Below, in pieces: positions 1-64,000 of a stretch of 64,000 nucleotides of DNA. Source of the stretch: Chryseobacterium sp. MYb264. Lineage in GTDB: Bacteria > Bacteroidota > Bacteroidia > Flavobacteriales > Weeksellaceae. The notes beneath the pieces are model-generated. The model saw nothing but the letters and a program-made list of their open reading frames with translations, ran no database searches and had not been told where the DNA came from. Position 1 is the first letter of the stretch. Each line of letters begins with the position of its first letter. The stretch covers positions 1 to 64,000 of the forward strand of contig NZ_CP142422.1 of NCBI RefSeq assembly GCF_035974275.1. The letters run 5' to 3'. A program made the translations under genes and the position numbers.

Positions 1-1455
1 ATGGATGAAAATTTAATGTTGATATGGCAGAAGTGTCTGCAGTTTATGCGTGATAATTTAAACGCGGCTGAGGATAATTCTGATTTAAAAAAGCTTGAAA
101 AATCTTTCGACCTTCTGTTTGATAAAGTTCAGCCAATTTCTTTGGTTCAGAACAATCTTACCTTGATGGTTCCGAGCGATTTTTACAAGGAATATATTGA
201 GGATAATTATCTATCCTTACTTTCAGCTGCCCTGAAGAAAAATATTGGAAAAGGAGTAAAATTATGGTATTCTGTAATGGAAAACAAGCCTAGCGGTTTG
301 GAAAAACCAGTTACAATGAATATGAAGGGGAAAACAGTTCCTCCTCCAAAAATGCAGGAAACGATGCCTCAAGGGTTTTCGTCGAACATCGTTAATCCGT
401 TTGTGGTTCCGGGAATCAGAAAAGTAAATATTGATTCCAACTTAAAGCCAGATTTCTCTTTTGATAATTATATAGAAGGAGAAAGCAACAAATTTGCTGC
501 TACGGTAGCAAGATCTATCGCTAAAAGACCGGGGGCAACCGCTTTTAACCCATTATTTTTATATGGAGGTTATGGAGTTGGTAAAACGCACTTAGGACAG
601 GCTGTAGGTTTAGAAGTGAAAAGTCAGTTTCCGGATAAAGTAGTTTTGTATTTGTCTTCTGAGAAATTCATCCAGCAGTTTATTTCAGCTGCAAAAGCTC
701 ATAAGCAGACAGAATTTGCGAATTTCTATCAGATGGTTGATGTTTTGATTATCGATGATATTCAGTTCCTTTCAGGGAAATCGGCAACTCAGGATAGCTT
801 CTTCCACATTTTTGATTATTTACATCAGAATGGAAAACAGATCATCTTGACATCGGATAAAGCTCCGGCGGATATTATGGATATTCAGGACAGGATTGTT
901 TCCCGTTTCAAGTGGGGACTTTCTGCGGAAATTAAATCACCGGATTTGCCGACACGTAGGCAAATTATCGTTGACAGATTAAGCCGTGACGGAATCGTTC
1001 TTCCGGATGACGTGCTTGATTTCTTGGCTACCGAAACAAAGACAAATGTAAGAGAACTTATTGGGGTAATTAACTCAGTAATTGCTTATTCTACCATATA
1101 TAAGAAAGATCTGAGCCTTGAATTATTGAAAGATACGATCAATAAAATTGCTGCGAATCAGAAGAAGATTGTTAATATTCCTTATATTCAGGAGGTTGTT
1201 TGCGATTATTTCGGAATCAAAAAAGAGCAGCTTTTATCTAAAACAAGAAAAAGAGAAATTGCACTTCCAAGACAATTGGCGATGTATTTTTCAAAAGAAT
1301 ATACCAACTCCACATTCAGCAAAATTGGTGAAGAAATGGGAGGAAAAGATCACTCTACAGTAATGTATGCCTGCGATACGATCAAAGATGTTTCTAAAAT
1401 TGATAAAGAGATCAAGAAGTACGTGAAAGACTTAACTGAGAAGATCAAACAATAG
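1..1455 (+). CDS. dnaA: Chromosomal replication initiator protein DnaA
   Basis: DnaA binds DnaA boxes at oriC as an ATP-bound oligomer, melts the origin and loads the replicative helicase. The 484 residues match the usual family length. An N-terminal interaction domain (about 1-85) and a linker rich in Pro and Met lead into the AAA+ domain. Walker A is GGYGVGKT at 189-196, and Walker B is in VLIIDDIQFL. The C-terminal DNA-binding signature GKDHSTVMYA lies near residue 448. The window begins at its ATG, so upstream control sites and any origin on that side are outside view. A terminator hairpin follows the gene. The assignment is firm. Confidence 0.99.
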   Translation: MDENLMLIWQKCLQFMRDNLNAAEDNSDLKKLEKSFDLLFDKVQPISLVQNNLTLMVPSDFYKEYIEDNYLSLLSAALKKNIGKGVKLWYSVMENKPSGLEKPVTMNMKGKTVPPPKMQETMPQGFSSNIVNPFVVPGIRKVNIDSNLKPDFSFDNYIEGESNKFAATVARSIAKRPGATAFNPLFLYGGYGVGKTHLGQAVGLEVKSQFPDKVVLYLSSEKFIQQFISAAKAHKQTEFANFYQMVDVLIIDDIQFLSGKSATQDSFFHIFDYLHQNGKQIILTSDKAPADIMDIQDRIVSRFKWGLSAEIKSPDLPTRRQIIVDRLSRDGIVLPDDVLDFLATETKTNVRELIGVINSVIAYSTIYKKDLSLELLKDTINKIAANQKKIVNIPYIQEVVCDYFGIKKEQLLSKTRKREIALPRQLAMYFSKEYTNSTFSKIGEEMGGKDHSTVMYACDTIKDVSKIDKEIKKYVKDLTEKIKQ

Positions 1456-1480
1456 AAATAATTTAATTAAAAATATATAA

Positions 1481-1511
1481 AATGGAGAATAGAATTTATT
1501 CTTCATTTTTT
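1481..1511 (+). terminator. Intrinsic terminator after dnaA
   Basis: An 11-bp stem (1481-1491 with 1497-1507, one G-T wobble) is followed by a run of T. It lies 26 bases after the dnaA stop and before the phosphatase gene, so dnaA is probably transcribed alone. Confidence 0.65.
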
Positions 1512-1566
1512 GTTTAATACAATAATTTTTTAATCATTAAATCTTTTAATTTTTAAATAAAGTAGT

Positions 1567-2022
1567 ATGAAAATAGTAATGGTTTGTCTGGGAAATATTT
1601 ACAGAAGTCCTTTAGCGGAAGGGATTATGAAAGCAAAAGTTCCTTCTCATTTTATGATTGATTCTGCGGGAACGATTTCCATGCATGAAGGTAAACATCC
1701 TGATAAAAGATCGATAAAAACAGCGGCAAATCATCAGATTGATATTTCAAAACAAAGATCAAGACCCATTAACAATGCAGATTTTGATATATTTGATAAA
1801 ATTTACTGCATGGATATTGATGTGATGGCAGATGTGATCTCAAAGGCTAAAAATGAAGAGCAAAGACAAAAAGTTTCTTTATTTTTGGAGTCTTTAGGAG
1901 ATCATGAAAATGCAGAAGTTCCCGATCCTTACTGGGGAGATATGAAGGAATTTGAAGAGGTATTTCAGCTTATTAATCGAGGATGTGATGCCATTGTACA
2001 ACAACTTAACAGTAACAACTAA
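1567..2022 (+). CDS. Low-molecular-weight protein tyrosine phosphatase
   Basis: This 151-residue protein is a cytoplasmic phosphotyrosine phosphatase of the arsenate-reductase-like fold. The P-loop CLGNIYRSP starts at residue 7, giving catalytic C7 and R13. The general acid Asp sits in the later VPDPYWGD segment. In most family members the residue before the P-loop Arg is a second Cys that protects the active site from oxidation; here it is Tyr12. The next gene starts 10 bases after the stop, so the two are probably co-transcribed. Substrates cannot be read from the sequence. Confidence 0.93.
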   Translation: MKIVMVCLGNIYRSPLAEGIMKAKVPSHFMIDSAGTISMHEGKHPDKRSIKTAANHQIDISKQRSRPINNADFDIFDKIYCMDIDVMADVISKAKNEEQRQKVSLFLESLGDHENAEVPDPYWGDMKEFEEVFQLINRGCDAIVQQLNSNN

Positions 2023-2031
2023 AACGAAATT

Positions 2032-2730
2032 ATGCTTTTTTTATTACCTGCTTACCTTTCCGAAAATACTTCTATCACTCATTTTTCACCTGTGATTAAA
2101 GAGTATATTATGCAAACGGATTACTTCTTTGTTGAAAATGAAAAAACGGCCAGAAAGGTGGTGAAATTCTTCGCTCCTGAGAAAAAACAGGCAGATTTAA
2201 AGCTTTTCTTGCTGGATAAATATACCGAAAATGCTGACATTAAAGAAGCCCAGGACAGAATGCTGAATGGTCAGGATTTCGGACTGCTTTCCGAAGCCGG
2301 ACTTCCGTGTATCGCTGATCCCGGAAATTTAATGGTAAAATGGTGCCACGAAAAAAATATTCAAGTAGTGCCTATCTCAGGGCCTTCATCCATTATTTTA
2401 GCCTTGATCTCAAGCGGTTTTAACGGTCAGGAATTTACTTTTAACGGCTATCTTCCGATTGATAAAAGTGAGAAGAAAAAACAGATTTTGCAGTTAGAAA
2501 GTCTGGTTCAGAAAACGGGCTATTCTCAGATTTTCATGGAAACACCGTATAGAAATAATGCGCTTTTTGAAGATCTTACTAAATTTTTATCACCCAATAC
2601 CAAGCTCTGTATCGCTGCCAATATCAACGATCCTGAACTGGAATTCATTAAAACAAAAACGATAAAAGAATGGCAGAAACAAAAACCGGAATTGCATAAA
2701 ATTCCAGCTGTTTTTGTGTTGGGAAAATAG
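2032..2730 (+). CDS. SAM-dependent methyltransferase, tetrapyrrole methylase/RsmI-like family
   Basis: The 232-residue protein has the tetrapyrrole methylase fold shared with RsmI, the 16S rRNA C1402 ribose methylase. Visible family segments are GLLSEAGLPCIADPGN (about 84-99), the VVPISGPSSIILALISSG stretch, and FNGYLPI followed by METPYRNN. It is shorter than true RsmI and lacks the usual N-terminal glycine-rich start, so it is the RsmI paralogue common in Bacteroidota rather than certain RsmI. It begins 10 bases after the phosphatase gene. The exact substrate is unknown. Confidence 0.85.
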   Translation: MLFLLPAYLSENTSITHFSPVIKEYIMQTDYFFVENEKTARKVVKFFAPEKKQADLKLFLLDKYTENADIKEAQDRMLNGQDFGLLSEAGLPCIADPGNLMVKWCHEKNIQVVPISGPSSIILALISSGFNGQEFTFNGYLPIDKSEKKKQILQLESLVQKTGYSQIFMETPYRNNALFEDLTKFLSPNTKLCIAANINDPELEFIKTKTIKEWQKQKPELHKIPAVFVLGK

Positions 2731-2765
2731 CCATTGTGAGGAATGAGATAATATTTTTATAATTT

Positions 2766-2845
2766 CTCGCAGATATAGCAGAATACGCAGATTATAATTT
2801 ATACAGTTTATAAAAAAGATTTGTGTAATCTGCTATATCTGCGAG
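2766..2845. repeat. Intergenic inverted repeat with 17-bp perfect arms
   Basis: CTCGCAGATATAGCAGA at 2766-2782 is the exact reverse complement of 2829-2845. The arms flank about 46 AT-rich bases between two convergent genes. It resembles the dispersed inverted repeats elsewhere in this window and could also end transcription from both sides. Confidence 0.8.
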
Positions 2846-2859
2846 GGAAATAATTAACA

Positions 2860-3549
2860 TTACTTTCTCTTCCTGTTTCTCCACTTTTTCCAAAGATAAA
2901 CAATAGCAGGAATCAGCAGAAAGAAAGGCCATAGCGAAGTTAATCCGAGAAAGAAAGCAATAAAACTATTCCAGCCCTCTGTGAAAGAATCTCCAAAGCG
3001 GCTTCCAAAACCGATTTTTGAAGTCGTTGAACTTCTTACTTTTTCTTTGTGTAGAGTTAGATTTAATGTACTGTAATTCACGCGGTCATCGATAAACCGA
3101 AGCCTGCCTTCCGAGACATCAATTTCATCTTCTAATTCTCGGATATTTTCCTGAATTTCCAGCATATCTTTCGTAGTAGCCGCACTTTTCAGCATATCGC
3201 GATATTTTTCAAGATAGATTTTCTTGTTCGCGAGTTTGATGGTAACATCAGTGTATTCTTCCGTAACGTCGTTTGATGAAATGTTTTTAGATAAAACAGA
3301 ACCCATTCCGTCTGAAAACGAATTGATTAACGAGTCAAAATTCTTGTGCGGAACTCTTATTATTAAGTTAAGATTTTCATCGGTATCTGTATTTCGAAAC
3401 TCTTCTTTCTGAATGTAGCCATTACTCTTTTTTACGATTTCATTCACTTGATTCTGAGCTTTTTTAGTGTCGCCAACCTGAATCGTCATTTCACCATTTT
3501 TAATGATTTTTTTAGAAATTGTATCATTTGTATTCAAATACTGATTTTT
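2860..3549 (-). pseudogene. 3' part of a DUF4349 lipoprotein gene split by an IS
   Basis: This is the distal part of a DUF4349 family protein. It has an N-terminal region typical of the family (MTIQVGDTKKAQNQV, then IIRVPHKNFDSLI), a long coiled-coil-like helix (LANKKIYLEKYRDML to ELEDEIDVSEGRL), and a C-terminal transmembrane segment with a basic tail (WKKWRNRKRK). DUF4349 proteins are usually anchored with the bulk outside the cytoplasm. The only possible start is a TTG at 3537. The lipoprotein signal and the first 54 residues lie on the far side of the IS at 5023-5184. Removing the IS and one ATTT duplication restores one 283-codon frame. This fragment has no signal peptide and is probably not functional. 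Confidence 0.9.
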
Positions 3550-3553
3550 ATTT

Positions 3554-5022
3554 AGTCATTCCTTAAAAACCAAGTAATATTTTGATTATCAGTTTTATGC
3601 ACTTATATTTCGTAAAAAATCGTTGTAAAAAATTGCAATAAATTGTATTTTTAGGATATAAAAAGTGGCAAAATGTTAGGCAAAATAAGAGAGGATTTAC
3701 AGCAGAATTTATTCAAGACCAGGCTTACGGAGCTTATTAATATGGAGCATCCGGTGGTAAAATTAGCTGGGGAGATTTCCTGGGATAAAATGGAGTCAGA
3801 GTTTGAGAAATTATTTTCAGAAAACGGAAGACCTTCTATTGCTATCCGTAAAATAGCAGGAATGCTTTTGCTCAAGGAAATGTTTAAAGAAAGTGATGAA
3901 AGTGTAATAGAGAGATGGATTGAGAATGCGTATTGGCAATATTTTACCGGAGAAACCTTTTTCCAGACAGAGCAGCCTTTCGATCCGAGCAATTTTGTAC
4001 ACTTCAGAAAAAGAATTGGAGATAAGGGTTTGGAATTTCTTTTGGGACAAAGCGTTTCTCTCCATCCCAAAGCCAAAACAGAAGATGAAGTTCAGGTAGA
4101 TACGACGGTTCAGGAGAAGAACATTACCTTTCCTACCGATGCCAAATTAGCAAAAAAAGTAATCGACAATTGTAGAAAAATAGCAGAAAAAGAGAGCGTT
4201 GTACAAAGACAAAGCTACAGAAGAGTGAGCAAACAATTATTGCGGGACGCTTTTTTTGGACATCATCCCAGAAGACAGAAGAAGGCAAAAATGGCGAGGA
4301 AAAAGCTCAGGACGATTGGTAAAAGAGTTCTTCGGGAATTGGAAAGAAAACTTCCTAAAGATGTTTTGAAAGGCTACGAAGACGTTTTTAAAATTTACCT
4401 TAAAGCACTCACCCAAGAACGTACCACGAAAGATAAAATTTACAGTCTTCACGAGCCACAAGTTGCGTGTATTGCGAAAGGAAAATCGGGAAAAGCATAC
4501 GAGTTTGGGACAAAAGTAGCAGTAGTAAGAGGTCGGAAAACAGGGATCATCAGCTCGGTAAAGAGATTTTCTGGCAATCCTCACGATAGTAAAACTCTTG
4601 AAGAATCATTGGCACAGAGTGAGAGGGTAAGAAAATCCGTTGGCGGAACAAGACCTACGAAAGCCACTACAGACAGAGGATTTAAAGGAATCAAAGAAGT
4701 GGAAGGAACAGCAATTTTGCTTCCCGCAAAAAAAGAAAAAACAAAATATGGGCAACAAGTAGCCAGATTAAGATTCCGGGCAAGAGCAGCCATAGAACCT
4801 TGTATCTCTCATTTAAAAAGAAACCACTCCTTAGGATTAAACTTCCTGAAAGGAGTGGCTGGAGATATTAATAATGCATTATTAGCAGGGATTGGATACA
4901 ATTTGAAGATGAGATTGAATCAAATCAAACAACAAATTCTTCTTTGGCTCGAACTTGTTCTCCGAATCTTTTTAGGCAAATATAATTTTCAAAGTCAAAA
5001 AACAGCTTTTTAAGGAGCGACT
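3554..5022 (+). mobile_element. IS5-like insertion sequence, copy 1
   Basis: This 1469-bp element has imperfect terminal inverted repeats: AGTCATTCCTTAAAAA at the left and the complement of AGTCGCTCCTTAAAAA at the right. A 4-bp ATTT duplication lies at 3550-3553 and 5023-5026. It holds one transposase gene and interrupts the DUF4349 gene on the opposite strand. It is almost identical to copies 3 and 4, with one T fewer in the left non-coding end near 3594. Confidence 0.96.
3673..5013 (+). CDS. IS5-like DDE transposase, copy 1
   Basis: The 446-residue transposase catalyses element excision and insertion. The N-terminal half (about 15-125) resembles the DUF772 DNA-binding domain of IS5-type enzymes. 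The likely catalytic triad is D143 (VQVDTT), D334 (TTDRGFKG) and E375, the last in the family signature IEPCISHLKRNH. A basic segment at about 195-225 may bind DNA. The protein is identical in copies 1, 3 and 4, which suggests recent activity. The family call rests on motif memory and was not checked against a database. Confidence 0.93.
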   Translation: MLGKIREDLQQNLFKTRLTELINMEHPVVKLAGEISWDKMESEFEKLFSENGRPSIAIRKIAGMLLLKEMFKESDESVIERWIENAYWQYFTGETFFQTEQPFDPSNFVHFRKRIGDKGLEFLLGQSVSLHPKAKTEDEVQVDTTVQEKNITFPTDAKLAKKVIDNCRKIAEKESVVQRQSYRRVSKQLLRDAFFGHHPRRQKKAKMARKKLRTIGKRVLRELERKLPKDVLKGYEDVFKIYLKALTQERTTKDKIYSLHEPQVACIAKGKSGKAYEFGTKVAVVRGRKTGIISSVKRFSGNPHDSKTLEESLAQSERVRKSVGGTRPTKATTDRGFKGIKEVEGTAILLPAKKEKTKYGQQVARLRFRARAAIEPCISHLKRNHSLGLNFLKGVAGDINNALLAGIGYNLKMRLNQIKQQILLWLELVLRIFLGKYNFQSQKTAF

Positions 5023-5184
5023 ATTTACACTGGCTGATTTTTCTGAAATGGCAGCAGGTGAATAATTTGCTACTTTATCTTCCTGAACAACATCCACTAA
5101 ACTGGCATGTAAAGCCTGTGTTTCATTCTTTTTGCAATGGATAAGTAGAATACAAAATGAAAGTGATACTAATGATTTTTTCAT
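5023..5184 (-). pseudogene. 5' part of the split DUF4349 lipoprotein gene
   Basis: Fifty-four native codons encode a lipoprotein signal peptide (MKKSLVSLSFCILLIHCKK, lipobox LIHC with C17) and a short polar stretch ending ASVN. Reading then runs into the IS and stops after 16 foreign residues at 4972. The codon phase at 5023 continues exactly into 3549, so the two pieces are one ancestral gene of 283 residues. The truncated product could still be lipidated but would carry no DUF4349 domain. Confidence 0.9.
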
Positions 5185-5208
5185 AATTTATTTCTTTTGG
5201 GTACTTTC

Positions 5209-5216
5209 AAAAGTAG
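5209..5216 (-). promoter_or_regulatory. Candidate -7 element for the split DUF4349 gene
   Basis: TACTTTTG on the minus strand fits the Bacteroidota TAnnTTTG -7 consensus and lies 24 bases before the ATG at 5184. No convincing -33 TTTG was found. Confidence 0.45.
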
Positions 5217-5341
5217 GGGTAAAAACTGAAAAAGATTAAATTTTTAAAGAACATTTGAATTTTAGGGGAATGAATTTATAAATCTATTCTTTAAATTGAT
5301 CTAACCATGGGATACTTGAATTTATTTTATATTTTTATTGA

Positions 5342-6409
5342 ATGAAAAAGAGTCTTTTAGCCATCCTATTTTTACCGTTTTCGATGTTTGCTCAGGAAGT
5401 TCCGAAACTGACGGATGAAATGGCAATCAAATTATCCGAAAAACCACTTCACTGCATCAATCAGGAATATCCGAACAAAACGGCGCATATTATTAATAAT
5501 GCGGATGAAGTTCCGTTAACACCGAAAGATCTACATCCCAGTTTTTATGGCTGTTTCGATTGGCATAGCTCTGTTCATGGACATTGGATGTTGGTTCGTT
5601 TACTAAAAACAAAGCCGAACTTGTCGATTGCAAGAGACATAGAAAATATTCTGGATAATTCATTTAAAAAAGAAAATCTTCAGACAGAAGCAGATTATTT
5701 TACCAAATATCAACTGACAGGAACTTTTGAAAGAACCTACGGCTGGGCTTGGCTATTGAAACTGGATGAAGAATTAGCAACTTGGGACCATCCAAAAGCG
5801 AAAGTTTGGCATCAGAATCTGAAACCTTTGACGGATAAAATTTTAGCTTCCTGGAAGAGTTTTTTACCAAAACAAACGTATCCAAACAGAACGGGAGTGC
5901 ATCCTAATACAGCCTTCGCAATGGTTTTTGCATTAGATTGGGCAAGAGCGACAGGTGATAAAGCGTTTGAGAATCAATTGATTGAAAAGGCTAAATATTT
6001 TTATTTAAATAATACAAAAACGCCTGCTTATCTTGAGCCGGACGGTTCAGATTTCTTTTCGCCGAGTTTAGAAATTGCAGATTTAATGAGAAGAGTTTTA
6101 CCTCAAAAAGAATTTGTTTCCTGGTTAAATAATTTCTACGAAAAACGAAGTCTGGAGAATATCGAGAAAATTCCTGTTGTGAGTGATTTGTCTGATTATC
6201 AAACTGTTCATTTGGTTGGTTTATCCTTCACAAAAGCTTGGTGTATGAAAGGAATTGCAAAATCTCTTCCCAATGATCATCCATTAAAAAAAGAATTCCA
6301 GAAAACGGCAACTGTATTTTTAAACAACGGACTTCCCTTATTATTCCAAGGGAATTACGGTGGTGATCACTGGTTGGCGAGTTTTGCAGTGTACGCTTTA
6401 GAAGATTAA
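5342..6409 (+). CDS. DUF2891 domain protein, probably exported
   Basis: The 355-residue protein starts with a Sec signal peptide (MKKSLLAILFLPFSMFAQE, cleavage after about residue 18). It then carries the DUF2891 hallmark HPSFYGCFDWHSSVHGHWML around residues 62-81. The rest is helical, with conserved YGWAWLLKLDEEL and GGDHWLASFAVYAL segments that suggest an alpha/alpha barrel. The enzymatic role of the family is unknown to me. It follows IS copy 1 after 319 bases, so its promoter is native and undisturbed. It is probably monocistronic. Confidence 0.85.
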   Translation: MKKSLLAILFLPFSMFAQEVPKLTDEMAIKLSEKPLHCINQEYPNKTAHIINNADEVPLTPKDLHPSFYGCFDWHSSVHGHWMLVRLLKTKPNLSIARDIENILDNSFKKENLQTEADYFTKYQLTGTFERTYGWAWLLKLDEELATWDHPKAKVWHQNLKPLTDKILASWKSFLPKQTYPNRTGVHPNTAFAMVFALDWARATGDKAFENQLIEKAKYFYLNNTKTPAYLEPDGSDFFSPSLEIADLMRRVLPQKEFVSWLNNFYEKRSLENIEKIPVVSDLSDYQTVHLVGLSFTKAWCMKGIAKSLPNDHPLKKEFQKTATVFLNNGLPLLFQGNYGGDHWLASFAVYALED

Positions 6410-6423
6410 TTGGGCTGGAAACT

Positions 6424-6490
6424 TGAAGCTGGAAGAGGGAAGTTGATGAGTTGTATAGAGCAACTTCCAGCCTCCATCTTCCAACTTCCT
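6424..6490. repeat. Intergenic inverted repeat, CTTCCAACTTCC family
   Basis: GGAAGAGGGAAGTTG-like sequence near 6431 is mirrored by CAACTTCCAGCCTCCATC followed by TTCCAACTTCC near 6461-6489. A related half (CTTCCAACCTCCATCATCC) recurs near 42347, so this is a dispersed family. It lies between two convergent genes. Confidence 0.6.
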
Positions 6491-6493
6491 AAC

Positions 6494-6967
6494 CTAATAT
6501 TTAATTCCCAATTTTTTAAGAATAAAACTTAATAGCCAGATCGGTCCTACTAAAAGAAACTGTACATCTTTTAGGAAAGATGGTTTTTTGCCTTCAATTT
6601 TATGTCCTACGAATTGTAAAATCCATGTGATGATGAAAACAGCGAGGTAAACAATCCAGGAATTTTCTTTGAATCGAATATTGATTCCGTAAGCGAAACT
6701 TTCCATTAAAGTCATCACAATAATCATGAGTAAACCTACCAAAAAGGAAAGCCGCATATAAAAAATAGTGACCAAAGCCATTGCGACGAGGCTTATATAA
6801 CTAATTTCACCAATATAAATAAAACCAATTGATTTGGACGGAATGAGTGAAATAAATCCTAAAATCGTCCAGAAAATCAAGGGAACACAGAGCCAGTGAA
6901 TCAGTTTGTTGGTCGAATTTCTGTGACTTTCACCGTATTCAGCAAATAGTAAATCAATCTTTCTCAT
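6494..6967 (-). CDS. DUF962/Mpo1-like membrane protein
   Basis: The 157-residue protein has four hydrophobic segments. It begins with the family signature of DUF962 (LLFAEYGESHRNSTNKLIHW), which holds the His residues used for metal binding in yeast Mpo1. Mpo1 is an Fe2+-dependent dioxygenase that shortens 2-hydroxy fatty acids by alpha-oxidation; the bacterial role is inferred only. A further His is in FVGHKIEGKKPSF near residue 121. The gene is convergent with DUF2891 and divergent from the AraC regulator. Confidence 0.83.
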   Translation of the reverse strand: MRKIDLLFAEYGESHRNSTNKLIHWLCVPLIFWTILGFISLIPSKSIGFIYIGEISYISLVAMALVTIFYMRLSFLVGLLMIIVMTLMESFAYGINIRFKENSWIVYLAVFIITWILQFVGHKIEGKKPSFLKDVQFLLVGPIWLLSFILKKLGIKY

Positions 6968-7001
6968 AATAGGAATTTGGAAAATACTAAAATAATAAAT
7001 T

Positions 7002-7033
7002 TTTGTAATCGCTCAAGAGATTGCTTACATTTG
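7002..7033 (+). promoter_or_regulatory. Promoter TTTG-N20-TACATTTG before the AraC regulator
   Basis: TTTG at 7002-7005 and TACATTTG at 7026-7033 are separated by 20 bases, matching the Bacteroidota -33/-7 promoter. The -7 box ends only four bases before the ATG at 7038, so the transcript would have almost no leader. Confidence 0.7.
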
Positions 7034-7037
7034 TGTT

Positions 7038-7883
7038 ATGTCTGCCTTAGAAAAATTTGGGGTTGAGATCTTTACTCAACATAATATTTTCCAGAGAATC
7101 GCTGTCGATAAGCCTTTTCGACCGGATAATCCTGCATTTATATTCATTAAAAGCGGGACCATAAAGCTTAAACAACACTTCCGCGATCTCGAACTTTCTG
7201 CCAATATGTTTATGGTAACCGATCCGCAGACGATCTATGAAATGGTGTCCGTAAGTGACGATTTTCAGTCGAGAATGGTTTCTTATAAACGTGAATTTAT
7301 TTCAACGTTGTCACTGAAATTCAATAGGTTAATTACGTATCGTTACTTTAGGCAACAGATGAATATCGGCGTTCCTTTTCATCAGGATGAAATGGATGTG
7401 GTTTGGAAAAGTGTGAATTTTCTTAAATATATTTTAGATTCAGAAACGGAAATGACCTATAAAAAAGAGATCGTTGAGCATCTTTTTTCTGTTTTTTGTT
7501 ATCAGATGGCAGGGATTATTGCTCAGGAAGACAGCAATTCTATGAGCCAGATGTCGAGACAGGAGGAAATTGTTTTTGTTTTTCTGAACGACCTTGCCGA
7601 ACATCATCTTACCGAGCGTGGAGTAGAGTTCTATGCCGAGCGGCAGTCAATTACAACCAGACATCTTTCTTCTGTTATTAAAGAGATTACCGGCAAGTCG
7701 GCAAGTCAAATCATTGCTTTAATAGTAATCAATGAGGCTAAAGTGCTATTAAATGCTTCCAGTAAACCTATATCAGAGATTTCATCAATTCTTGGATTTA
7801 GCGATCAATACTCATTTTCACATTTTTTTAAGAAACATTTAGGCGAAAGTCCATCACAATACAGAAATCAGTTCGAAAATTAA
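7038..7883 (+). CDS. AraC-family transcriptional regulator
   Basis: The 281-residue protein has an N-terminal cupin-like ligand or dimerisation domain (about 20-160). The C-terminal AraC DNA-binding domain (about 180-281) shows both helix-turn-helix units. The second contains the family signature ISEISSILGFSDQYSFSHFFKKHLGESPSQYR. It sits 89 bases upstream of, and in the same direction as, a TolC/HlyD/MFS efflux operon, so it very likely controls that operon. A perfect 18-bp palindrome in the gap is the obvious operator candidate. The inducer cannot be read from the sequence. Confidence 0.92.
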   Translation: MSALEKFGVEIFTQHNIFQRIAVDKPFRPDNPAFIFIKSGTIKLKQHFRDLELSANMFMVTDPQTIYEMVSVSDDFQSRMVSYKREFISTLSLKFNRLITYRYFRQQMNIGVPFHQDEMDVVWKSVNFLKYILDSETEMTYKKEIVEHLFSVFCYQMAGIIAQEDSNSMSQMSRQEEIVFVFLNDLAEHHLTERGVEFYAERQSITTRHLSSVIKEITGKSASQIIALIVINEAKVLLNASSKPISEISSILGFSDQYSFSHFFKKHLGESPSQYRNQFEN

Positions 7884-7913
7884 AATCCTACGTTTGAACA
7901 TCTTTTTCCAATT

Positions 7914-7931
7914 CTCAAACATTTGTTTGAG
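7914..7931. promoter_or_regulatory. Perfect 18-bp palindrome, candidate operator of the efflux operon
   Basis: CTCAAACA-TT-TGTTTGAG is a perfect inverted repeat with 8-bp arms. It overlaps the -33 TTTG (7922-7925) of the efflux promoter. A related half (CGTTTGAACA) lies upstream near 7891. AraC proteins more often bind direct repeats, so a different regulator is also possible. Confidence 0.55.
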
Positions 7932-7952
7932 TTTGTATTCACCCTAACTTTG
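7922..7952 (+). promoter_or_regulatory. Promoter TTTG-N19-TAACTTTG of the efflux operon
   Basis: TTTG at 7922-7925 and TAACTTTG at 7945-7952 have consensus spacing for Bacteroidota promoters. Transcription would start about 15 bases before the TolC-family ATG at 7973. Confidence 0.75.
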
Positions 7953-7972
7953 TACTCGTAAAACAAGGTAAA

Positions 7973-9283
7973 ATGGTAAAGAATATAAAAACAGCACTAT
8001 CATTAATGATAGCGGTCTTTCCTGCGCTGTTTTTTTCACAGGAAATAAAACAGATGACAGCGAATGAGGTGGCCGAACTCGCCGTACAAAATCATCAGCA
8101 GTTGAAGGTTTCGGCGCAGAATATCGACATCGCAAAACAAAATACGAGCGTTACTAAACTTCAAAAATTGCCGACAATTACGGCTTCTACCAGTCAATTC
8201 TATTTAGGAAACGTATTAGCAATTGATAAGGATTTTTCAAATTCTACGGCTATCCCGATGCCTCATTACGGAAGTTCTTACGCGGTTCAGGCGACTCAAC
8301 TCATCTTCAAAGGAGGATTGGTCAATAAGTCGATTGAATTGGCAGGGCTTCGTGAGCAACTTTCAGAATTAGATTTAGAAAAGAATAAGCAGGATGTGAA
8401 ATTTTTGGTTATTTCCAATTATTTGGATATTTATAAAATCATTAATCAACAGGAAGTTTTTCAAAATAACAAAAAACTGGCTCAGGAGAGGCTGAAAAAT
8501 ATTCAGAAGTTTTATCAGCAGGGAATGGTGACGAGAAATGAGGTGATTCGTGGTGAGCTGGCCATCAAAAACTTAGATCAGGGAATTTTAACATTAGTGA
8601 ATAATAAAAAGATTCTTAATTATAATTTAAGCATCGCTTTGGGTTTGCCTTCTGATACTGAGATTGTTCCTGTTGAAAATGTTGAGAGCAAAGATGCCGG
8701 AATTGGTATGGATTATTACGTAAATCTTGCCCACGACAGCAATCCTTTAATGAAATCTGCTAAAACAAATATTGATGTTGCAGATAAAAATATTGAGATT
8801 ATAAAAACTGATAAAATGCCTACCATTGCAGGTTTCGGTGGATATACCTTACAAAGACCGATCACGACGAGAAATCCTGTGTTGGATATGTATTCGGGAG
8901 GTTGGCAAACAGGTGTTTCATTAAGCTATAATATTGATAATCTGTATAAAACGAAGGAAAGAGTGAAGTTGGGTGAGATTCAGAAAAATCAGGCGAATGA
9001 TGCGATGACGTTGACTCAGCAAAATATTGATATGGCGGTGAATGCGGCTTATGTTAAATATCAGGAGTCGATTCAACAGGCTGATATTCTGAATGATGCT
9101 AAAAGTTTAGCGGAAGAAAATTATAAGATTACAGAAGCTAAGTATCTGAATCAGTTGGCGGTACAGGCAGAAATGATTGATGCACAAAATCAAAAACTGC
9201 AATCAGAATTAGATTATGCCAATGCAGAAATCAATGTGTTGTATCAATATTACAATCTTTTGAAATCTACGGGAACGCTGTAA
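7973..9283 (+). CDS. TolC-family outer-membrane efflux protein
   Basis: The 436-residue protein has a signal peptide (ends about ALFFSQE) and the two repeated outer-membrane efflux domains of TolC, with long helices and heptad patterns (about 45-230 and 250-430). It forms the outer-membrane channel of a tripartite pump. It is the first gene of an operon with the HlyD-type adaptor and the 14-helix MFS pump downstream, matching an EmrAB-TolC arrangement. The start is supported by the promoter just upstream and by the signal peptide. Confidence 0.93.
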   Translation: MVKNIKTALSLMIAVFPALFFSQEIKQMTANEVAELAVQNHQQLKVSAQNIDIAKQNTSVTKLQKLPTITASTSQFYLGNVLAIDKDFSNSTAIPMPHYGSSYAVQATQLIFKGGLVNKSIELAGLREQLSELDLEKNKQDVKFLVISNYLDIYKIINQQEVFQNNKKLAQERLKNIQKFYQQGMVTRNEVIRGELAIKNLDQGILTLVNNKKILNYNLSIALGLPSDTEIVPVENVESKDAGIGMDYYVNLAHDSNPLMKSAKTNIDVADKNIEIIKTDKMPTIAGFGGYTLQRPITTRNPVLDMYSGGWQTGVSLSYNIDNLYKTKERVKLGEIQKNQANDAMTLTQQNIDMAVNAAYVKYQESIQQADILNDAKSLAEENYKITEAKYLNQLAVQAEMIDAQNQKLQSELDYANAEINVLYQYYNLLKSTGTL

Positions 9284-9307
9284 ATAAATTCTCTGAGGTC
9301 TTTTTTA

Positions 9308-9380
9308 AGTGAAACGCCTTTGAGAGCTTAAAAACATTTAGTAGTCAAAAAATCTTAGCGCCCTTTGCGTTTAAAATAAA
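9308..9380. repeat. Intergenic repeat, AGTGAAACGCCTTTG family
   Basis: The stretch begins AGTGAAACGCCTTTG, contains TAGTAGTCAAAAAATCTTAG and ends CGCCCTTTGCGTTTAAA. The same layout recurs at about 37251-37318 and, more diverged, at about 39253-39340. It lies inside the efflux operon between tolC and hlyD, so the operon tolerates it. Confidence 0.7.
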
Positions 9381-9419
9381 TAACACAAGGAAAAAAATTT
9401 AAAACTGAAAATCAAAACA

Positions 9420-10541
9420 ATGGAAAACAAGGAACAAAATACTCAAAATACCGCGCCGGCACCCGTACAATCTAGTGCTGTGGCGAAAAAGAAAGAAAAT
9501 AAAAAGAATAAAATCAGAGCCATTATCTCTAACATTATCGTGTTTTTGGTGATTGGCTTCGGGTTATTCTGGCTGGTACGTGAATATTTTCACGTGGGCG
9601 ACAAAACATATACGGAAGCGGCTCAGGTTGAGGAGTTTATTAATCCGATCAATACGAGAGTTTCAGCATATATCAAAGAAATTAAGTTCATTGAACATCA
9701 GCAGGTTAAAAAAGGAGATACATTAGTGATCCTTGACGACCGCGAGATTTTAACACAATTAGGTCAGGCAGAAGCGGCTTATCAGAATGCTTTAGCTCAG
9801 AAAACAGCAACAAGTTCATCGGTAAATACCGTTTCCAACAACGTTAGCGTAATGGAATCCAATATTGCGGGAGCAAAAGCCAGACTTTGGAACGCGGAAC
9901 AAAATTTAACCAGATATAAAAATCTGTTGGCTTCAGAAGCAGTAACAAGACAGCAGTACGATCAGGTAAAAACCGAATATGATGCACAGAAAGCGGCGTA
10001 TGAAACATTGGTAAATCAAAAGCAATCTGCGAATCTATCGACAACGGAGGTAAGAAGCAAATTAGGGATTAAAGATGCCGAAATTAAAAGAACAAAGTCA
10101 GCATTGGATATGGCAAAAATTAATCTGTCTTACACCGTGATCACCGCGCCTTATGACGGAGTAATGGGAAGAAGAACGATTTCTGAAGGACAATTGATTC
10201 AACCCGGACAACAAGTGGCAACAATCGTTCTAAATGGACAAAAATGGGTAACCGCCAATTTCCTGGAAAGTCAGATGCCAAATATCAAAATTGGTGAAAA
10301 AATGATGATGACAGCCGATGCGTTAGGCGGACAAAAATTTGAAGGAATTGTAACGGCCATTTCAGCGGCAACGGGTTCAAGATATTCAAGTGTTCCGACG
10401 GATAACTCTACCGGAAACTTCATCAAAGTTCAGCAGAGAATTCCTGTGAGAATAGAGTTTACAGCTTCTAATAAAAAAGAAGATCTGGCTAAACTGAGTG
10501 CGGGAATGAACGTGAATGTGAACATTAATTCAAAAGATTAA
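9420..10541 (+). CDS. HlyD-family periplasmic adaptor of an MFS efflux pump (EmrA-like)
   Basis: The 373-residue membrane-fusion protein links the inner-membrane pump to the TolC channel. A cytoplasmic N-terminus rich in Gln, Ala and Lys is followed by one membrane segment (about 33-52). A split biotinyl-lipoyl domain (KEIKFIEHQQVKKGDTLVIL, later TVITAPYDGVMGRRTISEGQ) encloses a coiled-coil hairpin (about 105-220). A beta-barrel domain follows. Pairing with a 14-helix MFS protein indicates the EmrA class. Confidence 0.94.
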   Translation: MENKEQNTQNTAPAPVQSSAVAKKKENKKNKIRAIISNIIVFLVIGFGLFWLVREYFHVGDKTYTEAAQVEEFINPINTRVSAYIKEIKFIEHQQVKKGDTLVILDDREILTQLGQAEAAYQNALAQKTATSSSVNTVSNNVSVMESNIAGAKARLWNAEQNLTRYKNLLASEAVTRQQYDQVKTEYDAQKAAYETLVNQKQSANLSTTEVRSKLGIKDAEIKRTKSALDMAKINLSYTVITAPYDGVMGRRTISEGQLIQPGQQVATIVLNGQKWVTANFLESQMPNIKIGEKMMMTADALGGQKFEGIVTAISAATGSRYSSVPTDNSTGNFIKVQQRIPVRIEFTASNKKEDLAKLSAGMNVNVNINSKD

Positions 10542-10549
10542 TACATATA

Positions 10550-10632
10550 AGATGTCAGATTACAGACCTTGAAGAGGAATTAATGCAGAAAGCTGTAAGT
10601 CAGATGTCTATTATCTGAAATCTTATTATCTA
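10550..10632. repeat. Intergenic repeat, ATGTCAGATT family
   Basis: AGATGTCAGATTACAGA at the left and CAGATGTCTATTATCTGAAATC at the right form imperfect arms. A relative (CAGATATAAGATTTCAGATA, TGATGTCTGATATCTAG) lies at about 51020-51094 before guaA. Confidence 0.55.
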
Positions 10633-10642
10633 ACAAAAAATC

Positions 10643-12235
10643 ATGTACAATAAAGGATTATACAACGACTGGGTTCCGAAACCCGTGCAGCTTTTGCTGA
10701 TCGTATTGCTTCTTGCGGTGGTGATGCCATTGGGAGGCGTGTATACGGGAAACATCAGCTATGTGGTGAGCGGAACCGGGGCGATGACAGAATATTTCAT
10801 GTGGGCGAATTATGCGACTACCATTGGGATGGGCGCATGTATGCCGATTGTGATGAGAATGAAAATGAGATACAAAGTTCGTGATAAAATGACACTTTTA
10901 TTGGTACTTTTAGGTTTGCTGAGTTATTTGAATTCAACGACTTTTGAGCCGATGATCTTTGTATTTTCCGCTTTACTGATCGGGTTTTTAAAAATGATGG
11001 TAACAATTGAATTATTCTTACCGTTAATGGCCATGATCGGGAACAGAGGAATGTTCTACGGCGGATTTTATACCTTCGTTTTAGCCATGAATCAGGTTTC
11101 TGCTTATTATGCGGTGGAAGTTTCTATTCAATACAACTGGCAGCATTTTTATGTGATTATGGCAGTAGGATGCTTCATTTTGGCTTTGCTGCATTGGGTT
11201 TTTATGCACGATAAATATTTTGCATTAAAAGTTCCGTTGCATTATATCGATTGGTTGAGTATTCTACTTTTCGTTTCCACGTTTATGTTTTCGGCGTATG
11301 TTTTTTCGTTTGGAAAACAGCAGGATTGGCTCAATTCAAGAAATATTATCAATGCGAGTATCGCAGCTTTTGTGAGTTTTGCTTTGTTGGCGATTCGTCA
11401 GTTTACGTTGAAAAGACCTTATATATCATTTAAAATCTTCACTAAAAACAATGTTCAGCACGGGTTATTTATGCTTTTCATGCTCGGAATGTTTTTAGGA
11501 ACAACCTCTATTCAGAACACTTTTGCAGTCGGCGTTTTGGGATATGACCAATTAACCAATGCAAGATTGAATTTATTAATGATTCCCGGACTGGTTTTAG
11601 CCGGAGTTGTTGCTATTATTTGGTTTAAAAAAGAAATTCCATTGAAGATGTTTATTTTTTCAGGATTTTCAGCAATGGTGGGCTATGCTATGGTGATGTA
11701 CTTTTCTATGGTGCTCGAATTCAGTTATGACAATTGGTATTTACCGATGTTCTTAAAAGGTTACGGAATGGGCGCCTTATTCATTTCGGTTTGGTTTTAT
11801 ACGCTTGATAAGCTGGAATTGGATGAAATGCTCGCAGCTATCGGATTGGTATTAGTTTGGAGAACGTTTTTATCGGTTGGAGTTTTCTCTGCAATTTACG
11901 CTTGGTTTCAATATCATTTTCAGGTTGTTGCGATTGGAGATCTCGCTGTTTATATGGATGGAATGACGATAACTCCACAAAGTGTATCTGCCAATATGAA
12001 GACTATTCAGTTGAATGCCATTATTATAGCTAATAAAAAAATATTCGGATATATTATTTTGATGGGCTTGGGAGTGTTGGTTTATGTTTTCACGCATCAC
12101 TTCGGAAAAGAACGTTTCGAATACGCTAGATTTGTTAAAATATTAAACGGAAAATCTGCATTGGCGAGAAAAAGACTTCGCGAAAGAAAAAGATTAGTGA
12201 ACGAAATAAAAGACGCAGCAGGTCCTGCTATATAA
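10643..12235 (+). CDS. MFS transporter of the EmrB/14-helix drug:H+ antiporter type
   Basis: The 530-residue inner-membrane protein has about 14 hydrophobic segments and a basic C-terminal tail (LARKRLRERKRLVNEIKD). Its length and helix number fit the DHA2 family, which pairs with HlyD-type adaptors. It is the last gene of the AraC-controlled operon and is followed by a strong terminator. The substrate is unknown. Such pumps commonly expel hydrophobic drugs, bile salts or fatty acids. Confidence 0.92.
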   Translation: MYNKGLYNDWVPKPVQLLLIVLLLAVVMPLGGVYTGNISYVVSGTGAMTEYFMWANYATTIGMGACMPIVMRMKMRYKVRDKMTLLLVLLGLLSYLNSTTFEPMIFVFSALLIGFLKMMVTIELFLPLMAMIGNRGMFYGGFYTFVLAMNQVSAYYAVEVSIQYNWQHFYVIMAVGCFILALLHWVFMHDKYFALKVPLHYIDWLSILLFVSTFMFSAYVFSFGKQQDWLNSRNIINASIAAFVSFALLAIRQFTLKRPYISFKIFTKNNVQHGLFMLFMLGMFLGTTSIQNTFAVGVLGYDQLTNARLNLLMIPGLVLAGVVAIIWFKKEIPLKMFIFSGFSAMVGYAMVMYFSMVLEFSYDNWYLPMFLKGYGMGALFISVWFYTLDKLELDEMLAAIGLVLVWRTFLSVGVFSAIYAWFQYHFQVVAIGDLAVYMDGMTITPQSVSANMKTIQLNAIIIANKKIFGYIILMGLGVLVYVFTHHFGKERFEYARFVKILNGKSALARKRLRERKRLVNEIKDAAGPAI

Positions 12236-12255
12236 AGATACCTTGTTTTTCATTT

Positions 12256-12298
12256 GCAAAACTCCATTTTCATTGTCAAGTGGGGTTTTGCTTTTTTT
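12256..12298 (+). terminator. Terminator of the efflux operon
   Basis: GCAAAACTCCA at 12256-12266 pairs with TGGGGTTTTGC ending at 12291. A seven-T run follows. The hairpin starts 20 bases after the MFS stop codon. Confidence 0.8.
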
Positions 12299-12300
12299 AG

Positions 12301-12393
12301 GAGCTGTTTCCCGCTTTCCACTGTATCTTTTTTGTTACGGGCTCCGCTTCGCTGCGCCCGCAACAAAAAAGGATGCCGTTTCAATCGGGGCTA
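12301..12393 (+). repeat. Boxed hairpin repeat, copy A
   Basis: The left box GAGCTGTTTCCCGCTTTCC and the right box GGATGCCGTTTCAATCGGGG are the shared edges of a family with copies at 17175, 52714 and 54989. Between them, TCTTTTTTGTTACGGG pairs with CCCGCAACAAAAAAGG to make a long hairpin. The 346 bases from 12236 to 12581 hold this repeat, another palindrome and two terminators, but no gene that I can support. Confidence 0.85.
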
Positions 12394-12454
12394 AAAAAGT
12401 TTGTAGGCTCAGAAAAAGCTTTCTGAGCCAATAAGGTTAAGTTTAAAAATGGGC

Positions 12455-12487
12455 AAACCTCACAGGTTTCGAAAACCTGTGAGGTTT
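12455..12487. repeat. Palindrome AAACCTCACAGGTTT, copy 1
   Basis: A perfect 15-bp stem with loop CGA. The same 15-bp stem with loop TAA occurs at 39354-39386. Confidence 0.9.
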
Positions 12488-12534
12488 AGAATAATCGCGC
12501 AATTTGGAAATGTTTTAAAGTTTAAAGCAAAAAA

Positions 12535-12557
12535 AACGCGGATCTAAAATCCGCGTT
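12535..12557 (-). terminator. Terminator of the MoxR/VWA operon
   Basis: AACGCGGAT and ATCCGCGTT form a 9-bp stem with a 5-base loop. On the minus strand a U-run follows (A-run at 12529-12536). It lies 25 bases beyond the MoxR stop. Confidence 0.8.
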
Positions 12558-12581
12558 ATCATTTTATGGTATATTTATTTT

Positions 12582-14036
12582 TTAATTCCTAAAAAGCTGT
12601 CTCACATCTGCAGAATCAAAAGTAAAAGTAGCCTGATTTTCAGACTTGTCTAACTTTTTGCTAATCGTTAATGCCCATAAAACCAATTCTTTGCAGAAGT
12701 TTTTGTCTTCTGGGCTAAATTCAGCTGCATTTTCTTCTACTAAGGTATTAAGAGGTTCTACCGCACTTAGTTTTTTGTAAAACTCTTCGTCTGTATCAGC
12801 ATAATTTAATTCCAGCTGATTTTTATTGAACCATTGAATTAAATCAGTGTATGGCGTTTTGATGCCTTCTTTTTCCAGTTTTGAAACTCTTGGGAAAATA
12901 CTTTCGAACTGTAACATCACGGCCTTATCGATCAATATTTTAGCCACATAATCTGCACCTTCCTGTTCGCCTTCATACACCAATTCAATTTTTCCGGTAA
13001 TGGAAGGAATAATCGACATAAAATCAAGCAAACGAACCGTTGTTTTTTCAGCACCAGTTTCTATTAAACGCAACTTTGCGGCTGCAAAAAGATTTTCCAT
13101 AGCGCTGATCGTTAATCTTGCACTTACCCCGCTTTTCGCATCTACATATTCACTGTCCCGCGCTTCGAAAGCCACTTCTTCCAACAAATCTTTCGCAAGT
13201 CCCGGAATTTGTATCTGAGATCTGTCTTCGCTTGAGATCGCTGCTTCCTGTTCGGTAATTTGTCTTGCCAACGCAATGGTTGTAGGATAATGCGTAAAGA
13301 TCTGCGAACCGATTCTGTCTTTCAACGGGGTTACAATACTTCCTCTGTTGGTGTAATCTTCCGGATTGGCCGTAAACACAAACTGAATATCCAAAGGCAT
13401 TCTCAATTGAAATCCACGGATCTGAATATCACCTTCCTGTAAAATATTAAACAATGAAACCTGAATTCTCGCCTGTAAATCGGGCAATTCATTCAATACA
13501 AATATCGAACGGTTAGCACGCGGAATCATTCCGTAATGTAGAACACGCTCGTCGGAATACGGAAGTTTCAAAGTAGCTGCTTTAATGGGATCAATGTCAC
13601 CAATTAAATCGGCAACATTCACATCCGGTGTTGCCAGTTTTTCAAAGAAACGATCGGACCGGTGAACCCACGAGATCGGAGTTTCATCACCTAGCTCTTC
13701 AAGAAGGTCTTTCGCAAATTTTGAAATCGGCTGAAACGGACTGTCATTAATCTCAGAACCTTTTACAATCGGCATATATTCATCCAAAAGATTGACCATG
13801 CTTCGGGCAATTCTCGTTTTTGCCTGTCCGCGCAATCCCAAAAGGTTGATGTGATGTCCTGCCAGAATTGCCTTTTTTAATTGAGGAACTACCGTGTCTT
13901 CATATCCCCAAAGTCCTTCAAAAACCGGCTCTTTTGCTTTAATTTTTGCAATTAAATTAGCCTGAATTTCCTGATTGATGGTTTTATCTGTATATCCTGA
14001 ATTTTTTAATTCCTTAAATGTAATATCGTTTTTCAT
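12582..14036 (-). CDS. MoxR/Mg-chelatase ChlI-like AAA+ ATPase
   Basis: The 484-residue AAA+ protein resembles the ChlI subunit of magnesium chelatase and MoxR chaperones, which use ATP to remodel or activate partner proteins that carry VWA domains. Walker A is GLRGQAKT (67-74), with Ala where Gly usually precedes Lys. Walker B reads IFVLNELPDL, with Asn-Glu in place of Asp-Glu. Sensor and arginine-finger segments appear in VFTANPEDYTNRGSIVTPLKDRIG. A VWA partner lies directly upstream in the same operon. No other cobalt or magnesium chelatase genes are present, so a chelatase role is unlikely. Confidence 0.88.
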   Translation of the reverse strand: MKNDITFKELKNSGYTDKTINQEIQANLIAKIKAKEPVFEGLWGYEDTVVPQLKKAILAGHHINLLGLRGQAKTRIARSMVNLLDEYMPIVKGSEINDSPFQPISKFAKDLLEELGDETPISWVHRSDRFFEKLATPDVNVADLIGDIDPIKAATLKLPYSDERVLHYGMIPRANRSIFVLNELPDLQARIQVSLFNILQEGDIQIRGFQLRMPLDIQFVFTANPEDYTNRGSIVTPLKDRIGSQIFTHYPTTIALARQITEQEAAISSEDRSQIQIPGLAKDLLEEVAFEARDSEYVDAKSGVSARLTISAMENLFAAAKLRLIETGAEKTTVRLLDFMSIIPSITGKIELVYEGEQEGADYVAKILIDKAVMLQFESIFPRVSKLEKEGIKTPYTDLIQWFNKNQLELNYADTDEEFYKKLSAVEPLNTLVEENAAEFSPEDKNFCKELVLWALTISKKLDKSENQATFTFDSADVRQLFRN

Positions 14037-14138
14037 TTGTTGTAATAATCTGATTATTTTTTTATTGAATTCGATTTGAAATATTTTTAACGTAAAATTA
14101 CTTTTGCCCTTTTACTTTTAACTTTTTCCTTGCCCCTT

Positions 14139-15278
14139 TTAAATCCTTTTAATCCTATTTTTCTCGTAATCTTCAAAAATCATCTGTCCTAATCCGGAAA
14201 GACCTGTTAAGAAAGCTTTTCCTTTATTCTGAGCTGTAAATTCCTTCACAAACTGTCGCAAATAAGGATCTTGTGCGATCATAAAAGTCGTGATTGGGAT
14301 TTTCAGTTTTCTGGCTTGTGCTGCTTTGTTGAGACATTGTGAAACAATCATTTCATCCAGACCGACGCTGTTTTTGTAAAATTCACCGTTGGGAAGTCGA
14401 AGACAGCTTGGTTTTCCATCGGTAATCATAAAGATCTGTTTATTGGTATTTCTTTTTCGGCGGAGAATATCCATCGCCAGTTCCAGTCCGGCAACCGTAT
14501 TCGTGTGGAAAGGTCCGACCTGTAAATAAGGGAGATCTTTCACTTTAATCGGCCAGGCTTCATTTCCAAAAACGATAATATCGATCGAGTCTTTCGGATA
14601 TTTTCTCTTGATTAATTCAACCAAAGCCATCGCCACTTTTTTGGCCGGAGTGATTCGGTCTTCTCCATATAAAATCATGGAATGGCTGATGTCGATCATT
14701 AAAACCGTGCTCATCTGCGCTTTATGTTTCGTTTCCTCCACAATCAGGTCGTCTTCCGTCATGCGAAGGTCTGAAATTCCATTATTGATCTGGGCATTTT
14801 TCAGACTTTCAGTCATATTAACTAATGAAAGATCATCACCATATTGAAACGAACGGTTCTCACCATCTTTTTCATCGCCAACGCCTGTTTTAGTCGTTCT
14901 GTGATTACCGATTCCTGTTTTTTTAAGCTTACCAAAAATCTGGTCCAAAGCAAATTCGCGCAAGGCAGCTTCCAGTTTTGGAGTCAGGATATTTTTACCT
15001 TTTCCTGTTCCCGAATTTCCGTCTTCAGGATCTTCTTCTTTTATATAACCTCTCTTTTTAAGGTCTTCTTCAAAGTCTTCCAAAGAATATTCATCATTAA
15101 AAATATCATATTCCTTGTCCAGCATATCCAGCCACTCGAAGGCTTCTTCAATATCCCCGGAAGTGTGCGTCAAAAGGTCTTTGAAAACATCAAAAACCCT
15201 GTCAAAATGCGAAATTTCCTCCGGAATATGTTTGCTGAAAGTGAAGCCTTTATGAAAATTAAATTCTTTATTTGTCAT
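14139..15278 (-). CDS. VWA-domain protein, partner of the MoxR-like ATPase
   Basis: The 379-residue protein has an acidic helical N-terminal half (1-180) and a C-terminal von Willebrand A domain (about 190-379). The metal-ion-dependent adhesion motif is MIDISHS (D196, S198, S200). Later conserved segments are DIIVFGNEAWPIKVKDL and FMITDGKPSC. There is no signal peptide, so it is cytoplasmic. It is first in a two-gene unit with the ATPase, 102 bases apart, which mirrors the MoxR-VWA pairs that activate metalloenzymes or surface complexes. The target is unknown. Confidence 0.88.
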   Translation of the reverse strand: MTNKEFNFHKGFTFSKHIPEEISHFDRVFDVFKDLLTHTSGDIEEAFEWLDMLDKEYDIFNDEYSLEDFEEDLKKRGYIKEEDPEDGNSGTGKGKNILTPKLEAALREFALDQIFGKLKKTGIGNHRTTKTGVGDEKDGENRSFQYGDDLSLVNMTESLKNAQINNGISDLRMTEDDLIVEETKHKAQMSTVLMIDISHSMILYGEDRITPAKKVAMALVELIKRKYPKDSIDIIVFGNEAWPIKVKDLPYLQVGPFHTNTVAGLELAMDILRRKRNTNKQIFMITDGKPSCLRLPNGEFYKNSVGLDEMIVSQCLNKAAQARKLKIPITTFMIAQDPYLRQFVKEFTAQNKGKAFLTGLSGLGQMIFEDYEKNRIKRI

Positions 15279-15449
15279 AAAATAATGATGCTATATTTTC
15301 TTTTCTTCGATTTTTAAATTAGACAAGTTAGGAAATAATTGCAAGAATAAAGCCGATTAAAAAATAGAAAATGTTAATCGTGATGATGGTAATATTATTT
15401 GGATGAAAAATTTAATGCTTAATTTCTTCATCAGGTACCCTCGGAATAT

Positions 15450-15457
15450 TATCTTTG
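15450..15457 (+). promoter_or_regulatory. -7 element TATCTTTG before the lipocalin-like lipoprotein gene
   Basis: TATCTTTG fits TAnnTTTG and lies 18 bases before the ATG at 15476. The -33 region holds only a weak TTTC near 15424. Confidence 0.55.
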
Positions 15458-15475
15458 TGAACAATAAAAAATTAG

Positions 15476-16024
15476 ATGATGAAAAAAGTAATCTTGTTGG
15501 CTTCGACTGTTTTGGTATTAAATTCCTGTGTAGTTTCTACAGCTGCAAAAGTGGTAAAAGGTGCAGTGAACGTAAGCTATAAGGCGGTGAAAGGAACGGT
15601 AAACGGCATCAGCTGGGCAGTTCGGAAGGCTAATGGAAAAATAGATGAAGACCGTTTAGACGGAACCTGGAAAATCGTTGGCGTGTATCGCGGTTCTTTT
15701 GAAGATTTTACGAAAGATCAAAATCCTGAAAGTTCTTTTACTTCGGAATGTGGAGATAGCTTTGAGCAGATTATTTTTAAGGCTAAAAGATCAAAATTTC
15801 AGCCGGTACACTGCAGTTCGGAAAAAGAAGACTGGGTGAAATATTCTCTGGAATTCGGTAAAAATCCTGTAACGAAAGAAAAGGAAAATTATATTGAATA
15901 CAATTCCAATAATTATATTTCGGTGATTGATGTCAATAATAAAACAATGGTTCTGGAAGGAAATGTGATGCCCAAATTAGCTTTTTCAGGGGCAAAACTT
16001 TATCTTTTAGAAAAAGTAAAATAG
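15476..16024 (+). CDS. Lipocalin-like lipoprotein
   Basis: The 182-residue protein has a lipoprotein signal (MMKKVILLASTVLVLNSC, Cys18). A short amphipathic segment (VVKGAVNVSYKAVKGTVNGI) follows, then a lipocalin-like beta domain beginning LDGTWKIVGVYRG. Either of two adjacent ATG codons (15476 or 15479) may start it. The function is unknown; such proteins are usually outer-membrane anchored. Glutaminase begins 12 bases after the stop, so the two are probably co-transcribed. Confidence 0.8.
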   Translation: MMKKVILLASTVLVLNSCVVSTAAKVVKGAVNVSYKAVKGTVNGISWAVRKANGKIDEDRLDGTWKIVGVYRGSFEDFTKDQNPESSFTSECGDSFEQIIFKAKRSKFQPVHCSSEKEDWVKYSLEFGKNPVTKEKENYIEYNSNNYISVIDVNNKTMVLEGNVMPKLAFSGAKLYLLEKVK

Positions 16025-16036
16025 TGCGTATTCAAT

Positions 16037-17047
16037 ATGAAAAAAAATAGCTTTTTATCTGCAAAGGGAGTTTTATTTGCAGCGGTTCTGTCTTTTAATA
16101 CGGTAGTTTATGCTCAAAAAACAGCCGATATTTCCACGATTTCTGAGAAAACATTAAGTACTATTCTCGAAAAAAACAGAGCGTATTATTCACAAGGTAA
16201 AGTGGCCGATTATATTCCTGAATTAGGGAAAATGGACGCGAAATCGATTGCCTTTTCGGTGGTAGGAAAAGATGGCAAAGTGTTGAATACCGGAGATGTG
16301 AAGCAGAAATTTACGATGCAGAGCATTTCGAAAATTATTTCGTTGATGGTAGCGGTGACTGAAAGGGGAGAAGCCAATGTTTTTGATAAGATGGGCTATT
16401 TTGGATCTGATAAACCGTTTAATCATTTTTCGAATCTTGAAACTACAGGAAAACCTCTTAATCCGATGATGAATGCAGGGGCGATTTTAACCACTTCTCT
16501 GATTTCGGGTGATGGTGAAAAGCCGTTCCTGAAAATTTTGGATATGGTAAGATATATTACCAAAAATCCTTCGATTGAGTACAGCAAATCGGTATATGAA
16601 TCTGAAAAATCAACCGGACACCGTAACCGCGGAATGTTTTATCTGATGAAAAATAACGGATTGATTTCCGGAAATGAAGATCAGCTGGATAATTATTTTA
16701 AGCAATGTTCTATTGAATTAACGACAGAAGATCTTGCCAAAATAGGTTATTTCTTCGCCAATGAATGTGTTCGTTTTGATGGAGATTCTAAATACAAAAA
16801 TAAAGACATCGCCAGATTGGTAGAATCTCAGATGCTGACGGCGGGAATGTATGAATTCAGCGGTGAATATTCCAGAACGGTTGGTTTACCGAGTAAATCG
16901 GGAGTTGGAGGCGGAATTACGGTAAGTGTTCCGGGGAAAATAGGAATTGGGGTTTTCAGTCCGGCATTGGACGGGCATGGAAATTCTTTAGCGGGTTATC
17001 ACATGATTTTAGACTTGGTAAAACAATATGATTTAAGTGTATTCTAA
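16037..17047 (+). CDS. glsA: Glutaminase A with a signal peptide
   Basis: The enzyme hydrolyses L-glutamine to glutamate and ammonia. The 336 residues include an N-terminal signal peptide (ends VVYAQ, about residue 27), so it is likely periplasmic, unlike the cytoplasmic E. coli enzymes. The serine-dependent beta-lactamase-like fold is shown by SxxK at S96-K99 (MQSISKI), PLNPMMNAGAI and the C-terminal GLPSKSGVGGGI. It lies 12 bases behind a lipoprotein gene. Periplasmic glutaminase would let the cell salvage external glutamine. Confidence 0.93.
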   Translation: MKKNSFLSAKGVLFAAVLSFNTVVYAQKTADISTISEKTLSTILEKNRAYYSQGKVADYIPELGKMDAKSIAFSVVGKDGKVLNTGDVKQKFTMQSISKIISLMVAVTERGEANVFDKMGYFGSDKPFNHFSNLETTGKPLNPMMNAGAILTTSLISGDGEKPFLKILDMVRYITKNPSIEYSKSVYESEKSTGHRNRGMFYLMKNNGLISGNEDQLDNYFKQCSIELTTEDLAKIGYFFANECVRFDGDSKYKNKDIARLVESQMLTAGMYEFSGEYSRTVGLPSKSGVGGGITVSVPGKIGIGVFSPALDGHGNSLAGYHMILDLVKQYDLSVF

Positions 17048-17174
17048 ATTTTTTGAAGTTTGTTCTCTTGTGGAGATTTAGGATCAGAAATCTTTTATAT
17101 TGAGTGTTGATTATAGTTTTAAGGGATGACAAACTAAGTATATATTTTAGTCTTTGAATTAAAGACTGAATTCC

Positions 17175-17284
17175 TAGCCGCGATTGAGCGGTATGTTTGA
17201 GCTCTTTTCTAGACTTGGCTCGGCGGCGAAGCCGCCGAGCCAAGTCTAGAAAAAGCGAGTAGCGAAAGCGGGAAATAGCTCCTA
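17175..17284 (-). repeat. Boxed hairpin repeat, copy D, with a perfect 23-bp stem
   Basis: On the minus strand the repeat begins GGAGCTATTTCCCGCTTTCG and ends CCGCTCAATCGCGGCTA, which are the family boxes. The interior is a perfect 23-bp hairpin, 17205-17227 with 17231-17253, and loop GAA. Its stem sequence is unrelated to the other three copies. Confidence 0.85.
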
Positions 17285-17347
17285 GAAAAAATAATTACAG
17301 GAAGTCAAAAAATAAAAAAGCTCGTTTATTTTCAATATCCAAAACCT

Positions 17348-17355
17348 TATCTTTG
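17348..17355 (+). promoter_or_regulatory. -7 element TATCTTTG before the methyltransferase gene
   Basis: TATCTTTG matches TAnnTTTG, 17 bases before the ATG. A TTTA near 17325 could be the -33 box at about 19 bases spacing. Confidence 0.6.
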
Positions 17356-17372
17356 CGGCTTTAAAATAAGAT

Positions 17373-18077
17373 ATGAAAGATTTAATGGGCAAAGCGATTT
17401 GGGATTTCTATCATGATGAAAATCCTGAAGATCTGCAGACTGAAACTTCAATTTCTGAGCTGGATGAGCTTCCGGTGGATTATCTTTTCCGCGATTTTGA
17501 AGATATGAATGATATTGAACAAAAAGCTTTGGAACTATCTCAAGGAAAAACACTGGATATCGGAGCGGGAGCGGGTTCACATTCTTTGTATCTCCAAAAT
17601 GAAAGGAATTTGGATGTTACTGCATTGGATATTTCACCAAAATCAATTGAAGTTTGTCAACTGCGCGGAATCAAACAAGCTGTTTCTCAAAATATGCTTG
17701 AATTTTCAGGAGAAACTTTCGACACCATTTTATTATTAATGAACGGAACCGGAATTTTCGAAAGTCTTGGAAGTATTGATATCTATCTTGAAAAGCTTCA
17801 TTCTTTATTAAATAAAAACGGACAAATCCTTATTGACAGCACAGATATTCTGTATATGTTTGATAAAGATTACGATGGTGGAGTGTATATTCCCGCTGGC
17901 GGATATTATGGTGAATTAGATTATATTGTGCATTACAAAGGTGAATCGGAAGAGCCGATCAAATGGCTATATCTTGACTTTTATACATTGAAAAATGCTG
18001 CGGAAAATAATGGTTTCAATATTGAAAAAGTTTTGCAGGATGAGGATTCTTATTTGGCAAGATTGACTAAGAAATAA
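17373..18077 (+). CDS. Class I SAM-dependent methyltransferase
   Basis: The 234-residue protein has the class I Rossmann fold. Motif I is LDIGAGAGSHSLYL (about 65-78), the ribose-binding acidic end of beta-2 is ALDIS, and motif IV is FDTILLLMNGTGI. There is no signal peptide or substrate-specific extension. It is flanked by a boxed repeat and an inverted repeat, so it is monocistronic. The substrate is unknown; the general type resembles small-molecule methyltransferases. Confidence 0.85.
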   Translation: MKDLMGKAIWDFYHDENPEDLQTETSISELDELPVDYLFRDFEDMNDIEQKALELSQGKTLDIGAGAGSHSLYLQNERNLDVTALDISPKSIEVCQLRGIKQAVSQNMLEFSGETFDTILLLMNGTGIFESLGSIDIYLEKLHSLLNKNGQILIDSTDILYMFDKDYDGGVYIPAGGYYGELDYIVHYKGESEEPIKWLYLDFYTLKNAAENNGFNIEKVLQDEDSYLARLTKK

Positions 18078-18086
18078 TTGGTTTAG

Positions 18087-18184
18087 AAATGCTTCGACAG
18101 GTTCAGCATGACATTTCTAATACTAACTGTTTTTATTAGCGATTCATTTTTAGCGTTGTCATGCTGAGCGGAGTCGAAGCATTT
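18087..18184. repeat. Inverted repeat with AAATGCTTCGAC ends
   Basis: AAATGCTTCGAC (18087-18098) is mirrored by GTCGAAGCATTT (18173-18184). The interior contains CAGCATGACA and its mirror TGTCATGCTGAG. A diverged copy lies at about 57500-57652. Confidence 0.8.
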
Positions 18185-18200
18185 GTTAAAGTATAAAAAA

Positions 18201-18228
18201 ATCCACATGAAGCTCATGTGGATTTTTT
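18201..18228. terminator. Bidirectional terminator
   Basis: ATCCACATGA and TCATGTGGAT form a perfect 10-bp stem with loop AGC. It has a T-run on the right and an A-run on the left, so it can end transcription on either strand. Confidence 0.85.
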
Positions 18229-18256
18229 GTTTTATAGTGTAAGGAATTTCTTAATT

Positions 18257-19727
18257 AGTCGCTCCTTAAAAAGCTGTTTTTTGACTTTGAAAATTATATT
18301 TGCCTAAAAAGATTCGGAGAACAAGTTCGAGCCAAAGAAGAATTTGTTGTTTGATTTGATTCAATCTCATCTTCAAATTGTATCCAATCCCTGCTAATAA
18401 TGCATTATTAATATCTCCAGCCACTCCTTTCAGGAAGTTTAATCCTAAGGAGTGGTTTCTTTTTAAATGAGAGATACAAGGTTCTATGGCTGCTCTTGCC
18501 CGGAATCTTAATCTGGCTACTTGTTGCCCATATTTTGTTTTTTCTTTTTTTGCGGGAAGCAAAATTGCTGTTCCTTCCACTTCTTTGATTCCTTTAAATC
18601 CTCTGTCTGTAGTGGCTTTCGTAGGTCTTGTTCCGCCAACGGATTTTCTTACCCTCTCACTCTGTGCCAATGATTCTTCAAGAGTTTTACTATCGTGAGG
18701 ATTGCCAGAAAATCTCTTTACCGAGCTGATGATCCCTGTTTTCCGACCTTTACTACTACTGCTACTTTTGTCCCAAACTCGTATGCTTTTCCCGATTTTC
18801 CTTTCGCAATACACGCAACTTGTGGCTCGTGAAGACTGTAAATTTTATCTTTCGTGGTACGTTCTTGGGTGAGTGCTTTAAGGTAAATTTTAAAAACGTC
18901 TTCGTAGCCTTTCAAAACATCTTTAGGAAGTTTTCTTTCCAATTCCCGAAGAACTCTTTTACCAATCGTCCTGAGCTTTTTCCTCGCCATTTTTGCCTTC
19001 TTCTGTCTTCTGGGATGATGTCCAAAAAAAGCGTCCCGCAATAATTGTTTGCTCACTCTTCTGTAGCTTTGTCTTTGTACAACGCTCTCTTTTTCTGCTA
19101 TTTTTCTACAATTGTCGATTACTTTTTTTGCTATTTGGCATCGGTAGGAAAGGTAATGTTCTTCTCCTGAACCGTCGTATCTACCTGAACTTCATCTTCT
19201 GTTTTGGCTTTGGGATGGAGAGAAACGCTTTGTCCCAAAAGAAAATTCCAAACCCTTATCTCCAATTCTTTTTCTGAAGTGTACAAAATTGCTCGGATCG
19301 AAAGGCTGCTCTGTCTGGAAAAAGGTTTCTCCGGTAAAATATTGCCAATACGCATTCTCAATCCATCTCTCTATTACACTTTCATCACTTTCTTTAAACA
19401 TTTCCTTGAGCAAAAGCATTCCTGCTATTTTACGGATAGCAATAGAAGGTCTTCCGTTTTCTGAAAATAATTTCTCAAACTCTGACTCCATTTTATCCCA
19501 GGAAATCTCCCCAGCTAATTTTACCACCGGATGCTCCATATTAATAAGCTCCGTAAGCCTGGTCTTGAATAAATTCTGCTGTAAATCCTCTCTTATTTTG
19601 CCTAACATTTTGCCACTTTTTATATCCTAAAAATACAATTTATTGCAATTTTTCACAACGATTTTTTACGAAATATAAGTACATAAAACTGATAATCAAA
19701 ATATTACTTGGTTTTTAAGGAATGACT
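18257..19727 (-). mobile_element. IS5-like insertion sequence, copy 2 (decayed)
   Basis: This 1471-bp element is in the opposite orientation to the other three copies. Its ends match the terminal inverted repeats (AGTCGCTCCTTAAAAA and the complement of AGTCATTCCTTAAAAA). An AATT duplication lies at 18253-18256 and 19728-19731. The transposase carries three small indels. It sits exactly on the stop codon of the neighbouring minus-strand gene. Confidence 0.95.
18266..19608 (-). pseudogene. Frameshifted transposase of IS copy 2
   Basis: Compared with the intact 446-residue copies, reading from 19608 meets a one-base T gain near codon 121 (about 19245), a one-base T loss near codon 159 (about 19132), and a two-base gain near codon 285 (about 18750). 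No single frame covers the protein. D143, D334 and E375 now fall in different frames. Only a few substitutions are visible, so the decay is recent. If excision and movement occur they must use transposase supplied by another copy. Confidence 0.92.
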
Positions 19728-20403
19728 AATTAACTAAAATTATCTTTATTATACTAAAAGTCCTTGGAATCAGATAATTTGAAAAAAGCCCTTGTTCATC
19801 AAAATACATTAAAGCAAGCATAACCATGGCTAAAATGATAGGAAAGATAAATGAGGCTGATTTATAAATGAGTTTTTTTGGTAAAACGGCTACAGAAATA
19901 ATCATCAGACTAATGCTTCCCAAACCAATTATCAAAATTCTTGGATCATATCTTGAACGGTCTTGAGGAAGGTCAAGAGCGGATATTACATAATTTTGAA
20001 TGAAAAAATATAAAATTCCAAAGGCTAAAGTAAGAATAGCCGGAATATATTTTTTTATTTTGATGAAATTTAAAAAAAGCAATATACTTCCGGGAATTGT
20101 TCCAAATAAAAAACTAATCACTAAAATTGTACTTCTCGAATAAAGAGCAACAGCAGCCGGATCATCTGTCAAGTGTTCCTGCCAAAGTTCCTGTTCTTCT
20201 TGTAATTTTGTTTGTTCAACGTTCTTTCTGTTTTGAATAATTTCCGCAATATCTTTCTTTTCCTGTTGGGAAAAAATATTTCCTCTCTCCTGAAGAATTT
20301 CGAAGGCTATTTGAATGGCTTCCGGAGTAAATTGACTGTCTTTTTGTATATATTTTTGTAATTCCCTGTCGGAAAGTTTATCTAAAACACTTTTCTTAAC
20401 CAT
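19726..20403 (-). CDS. Hypothetical membrane protein with a cytoplasmic helical N-terminus
   Basis: I do not recognise the family. The 225 residues begin with a charged helical region (1-90, including SDRELQKYIQKDSQFTPEAIQIAFEIL), similar to short helical repeats seen in Flavobacteriia membrane proteins. Four to five transmembrane segments follow (about 91-112, 116-136, 152-170, 180-200). The IS end supplies part of the stop. The ancestral frame read V-N-TAA; it now reads V-N-TAG with the G and A from the element, so the protein is unchanged. It lies downstream of metG in the same direction but after a terminator. Confidence 0.75.
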   Translation of the reverse strand: MVKKSVLDKLSDRELQKYIQKDSQFTPEAIQIAFEILQERGNIFSQQEKKDIAEIIQNRKNVEQTKLQEEQELWQEHLTDDPAAVALYSRSTILVISFLFGTIPGSILLFLNFIKIKKYIPAILTLAFGILYFFIQNYVISALDLPQDRSRYDPRILIIGLGSISLMIISVAVLPKKLIYKSASFIFPIILAMVMLALMYFDEQGLFSNYLIPRTFSIIKIILVN

Positions 20404-20413
20404 AATTCAGAAA

Positions 20414-20439
20414 AAAAGAGCATTGAAAAATGCTCTTTT
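20414..20439 (-). terminator. Terminator after metG
   Basis: AAAAGAGCA and TGCTCTTTT form a 9-bp stem with an 8-base A-rich loop. The A-run on the plus strand gives a U-tract on the minus transcript. Confidence 0.75.
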
Positions 20440-20462
20440 CGTATTGTTATTGATTTCAAAAA

Positions 20463-22499
20463 TTACCCAATCTCAATACCATTCTCAACATTACTGTCGT
20501 CTGGTGTTACGAAAGATAATTTTCCGTCTGGTTTTGTTGTTAATAATAACATTCCCTGAGATTCAATTCCTCTGATTTTTCTTGGTGCAAGATTTAATAA
20601 AATCATTACTTGTTTTCCAATAACTTCTTCAGGAGTGAAGCTTTCAGCGATCCCTGAAACTACAGTTCTCACATCAACTCCTGTATCGACAGTCAGTTTT
20701 AGTAATTTATCTGCTTTTTCAACTTTTTCAGCTTCTGTAATAGTCGCTGTTCTTAAGTCAATTTTCGTAAAATCATCAAAAGTGATTTCGTCTTTCATAG
20801 GGTTTGCGTTAGGGTTTGTTTTTTTATTGTTTTGTTTCGTGTCTTCCAGCTTTTGGATTTGAGCTTCGATGACGTCGTCCGCGATTTGAGAGAATAATAA
20901 AGGAGCAACATTTATTTTATGCCCACCTTTAATTAAAACTTTTGAAGTTTCAACATCTTCCCAATTCATCTGTTCAACATTGAAAATATCGTAAATCTTC
21001 TGTGCTGTAAAAGGTAAGAATGGCTCTGCTAAATTCCCTAATGCAACAGCAATTTGAGATCCAATAAACAAAATTTCTTTTGTCTTTTCTAAATCTGTTT
21101 TAACTGTTTTCCAAGGTTCTTCATCAGCTAAATATTTATTTCCAAATCTTGCTAAATTCATGAAAGCTGTTAATGCATTTCTGAACTCATATTTTTCAAG
21201 ATAGTTTCTAATTTCTTTTGCTTTTTCTCCAATTTCAGCAAGTTCTGGAGCATCAATATTACCTTCAGGAATAATTCCGTCAAAGTTCTTATTAATTAAA
21301 ACAGCAACTCTATTGATAAAGTTTCCGAAAATTCCAACTAATTCAGAATTATTTTTCGTCTGAAAATCCTTCCAGGTAAAATTATTATCTTTTGTTTCCG
21401 GAGCTGATGACAGAAGAGCGTATCTCAATACATCTTCCTGTCCAGGGAAATCTTCAACATATTCATGTGCCCAAACTGCCCAGTTTCTTGAGGTTGAAAT
21501 TTTATCGTTTTCAAGATTCAGGAATTCAAAAGCAGGAACATTGGTCGGCATAATATAATCGCCATGAGCCTTCATCATCGAAGGGAAGATAATACAGTGG
21601 AATACAATATTATCTTTTCCGATAAAGTGAACTAAATCAGAATCTTCGCTTTGCCAATAATCTTTCCAGTCTTTTCCGTTTTTCTCTGCCCATTCTTTGG
21701 TGAAAGAAATATATCCGATCGGCGCATCAAACCATACATACAATACTTTTCCTTCTGCACCCGGAAGTGGAACAGGAACACCCCAGTTCAAATCTCTGGT
21801 CATCGCACGAGGTTTCAACCCGTCATTTAACCAAGATTTAACCTGTCCGTAAACGTTAGGTTTCCAGTCGTCTTTATGACCTTCAATAATCCATTCGTTA
21901 AGGAAATCTTCGTATTCATTTAATGGTAAATACCAGTTTTTTGTTTCTTTTAAAATAGGAACATTTCCGCTTAACATTGATTTTGGGTTAATCAACTCAG
22001 ATGGTGAAAGGGTAGAACCACATTTTTCACACTGATCTCCGTAAGCATTTTCGTTTCCACAATTCGGACAAGTTCCAACGATGTATCTATCAGCTAAAAA
22101 TTCTCCGGCTTGTTCGTCGAAGTACTGCTCAGACATTTCTTCCGTGAATTTCCCTTTTTCATACAAAACCTTAAAGAAATCCTGACTGGTTTCGTAATGG
22201 TTTTTAGAAGTTGTTCTCGAATATTCATCAAATGAAATCCCTAAATCTGAAAAAGATTTTTTAATGATCTCATGGTATTTGTCGACGATATCCTGAGGGG
22301 TTACTCCTTCTTTTTTAGCTCTGATGGTGATAGGAATCCCATGCTCATCTGAACCACAGATAAACGCTACATCTTTTCCTAATCTTCGCTGAAATCTTGC
22401 GTAAACATCCGCAGGAATATACACACCTGCCAAATGTCCTATATGAACCGGTCCGTTTGCATAAGGCAAAGCTGCCGTAATCATCTTTCTGTTTGACAT
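20463..22499 (-). CDS. metG: Methionyl-tRNA synthetase
   Basis: The enzyme charges tRNA-Met with methionine. The 678 residues show the class I signatures HIGH (19-22) and KISTS (about 333-337, the KMSKS variant). The zinc knuckle CPNCGN...CEKCG lies in the connective-peptide region. A C-terminal tRNA-binding domain (about 570-678) has the Trbp111-like fold (FTKIDLRTATITEAEKVEKADKLLKLTVD), so this is the dimeric long form. It is divergent from the SusC operon and has its own -7 element. Confidence 0.98.
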   Translation of the reverse strand: MSNRKMITAALPYANGPVHIGHLAGVYIPADVYARFQRRLGKDVAFICGSDEHGIPITIRAKKEGVTPQDIVDKYHEIIKKSFSDLGISFDEYSRTTSKNHYETSQDFFKVLYEKGKFTEEMSEQYFDEQAGEFLADRYIVGTCPNCGNENAYGDQCEKCGSTLSPSELINPKSMLSGNVPILKETKNWYLPLNEYEDFLNEWIIEGHKDDWKPNVYGQVKSWLNDGLKPRAMTRDLNWGVPVPLPGAEGKVLYVWFDAPIGYISFTKEWAEKNGKDWKDYWQSEDSDLVHFIGKDNIVFHCIIFPSMMKAHGDYIMPTNVPAFEFLNLENDKISTSRNWAVWAHEYVEDFPGQEDVLRYALLSSAPETKDNNFTWKDFQTKNNSELVGIFGNFINRVAVLINKNFDGIIPEGNIDAPELAEIGEKAKEIRNYLEKYEFRNALTAFMNLARFGNKYLADEEPWKTVKTDLEKTKEILFIGSQIAVALGNLAEPFLPFTAQKIYDIFNVEQMNWEDVETSKVLIKGGHKINVAPLLFSQIADDVIEAQIQKLEDTKQNNKKTNPNANPMKDEITFDDFTKIDLRTATITEAEKVEKADKLLKLTVDTGVDVRTVVSGIAESFTPEEVIGKQVMILLNLAPRKIRGIESQGMLLLTTKPDGKLSFVTPDDSNVENGIEIG

Positions 22500-22519
22500 T
22501 TATAGTTAAATTTTGATTG

Positions 22520-22527
22520 CAAAGATA
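22520..22527 (-). promoter_or_regulatory. -7 element TATCTTTG of metG
   Basis: On the minus strand TATCTTTG fits TAnnTTTG and lies 20 bases before the ATG. A weak TTTTC box is upstream. Confidence 0.6.
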
Positions 22528-22607
22528 CGCATTCTCTGTGAAAATTGTAGGAATTACCCTTTTTAAAAGCTTTTATCAGGATATGGCAGGGTGAAATGTT
22601 ACATTTA

Positions 22608-22625
22608 GTTAAACAAATGTTTAAC
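22608..22625. promoter_or_regulatory. Perfect palindrome in the metG-SusC gap, candidate operator
   Basis: GTTAAACA-AA-TGTTTAAC is a perfect inverted repeat with 8-bp arms. The gap from 22500 to 22835 (336 bases) holds the metG promoter, this palindrome, a very AT-rich stretch and a small hairpin, but no gene. No TAnnTTTG element was found close to the SusC start, so its promoter and long leader remain undefined. Confidence 0.4.
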
Positions 22626-22778
22626 TTTTTGTTAAAATTAAATTAATATTATGTTTTGCATATTTCAATGTAAATGAATGAAAAACAGATTTTTAGCTTA
22701 AAAACATGCTATAATCTACATGATTTTAACCAAAATTTTAATAAAATTAACATAATTATATTTTTTTTTTAAATTGCG

Positions 22779-22795
22779 AGACTGAGATTCAGTCT
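22779..22795 (+). other. Small hairpin in the SusC 5' leader
   Basis: AGACTGA-GAT-TCAGTCT is a perfect 7-bp stem with a 3-base loop. It lies 40 bases before the GTG start. It could stabilise the leader or affect translation; no known riboswitch was recognised. Confidence 0.4.
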
Positions 22796-22835
22796 TTATT
22801 CTTAAAAAAAAACGAAACTATATAAAAATAATATT

Positions 22836-25559
22836 GTGAGAAATTTTACAACGGTATTAAAAATAGCGCCCGCATTTCTATTGGCAAGTTCAATGATGCA
22901 TGCGCAAACCAAAGACTCCATCACCAAGGAGAAAAAAATCGAGGAGGTGGTATTGATTGGGTATGGAGCGAAGAAAAAGTCGGATCTTACGGGATCTGTG
23001 ACTGCTATTTCTGCAAAAGATTTCAATGAAGGGAGTATCAATTCACCCGAACAATTAATTCAAGGTAAAGCTTCGGGAATCCAGATTACCAATAATGGTG
23101 GTGCTCCGGGTGCGGGATCTACAATAAGAATTCGGGGAGGTGCTTCTCTGAATGCCAGCAATGATCCTTTGATTGTTATCGATGGGGTTCCTGTAGACGC
23201 TGTGGGTATTAATGGTGCTGCAAACCCTCTTGCATTAATCAATCCTAATGATATTGAAAGTTTTAATATTCTGAAAGATGCATCTGCAACAGCTATTTAT
23301 GGTAGTAGAGCGTCTAATGGGGTTATTATTATTACAACAAAAAAAGGAACTTCGGGTAAATTAAAGTTGAATTATACCACAACTACTTCTGTTTATGAGA
23401 AAATGGGAAACATTAAAATGTTATCTACTAATCAATTCAGAGATGTAGTAATGAACAATGCAGAACCTGCATTTCAACAATTATTAGGAAATTCCAGTAC
23501 CAATTGGCAAAATGAAATTTATCAGACTGCATTAGGATTTGATAATTCAGTATCTCTTGCAGGAGGAATCAAAAACCTTCCTTATCGTTTGTCATTAGGA
23601 TATTTAAACCAAGATGGTATTATCAAGACAAATAATATTGAAAGAACTACAGTTTCATTAAATCTAAATCCTAAGTTTTTTGATAAACATCTTGAAATTA
23701 ATTTTAATGTAAAGGGAACTTATGCTGAAAATAGATTTAAAGATGATGGCTCAATAGGTGCTGCTGTAGTGTTTGACCCTACAAAACCAGTTTATGATCC
23801 TAGTTTTACAAAGTATGGCGGATATTGGGAGTGGCTTCAGGCGAACGGTGATCCTAATACAAATGCTACAAAAAATCCAGTTTCAATGTTGGAGCAAAGA
23901 TGGGATCTTTCTTATGTAAGGAGAGTATTAGGAAATGTTCAGTTTGATTATAAGTTTCATTTTTTGCCTGAACTAAGAGCTAACTTGAATTTAGGGTATG
24001 ATTATAGTGATTCTAATGGAAGTCAGAGGGTTCTTCCATCTGCTGCCATGAATTATTATGAGAAAGGCACTTATAGAAGATATACGCAGGAGAAGAAAAA
24101 TAAACTTCTGGATTTTTATTTGAATTATCTTAAAACAGTGGAATCTATTAAGTCTACTTTTGATTTAACATTGGGGTATTCTTATCAGGATTGGCAGAGA
24201 TCAGAACCTTTTGCACCAACCATCTACGGAACGGGATTAAGTAATCCAAAAAGCGGAAGGGATCTTTTTACTCAAAATACACTTCTTTCTTACTTTGGAC
24301 GTTTTAATTATACTTTCAATAATAAATATCTTTTAACTGCAACTTTGAGAAGAGATGCTTCTTCCAGATTTAGTGAGGATAACAGAGTGGGATATTTCCC
24401 ATCGGTAGCTTTGGCATGGAAAATAGATCAGGAAAATTTTCTTAAAGATTCTAAAGTTCTCTCCAGTTTAAAACTGAGATTGGGTTGGGGACAAACAGGG
24501 CAGCAAGATATTCAAAATAATGATTATCCATACCTAGCCAGATATATTATTTCAGATGCAGGAGCAGCTTATCAAATTGGTGATGATTTTTATAATACCT
24601 TAAGAGCACAGGGTTATGATAAAAATATTAAGTGGGAAACAACAACGACTAAAAATATAGGATTAGATTTTGGATTCTTAAAAGACAGAATTAATGGTTC
24701 TATCGAGGTTTATGAAAAAGAATCTAAAGACCTGTTAAGTATTGTACCTGTTCCTGCTGGAGCCAATCTTACCAACTTACTTCTTACTAATATTGGTGAT
24801 ATGAGAAACAGGGGGATTGAGGCAAATGTTAATGTAAGAGCTATTGAAAAAGATAATTTTAGTTGGGAATTTAATGTAAATGCTACACACTACAAATCTG
24901 AAATTACGAATCTTGCTTCAACAGAGGTTCTTACAGGTGGAATAAGTGGTGGTACAGGTACCATGATTCAGGTGCATTCTCAAGGATATCAACCCAATGC
25001 TTTTTATGTTTATCAGCAAATCTATGATACTGCCGGAAAACCTATTGAAGGTGCCTATGTAGACAGGAATGGAGACGGAGTGATCAATAATTCTGATTTA
25101 TATAAATACAAATCTCCAGCACCGGATGTTTTAATAGGTTTTTCTACAAAGTTTACCTATAAGAACTTGGATGTAGGATTTACCATGAGAGCTAGTATTG
25201 GAAATTATGTATACAACAATGTGGCTTCCCAATATGGAAATTTACAGGGAATAAAGAATAACGGATACCTTCAAAATATTCATACCAGCTACTTTGATAC
25301 AGGTTTTAACAGAGCTGAATATCAGTCAGATTACTATGTGGAAAACGCATCATTTATCAGAATGGATAATATCAATTTAGGGTATAATTTCCCTAGTTTT
25401 ATTAGTAATAGTTCTAAAATAAGAGTTTTTGGATCTGTTCAAAATGCATTTGTTATCACTAAATACAGTGGTTTAGATCCGGAAGTTTTTAATGGTATTG
25501 ATAATAATTTATACCAAAGACCAAGAATTTATTCTCTAGGACTTAATTTTCAATTTTAA
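22836..25559 (+). CDS. SusC/RagA-type TonB-linked outer-membrane transporter
   Basis: This is the outer-membrane beta-barrel that imports oligosaccharides with energy from TonB. The 907-residue protein starts at GTG with a signal peptide (ends SSMMHAQ). It goes straight to a TonB-box-like segment (KKIEEVVLIGYGAKKK) and the plug (SPEQLIQGKASGIQITNNGG, then ILKDASATAIYGSRASNGVIIITTKKG). The N-terminal carboxypeptidase-like domain of many SusC proteins is absent. The barrel runs from about 180 to a C-terminal Phe. It leads an operon with SusD and SusE/F; GH97 downstream points to starch or maltodextrins. Confidence 0.95.
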   Translation: MRNFTTVLKIAPAFLLASSMMHAQTKDSITKEKKIEEVVLIGYGAKKKSDLTGSVTAISAKDFNEGSINSPEQLIQGKASGIQITNNGGAPGAGSTIRIRGGASLNASNDPLIVIDGVPVDAVGINGAANPLALINPNDIESFNILKDASATAIYGSRASNGVIIITTKKGTSGKLKLNYTTTTSVYEKMGNIKMLSTNQFRDVVMNNAEPAFQQLLGNSSTNWQNEIYQTALGFDNSVSLAGGIKNLPYRLSLGYLNQDGIIKTNNIERTTVSLNLNPKFFDKHLEINFNVKGTYAENRFKDDGSIGAAVVFDPTKPVYDPSFTKYGGYWEWLQANGDPNTNATKNPVSMLEQRWDLSYVRRVLGNVQFDYKFHFLPELRANLNLGYDYSDSNGSQRVLPSAAMNYYEKGTYRRYTQEKKNKLLDFYLNYLKTVESIKSTFDLTLGYSYQDWQRSEPFAPTIYGTGLSNPKSGRDLFTQNTLLSYFGRFNYTFNNKYLLTATLRRDASSRFSEDNRVGYFPSVALAWKIDQENFLKDSKVLSSLKLRLGWGQTGQQDIQNNDYPYLARYIISDAGAAYQIGDDFYNTLRAQGYDKNIKWETTTTKNIGLDFGFLKDRINGSIEVYEKESKDLLSIVPVPAGANLTNLLLTNIGDMRNRGIEANVNVRAIEKDNFSWEFNVNATHYKSEITNLASTEVLTGGISGGTGTMIQVHSQGYQPNAFYVYQQIYDTAGKPIEGAYVDRNGDGVINNSDLYKYKSPAPDVLIGFSTKFTYKNLDVGFTMRASIGNYVYNNVASQYGNLQGIKNNGYLQNIHTSYFDTGFNRAEYQSDYYVENASFIRMDNINLGYNFPSFISNSSKIRVFGSVQNAFVITKYSGLDPEVFNGIDNNLYQRPRIYSLGLNFQF

Positions 25560-25569
25560 TTAGAATATC

Positions 25570-27162
25570 ATGACATTTAGATATATTAATAAAACAATAT
25601 TTACTGCAGGAATTGCTGCAGTTTTATTCCTTACTTCTTGTGAAAGTGATTTGAACAGAATGCCTGAATCAGAAGTAACATCAGCATCTGTATACGCAGA
25701 TTTTGCAAATTATAAATTGGTTTTAGCTAAAATATATGCCGGTTTGGCTGTCAGCGGACAAAATGGTGGCGATGGCGAACCTGATATTGGTGGTATTGAT
25801 GGTGGAACTTCCAATTATCTTAGACAATATTTTCAGTTGCAGGAGCTTCCAACGGATGAAGCAGTTGTAGCATGGAATGATCCTTCTTTACCAGATCTTC
25901 ATAATATGAATTGGTCTGCCAGTAATGACTTTATTCGTGCTTTATATTACAGAATCTATTATCAGATTGCTGTTTCAAATGAATTTATAAGAGAAACCTC
26001 AGATGATAAATTAGCTTCAAGAAATATTACGGGAGTAAATGCAGAAGAATCAAAATTATTCAGAAACGAAGCAAGATTTATGAGGGCTCTGAGTTATTTT
26101 CATGCAATAGACTTGTTTGGAAATGGACCTTTTGTGACAGAAGCTACGGAAGTAGGAATTGCACCACCACCAAGAATTGAGAGAGCAGCTCTTTTTACTT
26201 ATATAGAAACTGAATTGAAAGATTTAGAAAATCTTTTAAAAGACCCAAGAACAAACGAATATGGTCGTGCTGATAAGGCTGCAGTTTGGATGCTTTTATC
26301 AAAACTATATCTTAATGCTGAAGTGTATACAGGTCAGGCAAGATATTCTGATGCGCGAGTATATGCTGAAAAAGTGATTAATGCAGGTTATTCTTTAAAA
26401 ACCAATTATGACGAGTTATTCTTAGCAGATAATAATGTTGCTAATAATGAAGTTATCTTCTCGGTAAATTTTGATGGAATAAATACACGAACATATGGAG
26501 GAACAACATATATTATTCATGCTGGTGTTGGTGGAAGTATGCCTCCTGAGCAGTTTGGCATTAATAGTGGATGGGGTGGACTGCGTTCAACGAAAAATAT
26601 TGTCAATCTTTTTCCAGATACTAATGGCTCTCTTGATAAAAGAGGAAGATTTTATACAGACGGACAAAATCTTGAAATTAACAGCCAGGTAGTGTTTACG
26701 GATGGTTATCCTTTAATTAAATTTAAAAATTTAAAGAAAGATGGAACTAAAGGTTCTGATGATACCGGATTATATGTAGATACAGATTTTCCACTTTTCA
26801 GGCTTGGGGAAGCTTATTTAATTTATGCTGAAGCTGTTTTAAGAGGCGGAGGCGGCTCCAATGCGACTGCAGTGCAATATATAAACTTATTAAGACAGCG
26901 TGCATATGGAAATAATGCAGGAAATGTAACGTCTATTAATTTAGATTTTATTTTAGATGAAAGAGCCCGAGAGCTTACCTGGGAAGCAACAAGAAGAACA
27001 GATTTGATTAGATTTGATAAGTTTACTTCAGGATCTTATTTATGGCCATTCAAAGGAGGAGTTAAAGACGGAAAAGCGGTTGAAGATTTCAGAAAACTTT
27101 ATCCGATTCCAAATACAGATTTGACAGCAAATCCTAATTTACAGCAAAATCCTGGTTATTAA
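25570..27162 (+). CDS. SusD/RagB-type surface glycan-binding lipoprotein
   Basis: The 530-residue lipoprotein caps the SusC barrel and binds the glycan. The lipobox is LTSC with Cys24. Tetratricopeptide-type helices frame the fold, with recognisable SusD segments EARFMRALSYFHAIDLFGNGPFVTE, AVWMLLSKLYLNAEVYTG, FRLGEAYLIYAEAVLRGGG and the C-terminal ERARELTWEATRRTDLIRFDKF. The gene begins 10 bases after SusC. Codons here are strongly A/T-ended, as in SusC. Confidence 0.95.
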   Translation: MTFRYINKTIFTAGIAAVLFLTSCESDLNRMPESEVTSASVYADFANYKLVLAKIYAGLAVSGQNGGDGEPDIGGIDGGTSNYLRQYFQLQELPTDEAVVAWNDPSLPDLHNMNWSASNDFIRALYYRIYYQIAVSNEFIRETSDDKLASRNITGVNAEESKLFRNEARFMRALSYFHAIDLFGNGPFVTEATEVGIAPPPRIERAALFTYIETELKDLENLLKDPRTNEYGRADKAAVWMLLSKLYLNAEVYTGQARYSDARVYAEKVINAGYSLKTNYDELFLADNNVANNEVIFSVNFDGINTRTYGGTTYIIHAGVGGSMPPEQFGINSGWGGLRSTKNIVNLFPDTNGSLDKRGRFYTDGQNLEINSQVVFTDGYPLIKFKNLKKDGTKGSDDTGLYVDTDFPLFRLGEAYLIYAEAVLRGGGGSNATAVQYINLLRQRAYGNNAGNVTSINLDFILDERARELTWEATRRTDLIRFDKFTSGSYLWPFKGGVKDGKAVEDFRKLYPIPNTDLTANPNLQQNPGY

Positions 27163-27179
27163 TTCTAAAAGTATTCAAA

Positions 27180-28253
27180 ATGAAACAAATTTTAAACATA
27201 TTTGCTTTTGCACTTTTATCTTTCATGATTATTTCGTGTGAAAAAGATGAAGATCAGGCAGTTATTCATGAAACAACTCAAGGGAAGATTTCTTCAGATA
27301 AGACATCAATCGTTCTTGATAAAGATAATCCTGGAGATCAGGCTTTAAGCTTAGCTTGGACAAAATCGACATTTGATCTTTCTGTAGTTTACACTCAACA
27401 AGTACAATTTGCCATCAAAGGAAAATCATTCGAAGGGGCAACGAGTATAGATGCAGTGAGTTCTCCAATCAATTATACCAATAAAGAACTAAATGCAATT
27501 GCGTTAGGTCTAGGAGCTGCGCCGGATGTGGCTGTGGAAATTGAAGTAAGATTAAAAACATTAGTAGGACAGGGGGCTTTTTACTCAAATGTACTAACTC
27601 TGAATGTGAAACCTTATTTCTTAGGACCAGTATACAATTTTACAGATTTATATTTAATTGGTAATGCAACAGCTGCAGGATGGACGAATGAGGTTACAAA
27701 TACTAAATTTCTTCCTTTACAAAAGTCAGCTACAGCTGGTGTGTACAGTTATTCAGGATATTTTGCTGAAGGTGAATTTAAAATAATTAAAACTCCAGGA
27801 AGCTGGGATGTTCAATATGGTTTAGGGGCTTCTGCTGGAACTTTAAGTACAGATGGTGGATCAGGAAATATTAATGTGGCTACAGCAGGATATTATAAAC
27901 TGACCATCAATACAACTGCTTTAACGTATTCTTTAGTTCCTATAACGCCTCCTACAAGTGCTTTTACATCTGTTTCTATGATAGGATCTGCATCTGGAGA
28001 TTGGACTACTGATGTTGATTTACAAAAAAACACATTTGATGCGCACATTTGGGTGAAGAAAAATGTAGAGCTTAAAGCTGGAGAGTTTAAGTTTAGAGCC
28101 AACCACGATTGGGGAACCAACTGGGGAACGGCTCAGGAGTTTTTCGGAGTAGGTGATATTGGAGGAGGAAATATTCCTGTAAGTACACAATTCAATTATG
28201 ATGTCTATTTTAATGATATCACAGGAGAATTCTCCTTTATTCCTTTATTCTAA
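27180..28253 (+). CDS. SusE/SusF-type outer-membrane starch-binding lipoprotein
   Basis: The 357-residue lipoprotein (Cys20 in MIISCEKD) has an N-terminal SusE-type Ig-like domain (about 40-140). Two starch-binding modules follow, each opening with a YLIGNATAAGW or SMIGSASGDW-like strand and containing FKIIKTPGSWDVQYG or FKFRANHDWGTNWG. This is the usual layout of SusE/F, which bind starch at the cell surface without being essential for uptake. It follows SusD by 17 bases and ends before a terminator-like hairpin. Confidence 0.9.
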   Translation: MKQILNIFAFALLSFMIISCEKDEDQAVIHETTQGKISSDKTSIVLDKDNPGDQALSLAWTKSTFDLSVVYTQQVQFAIKGKSFEGATSIDAVSSPINYTNKELNAIALGLGAAPDVAVEIEVRLKTLVGQGAFYSNVLTLNVKPYFLGPVYNFTDLYLIGNATAAGWTNEVTNTKFLPLQKSATAGVYSYSGYFAEGEFKIIKTPGSWDVQYGLGASAGTLSTDGGSGNINVATAGYYKLTINTTALTYSLVPITPPTSAFTSVSMIGSASGDWTTDVDLQKNTFDAHIWVKKNVELKAGEFKFRANHDWGTNWGTAQEFFGVGDIGGGNIPVSTQFNYDVYFNDITGEFSFIPLF

Positions 28254-28296
28254 ATCTCTGAAAAAATTAACCTTAATTTAATCTGAACAACATAGC

Positions 28297-28322
28297 AAAG
28301 TGCTGCTTTACAACAGCACTTT
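28297..28322 (+). terminator. Hairpin between SusE/F and GH97
   Basis: AAAGTGCTG and CAGCACTTT form a 9-bp stem followed by TCTTTATTTTT. It may partly separate the binding genes from the enzyme gene or protect the upstream mRNA 3' end. Confidence 0.65.
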
Positions 28323-28354
28323 CTTTATTTTTAAAGTTTATATAAATAGTCATT

Positions 28355-30517
28355 ATGAAGAAAATTACAGTTGGAGCGTTTTTGCTCTCAATGATGTTTG
28401 CGGGTGTTAATGCACAGTCTTTAAAATCGCCGGACGGAAAATTCGAAATGGATTTCCAGTTGAAAGCAGGCGTTCCTTACTACAACCTTAAATACAACGG
28501 TAAAACAGTTGTTGAGGATTCTAAATTGGGATTGAGATTATTTAAAGATACTTCTATAAAATTTGCGTCAGAAATCGCGAAGCCGGAAGATGCGAAATTC
28601 GATCTGAACAGCGGTTTCACTAAAACAGACGAAAAAAGAGATTCTAAAAATGAAACCTGGCAGCCGGTTTTAGGTGAAAAGAAAAACTATATCAACAATT
28701 ACAACGAATTGGCAGTTACGCTGAATCAGGCAACTACTGAAAGAAGTATTGTTGTAAAATTCAGATTGTTCAATGATGGTTTAGGTTTCAGATATGAATT
28801 TCCTCAACAGAAAAATCTGAACTATTTCGTGATCAGAGAAGAAGATTCTGAATTCGATTTCCCTACAGATATGAAATCTTGGTGGATTGTGGCAGATTAC
28901 GATTCTCAGGAGTACCAATATCAGGAAACAAAAGTTTCTGAAATTCCTGCAAGATGGCCAAAAGCAGCAGATGCTAATGCATCTCAAACATTGATCAAAA
29001 ATGCAGTTCAGTCTCCTTTAATGCTTAAAAAAGAAGGAAAAGAGCCTTTATATATCAATGTTGCGGAAGCGGCTGTTTTAGATTACCCGGCCTCTCATCT
29101 TGAAGTAGATGCTACGAATTTTAAGCTTAAAACTCACCTTACTGCCGACAGACAGGGAGCAAAAGGATATATCCAGACACCTTCTGTGACACCTTGGAGA
29201 ACGATTATCGTTGCACCAAAAGCAGAAGATGTAATGGATTCTAAGATGATCTTCAACCTCAACGAGCCTACGAAATATACAGATACTTCTTATATTCACC
29301 CAACAAAATACATGGGCGTTTGGTGGGAAATGATTATCGGAAAATCTCAGTGGGCATACGGTCAGCCGGAATCTAATGTGCGTCTTGGCGTAACCGATTT
29401 CTCTAAATTAACACCTAACGGAAAACACGCTGCCAACAATACAAAAGTTAAGGAATATATCGATTTCGCATCTGAAAACGGTTTCCAGGGATTATTGATT
29501 GAAGGTTGGAATGTGGGTTGGGAAGACTGGTTCGGTCACTCAAAAGAATATGTATTCGATTTTATCACGCCATATCCAGATTTCGACATTAAAATGTTAA
29601 ATGAATATGCGCATTCAAAAGGAATTAAATTAATCATGCACCACGAAACTTCAGGTTCGGCTACGAATTATGAAAGATGGTCTGATAAAGCATTCCAGTT
29701 GATGAATAAATACGGCTATGATGCCGTGAAAACGGGTTATGTTGGAGACATCATTCCACGAGGAGAGCACCATTATTCTCAATGGACGATCAACCATTTC
29801 TACCGAATTGCTGAGAAAGCCAATGAGTATAAAATTATGGTAAATTCTCACGAATCGGTACGTCCGACAGGAGAAAGCCGTACGTATCCAAACTACATCT
29901 CTGCTGAAGCAGCTCGTGGAACGGAATACGAAGCTTTCGGAGGTAACAATCCGGATCACCAGACTATTCTTCCTTTTACAAGATGGATGGGAGGTTCTAT
30001 GGACTATACACCGGGAATTTTCCAGACCAAATTAGATTATTATTTCCCTGGAGACACCCGTTTCGTGAAAACAACGTTGGCTAAGCAGTTGGCTCTTTAT
30101 GTAACGATGTATATGCCACTTCAGATGGCAGCCGATCTTCCTGAAAACTACAAAAAGCATATGGATGCTTTCCAGTTTATTAAAGATGTGGCAGCAGATT
30201 GGGATGATACGAAGATTTTATCTGCAGAACCGGGAGATTATGTGGTAACAGCTAGAAAAGCAAAAGGTACCGATAACTGGTTTGTAGGAGGAATTACTGA
30301 TGAAAATAAACGTGAGTACACGGTAGATTTCTCTTTCCTGGATAAAGGGCAGAAGTATGAAGCAACAATCTATGAAGATGGAAAAGATGCAGATTACATC
30401 AACAATCCTCAAAGCTATAATATCTATAAAAAGCAGATTACGAGCAAATCTAAGATCAACTTTAAAATGGTAAGAAGTGGAGGGTTTGCGATAACGATTA
30501 AGAAAATTAATAAGTAA
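28355..30517 (+). CDS. Glycoside hydrolase family 97 alpha-glucosidase (SusB-like)
   Basis: SusB-type enzymes hydrolyse alpha-glucosidic bonds of maltodextrins in the periplasm. The 720 residues have a signal peptide (ends GVNAQ, about residue 21), a beta-sandwich N-terminal domain (about 25-290), the catalytic barrel and a C-terminal sheet. Family segments include MGVWWEMIIGKSQWAYG, LIEGWNVGWEDWFG, MHHETSGSATNYERW, VKTGYVGDIIPRGEHHYSQ and VNSHESVRPTGESRTYPN, which supply the catalytic glutamates of the inverting SusB type. It follows SusE/F and completes a Sus-like operon. Confidence 0.93.
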   Translation: MKKITVGAFLLSMMFAGVNAQSLKSPDGKFEMDFQLKAGVPYYNLKYNGKTVVEDSKLGLRLFKDTSIKFASEIAKPEDAKFDLNSGFTKTDEKRDSKNETWQPVLGEKKNYINNYNELAVTLNQATTERSIVVKFRLFNDGLGFRYEFPQQKNLNYFVIREEDSEFDFPTDMKSWWIVADYDSQEYQYQETKVSEIPARWPKAADANASQTLIKNAVQSPLMLKKEGKEPLYINVAEAAVLDYPASHLEVDATNFKLKTHLTADRQGAKGYIQTPSVTPWRTIIVAPKAEDVMDSKMIFNLNEPTKYTDTSYIHPTKYMGVWWEMIIGKSQWAYGQPESNVRLGVTDFSKLTPNGKHAANNTKVKEYIDFASENGFQGLLIEGWNVGWEDWFGHSKEYVFDFITPYPDFDIKMLNEYAHSKGIKLIMHHETSGSATNYERWSDKAFQLMNKYGYDAVKTGYVGDIIPRGEHHYSQWTINHFYRIAEKANEYKIMVNSHESVRPTGESRTYPNYISAEAARGTEYEAFGGNNPDHQTILPFTRWMGGSMDYTPGIFQTKLDYYFPGDTRFVKTTLAKQLALYVTMYMPLQMAADLPENYKKHMDAFQFIKDVAADWDDTKILSAEPGDYVVTARKAKGTDNWFVGGITDENKREYTVDFSFLDKGQKYEATIYEDGKDADYINNPQSYNIYKKQITSKSKINFKMVRSGGFAITIKKINK

Positions 30518-30558
30518 ATTTTTAATTAAGAATGTTTTTTCTTGTGAATTTATTTATC

Positions 30559-30566
30559 TATATTTG
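30559..30566 (+). promoter_or_regulatory. -7 element TATATTTG of the RiPP cluster
   Basis: TATATTTG matches TAnnTTTG and lies 39 bases before the precursor ATG. A TTG at 30542-30544 could be part of the -33 box, with spacing slightly short. No terminator was recognised between the GH97 stop and this site. Confidence 0.6.
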
Positions 30567-30605
30567 GTGAGATAAGTAGATTGATAACCCATTTAACTCA
30601 TCTTT

Positions 30606-30860
30606 ATGAAAAAGAAATTCAAAATCACAAGCAATCTTGAGCAAAAAGAAATTCTTAAGAAATCAATTCAAAATTCTGAAAATGAAAATGTAGATCTTTA
30701 CAAGTCTATTTTCGGGGGAATCAATAATTTAGGCATTACTCCAGGAATAGGTGGTGGTGGCGGAGTTATCATTGCGCCTCCGGGAGATAGTTGCGATGTA
30801 GTATCTATTTCAGGTGCATCTGCTGCATATGATAGACATGAAACATTTTTAAGAGCTTAA
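30606..30860 (+). CDS. RiPP precursor peptide of a radical SAM/SPASM cyclophane-type cluster
   Basis: The 84-residue peptide has a charged helical leader (1-36, LEQKEILKKSIQNSENENVD), a Gly-rich hinge (PGIGGGGGVIIAPPG, 46-60) and a short C-terminal core (DSCDVVSISGAS, then AAYDRHETFLRA). The last residues hold three consecutive triplets that start with an aromatic residue: Y75-D-R, H78-E-T and F81-L-R. Ring closure from an aromatic side chain to the third residue of such a triplet is the known activity of triceptide maturases. It has its own promoter and is separated from the maturase gene by a hairpin. There is no Sec signal. The family is not known to me; the precursor call rests on context and layout. 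Confidence 0.82.
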   Translation: MKKKFKITSNLEQKEILKKSIQNSENENVDLYKSIFGGINNLGITPGIGGGGGVIIAPPGDSCDVVSISGASAAYDRHETFLRA

Positions 30861-30882
30861 TTTGCTGATTTTTTAAAACTTT

Positions 30883-30912
30883 AGTTCTTCGCTAGTTAAA
30901 TAGCGAAGAACT
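30883..30912 (+). terminator. Perfect 12-bp hairpin between precursor and maturase genes
   Basis: AGTTCTTCGCTA and TAGCGAAGAACT form a perfect stem with loop GTTAAA, followed by TTATTTATT. A leaky terminator here would give more precursor than enzyme, as is common in RiPP operons. It could also simply stabilise the precursor mRNA. Confidence 0.75.
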
Positions 30913-30930
30913 TTATTTATTGATAGAGAT

Positions 30931-32172
30931 ATGGTTACTTCATTTGTTCTGAAGGTTGCAAGCAGATGCAACCTCAACTGTTCGTATTGTTACATGTATA
31001 ATTTAGGGGATAAGACTTATCTGAAACAGCCTAAATTCATGTCAATGGATACAATGACAATATTCGCAGAAAAACTATCACGTTACAGTGATGAACATGG
31101 CCTGAAATCCTTCCAGATTGTTTTTCACGGTGGTGAGCCCTTATTATATCCAAAAGAATTTTACAGGGAAAGCATAAAAATATTCAGAAAAAAACTCAAT
31201 GATTCTTATTTTGACTTTGTTCTTCAAACTAACGGCGTAGGCCTGGATGAAGATTGGTACAGTCTTTTTAATGAATTAAATATTCGAGTGGGAGTGAGCA
31301 TAGACGGCCCCAAAGAATACCACGATAAATACCGCGTTTTTCATAACGGGAAGGGATCTTATGATGAAGTCCGGACTGCCATACAGCTCGGCTTGGATAA
31401 AGGAATGCATGGTGTACTATCCGTTGCCAACCTTAATATCAGCCCGCAGGAACTCTATCAGGAATTTAAAGATCTCAACGTTCTAAGTTTTAATCTTCTA
31501 CTGCCTGACGGACATTTCGACAAATTGCCCGATGGTATTATCAAGGAAAAAGTTAATACCAATGATTATACACCGTATGCCGATTGGCTGATCGAACTCT
31601 TTGCCATCTGGAAAAATGATCCAGACCGCCCAAATATGAGATTCTTTAAAACATTGATCCAGCTTATCGCAGGTGAAGAGGTCGGAGATCAAGCGCTCGG
31701 ACTCAGAAAAAACGGGGTAGCTATCCTGGAGACCAACGGAAATCTGGAAGTGGCAGATTCTATAAGAGCATGCTACGAAGGAATCACCAGAAATGATATT
31801 AACATCCATACCCACGAAATAGATTCTGTACTGGAAGATCCCTTATTTGACATCTACCTCAATTCTCACCAGATGGTTAACGAAAAATGCCTTAACTGCC
31901 CAATCTACGAAATATGTGGCGGTGGCTTCCTTCTCAACAGGTATTCGAACGAAAATGGATTTGATAATCCTACAATCTATTGTCACGATATGATAAAACT
32001 GGTAAGTTATATCCAGAATGATTTGATAAACAGTCTGTCTGATGAAGTTTGTAAAGAAATGGATCTTACAAGAGTTTCATATCATGAAATTGTTGAAGAA
32101 CTCGAAAATAAAGGAGCTGTTTCTATTCAGAAAGACATTAAAGATAAACTATTAGCCTACAGTTTAGCATGA
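30931..32172 (+). CDS. Radical SAM/SPASM peptide maturase, cyclophane-forming (FxsB-like)
   Basis: The 413-residue iron-sulfur enzyme makes a 5'-deoxyadenosyl radical to modify the precursor. The radical SAM cluster motif is C13-NLN-C17-SY-C20, inside FVLKVASRCNLNCSYCYMYN. This opening closely resembles the FxsB-type cyclophane maturases (VLKVxSRCNLxCxYCYxY). The SAM-contact motif GGEP is at 67-70. The SPASM domain supplies auxiliary cluster ligands C281, C320, C323, C329 and C351 (CLNCPIYEICGGG). Its stop overlaps the next start (ATGA), so the two are translationally coupled. Codons use C and G more than in the Sus genes. Confidence 0.93.
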   Translation: MVTSFVLKVASRCNLNCSYCYMYNLGDKTYLKQPKFMSMDTMTIFAEKLSRYSDEHGLKSFQIVFHGGEPLLYPKEFYRESIKIFRKKLNDSYFDFVLQTNGVGLDEDWYSLFNELNIRVGVSIDGPKEYHDKYRVFHNGKGSYDEVRTAIQLGLDKGMHGVLSVANLNISPQELYQEFKDLNVLSFNLLLPDGHFDKLPDGIIKEKVNTNDYTPYADWLIELFAIWKNDPDRPNMRFFKTLIQLIAGEEVGDQALGLRKNGVAILETNGNLEVADSIRACYEGITRNDINIHTHEIDSVLEDPLFDIYLNSHQMVNEKCLNCPIYEICGGGFLLNRYSNENGFDNPTIYCHDMIKLVSYIQNDLINSLSDEVCKEMDLTRVSYHEIVEELENKGAVSIQKDIKDKLLAYSLA

Positions 32173-32999
32173 GTTTAAGAAAAGGAATTAAAGTATATCA
32201 TCGCGATATTCAGGACATCAAAGATCAGATCAGTATCAATTCGGGAGTAAGTTCTGTTAAAAATACAAATGCTGAAATCGAATATTACAACAATGCTTAT
32301 CTGCCTAATATGGATTGGCGCAGTCTTACAGATTCTGAATATAGGAAGATTTCTACAGCTGATGTCGACAGTAAAATATTTAATACGCTAGGTGTTGGTG
32401 TCATTCCGGAAGAGTTACAGGATTTATTTAAAAAATTAGATCTCAATGAGTGTGAATCTCTTTTTGATGTTCCGAAGAAATTTCAGGAAAATGAAACACT
32501 CACTAAACAGATTAATGAGTTAACAAATGTTTTTCTGGATGAGAAATCTTTACAAAGAAATTATAAGTTTCACCGGATTGCCAGGTCTCTTCCCGATATG
32601 CAGAGCACAACCTTCCATCATTTGGGTCATAATACCTTTAAGTATACAGGTCTGCACATTGATAAAAGCAGTTTTTTTACCCCTCATACTGCCTATAAGT
32701 CTGGAAACAGGATTTCGATCAATATCAGTAAAGAATCCAGATATCTGTATTTCGTTAACTTAACGCTTAGGCAGATTTATGGTGAGGTGCAGAAAAAATA
32801 TTCTGAGAAAATAACGTCTGACAATATTGTTGAACAGTTTTTTAATCACTATCCCGGATACCCCGTTCTGAGACTGGAAATAAAACCTTACCAATACTAT
32901 ATTGCTCCTACAGATAATTTTATCCATGATGGTACCACGCTCGGAAATAAAGACTTTGATGTCACCATGGTCTACGTAGGAATATTTGACAAATACTGA
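32169..32999 (+). CDS. Putative non-heme Fe(II)/2OG-type oxygenase, RiPP-associated, paralogue 1
   Basis: The 276-residue protein is a paralogue of the next gene product. Both start with a K-x-GIK-x-Y segment and INSGV. Both share H-x-D-x-S (H163, D165), a second His (H173), GNRI (R181), ESRYL (R191) and APTDN-x-x-HDG-x-TLG (H253). The H-x-D...H spacing fits the facial triad of Fe(II)/2-oxoglutarate oxygenases. The Arg that usually follows the last His and binds 2-oxoglutarate is not obvious, so the co-substrate is uncertain. Cyclophane RiPP clusters with such oxygenases are known. The gene overlaps the maturase by four bases. Confidence 0.72.
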   Translation: MSLRKGIKVYHRDIQDIKDQISINSGVSSVKNTNAEIEYYNNAYLPNMDWRSLTDSEYRKISTADVDSKIFNTLGVGVIPEELQDLFKKLDLNECESLFDVPKKFQENETLTKQINELTNVFLDEKSLQRNYKFHRIARSLPDMQSTTFHHLGHNTFKYTGLHIDKSSFFTPHTAYKSGNRISINISKESRYLYFVNLTLRQIYGEVQKKYSEKITSDNIVEQFFNHYPGYPVLRLEIKPYQYYIAPTDNFIHDGTTLGNKDFDVTMVYVGIFDKY

Positions 33000-33004
33000 A
33001 TCTC

Positions 33005-33880
33005 ATGAAAAAACTAAAATCCGGAATTAAAATATATTCAGATCATAATGGCGGAACTCTTCAGATCAATTCAGGAGTTATTCATCATACCCAACAGATG
33101 CCCAACGAATTTATTTTCAGAGGTGAAAAGTTTTTACAGCAGTACGAGCCTGAAGCCCATCTGCCAAAACGAGACTGGCGTACACTCAATCCGCAGGAAT
33201 ATAAAATCATCAACGGAGATCATAAAAACAAGAAAGATTACAATTCTGTATTTACAGGGGAACTGCCTGAAAATATCCGTCGCCTTTTTAATGAGCTGGA
33301 TCTTGGAACAGCAACTTCTGAAGAAGAAGTGTTTGATAAATTCAGGCAGAATAAGGAAATGGTAGACGAGATTAATATCAGTGTCAATGAGTTTTTACAG
33401 CATATTTCACTCGCTCCATTCAGGTTTATGAGTCTTGCTACCAACTTTGCCAATAGCGAAATCGTATCCTTGGACAGAAGAAAATTGTCTGAAGGACAAT
33501 CTATTGCCGATCTTCAATTTATAGGAGTTCATAAAGATAGTTCAAAAGATATGACCCTGCACACCGCCCATAGATTTGGGAACAGAATAACATTTAATTT
33601 AGGAAAAGAATCACGTTATTTACTGGTCATGAATCTTTCGATGCGGCAAGCCTATAATATGATAAGAAAAGAAATAGATCTGAAAGAAAATGAGGTGACT
33701 AACAAAAACATAACCTCATATTTCCTGAAGCTTTTTCCGGATTATCCTATGCTGAAGATAGAGCATAAACCTCATCATTTTTATATTGCGCCAACCGATA
33801 ACTGCTTCCATGACGGATCAACTCTTGGAAGCCGATCCCTGGATATTGTCATGATTTATCTCGGTAAGTTTCTCATTTAA
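33005..33880 (+). CDS. Putative non-heme Fe(II)/2OG-type oxygenase, RiPP-associated, paralogue 2
   Basis: The 291-residue paralogue keeps the same candidate metal ligands: H176 and D178 (VHKDSS), H186 (LHTAH), R194 (GNRITFN), R204 (ESRYL) and H269 (CFHDGSTLG). Identity with paralogue 1 is highest over the last 120 residues, and the N-terminal 150 have diverged. The start lies 5 bases after the previous stop. Two retained copies with intact motifs suggest two separate oxidation sites or a heterodimer. No transmembrane segment is present, so it acts in the cytoplasm before export. Confidence 0.72.
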   Translation: MKKLKSGIKIYSDHNGGTLQINSGVIHHTQQMPNEFIFRGEKFLQQYEPEAHLPKRDWRTLNPQEYKIINGDHKNKKDYNSVFTGELPENIRRLFNELDLGTATSEEEVFDKFRQNKEMVDEINISVNEFLQHISLAPFRFMSLATNFANSEIVSLDRRKLSEGQSIADLQFIGVHKDSSKDMTLHTAHRFGNRITFNLGKESRYLLVMNLSMRQAYNMIRKEIDLKENEVTNKNITSYFLKLFPDYPMLKIEHKPHHFYIAPTDNCFHDGSTLGSRSLDIVMIYLGKFLI

Positions 33881-33892
33881 TATTATTTTCCT

Positions 33893-35050
33893 ATGAAATA
33901 CACTTTCACGTTTTTATTTTTAACTATATGCTACCTCCAGATTATGGCTCAACAAAAGCTGCCTGTGGTAAAGGCTAATTCGTCTAAAGCAATCTTTCTT
34001 GAAGAAGATAATGGTCTGAAAACAGACTGGAATATTGATCCGTCTATAAAACCGGATATTTATACAGTTTCCAAAATAAGTAAAGGGTCTAAAACGGTAA
34101 AGATAAAAACAGATATTGATTCCATTAGAATTACCGTGAAAAAAGGAGAGAAAAAAGATTTTATTATTCTTCTCAAGGATAAAGATTCATGTCTAACAAG
34201 AATCGAAAGTGCTGTCCCTAAAGATTTCAGTACTGTACGTCCTGCTTTTCATGACAGTATTCGTCTAGCGATCAATGAGCAGAATACCATGTTTGTAAAA
34301 ACACTCCTAAATAAAACAGATTCTCTTGTTCTTAATTTTGATACTGGAAGCAACAATCTCTCCCTGACAACGGAAACACTGAAGGATAAAATTAAAGAAC
34401 AACTGAAAGGAAGAGTGAATGTTTTATCCATAGGAAACAGAAAATATGATGGCTTCAGAATTTATCAGGTTGAGCTATCCGGACACGGAACTGACGGAAG
34501 ATTCGGCTGGGACCTGTTTGACGGAATGGTAGTAGAGTTGAACTATGACCAAGGAATAATGGTCGTGCACTCAGAATTACCAGCGTCTGTAAAAAAAGAT
34601 AAGGCCTATCAACCATTGAATATCATCTATTTTGACAAACTTTTTTTCGTTGAAACGACTATAAAACAGGGAACAAAAACTCTGAAAGATTGGTTTTTGT
34701 TTGATACCGGATATCAGAGAACTGTCATGCTGGATGGTCCTCTGCTGAAGGAACAGCAATTTCCGACCGATCAGATGAAAATAATAAAAAAAGTCATTAT
34801 GAAAGGTGGTCAGGGAAATGAAATTCCGGTTATTACTGCCAATCTGGAATCTCTTAGTCTGGGGAAGTATCAGCTTAAAAATATTCCTTCTCAGCTTCTT
34901 TCCGAGAGCAGACCAATCATTGATAAAAAGATGAATATTTTAGGTAATGAAATTTTGAAAAGATTTAATGTCTTTCTGGATTTTCAGAATAATATAGTCT
35001 ATATAAAACCTAATAAACTCTTCAATGATGAGTATGTTGAAAAAAAGTAA
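33893..35050 (+). CDS. Secreted retropepsin/pepsin-like aspartic protease of the RiPP cluster
   Basis: The 385-residue protein has a signal peptide (MKYTFTFLFLTICYLQIMAQ) and two aspartic protease motifs: VLNFDTGSNNLSL (D150-T-G) and WFLFDTGYQRTVML (D271-T-G). Each is followed by a hydrophobic strand, so one chain may supply both catalytic aspartates. The N-terminal 120 residues look like a beta propiece. It starts 12 bases after the second oxygenase and is followed by a terminator, so it is the last cluster gene. Leader removal outside the cytoplasm is the simplest role, but this is inference. Confidence 0.82.
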   Translation: MKYTFTFLFLTICYLQIMAQQKLPVVKANSSKAIFLEEDNGLKTDWNIDPSIKPDIYTVSKISKGSKTVKIKTDIDSIRITVKKGEKKDFIILLKDKDSCLTRIESAVPKDFSTVRPAFHDSIRLAINEQNTMFVKTLLNKTDSLVLNFDTGSNNLSLTTETLKDKIKEQLKGRVNVLSIGNRKYDGFRIYQVELSGHGTDGRFGWDLFDGMVVELNYDQGIMVVHSELPASVKKDKAYQPLNIIYFDKLFFVETTIKQGTKTLKDWFLFDTGYQRTVMLDGPLLKEQQFPTDQMKIIKKVIMKGGQGNEIPVITANLESLSLGKYQLKNIPSQLLSESRPIIDKKMNILGNEILKRFNVFLDFQNNIVYIKPNKLFNDEYVEKK

Positions 35051-35084
35051 GACTGACTGTAAAATAAATATTTCTTAACTTTAG

Positions 35085-35117
35085 AATCCTTAAAGACAGA
35101 AACTTTAAGGATTTTTT
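35085..35117 (+). terminator. Terminator of the RiPP cluster
   Basis: AATCCTTAAAG and CTTTAAGGATT make a perfect 11-bp stem with a 7-base loop and a T-run. It marks the 3' end of the operon. Confidence 0.88.
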
Positions 35118-35144
35118 ATTTTTAAAACAATTTTACTTTACCTA

Positions 35145-36134
35145 ATGGCGTTGACGGCTAAAATTTTTAACAAGCAGAACCTATTTCTTCTCCTGTTAAT
35201 CGTAATGGTCTTTATGGCAAAACTGATCCCTTTTAAGGCATCTTATAATGAATTTTTCAATCTTTCGGCTTTTATAGATTGGGGAATTGCGGGGATCTTC
35301 CTTTTTTACGGATTAAAACTTAATTTAAAAGAAGTAGTAAAAGATATTTCCAATTGGAAGCTGCATTTAATCATCCAGTCCGGAACTTTCATTCTTTTTC
35401 CGCTGCTGGTTTTACTGTTTTACCCATGGGTAAAAAGCTCAGAATTTGAAAACATCTGGCTTTCTATATTTTTTCTCGCCTGTTTGCCTTCAACGGTTTC
35501 ATCATCTGTGGTCATGGTTTCCATTGCCAAAGGAAATGTGACTTCCGCGATATTCAACGCGTCTATGTCAGGGTTAATCGGAATTATCATGACGCCGTTA
35601 TTGATGAGCTTTTTTCTTGAGCCCGCTTCCGGTTCCGAAAATCATGGCGAAGTTATTCAGCAGCTATTAATTAAAGTTTTATTACCCATTATTTTAGGAA
35701 TTTTACTAAATCCTGTGTTCAAAAAATGGATAACCAAATATTCAACGATCATCGCAGAATTCGACAGGCTGATTATTTTATTAATTGTGTATGAAAGTTT
35801 CTCCACTGCATTTATTGAAAATATTTTCGGCTCAGTCCCTCCAATTGTATTTTTAATTCTGGCATTCAGTGTGTTTTTTTTATTTTTTATGGTTTACCAT
35901 ATTTTACAATTCATTGCCAAAAAGATGAAGTTCAATGCTCAGGATATCATTACAGTGTCGTTTTGTGGATCAAAGAAATCTTTGGTACACGGAAGTCTCT
36001 TTCTTTTGGTATTGGGGGTTACTGATGATCAGAAGGTTTTATTTCTGCTTCCGGTGATGGTTTATCATAGTTTTCAGCTGTTCTATGTGAGTTGGCTGGC
36101 GAGTAAAATAGCACAAAGAAAATCAGTCGTTTAA
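35145..36134 (+). CDS. Bile acid:sodium symporter (BASS) family transporter
   Basis: The 329-residue inner-membrane protein has about 10 hydrophobic segments. It shows the SBF-like pattern GIAGIFLFYGLKLNLKEVVKDISNWKLH (about 50-77), ACLPSTVSSSVVMVSIAKGN and SFCGSKKSLVHGSLF, which is typical of the bacterial PF13593-type members. Family members move organic anions with Na+; the substrate here is unknown. The gene lies after the RiPP terminator, 94 bases downstream, so it probably does not belong to that operon. Confidence 0.87.
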   Translation: MALTAKIFNKQNLFLLLLIVMVFMAKLIPFKASYNEFFNLSAFIDWGIAGIFLFYGLKLNLKEVVKDISNWKLHLIIQSGTFILFPLLVLLFYPWVKSSEFENIWLSIFFLACLPSTVSSSVVMVSIAKGNVTSAIFNASMSGLIGIIMTPLLMSFFLEPASGSENHGEVIQQLLIKVLLPIILGILLNPVFKKWITKYSTIIAEFDRLIILLIVYESFSTAFIENIFGSVPPIVFLILAFSVFFLFFMVYHILQFIAKKMKFNAQDIITVSFCGSKKSLVHGSLFLLVLGVTDDQKVLFLLPVMVYHSFQLFYVSWLASKIAQRKSVV

Positions 36135-36159
36135 AAATTATTTGATTATCTTTAATTCT

Positions 36160-37218
36160 ATGAAAATTATGAAGAAAGCGACATTGTTATCATTAGCAAT
36201 AATGAGTTCATGGGGTAATGCACAAAAGATTAGTCAAATCCTCGAACAAAAAGGTTCATTTAGAAAAGATACCGTTTTTAGTATTAAAAGTGAGGCAAAA
36301 GAAACTTATCTTCCCGTTTCTATTATTAAAGGGAAGGGAAAAGGACCGGTTTTCAGCATCGTGGCAGGAATTCACGGGTATGAATATCCGCCGATTGTTG
36401 CCGTTCAGGAAATATTGAAGGAAATAGATCCCAATCAGATCAAAGGAACGATTATTATTGTTCCGATTGCTAATGTTGAATCTTTTCAAAAAAGAACGCC
36501 TTTCATCAATCCTTTAGATCAAAAAAATTTAAACAATGCTTTTCCGGGTTCTGCAAATGGAACGCCGACAGATCAAATTGCAAATATTATCACCAAAGAA
36601 ATTATTTCAAATTCTACAATATTTCTAGATATTCACGGAGGTGATGCCAACGAAGATTTGCTACCATTTGTATGCTATTACAACAGAAAAGATACTCCCG
36701 AAAATACAAAGTTTGCTCACGATTTATCAGTTCAGTCGCAAATTGATCACATTGTTTCATATCCATATAATCTAACATCAACAGAACCCGCAAAATACGC
36801 TTTCAAACAAGCAACCCAACAAGGAATTACTGCGTTAAGTATCGAAGCTGGAAAATTAGGAACTGTTCAGAAAGAAAATGTTGACCTGATTAAAACGGCG
36901 GTGTATAATATGCTTGAATATTCCGGAAATTATGTAAGAAGAAAATCGAAATTCATCAACAAAAAAACAGCAACTCTGTTCAACCAGCAAGACTACATCA
37001 AAGTTCCCGAAAACGGAATTTTCTACAGCGATTTGAAAAGCGGAGATCAGGTAAAAAAGAACCAAATTTTAGGCTATATCGCCGATGAATTCGGAAATAA
37101 AAAACAGGATATTCTTTCCAATTCTGAAGGAATTATTTTATACAAAGTCGGAACGCCACCTGTCAACAAAGGCGAAACCTTATTTTGCATCGGCTATACC
37201 GAAAAAGATAAAATTTAA
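36160..37218 (+). CDS. Succinylglutamate desuccinylase/aspartoacylase family protein, exported
   Basis: This is an M14-like zinc hydrolase. The metal site is H-x-x-E in GIHGYEYPP and a later His in FLDIHGGDANEDLLPF. The substrate-side motif is NPLDQKNLNNAFPG. The C-terminal part has a lipoyl-like beta domain (GIFYSDLKSGDQVKKNQILGYI). The ATG at 36160 gives a clean signal peptide (MKIMKKATLLSLAIMSSWGNAQ), so I prefer it over a TTG 18 bases upstream. The location is periplasmic. The physiological substrate is unknown. Confidence 0.86.
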   Translation: MKIMKKATLLSLAIMSSWGNAQKISQILEQKGSFRKDTVFSIKSEAKETYLPVSIIKGKGKGPVFSIVAGIHGYEYPPIVAVQEILKEIDPNQIKGTIIIVPIANVESFQKRTPFINPLDQKNLNNAFPGSANGTPTDQIANIITKEIISNSTIFLDIHGGDANEDLLPFVCYYNRKDTPENTKFAHDLSVQSQIDHIVSYPYNLTSTEPAKYAFKQATQQGITALSIEAGKLGTVQKENVDLIKTAVYNMLEYSGNYVRRKSKFINKKTATLFNQQDYIKVPENGIFYSDLKSGDQVKKNQILGYIADEFGNKKQDILSNSEGIILYKVGTPPVNKGETLFCIGYTEKDKI

Positions 37219-37250
37219 AACAATATCAAAAACACAGTTATCATTCGCTG

Positions 37251-37318
37251 AGTGAAACGCCTTTGCGAACGAAAAAAGTATAATAGTCAAAAAAACTTAG
37301 CGTCCTTTGCGTTAAAAA
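37251..37318. repeat. Intergenic repeat, AGTGAAACGCCTTTG family, copy 2
   Basis: The stretch reads AGTGAAACGCCTTTGCGAAC, then ATAGTCAAAAAAACTTAGCG, then TCCTTTGCGTTAAAAAAA. It is the same layout as at 9308-9380. Its ends (GCCTTTGCG/CGCAAAGG-type) can pair. Confidence 0.7.
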
Positions 37319-37338
37319 AATAGTTTAAAATATTAAAA

Positions 37339-39195
37339 ATGAAAAAAATATACACCATCATTGCTTTATCAACAGCAGTCATTGCTTTTTCACAAAAACC
37401 ATTAGACAAAGTAGAACCAGCATTTTGGTGGAAAGGAATGAAAAATCCCGAACTTCAGATCATGGTCTACGGAAAAGACATTGCTAATAGCGAAATTGAG
37501 CTGTCAAATGGTGTTCAGGCAAAAGATATTCAGAAAACTGAAAATCCAAACTATGTTTTCATAACGGTAAATACCAATGAGATCAATGTCCCTAAGTTTA
37601 ACATCAATATTAAAAAAGGTAAAAAAAATATAGGGTCTTATCCGTATGAGTTAAAGGAAAGGAAGCCAAATTCAGCAGAAAGAGAATCATTTACCTCAAA
37701 AGATGTAATGTATCTTATTATGCCGGATCGTTTTGCCAACGGTGATGAAAAAAATGATTCTCAACCATACTTAACCGAAAGAGCAAACAGAAGTCTTCCC
37801 AACGGACGTCATGGTGGAGATTTGCGGGGAATCATCAATAATTTAGATTATATTCAAAATCTGGGTGCCACGGCGGTTTGGCTAACTCCTGTGAATGAAG
37901 ACAACGAAAAAGTATATTCGTATCACGGCTACGCACAGACTGATTTATACAAAATCGACGGTCGCTACGGAACCAATGAAGAATACAAAGAACTTTCCCA
38001 AAAATTAAACAAAAGGAAAATGATGCTGGTGATGGATTATGTCACCAATCATTGGGGAATTTCGCATTGGATGATCAAAGATTTACCTACCAAAGATTGG
38101 ATCCACTGGTTCAATGATGGCGAAAATGGTTTCAAACGTTCAAATTACAAAACGACAACTCAGTTTGATACAAACGCTTCTGAAGTTGATAAAAAGCTGG
38201 CGTTAGACGGCTGGTTTGATACTACAATGCCGGATATTAATCAGAAAAATCCTTTGGTTTTAAAATATTTAACGCAAAATGCAATTTGGTGGATAGAATA
38301 CGCTGAATTAGGTGGTTTTCGTGTAGATACCTATCCTTACAATGATAAGGAAGCAATGGCGAAATGGGCAAAAGCGATTACCGATGAATATCCGAAATTC
38401 AATATTGTCGGAGAAACCTGGCTGAATACGGCTGGTCATATTTCTGCGTGGCAAAAGGATTCTAAAACGGGAGAGGCAGCGAATTATAATTCTAATCTTC
38501 CATCTGTGATGGATTTTATGCTGTACGGAGATTTGCCGAAAGCGTTGAAGGAAAAAGAAGGCTGGGAAAGCGGAATGAACCGTATTTACAACAGTTTGTC
38601 GAGTGATTTCCTGTATCCGGATATCAATAATGTAATGGTGTTCTTCGAAAATCACGATACCGAAAGATGGAATGAGATTTTTAATGATGATCCGAAAGCA
38701 TATAAATTAGGATTGACTTTAATTTCAACCGTTCGTGGAATTCCGCAGATTTATTATGGCTCCGAAGTTGGAATGCGTGGCGACAAAAACAAGGGCGGTG
38801 ATGCCGATATCCGGAGAGATTTTCCGGGTGGCTGGAAATCGGATAAGGTGAATGCTTTCCATCCATCAAATCAAACACCTGATCAGAAGGGATTTTACCA
38901 GTTTACACAGAAATTACTGAACTGGAGAAAAGGAAAAGAAGTGATCCACACCGGAAAAACTAAAAATTTCGTTCCTCAGAATAATGTTTTTGTGTATTTT
39001 AGATATAACGAAAAAGAAAGTGTCATGGTCGTTTTGAATAACAATGAAAAAGACGAAGCTTTGGATCTGAAACATTTTGCAGAATCTTTAAACGGATTTA
39101 CAAAAGGGAAAGACATCCTTTCCGACAAAGAAGTTTCATTACAAAACAACTTAACAATACCTGCGAAAACTTCGATGGTTATTGAATTGAATTAA
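37339..39195 (+). CDS. GH13 alpha-amylase/neopullulanase-like enzyme (SusA-like)
   Basis: The 618-residue enzyme hydrolyses alpha-1,4-glucans. It has a signal peptide (ends VIAFSQ), a cyclomaltodextrinase-type N-terminal domain (about 20-115) and a GH13 barrel. The barrel opens VMYLIMPDRFANGD and contains the nucleophile Asp in GGFRVDTYPYND, the acid Glu in FNIVGETWLN and the third Asp in FFENHDTERW. The C-terminal beta domain begins around 520. With the downstream MFS gene it forms the enzyme and import half of a starch system whose surface half lies at 22.8-30.5 kb. Confidence 0.94.
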   Translation: MKKIYTIIALSTAVIAFSQKPLDKVEPAFWWKGMKNPELQIMVYGKDIANSEIELSNGVQAKDIQKTENPNYVFITVNTNEINVPKFNINIKKGKKNIGSYPYELKERKPNSAERESFTSKDVMYLIMPDRFANGDEKNDSQPYLTERANRSLPNGRHGGDLRGIINNLDYIQNLGATAVWLTPVNEDNEKVYSYHGYAQTDLYKIDGRYGTNEEYKELSQKLNKRKMMLVMDYVTNHWGISHWMIKDLPTKDWIHWFNDGENGFKRSNYKTTTQFDTNASEVDKKLALDGWFDTTMPDINQKNPLVLKYLTQNAIWWIEYAELGGFRVDTYPYNDKEAMAKWAKAITDEYPKFNIVGETWLNTAGHISAWQKDSKTGEAANYNSNLPSVMDFMLYGDLPKALKEKEGWESGMNRIYNSLSSDFLYPDINNVMVFFENHDTERWNEIFNDDPKAYKLGLTLISTVRGIPQIYYGSEVGMRGDKNKGGDADIRRDFPGGWKSDKVNAFHPSNQTPDQKGFYQFTQKLLNWRKGKEVIHTGKTKNFVPQNNVFVYFRYNEKESVMVVLNNNEKDEALDLKHFAESLNGFTKGKDILSDKEVSLQNNLTIPAKTSMVIELN

Positions 39196-39252
39196 ATACG
39201 AATAGCACTAATAATAGCAGAAATCTCACAATTAAAATCCTTTTGATCTTAG

Positions 39253-39340
39253 TTAAGTGAAATGCCTTTGCAAACTTAGAAGCAGTTAGTAGTTATAAGA
39301 AAAACTTTGTAACCTTCGTCAAAAATAGGGTTAAAAAAAC
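39253..39340. repeat. Diverged AGTGAAACGCCTTTG-family repeat, copy 3
   Basis: AGTGAAATGCCTTTGCAAAC, then CAGTTAGTAGTTATAAG and GTAACCTTCGTCAAAAATAGG, retains the order of the family with many changes. Confidence 0.5.
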
Positions 39341-39353
39341 AGAAAATAATCTC

Positions 39354-39386
39354 AAACCTCACAGGTTTTAAAAACCTGTGAGGTTT
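39354..39386. repeat. Palindrome AAACCTCACAGGTTT, copy 2
   Basis: The 15-bp perfect stem is identical to that at 12455-12487, but the loop is TAA instead of CGA. Confidence 0.9.
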
Positions 39387-39422
39387 ATTGAAAAAAATAT
39401 TTAGAAAATATATATATTAAAC

Positions 39423-39938
39423 ATGAAAAAAATAACAATATTCTTCACATTCATCCTGTTTGTATTGAGTTTTACAACCCTTTCAGCTCAGTCAAAATTT
39501 GATAAAGACAAAAAAGAAATCGGGATTATGCTCGATGACTTTAACCTAGCCGCTGCAAAAGCTGATTTCATAACCTATTTCAATTATTTTGCCGCCGAAT
39601 CGACATTTATAGGAACCGACGCCACCGAAGTCTGGGATAAAAAAGCATTCATGGTGTGGGCAAAACCCTATTTCGACAAAAAGACAACCTGGAATTTCAC
39701 TTCCTTGAAAAGAAATATTTATTTCAGCAAAGATGGAAAACTGGCTTGGTTTGACGAATTGCTGAATACTCAAATGAAAATCTGCCGTGGTTCAGGAGTG
39801 GTCGAAAAAATCAACGGACAGTGGAAAGTGAAGCAGTATGTACTTTCTGTGACAGTTCCAAACGAGATTGTCGATAAAATAGTGGCAGAAAAAGCACCGA
39901 TTGAGGATGTTTTAATTCAACAGTTAAAAACGAAATAA
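39423..39938 (+). CDS. NTF2/SnoaL-like domain protein, exported
   Basis: The 171-residue protein has a signal peptide (MKKITIFFTFILFVLSFTTLSAQ). An NTF2-like alpha+beta cone follows: DFNLAAAKADFITYFNYFAAESTFIGTDATEVWDKKAFMVWAKPYF, then strands ending WKVKQYVLSVTVPNE. Family members bind small ligands or act as simple isomerases. It sits between GH13 and MFS genes, and its stop is four bases before the MFS start. A specific role in sugar uptake is not evident. Confidence 0.82.
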   Translation: MKKITIFFTFILFVLSFTTLSAQSKFDKDKKEIGIMLDDFNLAAAKADFITYFNYFAAESTFIGTDATEVWDKKAFMVWAKPYFDKKTTWNFTSLKRNIYFSKDGKLAWFDELLNTQMKICRGSGVVEKINGQWKVKQYVLSVTVPNEIVDKIVAEKAPIEDVLIQQLKTK

Positions 39939-39942
39939 GTCG

Positions 39943-41325
39943 ATGGCAAAAAAAATAAAACCGAATTTATCCATGCTCCAAATCATCAATATGAGCATGG
40001 GATTTTTGGGAATTCAGATGGCCTTTGGCTTACAAAACGGAAATGCAAGTAGAATTTTGGCCAACTTTGGGGCAGATGTTCATGAATTGTCCTGGTTTTG
40101 GCTGGTTGCACCGGTTACAGGATTAATTGTACAGCCGATTATCGGGCACATGGGAGACAATACCTGGAGTCCTTTGGGAAGAAGAAAGCCTTACTTTTTA
40201 ATTGGAGCGATTCTTTGTGCAATCGGCTTGGTCATGCTTCCAAATGCAGCATCAGCAACGCAAATGATGGCGGCAAATGTTTTGTTATTGGCTGTTATTT
40301 TCTTAGCAATGATGGATGCTTCCATCAACGTGGCGATGGAACCTTTCCGAGCGTTGGTAGGAGATATGTTGCCAAAACATCAGGGAACGGTAGGGTTTTC
40401 TGTTCAGACAATTTTAATTGGAATTGGCGCTGTGATTGGGTCTTACTTACCCGACTGGCTTACAAAATTAGGCGTGTCAAATGTCGCAGAGGCAGGATTT
40501 GTAGCGAATAACGTAATTTATTCCTTTTATGTAGGTGCAGGATTTTTGATACTAACAATTTTATATACTATTATTACCACCAAAGAATATTCGCCGCAGG
40601 AATTTGCTGAGTTTGACGGTGGCAAGGAAGTGATTGAAGAGCCTTCAAAATTTACAGATATTTTCAAAGATTTCTCAAATATTCCTTCGCAGATGAAAAG
40701 ACTGGGAATTGTTCAGTTCTTCTCTTGGTTTGCTCTGTTTACGATGTGGGTTTTTACAACAAGTGCATTGGCGACCCATCATTTCGGACTTTCGCCTGAT
40801 GATACGCATTCTAAAGCATTCAACGATGCCGGAGATTTAACAGGAAAATTATTCGGAATGTACAACCTTTGGGCGATTCCGTTCGCGTTTTTATTAACTC
40901 CAATTGCAAAATGGATTGGCAAGAAACAAACCCACGCATTAGCCTTAGCTTTTGGCGGAGTAGGTTTAATTTTAATGTATTTCATCAAAGATGTTAATCT
41001 TCTTTGGATCTCAATGGTCGGTTTAGGATTTGCTTGGGCGAGTATTTTAGCCATGCCATATGCGATGTTAATTGAGGTGATTCCACAAAAGAAAATGGGC
41101 GTTTACATGGGGATTTTCAACTTTTTTATTGTTATTCCGCAAATTATTAATGGGATTTTCGGAGGTCCGATTGTAAGTGGTGTTTTCGGAAAGCAAGCCA
41201 TTGATTATGTTATCGTTGGCGGCGTTTGTATGTTGTTGGGAGCAGTTTTAACCTTGTTTTTCATTAAATCAGAAGATGAAACGCCAAAAGAAATTGAAGA
41301 AGAAATTCAACAGGTACATTTTTAA
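39943..41325 (+). CDS. MFS transporter, SLC45-like maltose/sucrose type
   Basis: The 460-residue inner-membrane protein has 12 predicted helices. It carries the SLC45/GPH-like signatures FGLQNGNASRILANFGADVHELSWFWLVAPVTGLIVQP and GHMGDNTWSPLGRRKPYFLIG, with the second-half counterpart GLGFAWASILAMPYAMLIEVIPQKKMGVYMGIFNFFIVIPQI. Related proteins import maltose or sucrose with protons. The position behind a GH13 amylase supports maltose or maltodextrin import across the inner membrane. Confidence 0.9.
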   Translation: MAKKIKPNLSMLQIINMSMGFLGIQMAFGLQNGNASRILANFGADVHELSWFWLVAPVTGLIVQPIIGHMGDNTWSPLGRRKPYFLIGAILCAIGLVMLPNAASATQMMAANVLLLAVIFLAMMDASINVAMEPFRALVGDMLPKHQGTVGFSVQTILIGIGAVIGSYLPDWLTKLGVSNVAEAGFVANNVIYSFYVGAGFLILTILYTIITTKEYSPQEFAEFDGGKEVIEEPSKFTDIFKDFSNIPSQMKRLGIVQFFSWFALFTMWVFTTSALATHHFGLSPDDTHSKAFNDAGDLTGKLFGMYNLWAIPFAFLLTPIAKWIGKKQTHALALAFGGVGLILMYFIKDVNLLWISMVGLGFAWASILAMPYAMLIEVIPQKKMGVYMGIFNFFIVIPQIINGIFGGPIVSGVFGKQAIDYVIVGGVCMLLGAVLTLFFIKSEDETPKEIEEEIQQVHF

Positions 41326-41347
41326 AATAAAATTTTAATAATGATAA

Positions 41348-41367
41348 AACGGACTTCGGTTCGTTTT
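41348..41367 (+). terminator. Terminator of the amylase/MFS unit
   Basis: AACGGAC-TTCG-GTTCGTT forms a short stem with a stable TTCG loop and wobble pairs, followed by TTT. Confidence 0.6.
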
Positions 41368-41404
41368 TATATTTTTAAGTTTGTTTAAACTAATTTTAAA
41401 TTTA

Positions 41405-41565
41405 ACCGCAAAAGAAGCAAAAGATCTTATTGGATTTATTTAAAGTATTTCAAAAGTCTGCAAAAAGAAAAAATCTTTGATTTTTTAACTTATGTGATCT
41501 TTTTTTTATTTAGGTGTTAAACTTAAAATAACTAAAGTGTTAAAATCTTTTGTTTCTTTTGTGGT
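41405..41565. repeat. Long inverted repeat, CCGCAAAAGAAGCAAAAG family
   Basis: The 21-base arm at 41405-41425 pairs with 41545-41565, with two C-to-T changes that keep wobble pairing. A relative with 11-bp arms GCAAAAAAGAG is at 61190-61290. The 305-base gap 41326-41630 holds this repeat and a terminator and no gene. Confidence 0.75.
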
Positions 41566-41630
41566 AAAAAAGTTTAAACAAATTTTTATTTAAAAGTTAA
41601 GCATCAAAATAACCAAAATACACTTTATTT

Positions 41631-42131
41631 ATGAGCATGATAGGAAATTTACTTCGGGTAACTAAAACGGAACTTGAAGAATATCTAAATGACAGTTCTT
41701 TATTGGAGGCCAGATTGTACGATGAGAATGAAGAGCCTGATTATCTGAACCCTGATGATATTGATAAGGCCTGGGAAGGAATTTTGTTTTTATTGACGGG
41801 AAATGGTATTTCTGCAATGGATCATCCACTGACAAAAGTGTTGTTCAGCGGGCAGCTGATTGATGAAAATCAGGATTTGGGATATGGCCCGGCTCATTAT
41901 TTAACACCGGAAGAGGTTGTTGATTTGAATAATCAGATTGCTGAAATTACAATTACTGATCTTAAAGCGAAATTCAATCCTGAAAAAATGACTGAATTAG
42001 GAATTTATCCCGAAATCTGGGCAGAAGGCGACGATGCTTTTGATTATCTGGCGGATAATTTTTTGGCCATTCAAAAAATGTACACTGAAGCAGTGAGAAA
42101 TGGAGAAGGAATGATCACTTATTTAAATTGA
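41631..42131 (+). CDS. YfbM/DUF1877 family protein
   Basis: The 166-residue cytoplasmic protein matches the DUF1877 family of E. coli YfbM: MSMIGNLLRVTKTELEEYLND, then LNPDDIDKAWEGILFLLTG and GYGPAHYLTPEEVVDLNNQI. It lacks a signal peptide or membrane segment. The biochemical role is unknown. It lies between intergenic repeats and IS copy 3 and appears monocistronic. Confidence 0.87.
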   Translation: MSMIGNLLRVTKTELEEYLNDSSLLEARLYDENEEPDYLNPDDIDKAWEGILFLLTGNGISAMDHPLTKVLFSGQLIDENQDLGYGPAHYLTPEEVVDLNNQIAEITITDLKAKFNPEKMTELGIYPEIWAEGDDAFDYLADNFLAIQKMYTEAVRNGEGMITYLN

Positions 42132-42424
42132 TGATTCAAAAAAAAGGATATTAATGACTGGATGCTATTTTGATTAAATAAGGTTGAATCTTTTATTGAA
42201 ACATAATTAACATTAGACTTATAAGTTCAATATAAAAACAAGAACTTACACTACATCATACAACAGTAATCCATCTATAAACATACCTTGATTATTGGAA
42301 AATTATGCCAATAAAGTCGAATGCTGTACTGTATAACCAACAGAACTTCCAACCTCCATCATCCTGCTTCCAACCTAAAAACCCTTTCTTACCTTACATC
42401 AACATTTTCCCGATTTGCACGCCG

Positions 42425-42432
42425 TACATTTG
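42425..42432 (+). promoter_or_regulatory. -7 element TACATTTG cut off from pirin by IS copy 3
   Basis: TACATTTG fits TAnnTTTG. The IS begins 11 bases further on at 42443. Before insertion the pirin ATG would have been about 20 bases from the element. The 311-base stretch 42132-42442 also contains a half copy of the CTTCCAAC repeat but no gene. Confidence 0.55.
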
Positions 42433-42442
42433 TACCATAAAT

Positions 42443-43912
42443 AGTCATTCCTTAAAAACCAAGTAATATTTTGATTATCAGTTTTTATGCACTTATATTT
42501 CGTAAAAAATCGTTGTAAAAAATTGCAATAAATTGTATTTTTAGGATATAAAAAGTGGCAAAATGTTAGGCAAAATAAGAGAGGATTTACAGCAGAATTT
42601 ATTCAAGACCAGGCTTACGGAGCTTATTAATATGGAGCATCCGGTGGTAAAATTAGCTGGGGAGATTTCCTGGGATAAAATGGAGTCAGAGTTTGAGAAA
42701 TTATTTTCAGAAAACGGAAGACCTTCTATTGCTATCCGTAAAATAGCAGGAATGCTTTTGCTCAAGGAAATGTTTAAAGAAAGTGATGAAAGTGTAATAG
42801 AGAGATGGATTGAGAATGCGTATTGGCAATATTTTACCGGAGAAACCTTTTTCCAGACAGAGCAGCCTTTCGATCCGAGCAATTTTGTACACTTCAGAAA
42901 AAGAATTGGAGATAAGGGTTTGGAATTTCTTTTGGGACAAAGCGTTTCTCTCCATCCCAAAGCCAAAACAGAAGATGAAGTTCAGGTAGATACGACGGTT
43001 CAGGAGAAGAACATTACCTTTCCTACCGATGCCAAATTAGCAAAAAAAGTAATCGACAATTGTAGAAAAATAGCAGAAAAAGAGAGCGTTGTACAAAGAC
43101 AAAGCTACAGAAGAGTGAGCAAACAATTATTGCGGGACGCTTTTTTTGGACATCATCCCAGAAGACAGAAGAAGGCAAAAATGGCGAGGAAAAAGCTCAG
43201 GACGATTGGTAAAAGAGTTCTTCGGGAATTGGAAAGAAAACTTCCTAAAGATGTTTTGAAAGGCTACGAAGACGTTTTTAAAATTTACCTTAAAGCACTC
43301 ACCCAAGAACGTACCACGAAAGATAAAATTTACAGTCTTCACGAGCCACAAGTTGCGTGTATTGCGAAAGGAAAATCGGGAAAAGCATACGAGTTTGGGA
43401 CAAAAGTAGCAGTAGTAAGAGGTCGGAAAACAGGGATCATCAGCTCGGTAAAGAGATTTTCTGGCAATCCTCACGATAGTAAAACTCTTGAAGAATCATT
43501 GGCACAGAGTGAGAGGGTAAGAAAATCCGTTGGCGGAACAAGACCTACGAAAGCCACTACAGACAGAGGATTTAAAGGAATCAAAGAAGTGGAAGGAACA
43601 GCAATTTTGCTTCCCGCAAAAAAAGAAAAAACAAAATATGGGCAACAAGTAGCCAGATTAAGATTCCGGGCAAGAGCAGCCATAGAACCTTGTATCTCTC
43701 ATTTAAAAAGAAACCACTCCTTAGGATTAAACTTCCTGAAAGGAGTGGCTGGAGATATTAATAATGCATTATTAGCAGGGATTGGATACAATTTGAAGAT
43801 GAGATTGAATCAAATCAAACAACAAATTCTTCTTTGGCTCGAACTTGTTCTCCGAATCTTTTTAGGCAAATATAATTTTCAAAGTCAAAAAACAGCTTTT
43901 TAAGGAGCGACT
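42443..43912 (+). mobile_element. IS5-like insertion sequence, copy 3
   Basis: This 1470-bp element is in the same orientation as copies 1 and 4. Its terminal inverted repeats are the same. An AAAT duplication is at 42439-42442 and 43913-43916. The target was the leader of the pirin gene, whose ATG is 14 bases beyond the right end. Confidence 0.96.
42563..43903 (+). CDS. IS5-like DDE transposase, copy 3
   Basis: This 446-residue transposase is identical in protein sequence to copy 1 (D143, D334, E375 intact). It reads toward pirin, and its stop is 22 bases before the pirin ATG with no terminator recognised. Transcription from the element could therefore drive pirin. Confidence 0.93.
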   Translation: MLGKIREDLQQNLFKTRLTELINMEHPVVKLAGEISWDKMESEFEKLFSENGRPSIAIRKIAGMLLLKEMFKESDESVIERWIENAYWQYFTGETFFQTEQPFDPSNFVHFRKRIGDKGLEFLLGQSVSLHPKAKTEDEVQVDTTVQEKNITFPTDAKLAKKVIDNCRKIAEKESVVQRQSYRRVSKQLLRDAFFGHHPRRQKKAKMARKKLRTIGKRVLRELERKLPKDVLKGYEDVFKIYLKALTQERTTKDKIYSLHEPQVACIAKGKSGKAYEFGTKVAVVRGRKTGIISSVKRFSGNPHDSKTLEESLAQSERVRKSVGGTRPTKATTDRGFKGIKEVEGTAILLPAKKEKTKYGQQVARLRFRARAAIEPCISHLKRNHSLGLNFLKGVAGDINNALLAGIGYNLKMRLNQIKQQILLWLELVLRIFLGKYNFQSQKTAF

Positions 43913-43925
43913 AAATAATCACAAT

Positions 43926-44654
43926 ATGAAGACAGTATATCATAAAGCAGATTCAAGAGGCCACGCCAATCATGGTTGGTTAAATTCTTATCATACATTC
44001 AGTTTTGCCAATTATCAAAACAACGACAGAACACATTTCGGAGTTTTGAGAGTGTTAAATGATGACACCGTTTCAGAAGGAATGGGCTTCGGAACGCATC
44101 CGCACAGAAACATGGAAATCATTTCGATCCCTTTGGAAGGCGATTTGGAACATAAAGATTCGATGGGAACAACAGCAGTGATCAAAAAAGGAGAAATTCA
44201 GGTGATGAGTGCCGGAACAGGAGTTCAGCACAGCGAATACAACAAAAATAAAGATGAAGCGGTAAAATTTCTTCAGATTTGGGTTTTCCCCAGAGAAGAG
44301 GATGTTGAACCAAGATATGATCAAAAAAGTATTAAAGAAGGCGAAAAAATCAATGGTTTTCAACAGATTTTATCACCGAATAAAAATGATGACGGAGTTT
44401 GGATTCATCAGGATGCATGGTTTAATTTAGCTAATTTCACAAAAGGAAACGGCAAAAATTATATGTTAAATAAAAAAGGAAACGGCGTTTATGCTTTTGT
44501 ATTGAAAGGAAGTGCAAAAGTAGGCGACAGAATTCTGAACGAAAGAGACGGTTTAGGAATCTGGGATACTCAAAGTTTCAACATCGAAGCCGAAGAAGAC
44601 ACAGAAATCCTATTAATGGAAGTTCCAATGGAATTACCATCATATTTAAAATAA
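43926..44654 (+). CDS. Pirin-family bicupin protein
   Basis: The 242-residue protein is a cupin-fold iron protein. The first cupin carries the metal ligands in THPHRNMEIISIPLEGDLEHKDSMG and VMSAGTGVQHSEYN. The second cupin (about 150-242) is degenerate, as usual. Bacterial pirins are described as quercetinases or redox-responsive regulators. No signal peptide is present. The native promoter appears separated from the gene by IS copy 3. Confidence 0.92.
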   Translation: MKTVYHKADSRGHANHGWLNSYHTFSFANYQNNDRTHFGVLRVLNDDTVSEGMGFGTHPHRNMEIISIPLEGDLEHKDSMGTTAVIKKGEIQVMSAGTGVQHSEYNKNKDEAVKFLQIWVFPREEDVEPRYDQKSIKEGEKINGFQQILSPNKNDDGVWIHQDAWFNLANFTKGNGKNYMLNKKGNGVYAFVLKGSAKVGDRILNERDGLGIWDTQSFNIEAEEDTEILLMEVPMELPSYLK

Positions 44655-44683
44655 TTAAAACAAGATATTTTCGCATAGTAAAA

Positions 44684-44738
44684 ATTCCCCTCCTTTGGAG
44701 GGGTGGCGAAAATTCAAAGAATTTTTGACGGGGTGGTT
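44684..44738. repeat. Intergenic repeat, CCCCTCCTTTGGAGGGG family, copy 1
   Basis: A CCCCTCC-TTT-GGAGGGG hairpin is followed by AAAATTCAAAGAATTTTTG and ACGGGGTGGTT. A close relative is at 47829-47884. Confidence 0.8.
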
Positions 44739-44801
44739 TTAAAACACGACCTTTGCGTCACAATAAAAAAATAACTTTACTTTAAAACAGATAAAAATAT
44801 A

Positions 44802-45353
44802 ATGAAAATTTTAGCAATAGCTGGAAGTAATTCCGAGACGTCAATCAATAAATTATTAGTTTCTTACGCAACTTCATTAGTTGGAAATGCAGAAGTGGAA
44901 ATTGTAGATATGAACGATTTTGAAATGCCAATCTACAAACACCAAAGAGAAGTAGAAAGCGGAGTTCCACAACAGGCGGTAGATTTTGCTGCAAAAATAG
45001 ATGCTGCGGATTTACTTTTGGTTTCTTTGTCTGAGCATAACGGAACATACTCAACAGCATTCAAAAATGTGTTCGACTGGACTTCAAGAATTAAAAACAG
45101 AGCGGTTTGGAATGAAGTTCCAATGTTGCTAATGGCTACAGCTCCTGGTGGAAGAGGTGGTTTAGGTGTTTTAGAGGCGGCAGCAAAACGTTTTCCATTA
45201 CACGGAGGAAATGTTGTAGATACGTTCACGCTTCCTTTCTTTAATGATAATTTTGATAAAGAAGCGAATAAGATTTCTAACGAAGAGAAAGACAGTGAGT
45301 TAAAAGAGAAAATTCAGAAAATTTCGGCTATTGAATCTATCCTTGAAAAATAG
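44802..45353 (+). CDS. NADPH-dependent FMN reductase family protein
   Basis: The 183-residue flavodoxin-fold oxidoreductase starts MKILAIAGSNSETSINKLL, the FMN phosphate-binding loop. It continues with PIYKHQREVESGVPQQAVDF, LLVSLSEHNGTYSTAFKNVFDW and MATAPGGRGGLGVLEAA, which line the flavin. Members reduce FMN, quinones, azo dyes or chromate with NAD(P)H. It follows pirin, with which such reductases are often neighbours. Confidence 0.92.
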   Translation: MKILAIAGSNSETSINKLLVSYATSLVGNAEVEIVDMNDFEMPIYKHQREVESGVPQQAVDFAAKIDAADLLLVSLSEHNGTYSTAFKNVFDWTSRIKNRAVWNEVPMLLMATAPGGRGGLGVLEAAAKRFPLHGGNVVDTFTLPFFNDNFDKEANKISNEEKDSELKEKIQKISAIESILEK

Positions 45354-45377
45354 ATTTGAAAATTAATATAAAATTAA

Positions 45378-45385
45378 TATCTTTG
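45378..45385 (+). promoter_or_regulatory. -7 element TATCTTTG before a small ORF
   Basis: TATCTTTG fits TAnnTTTG and lies 16 bases before a short ATG frame that ends at a strong terminator. It therefore defines a transcript of about 125 bases. Confidence 0.6.
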
Positions 45386-45400
45386 CAAAAAGAAAAAGTA

Positions 45401-45475
45401 ATGAAAATTCAGACCACTTTTAAAGAATATTCCTCCAAGAAAGGGAATATTGTGGGCTCTGAAATTCTCAGATAA
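45401..45475 (+). CDS. Possible 24-residue peptide in a short terminated transcript
   Basis: ATG at 45401 opens a 24-residue frame starting MKIQTTFKEYSSKKGN and ending GSEILR. It has a good promoter before it and a strong terminator right after. I do not recognise the peptide. The unit could be a leader peptide with attenuator for the following gene, a small protein gene, or a small RNA with a chance ORF. Confidence 0.4.
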   Translation: MKIQTTFKEYSSKKGNIVGSEILR

Positions 45476-45482
45476 AATAACG

Positions 45483-45514
45483 GCCGATAATCTACTAAGA
45501 TTGTCGGCTTTTTT
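45483..45514 (+). terminator. Strong terminator before the YcxB-like gene
   Basis: GCCGATAATC pairs with GATTGTCGGC (10 bp, one wobble, 6-base loop), followed by six T. It ends 9 bases before the ATG at 45524, so it may act as an attenuator for that gene. Confidence 0.88.
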
Positions 45515-45523
45515 ATTTAGCTT

Positions 45524-46075
45524 ATGAGTATGAAATTTAACTATAATTTAAATCTTGATGATTATTTGAATTACCAGTTGTTTAATGCATCACAAACTAA
45601 AAGTATTATTAAGAAAAGGAAGAGAAATCGGTTTATTCCAGCAATTTTTTTTGTTGTTTTAGGAATCGTACCAAGATTTGACTTTACGGAAACTTTTACT
45701 CTTATTTATATCTTTATAGGTATTTTATGGATATTTGTTTATCCAATTTGGGATAAAAGATGGTATTTTAATTATTATAAAAAGTATATTAAAGAAAATT
45801 ACGTATATAATTTTGATAAAGATACTGAAGTCATCATAACAATGGATGAAATTTTGATGAAGAATGAAAATTCAGAATCAAGAATTAGTTTGGCTGAATT
45901 GAAAGAAATTAATGAAATTCCGCTAGCTTTTTATCTTAAATTAAAATCTTCACAATCAATTATTTTACCTAAAAATAAAATGAGTGATTTAAAAGAATTT
46001 AGAGAAATTTTAGATACAATAAAAAATAAATATTCAATTAATTATAATGAATTTCCTCAATGGAAATGGCAATAA
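45524..46075 (+). CDS. YcxB-like membrane protein
   Basis: The 183-residue protein has a cytoplasmic N-terminus (FNYNLNLDDYLNYQLFNASQT), two adjacent membrane helices (about 36-52 and 60-78) and a C-terminal soluble domain with ITMDEILMKNENSESRISLAELKEI and YLKLKSSQSIILPKNKM. This is the layout of YcxB-like proteins of unknown function. Composition is very AT-rich. It begins immediately after a strong terminator hairpin, so expression may need read-through or a promoter inside the leader. Confidence 0.72.
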   Translation: MSMKFNYNLNLDDYLNYQLFNASQTKSIIKKRKRNRFIPAIFFVVLGIVPRFDFTETFTLIYIFIGILWIFVYPIWDKRWYFNYYKKYIKENYVYNFDKDTEVIITMDEILMKNENSESRISLAELKEINEIPLAFYLKLKSSQSIILPKNKMSDLKEFREILDTIKNKYSINYNEFPQWKWQ

Positions 46076-46164
46076 TTTAAATTAAAAATAAAAAGTGTTT
46101 TAGTTATTTAAATAATCAAATTATTGCTGGATTGTTAAACTGATACACTGTTACATTAAATACT

Positions 46165-47157
46165 ATGAGCAACACGTACAAATCTGCAGGAGTAGACAAA
46201 GAGGAGGGATACAAAACCGTTGATAAAATTAAAAAAGCGGTGGGCGAAACTCACAATTCCAATGTATTGAATCATTTGGGAAGTTTTGGAGCTTTCTACG
46301 AAATCGGAGGCTACAAAAATCCTGTATTGGTTTCAGGAACTGATGGGGTCGGAACGAAGCTTAAAGTAGCTTTAGACTCCAAAAAATACGATTCTATCGG
46401 GGTAGACTGTTTTGCCATGTGTGCCAATGATATCCTTTGTCACGGTGCAAAACCGCTATTTTTCCTTGATTATTTAGCGTGCGGAAAACTGGATTCAGAA
46501 ATCGCTGCTGAAATCGTTTTAGGAATGGTAGAAGCTTGTAAAGATAACAACTGTGCATTAATTGGTGGTGAAACTGCTGAAATGCCGGGAATGTATCAGC
46601 CTGGAGATTATGATGTTGCAGGATTCTGCGTAGGAATCGTGGAGAAAGACCAGATTATTGACGGATCTAAAATCAAAACAGGTGATAAAATCATTGCTCT
46701 TCCAAGTTCAGGTTTCCATTCAAACGGATTCTCTTTGGTAAGAAAAGTGTTCCCTGATTTCAACGAAGAATTTGAAGGGAAACCTTTGTACGAGACCCTT
46801 TTGGTTCCTACAAGATTATATTATAAAGATATTCACAAAGTTATTGCTGATGTTGAAGTGGCAGGTATTGCTCACATCACGGGTGGTGGTTTATACGAAA
46901 ACATCCCGAGAATTATCGGTGACGGATTGTGTGCTTCTATCGATGCTTCAAAAATTCAGATTCCAAGCATTATGCTGGAGCTTGAAAAAAGAGGGGGCGT
47001 AGCTCGTGAAGAAATGTTCGGAACATTCAATATGGGAGTTGGGATGATCATCGTGGTAGATGCTGAAAAAGCTGAAAAAGTTCTAAGTCTTCTTGATGAT
47101 GCATACGAAATCGGAGAGATTACTGAAGAAAACGAGAAAATTAATTTATCATTTTAA
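46165..47157 (+). CDS. purM: Phosphoribosylformylglycinamidine cyclo-ligase (AIR synthetase)
   Basis: PurM closes the imidazole ring in step 5 of purine synthesis, using ATP on FGAM. The 330 residues show the PurM signatures VSGTDGVGTKLKVAL, CFAMCANDILCHGAKPLFFLDY, LIGGETAEMPGMY and GIAHITGGGLYENIPRI. It is the first of five purine genes in the same direction (purM, purN, purH, purD, guaA). A repeat ending CTGATACACTGTTACATTAA precedes its ATG. Confidence 0.97.
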   Translation: MSNTYKSAGVDKEEGYKTVDKIKKAVGETHNSNVLNHLGSFGAFYEIGGYKNPVLVSGTDGVGTKLKVALDSKKYDSIGVDCFAMCANDILCHGAKPLFFLDYLACGKLDSEIAAEIVLGMVEACKDNNCALIGGETAEMPGMYQPGDYDVAGFCVGIVEKDQIIDGSKIKTGDKIIALPSSGFHSNGFSLVRKVFPDFNEEFEGKPLYETLLVPTRLYYKDIHKVIADVEVAGIAHITGGGLYENIPRIIGDGLCASIDASKIQIPSIMLELEKRGGVAREEMFGTFNMGVGMIIVVDAEKAEKVLSLLDDAYEIGEITEENEKINLSF

Positions 47158-47236
47158 TGTACCAATATAACAATGTAAAAGTGTACCAGTTTTAGGCATT
47201 GCTACATTGATAAACTGATACATTGTTACATTAATT
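47158..47236. repeat. Intergenic repeat, TGATACATTGTTACATTAA family
   Basis: GTACCAATATAACAATGTA and TACATTGATAAACTGATACA then TTGTTACATTAA form imperfect arms. The right part recurs at 46135-46160 (TTAAACTGATACACTG, then TTACATTAA), so purM and purN start behind the same sequence. Confidence 0.65.
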
Positions 47237-47237
47237 T

Positions 47238-47804
47238 ATGAAAAATATTGTCATTTTAGTTTCAGGTTCGGGAACCAATCTTCAGAGAATCATTGATACC
47301 ATTGATAGTGGAGAAATCCGCAATGCAAAAGTATCTTTAGTGATTGCCGATAGAGAATGCTACGGACTGGAAAGAGCTAAAAATCATAACATAGAAAACG
47401 TTCTGATTCCGAGAGGAAAAAACTTCAGCAGCGAATTGAGTAAAGTCATTCCTGAAAATACAGACTTAATCGTATTGGCAGGATTCTTATCCATTCTAAA
47501 ACCTGAGTTTTGTGAGAATTGGGTGGGAAAAATTATCAATATTCATCCGGCATTGCTTCCGAAATTCGGAGGGAAAGGAATGTGGGGACATCACGTTCAT
47601 AACGCGGTGATTGAAGCAAAAGAAAAGGAAAGCGGGGCAACCGTTCATTTTGTAACTCCGGGAATTGACGAAGGAGAAGCTATTCTTCAGAAATCATTCG
47701 AAGTCACAGAAAACGATACTCCAGAAACGGTTGCAGAAAAAGTTCATTTAATTGAATATGAAATTTTTCCAATCGCAATTGATAAAGTATTGAATAATAA
47801 TTAA
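47238..47804 (+). CDS. purN: Phosphoribosylglycinamide formyltransferase
   Basis: PurN transfers a formyl group from 10-formyl-THF to GAR. The 188 residues have the start MKNIVILVSGSGTNLQRIID, the folate-site DLIVLAGFLSILKPEF, catalytic NIHPALLPKFGGKGMWG (Asn and His) and VHFVTPGIDEG with the catalytic Asp. It lies 80 bases after purM. Confidence 0.96.
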   Translation: MKNIVILVSGSGTNLQRIIDTIDSGEIRNAKVSLVIADRECYGLERAKNHNIENVLIPRGKNFSSELSKVIPENTDLIVLAGFLSILKPEFCENWVGKIINIHPALLPKFGGKGMWGHHVHNAVIEAKEKESGATVHFVTPGIDEGEAILQKSFEVTENDTPETVAEKVHLIEYEIFPIAIDKVLNNN

Positions 47805-47828
47805 ACACTAATTATTAACAATACAGAA

Positions 47829-48091
47829 AATTCCCCTTCCTCGGAGGGGTGTCAAAAATTCTTTGAATTTTTGACGGGGTGGTTAAAGACGCTCAATCTT
47901 TACTGAATCACACGCCTTTACGGCCGGAAAATATTCAGCAAAAGATTAGATAAAGAAGAATCTAAGTAAAAGTAAATAATACAGGAGGTGAAAGAACCTG
48001 TATGACAGTTTGAAATAGCTGTAAAAAGTAAAAATTGAAAGTAAGAAGTCCCGAAGGGACGATTTGAACAAGCATAGGATAAAATCCTATG
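47829..48091. repeat. Composite block of intergenic hairpins before purH
   Basis: The block contains a CCCC...GGAGGGG repeat (47829-47884), a hairpin ATACAGG/CCTGTAT (47979-47985 with 47997-48003), GTCCC-GAA-GGGAC near 48049, and a perfect palindrome CATAGGAT-AAA-ATCCTATG (48073-48091). No gene is supported in the roughly 300 bases. Confidence 0.75.
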
Positions 48092-48109
48092 GAAAAAATC
48101 GAAAGTAAA

Positions 48110-49627
48110 ATGAGCAAAAAAAGAGTTTTAATCAGTGTTTCTGACAAGAGCGGATTGATCGAATTCGCACAGTTTTTGGAAGCCCAAAATTATGAATTGA
48201 TTTCTACAGGAGGGACGTTCAAACATTTGAAAGACGCTGGTTTAAATCCAATTCAGATTGATGAGGTTACCAATTTCCCTGAGATGTTGGACGGAAGAGT
48301 GAAAACATTACACCCGAAAGTTCATGGTGGATTGTTGGCGGTTCGTTCAAACGAAGAGCACATGAAAACAGTTCAGGAGCACGGAATTGACCTGATTGAC
48401 ATGGTGATCGTAAATCTTTACCCTTTCTTCGAAAATGTAAACAAAGACATTTCTCTTCACGAAAAGGTAGAATTCATCGATATCGGAGGACCTTCAATGC
48501 TTCGTTCTGCTGCCAAAAACTTTGATTCTGTAACGGTAATTACGGATGTTGAAGATTATTCAACCGTAAAAATCGAAATGGAGCAAAACGGAGATACATA
48601 TATTGAAACTCGTAAAAAGTTAGCAGGAAAAGTATTCAACCTGACTTCTGCTTATGATGCAGCGATTTCAAGAATGCTTTTAGATGAAGAATATCCTACA
48701 TATTTAAGTGCTTCTTACAAAAAAGTAGCGGATCTTAGATATGGTGAAAACCCTCATCAGACAGCAGCTTATTACGCTTCAACTTTCGAAAACGGAGCGA
48801 TGAAAGATTTCGAACAATTGGGAGGTAAGGAATTGTCTTTCAATAATCTTCGTGATATGGATCTTTGCTGGAAAGTGGTTACTGAATTCAAGGAAGAAAT
48901 GGCTTGTTGTGCGGTAAAACACTCTACCCCTTGTGGAGTTGCAATCGGAACTTCTGCTTTGGAGACTTATGCAAAAACTTTCGAGTGTGATCCTGTTTCT
49001 ATCTTTGGTGGAATTGTTGCAATGAACTACAAAATCGACGCGGCAACAGCGGAAGAATTAAACAAAACATTCCTTGAAATTGTAATGGCTCCTGAATTTG
49101 ATGTGGAAGCTTTAGAAATTTTAAGAAAGAAAAAGAATTTAAGAATTATAAAAATCGTAAACCCTGTTTCTGATAAACAGACTTGGGTGAAGGTTGATGG
49201 CGGAATATTAGTTCAGGACAACGACAGTATCTTCTCGGATGATATCAAAGTAGTAACTGAAACTCAGCCTACAGAAGAGCAGAAAAAAGCATTATTATTC
49301 TCTCAAAGAGTAGTAAAATATGTAAAATCTAATGCAATTGTAGTTTCTAACGGAATTCAGGCTTTCGGAATCGGAGGTGGACAGGTGAACAGAATCTGGG
49401 CAACTCAACAGGCGATCGAAAGAGCAAAAGAAAAATTTACAGGAGATTTAGTATTGGCTTCTGACGCATTTTTCCCTTTCCGAGATGTGGTAGATTTCTG
49501 CGCTCAGGAAGGTATCACAGCGATTATTCAGCCTGGAGGAAGTGTAAAAGACCAGGACAGCATCGAGGCGGCAAATGAGCATGGCATTCCGATGATGTTC
49601 ACTGGCGTTAGACATTTTTTCCATTAA
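48110..49627 (+). CDS. purH: Bifunctional AICAR transformylase/IMP cyclohydrolase
   Basis: PurH carries out the last two steps to IMP. I use the ATG at 48110, giving [23 protein letters not shown], the normal family start (505 residues). An in-frame ATG at 48089 falls inside a palindromic repeat. The N-terminal MGS-like cyclohydrolase domain (about 1-150) has [14 protein letters not shown] and [13 protein letters not shown]. The transformylase domain has [15 protein letters not shown] and the catalytic Lys-His in [13 protein letters not shown]. It belongs to the purine gene series. Confidence 0.97.
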
Positions 49628-49680
49628 TTAAAATAGAATTAAATTATATATTGTGATTGTATTTATACCATCCAAAATTA

Positions 49681-49688
49681 TATATTTG
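49681..49688 (+). promoter_or_regulatory. -7 element TATATTTG of purD
   Basis: TATATTTG fits TAnnTTTG, with a TTG at 49657-49659 and 21 bases spacing. It lies 30 bases before the purD ATG. Confidence 0.65.
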
Positions 49689-49718
49689 TAATATTATAGA
49701 CGAGTAATTAAATAAAGT

Positions 49719-50957
49719 ATGAGAATATTAATCATAGGTGAAGGTGGAAGAGAATCTGCTTTAGCATCAAAACTACAGAATGACCCAAGAATTTCTAAGA
49801 TGTTCTTTGCTAACGGAAATGCGACTACCGATGTTATTGGAAAAAATGTTCATTTATCAGAGATTAAAGAACTTAGAGATTTTGCTATTAAAGAAAAAGT
49901 AGATCTTACGATCGTAGGTCCGGAAGCACCGCTTGTGGCTGGTTTGAAGGATGAATTTAAAAAGCATGATCTTAAAGTTTTTGGTCCTAATCAAAAAGTA
50001 GCAAGCTTAGAAGGAAGTAAGGCTTTCTCTAAAAAGTTTATGCAGACCTATGATATCAAAACGGCAAAAGCAGTAGTTTTTGATGCTTATAATGATGCAA
50101 AAGAATACATCCAGACTCAGGAATATCCTTTAGTGATTAAAGCTAGCGGACTTGCTGGTGGAAAAGGGGTGGTTATTTGCGAAACATTAGAAGAGGCAGA
50201 AGCGACGGTTCACGATTTTATGATCAGAAGAATCTTTGGTGATGCAGGAATCCGTATCGTAGTAGAGGAATATTTAGAAGGTTTTGAAGCTTCAATTATT
50301 GCTTTCTCAAACGGTGAAAAATTATTCCCATGTATTGCAGCTAAGGATTATAAAAAAGCTGGAAACGGAGATACTGGTCCCAACACAGGTGGTATGGGTA
50401 CGGTAGCACCAAGTCCTGAATTTACTGCTGAACATTATGCTGATTTTGAAAAAAATATTCTTGAAACTACTTTAAAAGGTCTTAAAGCAGAAGGTTTCAG
50501 CTTTAAAGGAATTATTTTCTTCGGATTAATGATTACTAAAAAAGGAACTTACCTTCTTGAATATAACATGAGATTCGGAGATCCTGAAACTCAGGTACTA
50601 ATGGCGTTAATGGAGAATAATCTTCTTGACGTTATTCAGGACTGTATGGATGGAAAAGAGATCGAATTGAAGTTTAAAGACGAAAAAGCAGTTTGTCTGG
50701 TAATGTGTTCAGGAGGATATCCAAGAAACATCGAAACTGGTTTTGAGATCACTGGTGAAGATAAAGTTCAGCACAGTAGCCTTTTCTATGCAGGAGCAAT
50801 CAGACAGGCAGACAAAGTGGTTTCCAACGGTGGTAGAGTTCTAAACATCGTAGCTACGGGAGCAACGTATGACGATGCCCGCAAGAAAGTTTACGAAGAC
50901 GCAAGTCATGTACATTTCGATTATGGTTTCTACAGAGACGACATCGGAAAGTTTTAA
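49719..50957 (+). CDS. purD: Phosphoribosylamine-glycine ligase
   Basis: PurD joins glycine to phosphoribosylamine with ATP in step 2 of the pathway. The 412-residue ATP-grasp protein starts MRILIIGEGGRESALASKL. It contains VDLTIVGPEAPLVAGL, the ATP-binding LVIKASGLAGGKGVVIC, GDTGPNTGGMGTVAPSP and the metal-site YNMRFGDPETQ. It has its own promoter element, so it can be expressed apart from purM, purN and purH. Confidence 0.97.
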   Translation: MRILIIGEGGRESALASKLQNDPRISKMFFANGNATTDVIGKNVHLSEIKELRDFAIKEKVDLTIVGPEAPLVAGLKDEFKKHDLKVFGPNQKVASLEGSKAFSKKFMQTYDIKTAKAVVFDAYNDAKEYIQTQEYPLVIKASGLAGGKGVVICETLEEAEATVHDFMIRRIFGDAGIRIVVEEYLEGFEASIIAFSNGEKLFPCIAAKDYKKAGNGDTGPNTGGMGTVAPSPEFTAEHYADFEKNILETTLKGLKAEGFSFKGIIFFGLMITKKGTYLLEYNMRFGDPETQVLMALMENNLLDVIQDCMDGKEIELKFKDEKAVCLVMCSGGYPRNIETGFEITGEDKVQHSSLFYAGAIRQADKVVSNGGRVLNIVATGATYDDARKKVYEDASHVHFDYGFYRDDIGKF

Positions 50958-51019
50958 AATAAAATCATGAAAAAAGATTTGGAGCAATCCAGGTCTTTTT
51001 TTGTAAAGAAGTTGAAATT

Positions 51020-51094
51020 TAGATTTCAGATATAAGATTTCAGATATGAGGCTAAAAGTCTGATGTCTGATATCTAGAATCTGATGTCATTCAA
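51020..51094. repeat. Intergenic repeat, CAGATTTCAGATA family, before guaA
   Basis: AGATTTCAGATATAAGATTT and CTGATGTCTGATATCTAGAA are related by imperfect inverted symmetry. They resemble the block at 10550-10632. Confidence 0.55.
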
Positions 51095-51112
51095 AACAAA
51101 TTAATTATAAAA

Positions 51113-52642
51113 ATGAATAACGGTATTATCATATTAGATTTCGGATCACAGTACAACCAGCTTATCGGAAGAAGAATCCGTGAGATGGGTGTATATTCTG
51201 AAATTTTGCCTTTCAATACACCATTAGAAACTATTTTAGAAAAACAGCCGAGAGGGATTATCCTTTCCGGAGGACCAAGTTCTGTAAACGCAGAAAATGC
51301 GCATTTAGTTCAGAAAGAACTTTATGAGCAGGGAATTCCTGTTTTAGGAATTTGCTACGGAATGCAGTTAACGGCACACCTTTTAGGCGGAAAAGTTCAT
51401 AAAGGAGTAAAAGGTGAATACGGAAAAGCACATTTGGAAATCGTAAAAGAATCTTCTTTATTGAAAGGGGTTACCAACAATTCTGTTGTTTGGATGAGCC
51501 ACTTTGATGAAGTTGGAGATTTACCTGCAGGTTTTGAATTAAATGCAAAATCCGGTGTTATTGCTTCAATTTCAAATGAAGAGAAGAAAATTTTCTGTGT
51601 ACAGTTCCACCCGGAAGTTTCTCACACTGAGGAAGGAGGGAAAATGTTAGAAAATTTCGTTTTTGCAATCTGTGATGCAGAGAAAAACTGGAAACTGACC
51701 AATTATATCGATAAAACAGTAGAAGAAATTCGTGAAAGAGTAGGTGATCAGAAAGTGATCCTTGGACTTTCAGGAGGTGTAGATTCTTCTGTTGCAGCAG
51801 TTTTGATCCATAAAGCAATCGGTGATCAATTGACTTGTATCTTCGTAGATACAGGATTATTGAGAAAAGACGAAGGCAAAAAAGTAATGGATAACTATGG
51901 TGAGCATTTCCACATGAATATCAAATTGGTAGATGCTAAAGAAAGATTCCTTTCAAAGCTTGCCGGAGTTGATGATCCAGAAGCGAAAAGAAAAATCATC
52001 GGAAACGAATTTATTCATGTTTTTGATGAAGAATCTCATAAAATTGAAGGTGCTAAATTCTTAGCTCAAGGAACAATTTATCCAGATGTGATTGAAAGTC
52101 AGTCGGTAAATGGTCCTTCGGCGGTTATCAAGTCTCACCACAATGTTGGTGGACTTCCTGAAGATATGGAGTTTGAATTGCTGGAGCCTTTGAGAGAATT
52201 ATTCAAGGATGAAGTAAGAAAAGTGGGTGAAGAATTGGGAATTCCTCATCATTTGGTTCACAGACATCCTTTCCCTGGTCCTGGTTTGGGAATCAGAATT
52301 TTAGGTGCTGTTGACGAAGAAAAAGTAAGAATTTTACAAGAAGCTGATGATATTTTCATAGAAGAATTGTATAAAAACGATTTGTATGAGAAAGTTTCTC
52401 AGGCTTTCGTGGTACTTCTTCCGGTAAAATCTGTTGGAGTTATGGGTGATGAAAGAACGTATGAATACACTGCTGTAGTTCGTTCTGCAAATACCATCGA
52501 CTTTATGACGGCAACGTGGAGCAGACTTCCTTACGAGTTCTTAGATACTGTTTCAAGCAGAATTATCAACGAAGTAAGAGGAATCAACAGAGTAGCTTAT
52601 GATATTTCAAGCAAACCACCTGCAACCATCGAGTGGGAATAA
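51113..52642 (+). CDS. guaA: GMP synthase, glutamine-hydrolysing
   Basis: GuaA aminates XMP to GMP. The 509 residues comprise a class I glutamine amidotransferase domain (nucleophile Cys in LGICYGMQL, His and Glu in [13 protein letters not shown]), an ATP pyrophosphatase domain (P-loop [15 protein letters not shown]), and the C-terminal dimerisation domain ending KPPATIEWE, as in all family members. It ends the purine gene series and has its own terminator. Confidence 0.98.
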
Positions 52643-52666
52643 TTTTTGACTTGAATTTTACATATA

Positions 52667-52688
52667 AATCCTGCCTTTGGGCGGGATT
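52667..52688 (+). terminator. Terminator of guaA
   Basis: AATCCTGCC-TTT-G followed by GGCGGGATT gives a 9-bp stem with one wobble, then a seven-T run. Confidence 0.8.
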
Positions 52689-52713
52689 TTTTTGTTTGTA
52701 AATTAATTTTTTT

Positions 52714-52807
52714 GAAGCTGTTTCCTGCTTTCCGCTGTATCTTTTTGGTTACGGTTTCCGCTTCGCTCCAACCGCAACCAAAAAGGATGTCGCTTCAATC
52801 AGGGCTA
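52714..52807 (+). repeat. Boxed hairpin repeat, copy B
   Basis: The left box is GAAGCTGTTTCCTGCTTTCC and the right box is GGATGTCGCTTCAATCAGGG. The interior TCTTTTTGGTTACGGTT pairs with AACCGCAACCAAAAAGGA. It is the same family as 12301-12393 with a different stem. Confidence 0.85.
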
Positions 52808-52852
52808 TGGTTTTTGTCGTAGTTCAATATTTGAAAAATATTTGCAACGTTT

Positions 52853-52875
52853 GTCATTCCGTAGGAATCTAAACT
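52853..52875. repeat. Half copy of the TTGTCATTCCGTAGGAAT repeat
   Basis: TTGTCATTCCGTAGGAATC matches the arms of the full inverted repeat at 55127-55208. No second arm is visible here. Confidence 0.6.
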
Positions 52876-52876
52876 C

Positions 52877-53101
52877 TCATTTATTATTCTTAGATTGATG
52901 AATTTCTTCCAAAAATAGTAATGCTTCTTTTCCTAATTCGGTTCTTTCCAAGCAAGAACGATGAACTGCCTCATCATTAAATATATAAAACTTATTATTT
53001 TCATCTGAAGTAAAGGCAGGAAATAAAACAAACTTTTGTCCTTCGTTTAAAGTTTTTTTACAAACAGTACATTCACTTTGATTCAGAAATAGTATTGCCA
53101 T
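52877..53101 (-). CDS. Small Cys/His protein, putative zinc-binding
   Basis: I do not recognise the family. The 74 residues contain ECTVCKKTLNEGQKFVLFP (C-x-x-C) and a later DEAVHRSCLERTELG (H-x-x-C), a spacing that suits one zinc site of treble-clef or LIM-like type. There is no signal peptide. A coding origin is supported by the ordered Cys/His pattern and by the lack of another explanation for the region. It is divergent from the GNAT-nitrilase gene, 85 bases away. Confidence 0.65.
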   Translation of the reverse strand: MAILFLNQSECTVCKKTLNEGQKFVLFPAFTSDENNKFYIFNDEAVHRSCLERTELGKEALLFLEEIHQSKNNK

Positions 53102-53186
53102 TTCTAAATGATATTTTGGTTAATGTTTTGTATAGTAATTGTCTATTAAAACAAATTTTCACTAAATTTAAGTAAAAATACATCAA

Positions 53187-54689
53187 ATGCAAATAGAAAC
53201 AAGACCGCTCTCCGTTCAGGATTATGATGAATTGGTAATCACAATGAAACGCGCTTATCCTCAAATGTCGGAGTCGATATGGTCAAAAAGAAGCATAGAA
53301 AAACTCACCAAAATGTTCCCGAAAGGGCAAATTTGTATCACGGTTGACGGTAAATTGGCGGCTGTAGCCCTTTCCATTATCGTGAATTATGAAGAATTTG
53401 GTGATGATCATACCTACAGCGATATCACGGGGAATTATACTTTCAACACGCATTCAGACACAGGAAACGTTCTTTACGGAATCGAGGTTTTTGTAGATCC
53501 CGAATTCCGCGAACTTCGTTTGGGAAGAAGGTTGTATGATGCCAGAAAAGAACTTTGTGAATTGTTAAATTTAAAATCTATTGTCTTAGGCGGAAGAATT
53601 CCCAACTACCATAAACATAGCGATGAACTCTCTCCAAGAGAGTATATCAGAAGGGTGAGAGATAAGGAAATCTATGATCCTGTGCTGTCTTTTCAGCTTT
53701 CCAATAATTTTCTGCCGATTAGGGTTATGAAAAAATATCTGCCTGAGGATGAATCTTCCAAAGAAAATGCCGTGCTTCTTCAATGGAATAACATCTATTA
53801 CAGCAAAAAACCAAACACGATGCAGGACAGCATTATCCGCTTGGGATTGGTGCAGTGGCAGATGAGGCATTTTAAAGATATTCATGCTTTTTATGAGCAG
53901 GTAGAATTTTTCGTGAACGTAATGGGAGATTATAAATCTGATTTTGTTCTGTTCCCGGAATTGTTCAATACGCCATTATTAGCGCCTTTCAACAAGCTTT
54001 CTGAACGCGATAGTATGATTGAACTCGCTAAACTAACAGAAGAAATCAAAGATAAGATTTCAAGTCTGGCGATCAGTTATAACGTCAATATTATTTCCGG
54101 AAGTATGCCTGTTTTTGAAAATAACGAACTGTATAATGTAAGTTATCTTCTTCATCGTGACGGTAGGATTGATGAATACCGAAAAATTCACATCACTCCA
54201 AATGAAAGAAAATACTACGGAATGAAAGGCGGAAACGAGATCAGAGTTTTTGATACCGATTGCGGAAAAATCGGATTGGTGATCTGTTACGATGTCGAAT
54301 TCCCTGAACTGCCAAGGATTTTAGCCGATCAGGGCATGAAAATTTTATTCGTTCCTTATTTAACGGATACTCAAAATGCTTATATGAGGGTTCGCCATTG
54401 CGCCGCTGCAAGAGCTATTGAAAACGAATGTTATGTTGCGATTGCCGGTTGTGTAGGAAATCTTCCGGGAGTTAATAATATGGATATCCAGTTTGGTCAG
54501 GCTGCGGTTTTCACTCCATCAGATTTTGCGTTTCCATCCAATGCAGTGAAAGGGGAGGCCACTCCAAATACGGAAATGACACTTATTGTAGATGTCGATT
54601 TGAATTTACTGAAAGATCTTCATTACAATGGCTCGGTTCAGGTAATGAAAGACCGAAGAAAGGACCTTTACGAAACCTATCTCAGATAA
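53187..54689 (+). CDS. Fusion of GNAT acetyltransferase and carbon-nitrogen hydrolase
   Basis: The 500-residue protein has an N-terminal GNAT domain (about 1-190, acetyl-CoA segment EVFVDPEFRELRLGRRLYDARKEL). A C-terminal nitrilase-superfamily domain (about 215-490) shows the catalytic triad Glu in FVLFPELFNTP, Lys in YRKIHITPNE and Cys in GLVICYDVEFPE. This fusion is widespread in bacteria and is thought to couple amide hydrolysis with acetyl transfer. The substrate is unknown. It is monocistronic, with a terminator after it. Confidence 0.93.
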   Translation: MQIETRPLSVQDYDELVITMKRAYPQMSESIWSKRSIEKLTKMFPKGQICITVDGKLAAVALSIIVNYEEFGDDHTYSDITGNYTFNTHSDTGNVLYGIEVFVDPEFRELRLGRRLYDARKELCELLNLKSIVLGGRIPNYHKHSDELSPREYIRRVRDKEIYDPVLSFQLSNNFLPIRVMKKYLPEDESSKENAVLLQWNNIYYSKKPNTMQDSIIRLGLVQWQMRHFKDIHAFYEQVEFFVNVMGDYKSDFVLFPELFNTPLLAPFNKLSERDSMIELAKLTEEIKDKISSLAISYNVNIISGSMPVFENNELYNVSYLLHRDGRIDEYRKIHITPNERKYYGMKGGNEIRVFDTDCGKIGLVICYDVEFPELPRILADQGMKILFVPYLTDTQNAYMRVRHCAAARAIENECYVAIAGCVGNLPGVNNMDIQFGQAAVFTPSDFAFPSNAVKGEATPNTEMTLIVDVDLNLLKDLHYNGSVQVMKDRRKDLYETYLR

Positions 54690-54693
54690 AACA

Positions 54694-54723
54694 AAAACCG
54701 GAATCAACTTGTATTCCGGTTTT
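54694..54723. terminator. Bidirectional terminator between convergent genes
   Basis: AAAACCGGAAT and ATTCCGGTTTT form an 11-bp stem with an 8-base loop, flanked by A on the left and T on the right. It serves the GNAT-nitrilase gene and the small minus-strand peptide gene. Confidence 0.88.
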
Positions 54724-54744
54724 TTTATTTTATTTCAGTTTGAA

Positions 54745-54903
54745 TTAAACTTGCGGACAAAGAACATCCAGACAATAAATTCCCGGACAGGTTGGTTTGC
54801 CGTCATCAGGGCAACAAAAGTTAGAACAGTTAGGCACGATTACACTTCCTGTTATTTTTTTAAGATCTTCTCTTGAAATTGATTTTTTGTTTGAGTTTTT
54901 CAT
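54745..54903 (-). CDS. Cys-rich bacteriocin-like peptide (52 residues)
   Basis: The short gene runs from ATG at 54903 to TAA at 54745. The N-terminus MKNSNKKSISREDLKKITGS is the leader type shared by Chryseobacterium bacteriocin-like peptides (K-x-S-R-E-D-L-K-K-I-x-G). The C-terminal part carries six Cys (positions 26, 30, 31, 39, 44, 49) with Pro-Asp spacing. No maturation or export gene is next to it. It has its own near-consensus element TACCTTTA (54924-54931) and ends at a bidirectional terminator. Export and activity are unknown. Confidence 0.75.
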   Translation of the reverse strand: MKNSNKKSISREDLKKITGSVIVPNCSNFCCPDDGKPTCPGIYCLDVLCPQV

Positions 54904-54988
54904 GGTTTAGTTAATTTGTTGGTTAAAGGTAATTGTTTTTCACGAAAATTTGAATTAAATTTCGTTTTTAGATTTTTCCTAATTTTTT

Positions 54989-55082
54989 GAAGCTATTTCC
55001 CGCTTTTCGTTACAATTCCTCATTACGCGGCTCCACTTCGTTCCGCCGCTTCACTGCGGGATTTTCACTGCAATAGGGGCTA
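54989..55082 (+). repeat. Boxed hairpin repeat, copy C
   Basis: The left box is GAAGCTATTTCCCGCTTTTC, and the right box ends CAATAGGGGCTA. The interior is GC-rich (CGCGGCTCCACTTCG, CCGCCGCTTCACTGCGG) and differs from the other copies. The 620-base stretch 54690-55309 holds this repeat, one inverted repeat, one terminator and the small peptide gene. Confidence 0.8.
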
Positions 55083-55126
55083 GGATTTCGGTTATAAATT
55101 TAAATATTGGTAAAGAATCTTCCACT

Positions 55127-55208
55127 TTTGTCATGCCGTAGGAATGTAAGTTCTAATATTTCTATTAAAGTGTTAAATATTATGTTTAGATTCCTACGGA
55201 ATGACAAA
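55127..55208. repeat. Inverted repeat with TTTGTCAT-CCGTAGGAAT arms
   Basis: TTTGTCATGCCGTAGGAAT (from 55127) is mirrored by ATTCCTACGGAATGACAAA (ends 55208), with one mismatch. A half copy is at 52853. Confidence 0.8.
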
Positions 55209-55309
55209 TTAAACGGAAAAAATATCGAAAATATAGCTTTTCAAAATATAAAATTAAAATCTTCAAAAGGAATAATTTTTGGAGTAATTTGCATTCACAT
55301 TTATAGAGT

Positions 55310-56962
55310 ATGTTTGATAAGCAACAAAGAAAGCTGAAAAGGTCTGCCAGATTGATTTCCGTATTGAGCAAATATGGTTTTAAAGATATGCTGGCGAGAA
55401 TGAACGGCGGAAATAAGCAGGAACAGATGGTTTCCGAAAATTCTGATGAAATTGTTTCTAAAGGAACGGTTTATGAACGCATCAGATTGGTTTTGGAAGA
55501 ACTCGGACCTACTTTTGTAAAGCTCGGTCAGACATTTAGCAACAGGGAAGATTTACTTCCTGCAGAGCTTATTCAGGAGTTACAAAAACTTCAGGATAAG
55601 GTAGAAACCGTTGATATGAATGTAGAAGAAATTCTCGAAAATGAATTAAACATTTCGGTGAAAGAACATTTTGCAGAAATTCAGGCAAAACCTTTGGCAA
55701 CTGCTTCTATCGCTCAGGTTTATAAAGGAACTTTGCTTGATGGAAGCGAAGTGATTCTGAAATTAAAAAAACCTGATGTTCAGTCAGTCATTGAAGATGA
55801 TTTGTTGCTGATCAAGGATTTGGAAAAGCTGGTTTCTTCCTATTCCGAAATAGGCGAAAAGCTGAACCTGAAACAGGCCATTTCTACTTTTGAAAGATCT
55901 TTGTTGGAAGAAGTTTCATTAATTAATGAAAAGGAAAATATTCTTCAGTTTAAACGAAATTTTAAAAATAATAAAGAAACGTACGTTCCGAAAGTATACG
56001 AAGAATTTTCTAACAATAATGTTCTTTGTATGGAATTTATTGATGGAATAAAAGTAACGGATAAATCGGTTCTTTTAGCCAATAATATTGATCCTGTGAA
56101 AGTTTCTGAAGTTGGATTACGACTTTTTGTAACCCAAATCATGGATTTTGGTTTCTTTCATGCCGATCCTCACGCCGGAAATATTTTAGTTAAAAAAGAT
56201 GGGAAGGTTGTTTTTATAGATTTTGGTGCGGTAGGAAAAATTCCGCCAAATGATAAGGATGTGCTGGAAAATCTTATAGTAAGTTTCGTAGCTAAAAATC
56301 CGCATAAAATTGTTCGGTATTTGAAAAAAATGTCCATAAGCTATGAAATTCCGGACGAAAGAAGGTTTGAAAATGATGTGGAAGATATTCTGAATTTCGT
56401 TCACAGTACGTCTTTAAAAGAGATCAATGCCCAGGAGATCATTAATAAAATGAAAGATGTTCTTACGGATAACCGACTTCAGATGCCTGATTATTTCTAT
56501 CTTTTATTTAAAGGAATTACTTTAATAGAGGGAGTTGGACGAAATATAAATCCGGATTTGGATGTGGTAAAAAGTTTAAGTCCGTTCACTAAAAAAATCT
56601 TTGCACGAAAGATCAGTCCGCAGAATCTTTTTAAAACGGGAGTCGACAGGGTAATGAATTTTACAGATAATGTAGATGAAATTCCCAGAGAGCTCCGTTC
56701 TGTTCTGCAGAAATTAGACGAAAATAAATTCACCGTTTCCAGCGAAATAAAGAATATTGAAAAAACGAATCAATTGATAAAATCAAGTATTGTTAATTTG
56801 ATTTTAGCGATGATTTTAGGAGCTAATATTATTGCGACAGCCATCGTTTTTGTTTCAGAAACGGGGCCGAGAATCGGAGAGATGTCGCTTGTGGCAGTTC
56901 TTGGTTTTGTTTTTTCAGTTTTGTTGGTGATAATTATTTTATTAAGAATTACGAGGAAATAG
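55310..56962 (+). CDS. ABC1/UbiB-family atypical kinase
   Basis: The 550-residue protein belongs to the AarF/UbiB/Coq8 family. Visible motifs are LGPTFVKLGQTFSNREDLLP (KxGQ), the Ala-rich loop ATASIAQVYKGTLLDGSEVILKLKKP, catalytic FFHADPHAGNILV and metal-binding FIDFGAVG. Two transmembrane helices close the chain (about 488-508 and 520-545), as in UbiB. Relatives support quinone synthesis or lipid handling. Flavobacteria use menaquinone, so the partner is not ubiquinone. Confidence 0.93.
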   Translation: MFDKQQRKLKRSARLISVLSKYGFKDMLARMNGGNKQEQMVSENSDEIVSKGTVYERIRLVLEELGPTFVKLGQTFSNREDLLPAELIQELQKLQDKVETVDMNVEEILENELNISVKEHFAEIQAKPLATASIAQVYKGTLLDGSEVILKLKKPDVQSVIEDDLLLIKDLEKLVSSYSEIGEKLNLKQAISTFERSLLEEVSLINEKENILQFKRNFKNNKETYVPKVYEEFSNNNVLCMEFIDGIKVTDKSVLLANNIDPVKVSEVGLRLFVTQIMDFGFFHADPHAGNILVKKDGKVVFIDFGAVGKIPPNDKDVLENLIVSFVAKNPHKIVRYLKKMSISYEIPDERRFENDVEDILNFVHSTSLKEINAQEIINKMKDVLTDNRLQMPDYFYLLFKGITLIEGVGRNINPDLDVVKSLSPFTKKIFARKISPQNLFKTGVDRVMNFTDNVDEIPRELRSVLQKLDENKFTVSSEIKNIEKTNQLIKSSIVNLILAMILGANIIATAIVFVSETGPRIGEMSLVAVLGFVFSVLLVIIILLRITRK

Positions 56963-56980
56963 ATTTACAAAAATAACCTT

Positions 56981-57490
56981 ATGAAAGTACTTATTTTATC
57001 CATATTTGCATTTTGTTCTTCCTTATTATCTGCTCAGTCTGAAAAATCAGATGGCCTCTCGGGAGACTTCAATGGCGACGGAAAAAAAGAATTTGCTTAC
57101 GTAAAAGTGAGTGATTGTAATGATGATTGCGACGGAGTTTGCGAAACAACGATTTATTTCAGTGATAAAAGTATTCCGTCATTCAAAATTTCGCCTGCCA
57201 ACAGCGGAACTTTATACGCTGTGGGAGACTTAAATAATGACGGCAAAGACGAAATTGCTTTTTATCCCGGCTGGTGCACAAGCTGCTGGCATCCGTTGTA
57301 TGTGTATACCTATAAAAAGAATGCATGGGAACCTTTAGTTTCACCAATTTCCACGCATTGTTCTCAATGGGAAGAAGATAAATTTCCGATTAAAAAAGAT
57401 CCTAAGAAGAAAGGATACGTAATTATAACGTCAAGTGTGTGGAAAGATGATGATATTAAAATTATTAGCAAAAGTGTGAAAATTAATTAA
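56981..57490 (+). CDS. Exported protein with FG-GAP-like calcium-binding repeats
   Basis: The 169-residue protein has a signal peptide (ends SLLSAQ). It carries two D-x-N-x-D-G calcium-loop repeats, GDFNGDGKKEFAY and GDLNNDGKDEIAFY, the FG-GAP/VCBS pattern seen in beta-propeller blades. Several Cys (CNDDCDGVC, WCTSCWH) suggest disulfides. With only two repeats it is too short for a full propeller. It starts 18 bases after the ABC1 kinase gene. The function is unknown. Confidence 0.75.
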   Translation: MKVLILSIFAFCSSLLSAQSEKSDGLSGDFNGDGKKEFAYVKVSDCNDDCDGVCETTIYFSDKSIPSFKISPANSGTLYAVGDLNNDGKDEIAFYPGWCTSCWHPLYVYTYKKNAWEPLVSPISTHCSQWEEDKFPIKKDPKKKGYVIITSSVWKDDDIKIISKSVKIN

Positions 57491-57499
57491 AAATATTTG

Positions 57500-57652
57500 A
57501 AATGCTTTCATTCGTCAAGCTCAAGATAAACTCTAGCCTCAGCATGACAACGCTAGTACTAATCGCTATTTTATATTGTATGATTTACATTAATTTGTAT
57601 ATATAAATAATATGAAATATACTCTGCTGAAGGTTGTCGAAGCATTTTATTT
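57500..57652. repeat. Diverged AAATGCTTCGAC-type inverted repeat, copy 2
   Basis: GAAATGCTTTCATTCGTC at the left and GTCGAAGCATTTTATT at the right, with CTCAGCATGACAACGCTAGT inside, match 18087-18184 with changes. Confidence 0.6.
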
Positions 57653-57717
57653 TCAAACATAAAAGCTTCCATTATCCATCTTCAAAATTCCTGTTAAAGT
57701 TTAAAAAATTAATTACC

Positions 57718-57725
57718 TATCTTTG
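57718..57725 (+). promoter_or_regulatory. -7 element TATCTTTG of the DEAD-box gene
   Basis: TATCTTTG fits TAnnTTTG and ends four bases before the ATG at 57730. The predicted transcript therefore has almost no leader. Confidence 0.65.
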
Positions 57726-57729
57726 CAAA

Positions 57730-59082
57730 ATGGAAAAACTCACTTTTGCAGATTTTGACCTTCCGGTTAAAATTCTTGATGTTTTAGCGGATCTTAATTT
57801 GTTTGAACCAACACCCATTCAGGAAAAAAGTATCAAACCGATACTTTCAGGAAGAGATGTGATGGGAATTGCACAAACAGGAACCGGAAAAACATTAGCT
57901 TATCTTTTACCTGTTTTAAAGACGTGGAAATATAATAAAACCGGAAATCCAACGGTTTTGGTATTGGTTCCTACGAGAGAATTGGTAGTGCAGGTAACGG
58001 AAATTGTTGAGAAATTAACTGAAAATATTACTGCAAGAGTTATCGGAATTTATGGTGGAAAAAATATCAATACACAGAAATTGTTATTTAACGATGGCTG
58101 TGATATTTTGGTAGGAACACCAGGAAGGGTGATGGATTTGGCGATTGATAATGCGATCTCTTTAAAAGAAGTTCAGAAATTGATTATTGATGAGTTTGAT
58201 GAAATGCTGAACTTAGGTTTCAGACCGCAATTAACGCACATCTTCGAAATGATGAAGGAGAAGAGACAAAATATTTTGTTCTCTGCAACCATGACGGAAG
58301 CGGTAGATGATATGCTGGATGAATATTTCGCGGCTCCGGTGGAAATTTCTTTGGCAAAATCTGGAACTCCACTTGAAAAGATTGAGCAAACCGCTTATAA
58401 AGTAGAAAATTTTAATACTAAAATTAATTTACTTGAAAATTTATTGAAGAACAATGAGGATATGTCCAAAGTATTGATCTTCAATAATAATAAAAAGCAT
58501 GCTGATCTTTTGTTTACCAAAATTGATGAGCTTTTTCCTGAACAGTTTGATGTAATCCACTCGAATAAATCTCAAAACTACAGATTAAAAGCAATGAAAA
58601 GCTTTGAAAATGAAGAACTAAGAGGTTTAATTACAACCGATGTAATGGCGAGAGGTTTGGATATTTCTAATATTACGCACGTAATCAACTTTGAAACTCC
58701 TGATATTCCTGAGCAATATATCCACAGAATCGGTAGAACGGGTAGAGCAGATAAAGATGGAAAGGCGATTACTTTTGTAACCAAAAAAGAAGAACCTTTG
58801 GTTCTTGATATTGAGGTATTGATGGATAAAGATTTAAAATTCATCGATTTCCCTGAAGAAGTGAAAATTAATCCTAAAAAGATTGCCTCTGAAGAAGATC
58901 AGGTGGTGATGAAAAATCCTGCACAGGTGAAGTTGAATGATGGTGGAGGTGCTTTCCACGAAAAGAAAGCAAAGAACACCAAAGAAAACTGGGGTGGACC
59001 GTCAAAAAGAAAAGCTCCGAAAAAGTTTGGAGCCAACAGAGCGCAACAAAAAGCAATTTCGAAATCGAAAAAAAAGAAATAA
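57730..59082 (+). CDS. DEAD-box ATP-dependent RNA helicase
   Basis: The 450-residue helicase (from the ATG at 57730, MEKLTFADFDLPVKILDVL) unwinds RNA for ribosome assembly or mRNA turnover. Motifs are Q motif PTPIQEKSIKPILSG, I AQTGTGKT, Ia PTRELVVQV, II DEFD (in place of DEAD), III SAT, V TTDVMARGLDI and VI HRIGRTGRADK. A basic tail follows. The frame stays open 96 bases further upstream, but that segment contains an intergenic repeat end and the promoter, so the later ATG is preferred. Confidence 0.94.
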   Translation: MEKLTFADFDLPVKILDVLADLNLFEPTPIQEKSIKPILSGRDVMGIAQTGTGKTLAYLLPVLKTWKYNKTGNPTVLVLVPTRELVVQVTEIVEKLTENITARVIGIYGGKNINTQKLLFNDGCDILVGTPGRVMDLAIDNAISLKEVQKLIIDEFDEMLNLGFRPQLTHIFEMMKEKRQNILFSATMTEAVDDMLDEYFAAPVEISLAKSGTPLEKIEQTAYKVENFNTKINLLENLLKNNEDMSKVLIFNNNKKHADLLFTKIDELFPEQFDVIHSNKSQNYRLKAMKSFENEELRGLITTDVMARGLDISNITHVINFETPDIPEQYIHRIGRTGRADKDGKAITFVTKKEEPLVLDIEVLMDKDLKFIDFPEEVKINPKKIASEEDQVVMKNPAQVKLNDGGGAFHEKKAKNTKENWGGPSKRKAPKKFGANRAQQKAISKSKKKK

Positions 59083-59084
59083 AA

Positions 59085-59107
59085 AAATCCCTCAATTTGA
59101 GGGATTT
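59085..59107. terminator. Bidirectional terminator after the DEAD-box gene
   Basis: AAATCCCTCAA and TTGAGGGATTT form an 11-bp stem with a one-base spacer, with A and T runs on both sides. It also faces the 3' end of the split gene at 59125. Confidence 0.85.
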
Positions 59108-59124
59108 TTTGCTATAGGTCAGTA

Positions 59125-59209
59125 TTATTCTTCATTTTCTTCTTCATCCAGAAAATTCAGTTCATCATCCCGCTGAACATAATCCGGTGCTATTCCGGGA
59201 GGATTAAAT
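59125..59209 (-). pseudogene. 3' end of a small gene split by IS copy 4
   Basis: The last 26 codons and the TAA stop (59125-59127) of the gene whose 5' part lies at 60680-61072. They read NPPGIAPDYVQRDDELNFLD and an acidic end EEENEE. Joined after removal of the IS and one AAAT copy, the gene is 158 codons long, in frame. Confidence 0.88.
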
Positions 59210-60679
59210 AGTCATTCCTTAAAAACCAAGTAATATTTTGATTATCAGTTTTTATGCACTTATATTTCGTAAAAAATCGTTGTAAAAAATTGCAATAAAT
59301 TGTATTTTTAGGATATAAAAAGTGGCAAAATGTTAGGCAAAATAAGAGAGGATTTACAGCAGAATTTATTCAAGACCAGGCTTACGGAGCTTATTAATAT
59401 GGAGCATCCGGTGGTAAAATTAGCTGGGGAGATTTCCTGGGATAAAATGGAGTCAGAGTTTGAGAAATTATTTTCAGAAAACGGAAGACCTTCTATTGCT
59501 ATCCGTAAAATAGCAGGAATGCTTTTGCTCAAGGAAATGTTTAAAGAAAGTGATGAAAGTGTAATAGAGAGATGGATTGAGAATGCGTATTGGCAATATT
59601 TTACCGGAGAAACCTTTTTCCAGACAGAGCAGCCTTTCGATCCGAGCAATTTTGTACACTTCAGAAAAAGAATTGGAGATAAGGGTTTGGAATTTCTTTT
59701 GGGACAAAGCGTTTCTCTCCATCCCAAAGCCAAAACAGAAGATGAAGTTCAGGTAGATACGACGGTTCAGGAGAAGAACATTACCTTTCCTACCGATGCC
59801 AAATTAGCAAAAAAAGTAATCGACAATTGTAGAAAAATAGCAGAAAAAGAGAGCGTTGTACAAAGACAAAGCTACAGAAGAGTGAGCAAACAATTATTGC
59901 GGGACGCTTTTTTTGGACATCATCCCAGAAGACAGAAGAAGGCAAAAATGGCGAGGAAAAAGCTCAGGACGATTGGTAAAAGAGTTCTTCGGGAATTGGA
60001 AAGAAAACTTCCTAAAGATGTTTTGAAAGGCTACGAAGACGTTTTTAAAATTTACCTTAAAGCACTCACCCAAGAACGTACCACGAAAGATAAAATTTAC
60101 AGTCTTCACGAGCCACAAGTTGCGTGTATTGCGAAAGGAAAATCGGGAAAAGCATACGAGTTTGGGACAAAAGTAGCAGTAGTAAGAGGTCGGAAAACAG
60201 GGATCATCAGCTCGGTAAAGAGATTTTCTGGCAATCCTCACGATAGTAAAACTCTTGAAGAATCATTGGCACAGAGTGAGAGGGTAAGAAAATCCGTTGG
60301 CGGAACAAGACCTACGAAAGCCACTACAGACAGAGGATTTAAAGGAATCAAAGAAGTGGAAGGAACAGCAATTTTGCTTCCCGCAAAAAAAGAAAAAACA
60401 AAATATGGGCAACAAGTAGCCAGATTAAGATTCCGGGCAAGAGCAGCCATAGAACCTTGTATCTCTCATTTAAAAAGAAACCACTCCTTAGGATTAAACT
60501 TCCTGAAAGGAGTGGCTGGAGATATTAATAATGCATTATTAGCAGGGATTGGATACAATTTGAAGATGAGATTGAATCAAATCAAACAACAAATTCTTCT
60601 TTGGCTCGAACTTGTTCTCCGAATCTTTTTAGGCAAATATAATTTTCAAAGTCAAAAAACAGCTTTTTAAGGAGCGACT
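59210..60679 (+). mobile_element. IS5-like insertion sequence, copy 4
   Basis: This 1470-bp element has the same orientation and ends as copies 1 and 3. An AAAT duplication lies at 59206-59209 and 60680-60683. It interrupts a minus-strand gene. Confidence 0.96.
59330..60670 (+). CDS. IS5-like DDE transposase, copy 4
   Basis: The protein sequence is identical to copies 1 and 3, with D143, D334 and E375 intact. The 446 residues are complete. Confidence 0.93.
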   Translation: MLGKIREDLQQNLFKTRLTELINMEHPVVKLAGEISWDKMESEFEKLFSENGRPSIAIRKIAGMLLLKEMFKESDESVIERWIENAYWQYFTGETFFQTEQPFDPSNFVHFRKRIGDKGLEFLLGQSVSLHPKAKTEDEVQVDTTVQEKNITFPTDAKLAKKVIDNCRKIAEKESVVQRQSYRRVSKQLLRDAFFGHHPRRQKKAKMARKKLRTIGKRVLRELERKLPKDVLKGYEDVFKIYLKALTQERTTKDKIYSLHEPQVACIAKGKSGKAYEFGTKVAVVRGRKTGIISSVKRFSGNPHDSKTLEESLAQSERVRKSVGGTRPTKATTDRGFKGIKEVEGTAILLPAKKEKTKYGQQVARLRFRARAAIEPCISHLKRNHSLGLNFLKGVAGDINNALLAGIGYNLKMRLNQIKQQILLWLELVLRIFLGKYNFQSQKTAF

Positions 60680-61072
60680 AAATAATCCCCAATTATCCGT
60701 AATAAAATGTCTCGGATTAAAGGCAGCGACCCATTTTATGAATAAAAGACGGAAATCTTCGATCTGATTTCTGATGAGTTTGTAATATGCGGCATCAGAA
60801 AAGCCAAACATCTCAAGAACATTTCCCCCCACCATAATGTCGCGGGCAGCTTTTCGGATAATTGCTGCATTTTCCATCTTAATGTCATACAGTTTTACCG
60901 CTTCTGCACCTGAAATCTTGGACTGAATAACCATGATATCTTCCAGAAGATGGCGTTTTATGCTTTGCAGATATTCGTTATCTTCCGGAAAAAGATCAGT
61001 GATGGTTCTTAAAGTATTATCAATTTCTTCAGCTTTCTGAAAAAGTGGGAGGTCTTCAGCAAATCGTCTCAT
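60680..61072 (-). pseudogene. 5' part of a small conserved-looking gene split by IS copy 4
   Basis: The native part is 131 codons from ATG at 61072 (MRRFAEDLPLFQKAEEID) to TDNWGLF. Reading then enters the IS and stops at 60629 after 16 foreign residues. The whole ancestral protein would be 157 residues and mainly helical (LLEDIMVIQSKISGAEAVKL, RKAARDIMVGGNVLEMFG), with no signal peptide. I do not recognise the family. Only the acidic C-terminal tail is lost, so partial function is possible. Confidence 0.85.
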
Positions 61073-61107
61073 ATTCTATTATTTAATCTGGTTTAATCTA
61101 ATAAGTA

Positions 61108-61156
61108 AGAGCCTGTCTAAAATTTAAATATTTCAATAAAATTTTAAACAGACTCT
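61108..61156. terminator. Hairpin AGAGCCTGTCTAAAATTT upstream of the split gene
   Basis: AGAGCCTGTCTAAAATTT pairs imperfectly with AAATTTTAAACAGACTCT-like sequence ending at 61156, and a T-run follows. It is probably a dispersed repeat that can also terminate plus-strand transcription. Confidence 0.5.
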
Positions 61157-61189
61157 ACGTCTTTTTTTTAACTTATTTTAAATGTAAAC

Positions 61190-61290
61190 GCAAAAAAGAG
61201 ATATTAACTTTATTGGATGTATTTACGGGAGTGTAAAGTCCGCTAAAATTAAAAATTCTCGATTTTTTTTACCTTTCTGCTCTTTTTTGC
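61190..61290. repeat. Inverted repeat with GCAAAAAAGAG arms
   Basis: GCAAAAAAGAG (61190-61200) is mirrored by CTCTTTTTTGC (61280-61290). It resembles the larger repeat at 41405-41565. Confidence 0.6.
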
Positions 61291-61326
61291 ATTAAAAAGG
61301 TGACTTCCCGCTTTTCATAAATCTTG

Positions 61327-61980
61327 TTATTTCATATAAGGCTTCATAGCATTAGCCCAAATTTCATATCCTGCCGGAGTCATATGAAGCATATCTTCCA
61401 CAAAAAGATCCTTTCTCACATTTCCGTTAGCATCTTCCATTCCTTTAGTGATATCAATATATCCAGATTTTGGTTGCTTTTTCATGAAGGCGGCGATTTG
61501 CTTATTTGCTTCTTTCATTTGAGGCCAAAGCTTTTCGCGGCTCGGAGAAAATTTGATAGAGATATAATCTACTTCAATATTCGGGAATTTTGTACGGATT
61601 TTTTTATAAAATGTTTTGAAACGGTCTACTACTACTTTTGCTTTTAATTTTTCATTGTCTGCAAAATCGTTGTCACCACAATAAATAATGATTTGTTTTG
61701 GCTGATAATTTAAAAGATCATCTGCATAATAATTAAGATCAATTAATCTTGATCCTCCAAAACCTCTGTTAATAATCGTCTTGTCGGGAAAATAACTGGC
61801 TACATCTGTCCATTTGGTAAAAGATGAGCTTCCTATTAAAAGGATGGCATCTTTTGGTGGTACCGTTTCCTGATCTAATTTTTTAAACTCCTGAATGTCT
61901 TGCCAGTACATCGGTTTTTTTTCCTGTGAAAAGAAAAGGGCAAAAGTCAGCAGTAAAAATGCTGAAAGAATCTTCTTCAT
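61327..61980 (-). CDS. GDSL/SGNH-family hydrolase, exported
   Basis: The 217-residue esterase-type protein has a signal peptide (ends FALFFSQ). The SGNH blocks are ILLIGSSSFTKW (nucleophile Ser in a GSSS variant), INRGFGGSR (Gly), YCGDNDF (Asn) and DMLHMTPAGY (Asp and His). It resembles the small secreted GDSL lipases of Flavobacteria. The substrate could be acetylated sugars or lipids; nothing in the context decides this. It is downstream of the lipoprotein gene on the same strand, with a terminator between. Confidence 0.92.
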   Translation of the reverse strand: MKKILSAFLLLTFALFFSQEKKPMYWQDIQEFKKLDQETVPPKDAILLIGSSSFTKWTDVASYFPDKTIINRGFGGSRLIDLNYYADDLLNYQPKQIIIYCGDNDFADNEKLKAKVVVDRFKTFYKKIRTKFPNIEVDYISIKFSPSREKLWPQMKEANKQIAAFMKKQPKSGYIDITKGMEDANGNVRKDLFVEDMLHMTPAGYEIWANAMKPYMK

Positions 61981-62012
61981 TGTTAATATATTAAATTAAT
62001 ACGTTCTCATAA

Positions 62013-62039
62013 AAAACTCCCGAAAGCTTCGGGAGTTTT
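62013..62039 (-). terminator. Terminator between the lipoprotein and GDSL genes
   Basis: AAAACTCCCGAA and TTCGGGAGTTTT form a perfect 12-bp stem with loop AGC. It acts on the minus strand 6 bases after the lipoprotein stop. Confidence 0.88.
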
Positions 62040-62044
62040 ATTTG

Positions 62045-62515
62045 TTATCTTATATAATCTACATAGATATAATCGGGAGTTCCGTCTCCATCATAATCTT
62101 GCATATCGTCTTTATCTTGCAATTCCATCATTCTTAGCTCTTTGCTTGTAAGAACGGTAACTCTGTATTTGTCATCTCCTTCATTCTTGAATTTCAATGT
62201 CAAATCTTTTGTTTCTTCATTATAAGTATATGTACCTTCGCTGGTTGCATTTACCTGGCAATCTGCTCCGGTTCCTGTGTAGGCAGTATATTTTGTATAA
62301 AAATCTGTTCTGAAAGTAATAAAACTTTTAGCCTCACATCCTGTAGGTACATCTGTATTAATTACTGTTTTATTGTCTTTTCCTGAAACATACTCTATTT
62401 TGCTTACCTTCCAGTCGCCTTTCATGATGTCTAGTTCATAAGCTTTAGTATCATCATCTTCACAAGAAGTAAGCGCTAGCGCTGAAAAGGCAAATAAAAG
62501 TAGTTGTTTTTTCAT
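62045..62515 (-). CDS. Lipocalin-like lipoprotein
   Basis: The 156-residue lipoprotein has the signal MKKQLLLFAFSALALTSC (Cys18) and an acidic tether (EDDDTKAYELD). A lipocalin-like barrel follows: MKGDWKVSKIEYVSG, FRTDFYTKYTAYTG, GTYTYNEETKDLTLKFKN and the C-terminal DGTPDYIYVDYIR. Two Cys in PTGCEAK and GADCQVN may pair. Members of this group are common in Flavobacteriia and have no assigned role. Confidence 0.83.
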   Translation of the reverse strand: MKKQLLLFAFSALALTSCEDDDTKAYELDIMKGDWKVSKIEYVSGKDNKTVINTDVPTGCEAKSFITFRTDFYTKYTAYTGTGADCQVNATSEGTYTYNEETKDLTLKFKNEGDDKYRVTVLTSKELRMMELQDKDDMQDYDGDGTPDYIYVDYIR

Positions 62516-62614
62516 TTTTACAAATTTAAGAATATGCTAAAATATAAATAAATTTGAAATATCTATAATGAAATTCAGGTTTTTTAAACGAATGTTTGTA
62601 AAAAATATAATCTG

Positions 62615-62737
62615 GGTAGCAGGTTTTAGGATTTAGGTTTTAAAAAAATCTCTAAAGCAGCATGATTTCTCATTTATTCGAAAAATATAACAGTCTATTT
62701 TTTTTAACTAAATCCTAAGTCCTAATATCTACTACCT
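62615..62737. repeat. Inverted repeat, GGTAGCAGGTTTTAGG family
   Basis: GGTAGCAGGTTTTAGGATTT at the left is mirrored by AAATCCTAAGTCCTAATATC and ACTACCTG at the right, with mismatches. It lies between two genes of the same strand. Confidence 0.6.
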
Positions 62738-62742
62738 GAATA

Positions 62743-63906
62743 TTAATAACTCATTTCCACAATCTTATAAGCATCTTGTGGCGTAAGGTTTTTATGTTCT
62801 CCTAGACCTAACCAGTTTCTTTCTGTAAATGCTTTTTCCACTCGTTCAGCTGTTCCGTTGAAGTCTTCAGTATATTCTGAAAGTTTGGTCTGGATATGCA
62901 GGCTGTGGAAAAATTCTTCTAATTTTTGAATTCCCAATTCTGCTTTTTCTTCCACTGAACCTTCTTTAATACCCCAAACTCTTTCCGCGTATTGCGCTAA
63001 TTTTCCTTTTTTAGCTTCAAAATTATAACGGTAATGAGAAGGGGCAATGATTGCCAATGTTCTTGCGTGATCGATTCCGAAATAAGCCGTCAATTCGTGT
63101 CCCATTGCGTGAACTGCCCAGTCGGTAATCACACCTTTCTGAATCAGTCCGTTCAGAGCCATTGTGCAGCACCACATAAAGTTTCCTGCCGCATCATAAT
63201 TAAAATCATCTGCCAATACTTTGGGAGCAGTTTCCTGTAAGCTGATCAAAATGCTTTCAGCAATTCTCTCCTGAAGATCTGCCGAAGAAGGAGCTGTCAT
63301 GTACTGTTCCAAAACGTGAGTATACGCATCTGTAAGTCCGTTTACCACTTGGTTTTTAGGAATAGTTCTTACCACTTCAGGATCTAACACAGAAAATTCA
63401 GGGAAAAGTCCCGGACCACCCGAAGATAGTTTTTCATTAGTTTCTCTTCTTGAAATTACATATCCCGAATTCATTTCAGAACCCGTTGCTGGCAATGTTA
63501 AAATACTTCCGAAAGGCATTCCTTCACCTTCAAAAGTACGTACGGGTTTTGTAAGGATTTCCCAAGGTTCACCATTGTAATTGGCAGCTGCAGAAAGAAA
63601 TTTCGTTCCGTCGATCACAGAACCGCCACCTACAGCCAGAAGATAGGTAATATTATTTTCTTTAATGAAGTTTAAAGCATTAATCAATACTTCATATTCA
63701 GGATTGGCAGGAACTCCGCCGAATTCATATAGAGTGTGATCTTTCAAAGCTTCTTTTACCTGATCGTAAACACCATTATTTTTGATACTTCCGCCACCGT
63801 AGATCATTAAAATTCTTGCATCTTGAGGGATTTCTTTTGAAATTTTAGCAATTTCACCTTTCCCGAAAAGTATTTTTGTTGGATTTTTAAATTCGAAATT
63901 AAGCAT
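62743..63906 (-). CDS. yqhD: Iron-containing/zinc alcohol dehydrogenase, YqhD type
   Basis: The 387-residue NADPH-dependent aldehyde reductase matches E. coli YqhD along its length. The dinucleotide site is YLLAVGGGSVIDGTKF (about 93-108). Metal ligands lie in NGLTDAYTHVLEQY (Asp and His), AMGHELTAY and GIDHARTLAI. YqhD detoxifies short-chain aldehydes from lipid oxidation. The start MLNFEFKNPTKILFGKGEI is normal. It is the last gene in the window on this side, and no partner gene is visible. Confidence 0.95.
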   Translation of the reverse strand: MLNFEFKNPTKILFGKGEIAKISKEIPQDARILMIYGGGSIKNNGVYDQVKEALKDHTLYEFGGVPANPEYEVLINALNFIKENNITYLLAVGGGSVIDGTKFLSAAANYNGEPWEILTKPVRTFEGEGMPFGSILTLPATGSEMNSGYVISRRETNEKLSSGGPGLFPEFSVLDPEVVRTIPKNQVVNGLTDAYTHVLEQYMTAPSSADLQERIAESILISLQETAPKVLADDFNYDAAGNFMWCCTMALNGLIQKGVITDWAVHAMGHELTAYFGIDHARTLAIIAPSHYRYNFEAKKGKLAQYAERVWGIKEGSVEEKAELGIQKLEEFFHSLHIQTKLSEYTEDFNGTAERVEKAFTERNWLGLGEHKNLTPQDAYKIVEMSY

Positions 63907-64000
63907 TGTTCTTAAATTTATAATAATTCAAATTTACGGAAAGCATCGTGAAATTTAAGTTAAGAAAGTTTTAAAATTAAAGTTACTATGATCGACTTTA

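Follow-up and report, generated by a model that had tools for sequence, protein, structure and literature searches.

The five plus-strand genes at positions 30606–35050 of the window, the whole 64-kb stretch of DNA analysed here, probably constitute a triceptide-type (three-residue cyclophane) RiPP operon, belonging to a multi-oxygenase Bacteroidota family, whose peptide would receive a ring and two oxidations before C39 export and trimming by a protease. Read from the open reading frames, the operon encodes a precursor (gene A), a radical SAM/SPASM maturase (gene B), two oxygenase paralogues (genes C1 and C2) and a pepsin-like aspartic protease (gene P). The compact same-strand layout described in the sequence-only reading was borne out by the coordinates, with B and C1 overlapping by 4 bases, C1 and C2 separated by 5 bases, and C2 and P separated by 12. 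What is new here is that clusters with two, three or four oxygenase copies extend across several Bacteroidota families. More tentatively, and with somewhat less than even confidence, we propose an oxidation code in which each 2OG paralogue serves one residue of the cyclophane peptide, with gene gain and loss tracking the target residue (group o4 and an Arg at Tyr-4), in operons under a new H-type pseudoknot RNA upstream of the precursor that was discarded when the cluster entered a starch-utilisation locus.

The 413-aa maturase (gene B, 30931–32172, with a CNLNCSYC motif) is a radical SAM/SPASM enzyme of the cyclophane type, combining a Radical_SAM domain (PF04055, 67 bits), the CxxxCxxC motif and C-terminal SPASM cysteines, with C13, C17, C20 and C320, C323, C329, C351 invariant across 13 aligned maturase rows. 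In the curated profile search, its best scores fell not to a non-RiPP SPASM clade but to the cyclophane-forming RiPP maturases YhhB (NF041707, the best NCBIfam model, 348.1 bits against a curated cut-off of 445) and FxsB (TIGR04269, 315.9 bits against a curated cut-off of 370). The earlier label 'FxsB-like' therefore holds as a description of its nearest kin, whereas strictly the enzyme is neither FxsB nor YhhB, both cut-offs being missed. The cluster shares this maturase family and a predicted ring over residues i and i+2 with the FxsB/triceptide systems (XncB, OscB, MscB, YxdB and HaaB), but differs from them in the sub-threshold FxsB score and in tailoring by several oxygenase paralogues. 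The maturase also matched ChlB (PDB 9gm3; E 2e-58), in which a radical SAM cyclophane synthase and an alphaKG-HExxH hydroxylase domain make up one fused protein, the hydroxylase having the HExxH fold, whereas the window encodes separate HxD...H enzymes. According to PMC12636437, ChlB forms the cyclophane first, followed by Asp and His hydroxylation.

Alignments of relatives divide the 84-aa precursor (gene A, 30606–30860), which lies beside the maturase in related loci, into a leader of residues 1–38 ending in DLYKSIFGG (30606–30719) and a core of residues 39–84 (30720–30857) comprising a Gly/Pro-rich linker, one Cys and a C-terminal motif. The FGG leader end was present in 41 of 43 precursors (the exceptions being L078 and L082), while Y-[DNS]-[KR] and exactly one core Cys were found in all 43. 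The core motif reads A-Y-[DNS]-[RK], and because A-Y-D-R is common to the window core and the YhhA of locus L152, the core is predicted by analogy to carry a Tyr-Arg/Lys cyclophane, located at Tyr75-Asp76-Arg77 (30828–30836) by motif conservation and the YhhA/YhhB parallel. On the model of the YhhB crosslink given in PMC11002830, B would bind the leader and join Tyr75 C3 to the beta carbon of Arg77 within A-Y-D-R. Conservation of the 84-residue peptide next to maturase homologues, on which the sequence-only reading had staked its case, was confirmed in alignments of related loci. The window's own genome held no second precursor copy, the next match having an E value of 0.53, and at E up to 1 the window precursor matched nothing in NCBIfam, the YhhA model NF041705 included; the control for that model, Vibrio YhhA, scored 61 bits. 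Lipidation of the invariant Cys, an idea taken from PMC12636315, was dropped because no lipobox or signal peptide was seen by eye in the window leader.

Fe(II)/2OG oxygenase membership of C1 and C2 is supported by the sequences and predicted models, which place an HxD...H metal triad in a double-stranded beta-helix fold (H163, D165 and H253 in C1; H176, D178 and H269 in C2), the metal ligands being invariant among the aligned paralogues. C1 (32169–32999, 276 aa) belongs to orthologue group o1, and C2 (33005–33880, 291 aa) falls in a clade sister to o2+o3+o4. Their only sequence relative in the PDB at E up to 1 was MicC (PDB 9vkm), an alpha-ketoglutarate-dependent non-heme iron oxygenase that matched C1 at E 1.7e-23 and C2 at E 7.5e-17 and has the HDGST end motif in common with them. 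The YhhA/YhhB/YhhC type (NF041705, NF041707 and NF041706; example L152, on a Vibrio echinoideorum plasmid), named earlier as the nearest known one, resembles the window in its row of precursor, FxsB-like maturase (34% identical) and 2OG-Fe(II) oxygenase, as well as in the A-Y-D-R core. The comparison fails at the oxygenase family: BLASTP of C1 against YhhC gave a best E of 1.8, and the YhhC model NF041706 matched neither window oxygenase, nor one L074 oxygenase, nor that of L149, while scoring its Vibrio control at 253 bits. The Yhh cluster also has one oxygenase and a 47-aa precursor, whereas the family described here has two to four oxygenase paralogues and a GG leader, on an 84-aa precursor in the window.

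Relatives within Bacteroidota hold one to four such oxygenases, and three- or four-oxygenase clusters were found in Chitinophagaceae, Sphingobacteriaceae and Flavobacteriaceae, which upholds the earlier suggestion of a distinct subtype and widens it. In the literature searched, we recognised no description of this multi-oxygenase family, of MicC or of a cyclophane YhhC, and the main triceptide papers, Sugiyama 2022 and Nguyen 2020, may already show such clusters. Among 29 related loci, 20 contained the precursor, the maturase and both oxygenases, 2 the maturase with one oxygenase, and 7 a remnant; as the 20 full loci came from a search with C2 as the query, the independent evidence is the co-occurrence of precursor and maturase. 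A survey of 395 genomes across the phylum gave matches in 3, the window's own genome included, a yield too thin to be used alone. Plasmid tblastn returned only homologues below 60% identity, and none were found in the viral_contigs scan.

The product is inferred to be an oxidised, cyclised peptide. Once the ring has formed, C1 and C2 would hydroxylate one residue apiece within or close to it; candidate targets are near-universal core residues, for example the Asp/Asn flanked by Tyr and Arg/Lys, or the acidic residue that precedes Phe. In relatives, added oxygenases may extend this pattern, one paralogue per residue. In clusters with group o4, 15 of 15 precursors have Arg at position Y-4, counted back from the ring Tyr, against 0 of 28 precursors in clusters without it. 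These 43 precursors leave out L075 (on a contig that stops short of the precursor), L085 (from the L042 genome), loci sharing genomes with those used (L060, L062–L072, L146, L147 and L176), loci in which a core of this type was unrecognised (L051, L052, L089, L090, L145, L148 and L178–L184), and L198, where the locus end cuts the cluster. That o4 occurs exclusively with Arg at Y-4 suggests a division of labour with one residue per oxygenase, on the strength of just three independent changes, a pair of which falls on starred branches; a sign test would call for at least six. The small number of changes would also suit neutral duplication or drift in oxygenase number, with the o4-Arg match reflecting shared ancestry and chance, and some separating position did arise in 6 of 35 three-of-seven clade labelings. 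We consider this explanation less likely, as Y-4 was the sole separator among 33 positions and had one fixed residue, a pattern seen in 1 of the 35 labelings; moreover, the cores of L074 (with o4) and L175 (without o4) are identical from Cys+2 onward save for Arg/Lys at Y-4, and the paralogues keep their metal ligands. A comparable tie between o2 and a C-terminal extension is not claimed, because its separator appeared only when Chryseobacterium-type loci were omitted and 28 of 112 clade labelings gave some separator.

The oxygenases might instead act by oxidative crosslinking via the invariant Cys, by desaturation or by backbone cleavage, giving a polycyclic or cut product, which would account for a Cys that the proposed ring does not need and would accord with other RiPP-pathway alphaKG enzymes that cleave the backbone oxidatively, as mentioned in PMC12636437. 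The same paper describes characterised alphaKG activities in RiPPs as rare and largely hydroxylation, no feature of the sequence hints at a role for the Cys, and o4 goes with Arg rather than Cys, so we regard these alternatives as unlikely. If the paralogues divide the work of hydroxylation by residue, oxidation sites, a problem usually solved only through product isolation, would become predictable from gene content, and the series of two-, three- and four-oxygenase clusters with closely similar cores allows the one-paralogue-per-residue idea to be put to a direct test by combining enzymes with peptides.

After modification, a Peptidase_C39 ABC exporter would cut after FGG and export the core. 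The 64-kb window contains the FGG precursor but no C39 exporter gene or matching OMP gene of the cluster type, and the RNA element described below is also missing, so that the peptide might stay intracellular, the window's branch having changed function. This reading seems very unlikely given the retention of FGG, a C39 gene elsewhere in the genome that is 88% identical to that of L048, other clusters among the relatives likewise without a C39 gene in reach, and the signal-peptide-like N-terminus of P, read by eye; the likeliest exporter for the window cluster is the C39/HlyD pair at 4.19 Mb. Protease P (33893–35050, 385 aa, with an N-terminal hydrophobic stretch) is pepsin-like, having two lobes with a D-T/S-G motif in each, and its DTG motifs at residues 150–152 and 271–273 were kept in 11 of 11 aligned rows. 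Its fold matched a Bacteroides fragilis putative endopeptidase, renin and plasmepsin, on a predicted model that is weak over residues 124–204, where the first motif lies. P may trim or mature the peptide outside the cytoplasm, the weakest step of the pathway; as a cluster member, it belongs to the window operon, but an aspartic protease lies near the cluster in only 21 of 45 loci.

In the window's clade, the cluster follows a GH97 gene in the manner of an insertion. Most clusters not of the window type have a 28-nt pseudoknot-like RNA upstream of the precursor, which is absent from the window's clade and belongs to no Rfam family: across 7 loci and window positions 20000–45000 no Rfam hit exceeded the gathering score, and three small stretches yielded only matches far below it. 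This RNA provides a way into the question of what turns these clusters on. The Bacteroidota -7 promoter consensus is TAnnTTTG, and the window carries the matching promoter-like TATATTTG on the plus strand at 30559–30566, with an identical string upstream in L061, L034 and L040. The promoter proposed before the cluster is thus backed by recurrence in three relatives, but not by the sigma-70 scan, which adds nothing because its 18 sites in the region equal the chance level (shuffle mean 17.7). The hairpins noted after A and P were both located on the plus strand, an attenuator-like hairpin with a T-rich tail in the precursor/maturase gap (30883–30912) and a terminator-like hairpin past the last gene (35083–35115); the terminator scan alone is no proof, since it gave 4 sites in the region where shuffled sequence averaged 2.8 (sd 1.7). 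Because a hairpin stands between A and B, A may be made in excess of the enzymes. By a separate hairpin criterion, such a structure lay 3′ of 33 of the 43 precursor genes, a set that includes a few first copies of double precursors, so that not every stretch leads to a maturase.

The gene cluster at positions 30606 to 35050 of the forward strand is a cyclophane-type RiPP cluster, in a variant with several oxygenases, encoding an 84-aa precursor (A), a radical SAM/SPASM maturase (B), two Fe(II)/2OG oxygenase paralogues (C1 and C2) and a pepsin-like aspartic protease (P). ORF calls and a reading of the sequence reproduced the positions and gaps of the five genes given in the sequence-only reading, and a hairpin scan found terminator-like hairpins after both the first gene and the last, where that reading had placed a hairpin and a terminator. 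By our own stem-and-T-tail definition, a hairpin follows the precursor gene in 33 of 43 cases, with the stem arms altered on both sides between the window (AGTTCTTCGCTA/TAGCGAAGAACT) and the related locus L034 (AGTTCTTCATCA/TGATGAAGAACT).

A family-level search with C2 matched 30 of 296 genomes, its own among them. The other 29 fetched loci comprised 20 with A, B, C1 and C2 (L031–L050), two with a maturase and a single oxygenase (L051, L052) and seven with a 32-residue oxygenase remnant alone (L053–L059), and alignment revealed that leader and core of the precursor are both conserved among related loci. The remnant, a C-terminus with 75% identity to C2, occurs in seven genomes of five genus codes with nearly the same DNA across genera and differing 3′ flanks, as if borne by a mobile element. 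Scanning a species-genome collection with the oxygenase alignment returned 31 loci in Chryseobacterium, Chitinophaga, Longitalea, Niastella, Mucilaginibacter, Flavobacterium, Aquimarina, Tenacibaculum, Kordia, Paraflavitalea and one Bacteroidetes MAG. Across 41 loci counted, 22 carry two oxygenases (the Chryseobacterium type, window included), five carry three, ten carry four and four carry one (L051, L052, L089, L090). Further draws from the families of genome G435 and of the genomes holding L074 (a four-oxygenase Chitinophaga locus) and L080 gave matches in 3 of 397, 6 of 394 and 11 of 399 genomes, respectively, part of which were known already; given so few matches per draw and so broad a range of taxa, the clusters are rare yet widespread. 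Three loci, L079, L177 and L081 (identical to L176), have two precursor genes of this precursor family; in L081 and L177 the outer membrane protein (OMP) gene separates the second from the rest of the cluster.

Among 43 precursors collected by similarity to those of the window and L074, every core has a single Cys and contains [AG]-Y-[DNS]-[KR] followed by F-L, with Lys (25) or Arg (18) as the last motif residue; two positions before the Phe, 37 cores have Asp and 2 have Glu. The annotated YhhA of Vibrio echinoideorum likewise contains GAYDRTHNRHNRG, and PMC11002830 reports that YhhB links two kinds of residue to Cβ of Arg: Tyr through C3 and His through C2. Based on this motif, the YhhA likeness and the reported bond, we predict a Tyr75–Arg77 cyclophane. 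The oxygenases would hydroxylate the peptide after ring formation, an order modelled on ChlH, whose hydroxylation requires the cyclophane already in place according to PMC12636437; P would have a putative role in the same pathway.

A careful tree of 85 oxygenases resolved the orthologue clades o1 (99/92; including C1), o2 (100/96) and o4 (99/92), while o3 did not form one clade and C2 fell within a Weeksellaceae clade sister to every non-o1 copy elsewhere. Among 33 core positions, only that four residues before the ring Tyr (Tyr-4) separates precursors of o4-bearing clusters, which have Arg in 15/15 (13 loci), from the 28 of clusters lacking o4, which have Ala, Gly, Asp, Ile or Lys; the contrast is sharpest between L074, with o4 (SNLRSRASAYDKHDTFLQAIG), and L175, without it (SNLRSKASAYDKHDTFLQAIG). 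On the maturase tree, o4 presence and Tyr-4 Arg each change three times. The best tree yields three independent pairs and the well supported branches a single one, with the traits concordant there, fewer than a sign test needs. When all 35 labelings of three of the seven clades were considered, some separating position appeared in six, and a fixed separating residue only in the real one. The match is suggestive of, and not proof of, one oxygenase acting per residue; the Arg could instead be a recognition residue rather than the target.

Upstream of the precursor, relatives carry a 28-base element (consensus GGGCAATTGCCATGTCCTTACTGATGGC; L074:6412-6439, L049:4368-4395 and L083:6351-6378, among others), which lies 31 bases from the start codon in L074. 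Two helices interleave in it as an H-type pseudoknot, and pairing holds in 144/144 cells over 16 distinct rows, compared with 27–55% in a control with helix partners slid. Both sides changed at three pairs, a number reached in 11 of 500 shuffles, and seven further pair types were observed, equalled in 141 of 500. The 17 rows were hand-trimmed to the element and are hence a chosen set, excluding L073 (in which one base is shifted), L144 and L177. A model built from them found 22 sites over 61 sources, one per locus and all upstream of a precursor gene (L048–L050, L073 (weak, E 0.24), L074, L076–L084, L086–L088, L144, L174–L177), with none in the window, L031–L047 and L061 (both of the window's type) or the single-oxygenase loci, nor in L075, where the scanned sequence ends short of the precursor's upstream DNA. 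A 20-base pattern with at most two mismatches matched in 9 of 11 genomes, with second sites (two mismatches) elsewhere in G1778 and G1790, and its reversed control matched twice. No Rfam family scored above gathering for the element, a candidate new cis-regulatory RNA. The simpler interpretation is that the window's clade lost it, because L048–L050, which are sister to the window's type, have it.

P lies 3′ of the cluster in 17 of the 20 full loci (L031–L050), broken across two frames in L040, and upstream in L048; L049 and L050 show no P within 13 kb. Of 45 loci, 16 have a Peptidase_C39 ABC exporter near the cluster, 20 an OMP_b-brl_3-type outer membrane protein and 21 P, this last set being L048, L077 and 19 loci of the window type. 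The exporter accompanies 8/8 three-oxygenase and 4/11 four-oxygenase loci and was not found in the Kordia, Aquimarina and Tenacibaculum loci among the 45; Pfam confirmed both C39 and the outer membrane barrel in L074, C39 in L048 and the barrel in L051. The 64-kb window holds no C39 gene. In L048, C39 and HlyD genes flank the cluster including P, and their homologues (88% and 78% identical) stand together at 4.19 Mb in the window's genome, around another small peptide gene; this pair most likely exports the window's product. At 4.59–4.60 Mb of the same genome lies a further peptide locus (L111), in which a C39 exporter and a radical SAM protein accompany two small peptides that contain GG.

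GH97 genes were present in 93/93 genus genomes searched, and one adjoins the precursor in 17/17 loci L031–L047 and in L061. The cluster directly follows GH97 in five of the best 30 loci returned, its own included, and 24 of the remaining 25 (all except L210) show, in the 1.5 kb of flank covered, one of the three genes that follow the cluster in the window, in a few not as the immediate neighbour. The cluster of the window's clade thus resembles an insertion into a starch-utilisation locus, where neither an exporter nor an outer membrane protein nor the RNA element accompanies it.

Relatives of these enzymes occur in other settings. A 26% C1 homologue on a Methylocystis parvus plasmid (L153) lies amid TonB-receptor and iron ABC-transport genes, close to a nitrogenase component 1 gene, in no obvious RiPP setting. 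Distant clusters (L145, L179, L180, L181, L183) pair two tandem radical SAM maturases with an oxygenase (two in L145), and small GG-containing peptides lie upstream in L179–L181 and L183. On the Nostoc plasmid pTCL26-01_E (L149), a GrrM/OscB cyclophane maturase adjoins an oxygenase 28% identical to C2, downstream of a small peptide with W-D-N and W-N-D, and the C1/C2 family, of which this oxygenase is a member, apparently works with a further cyclophane class as well.
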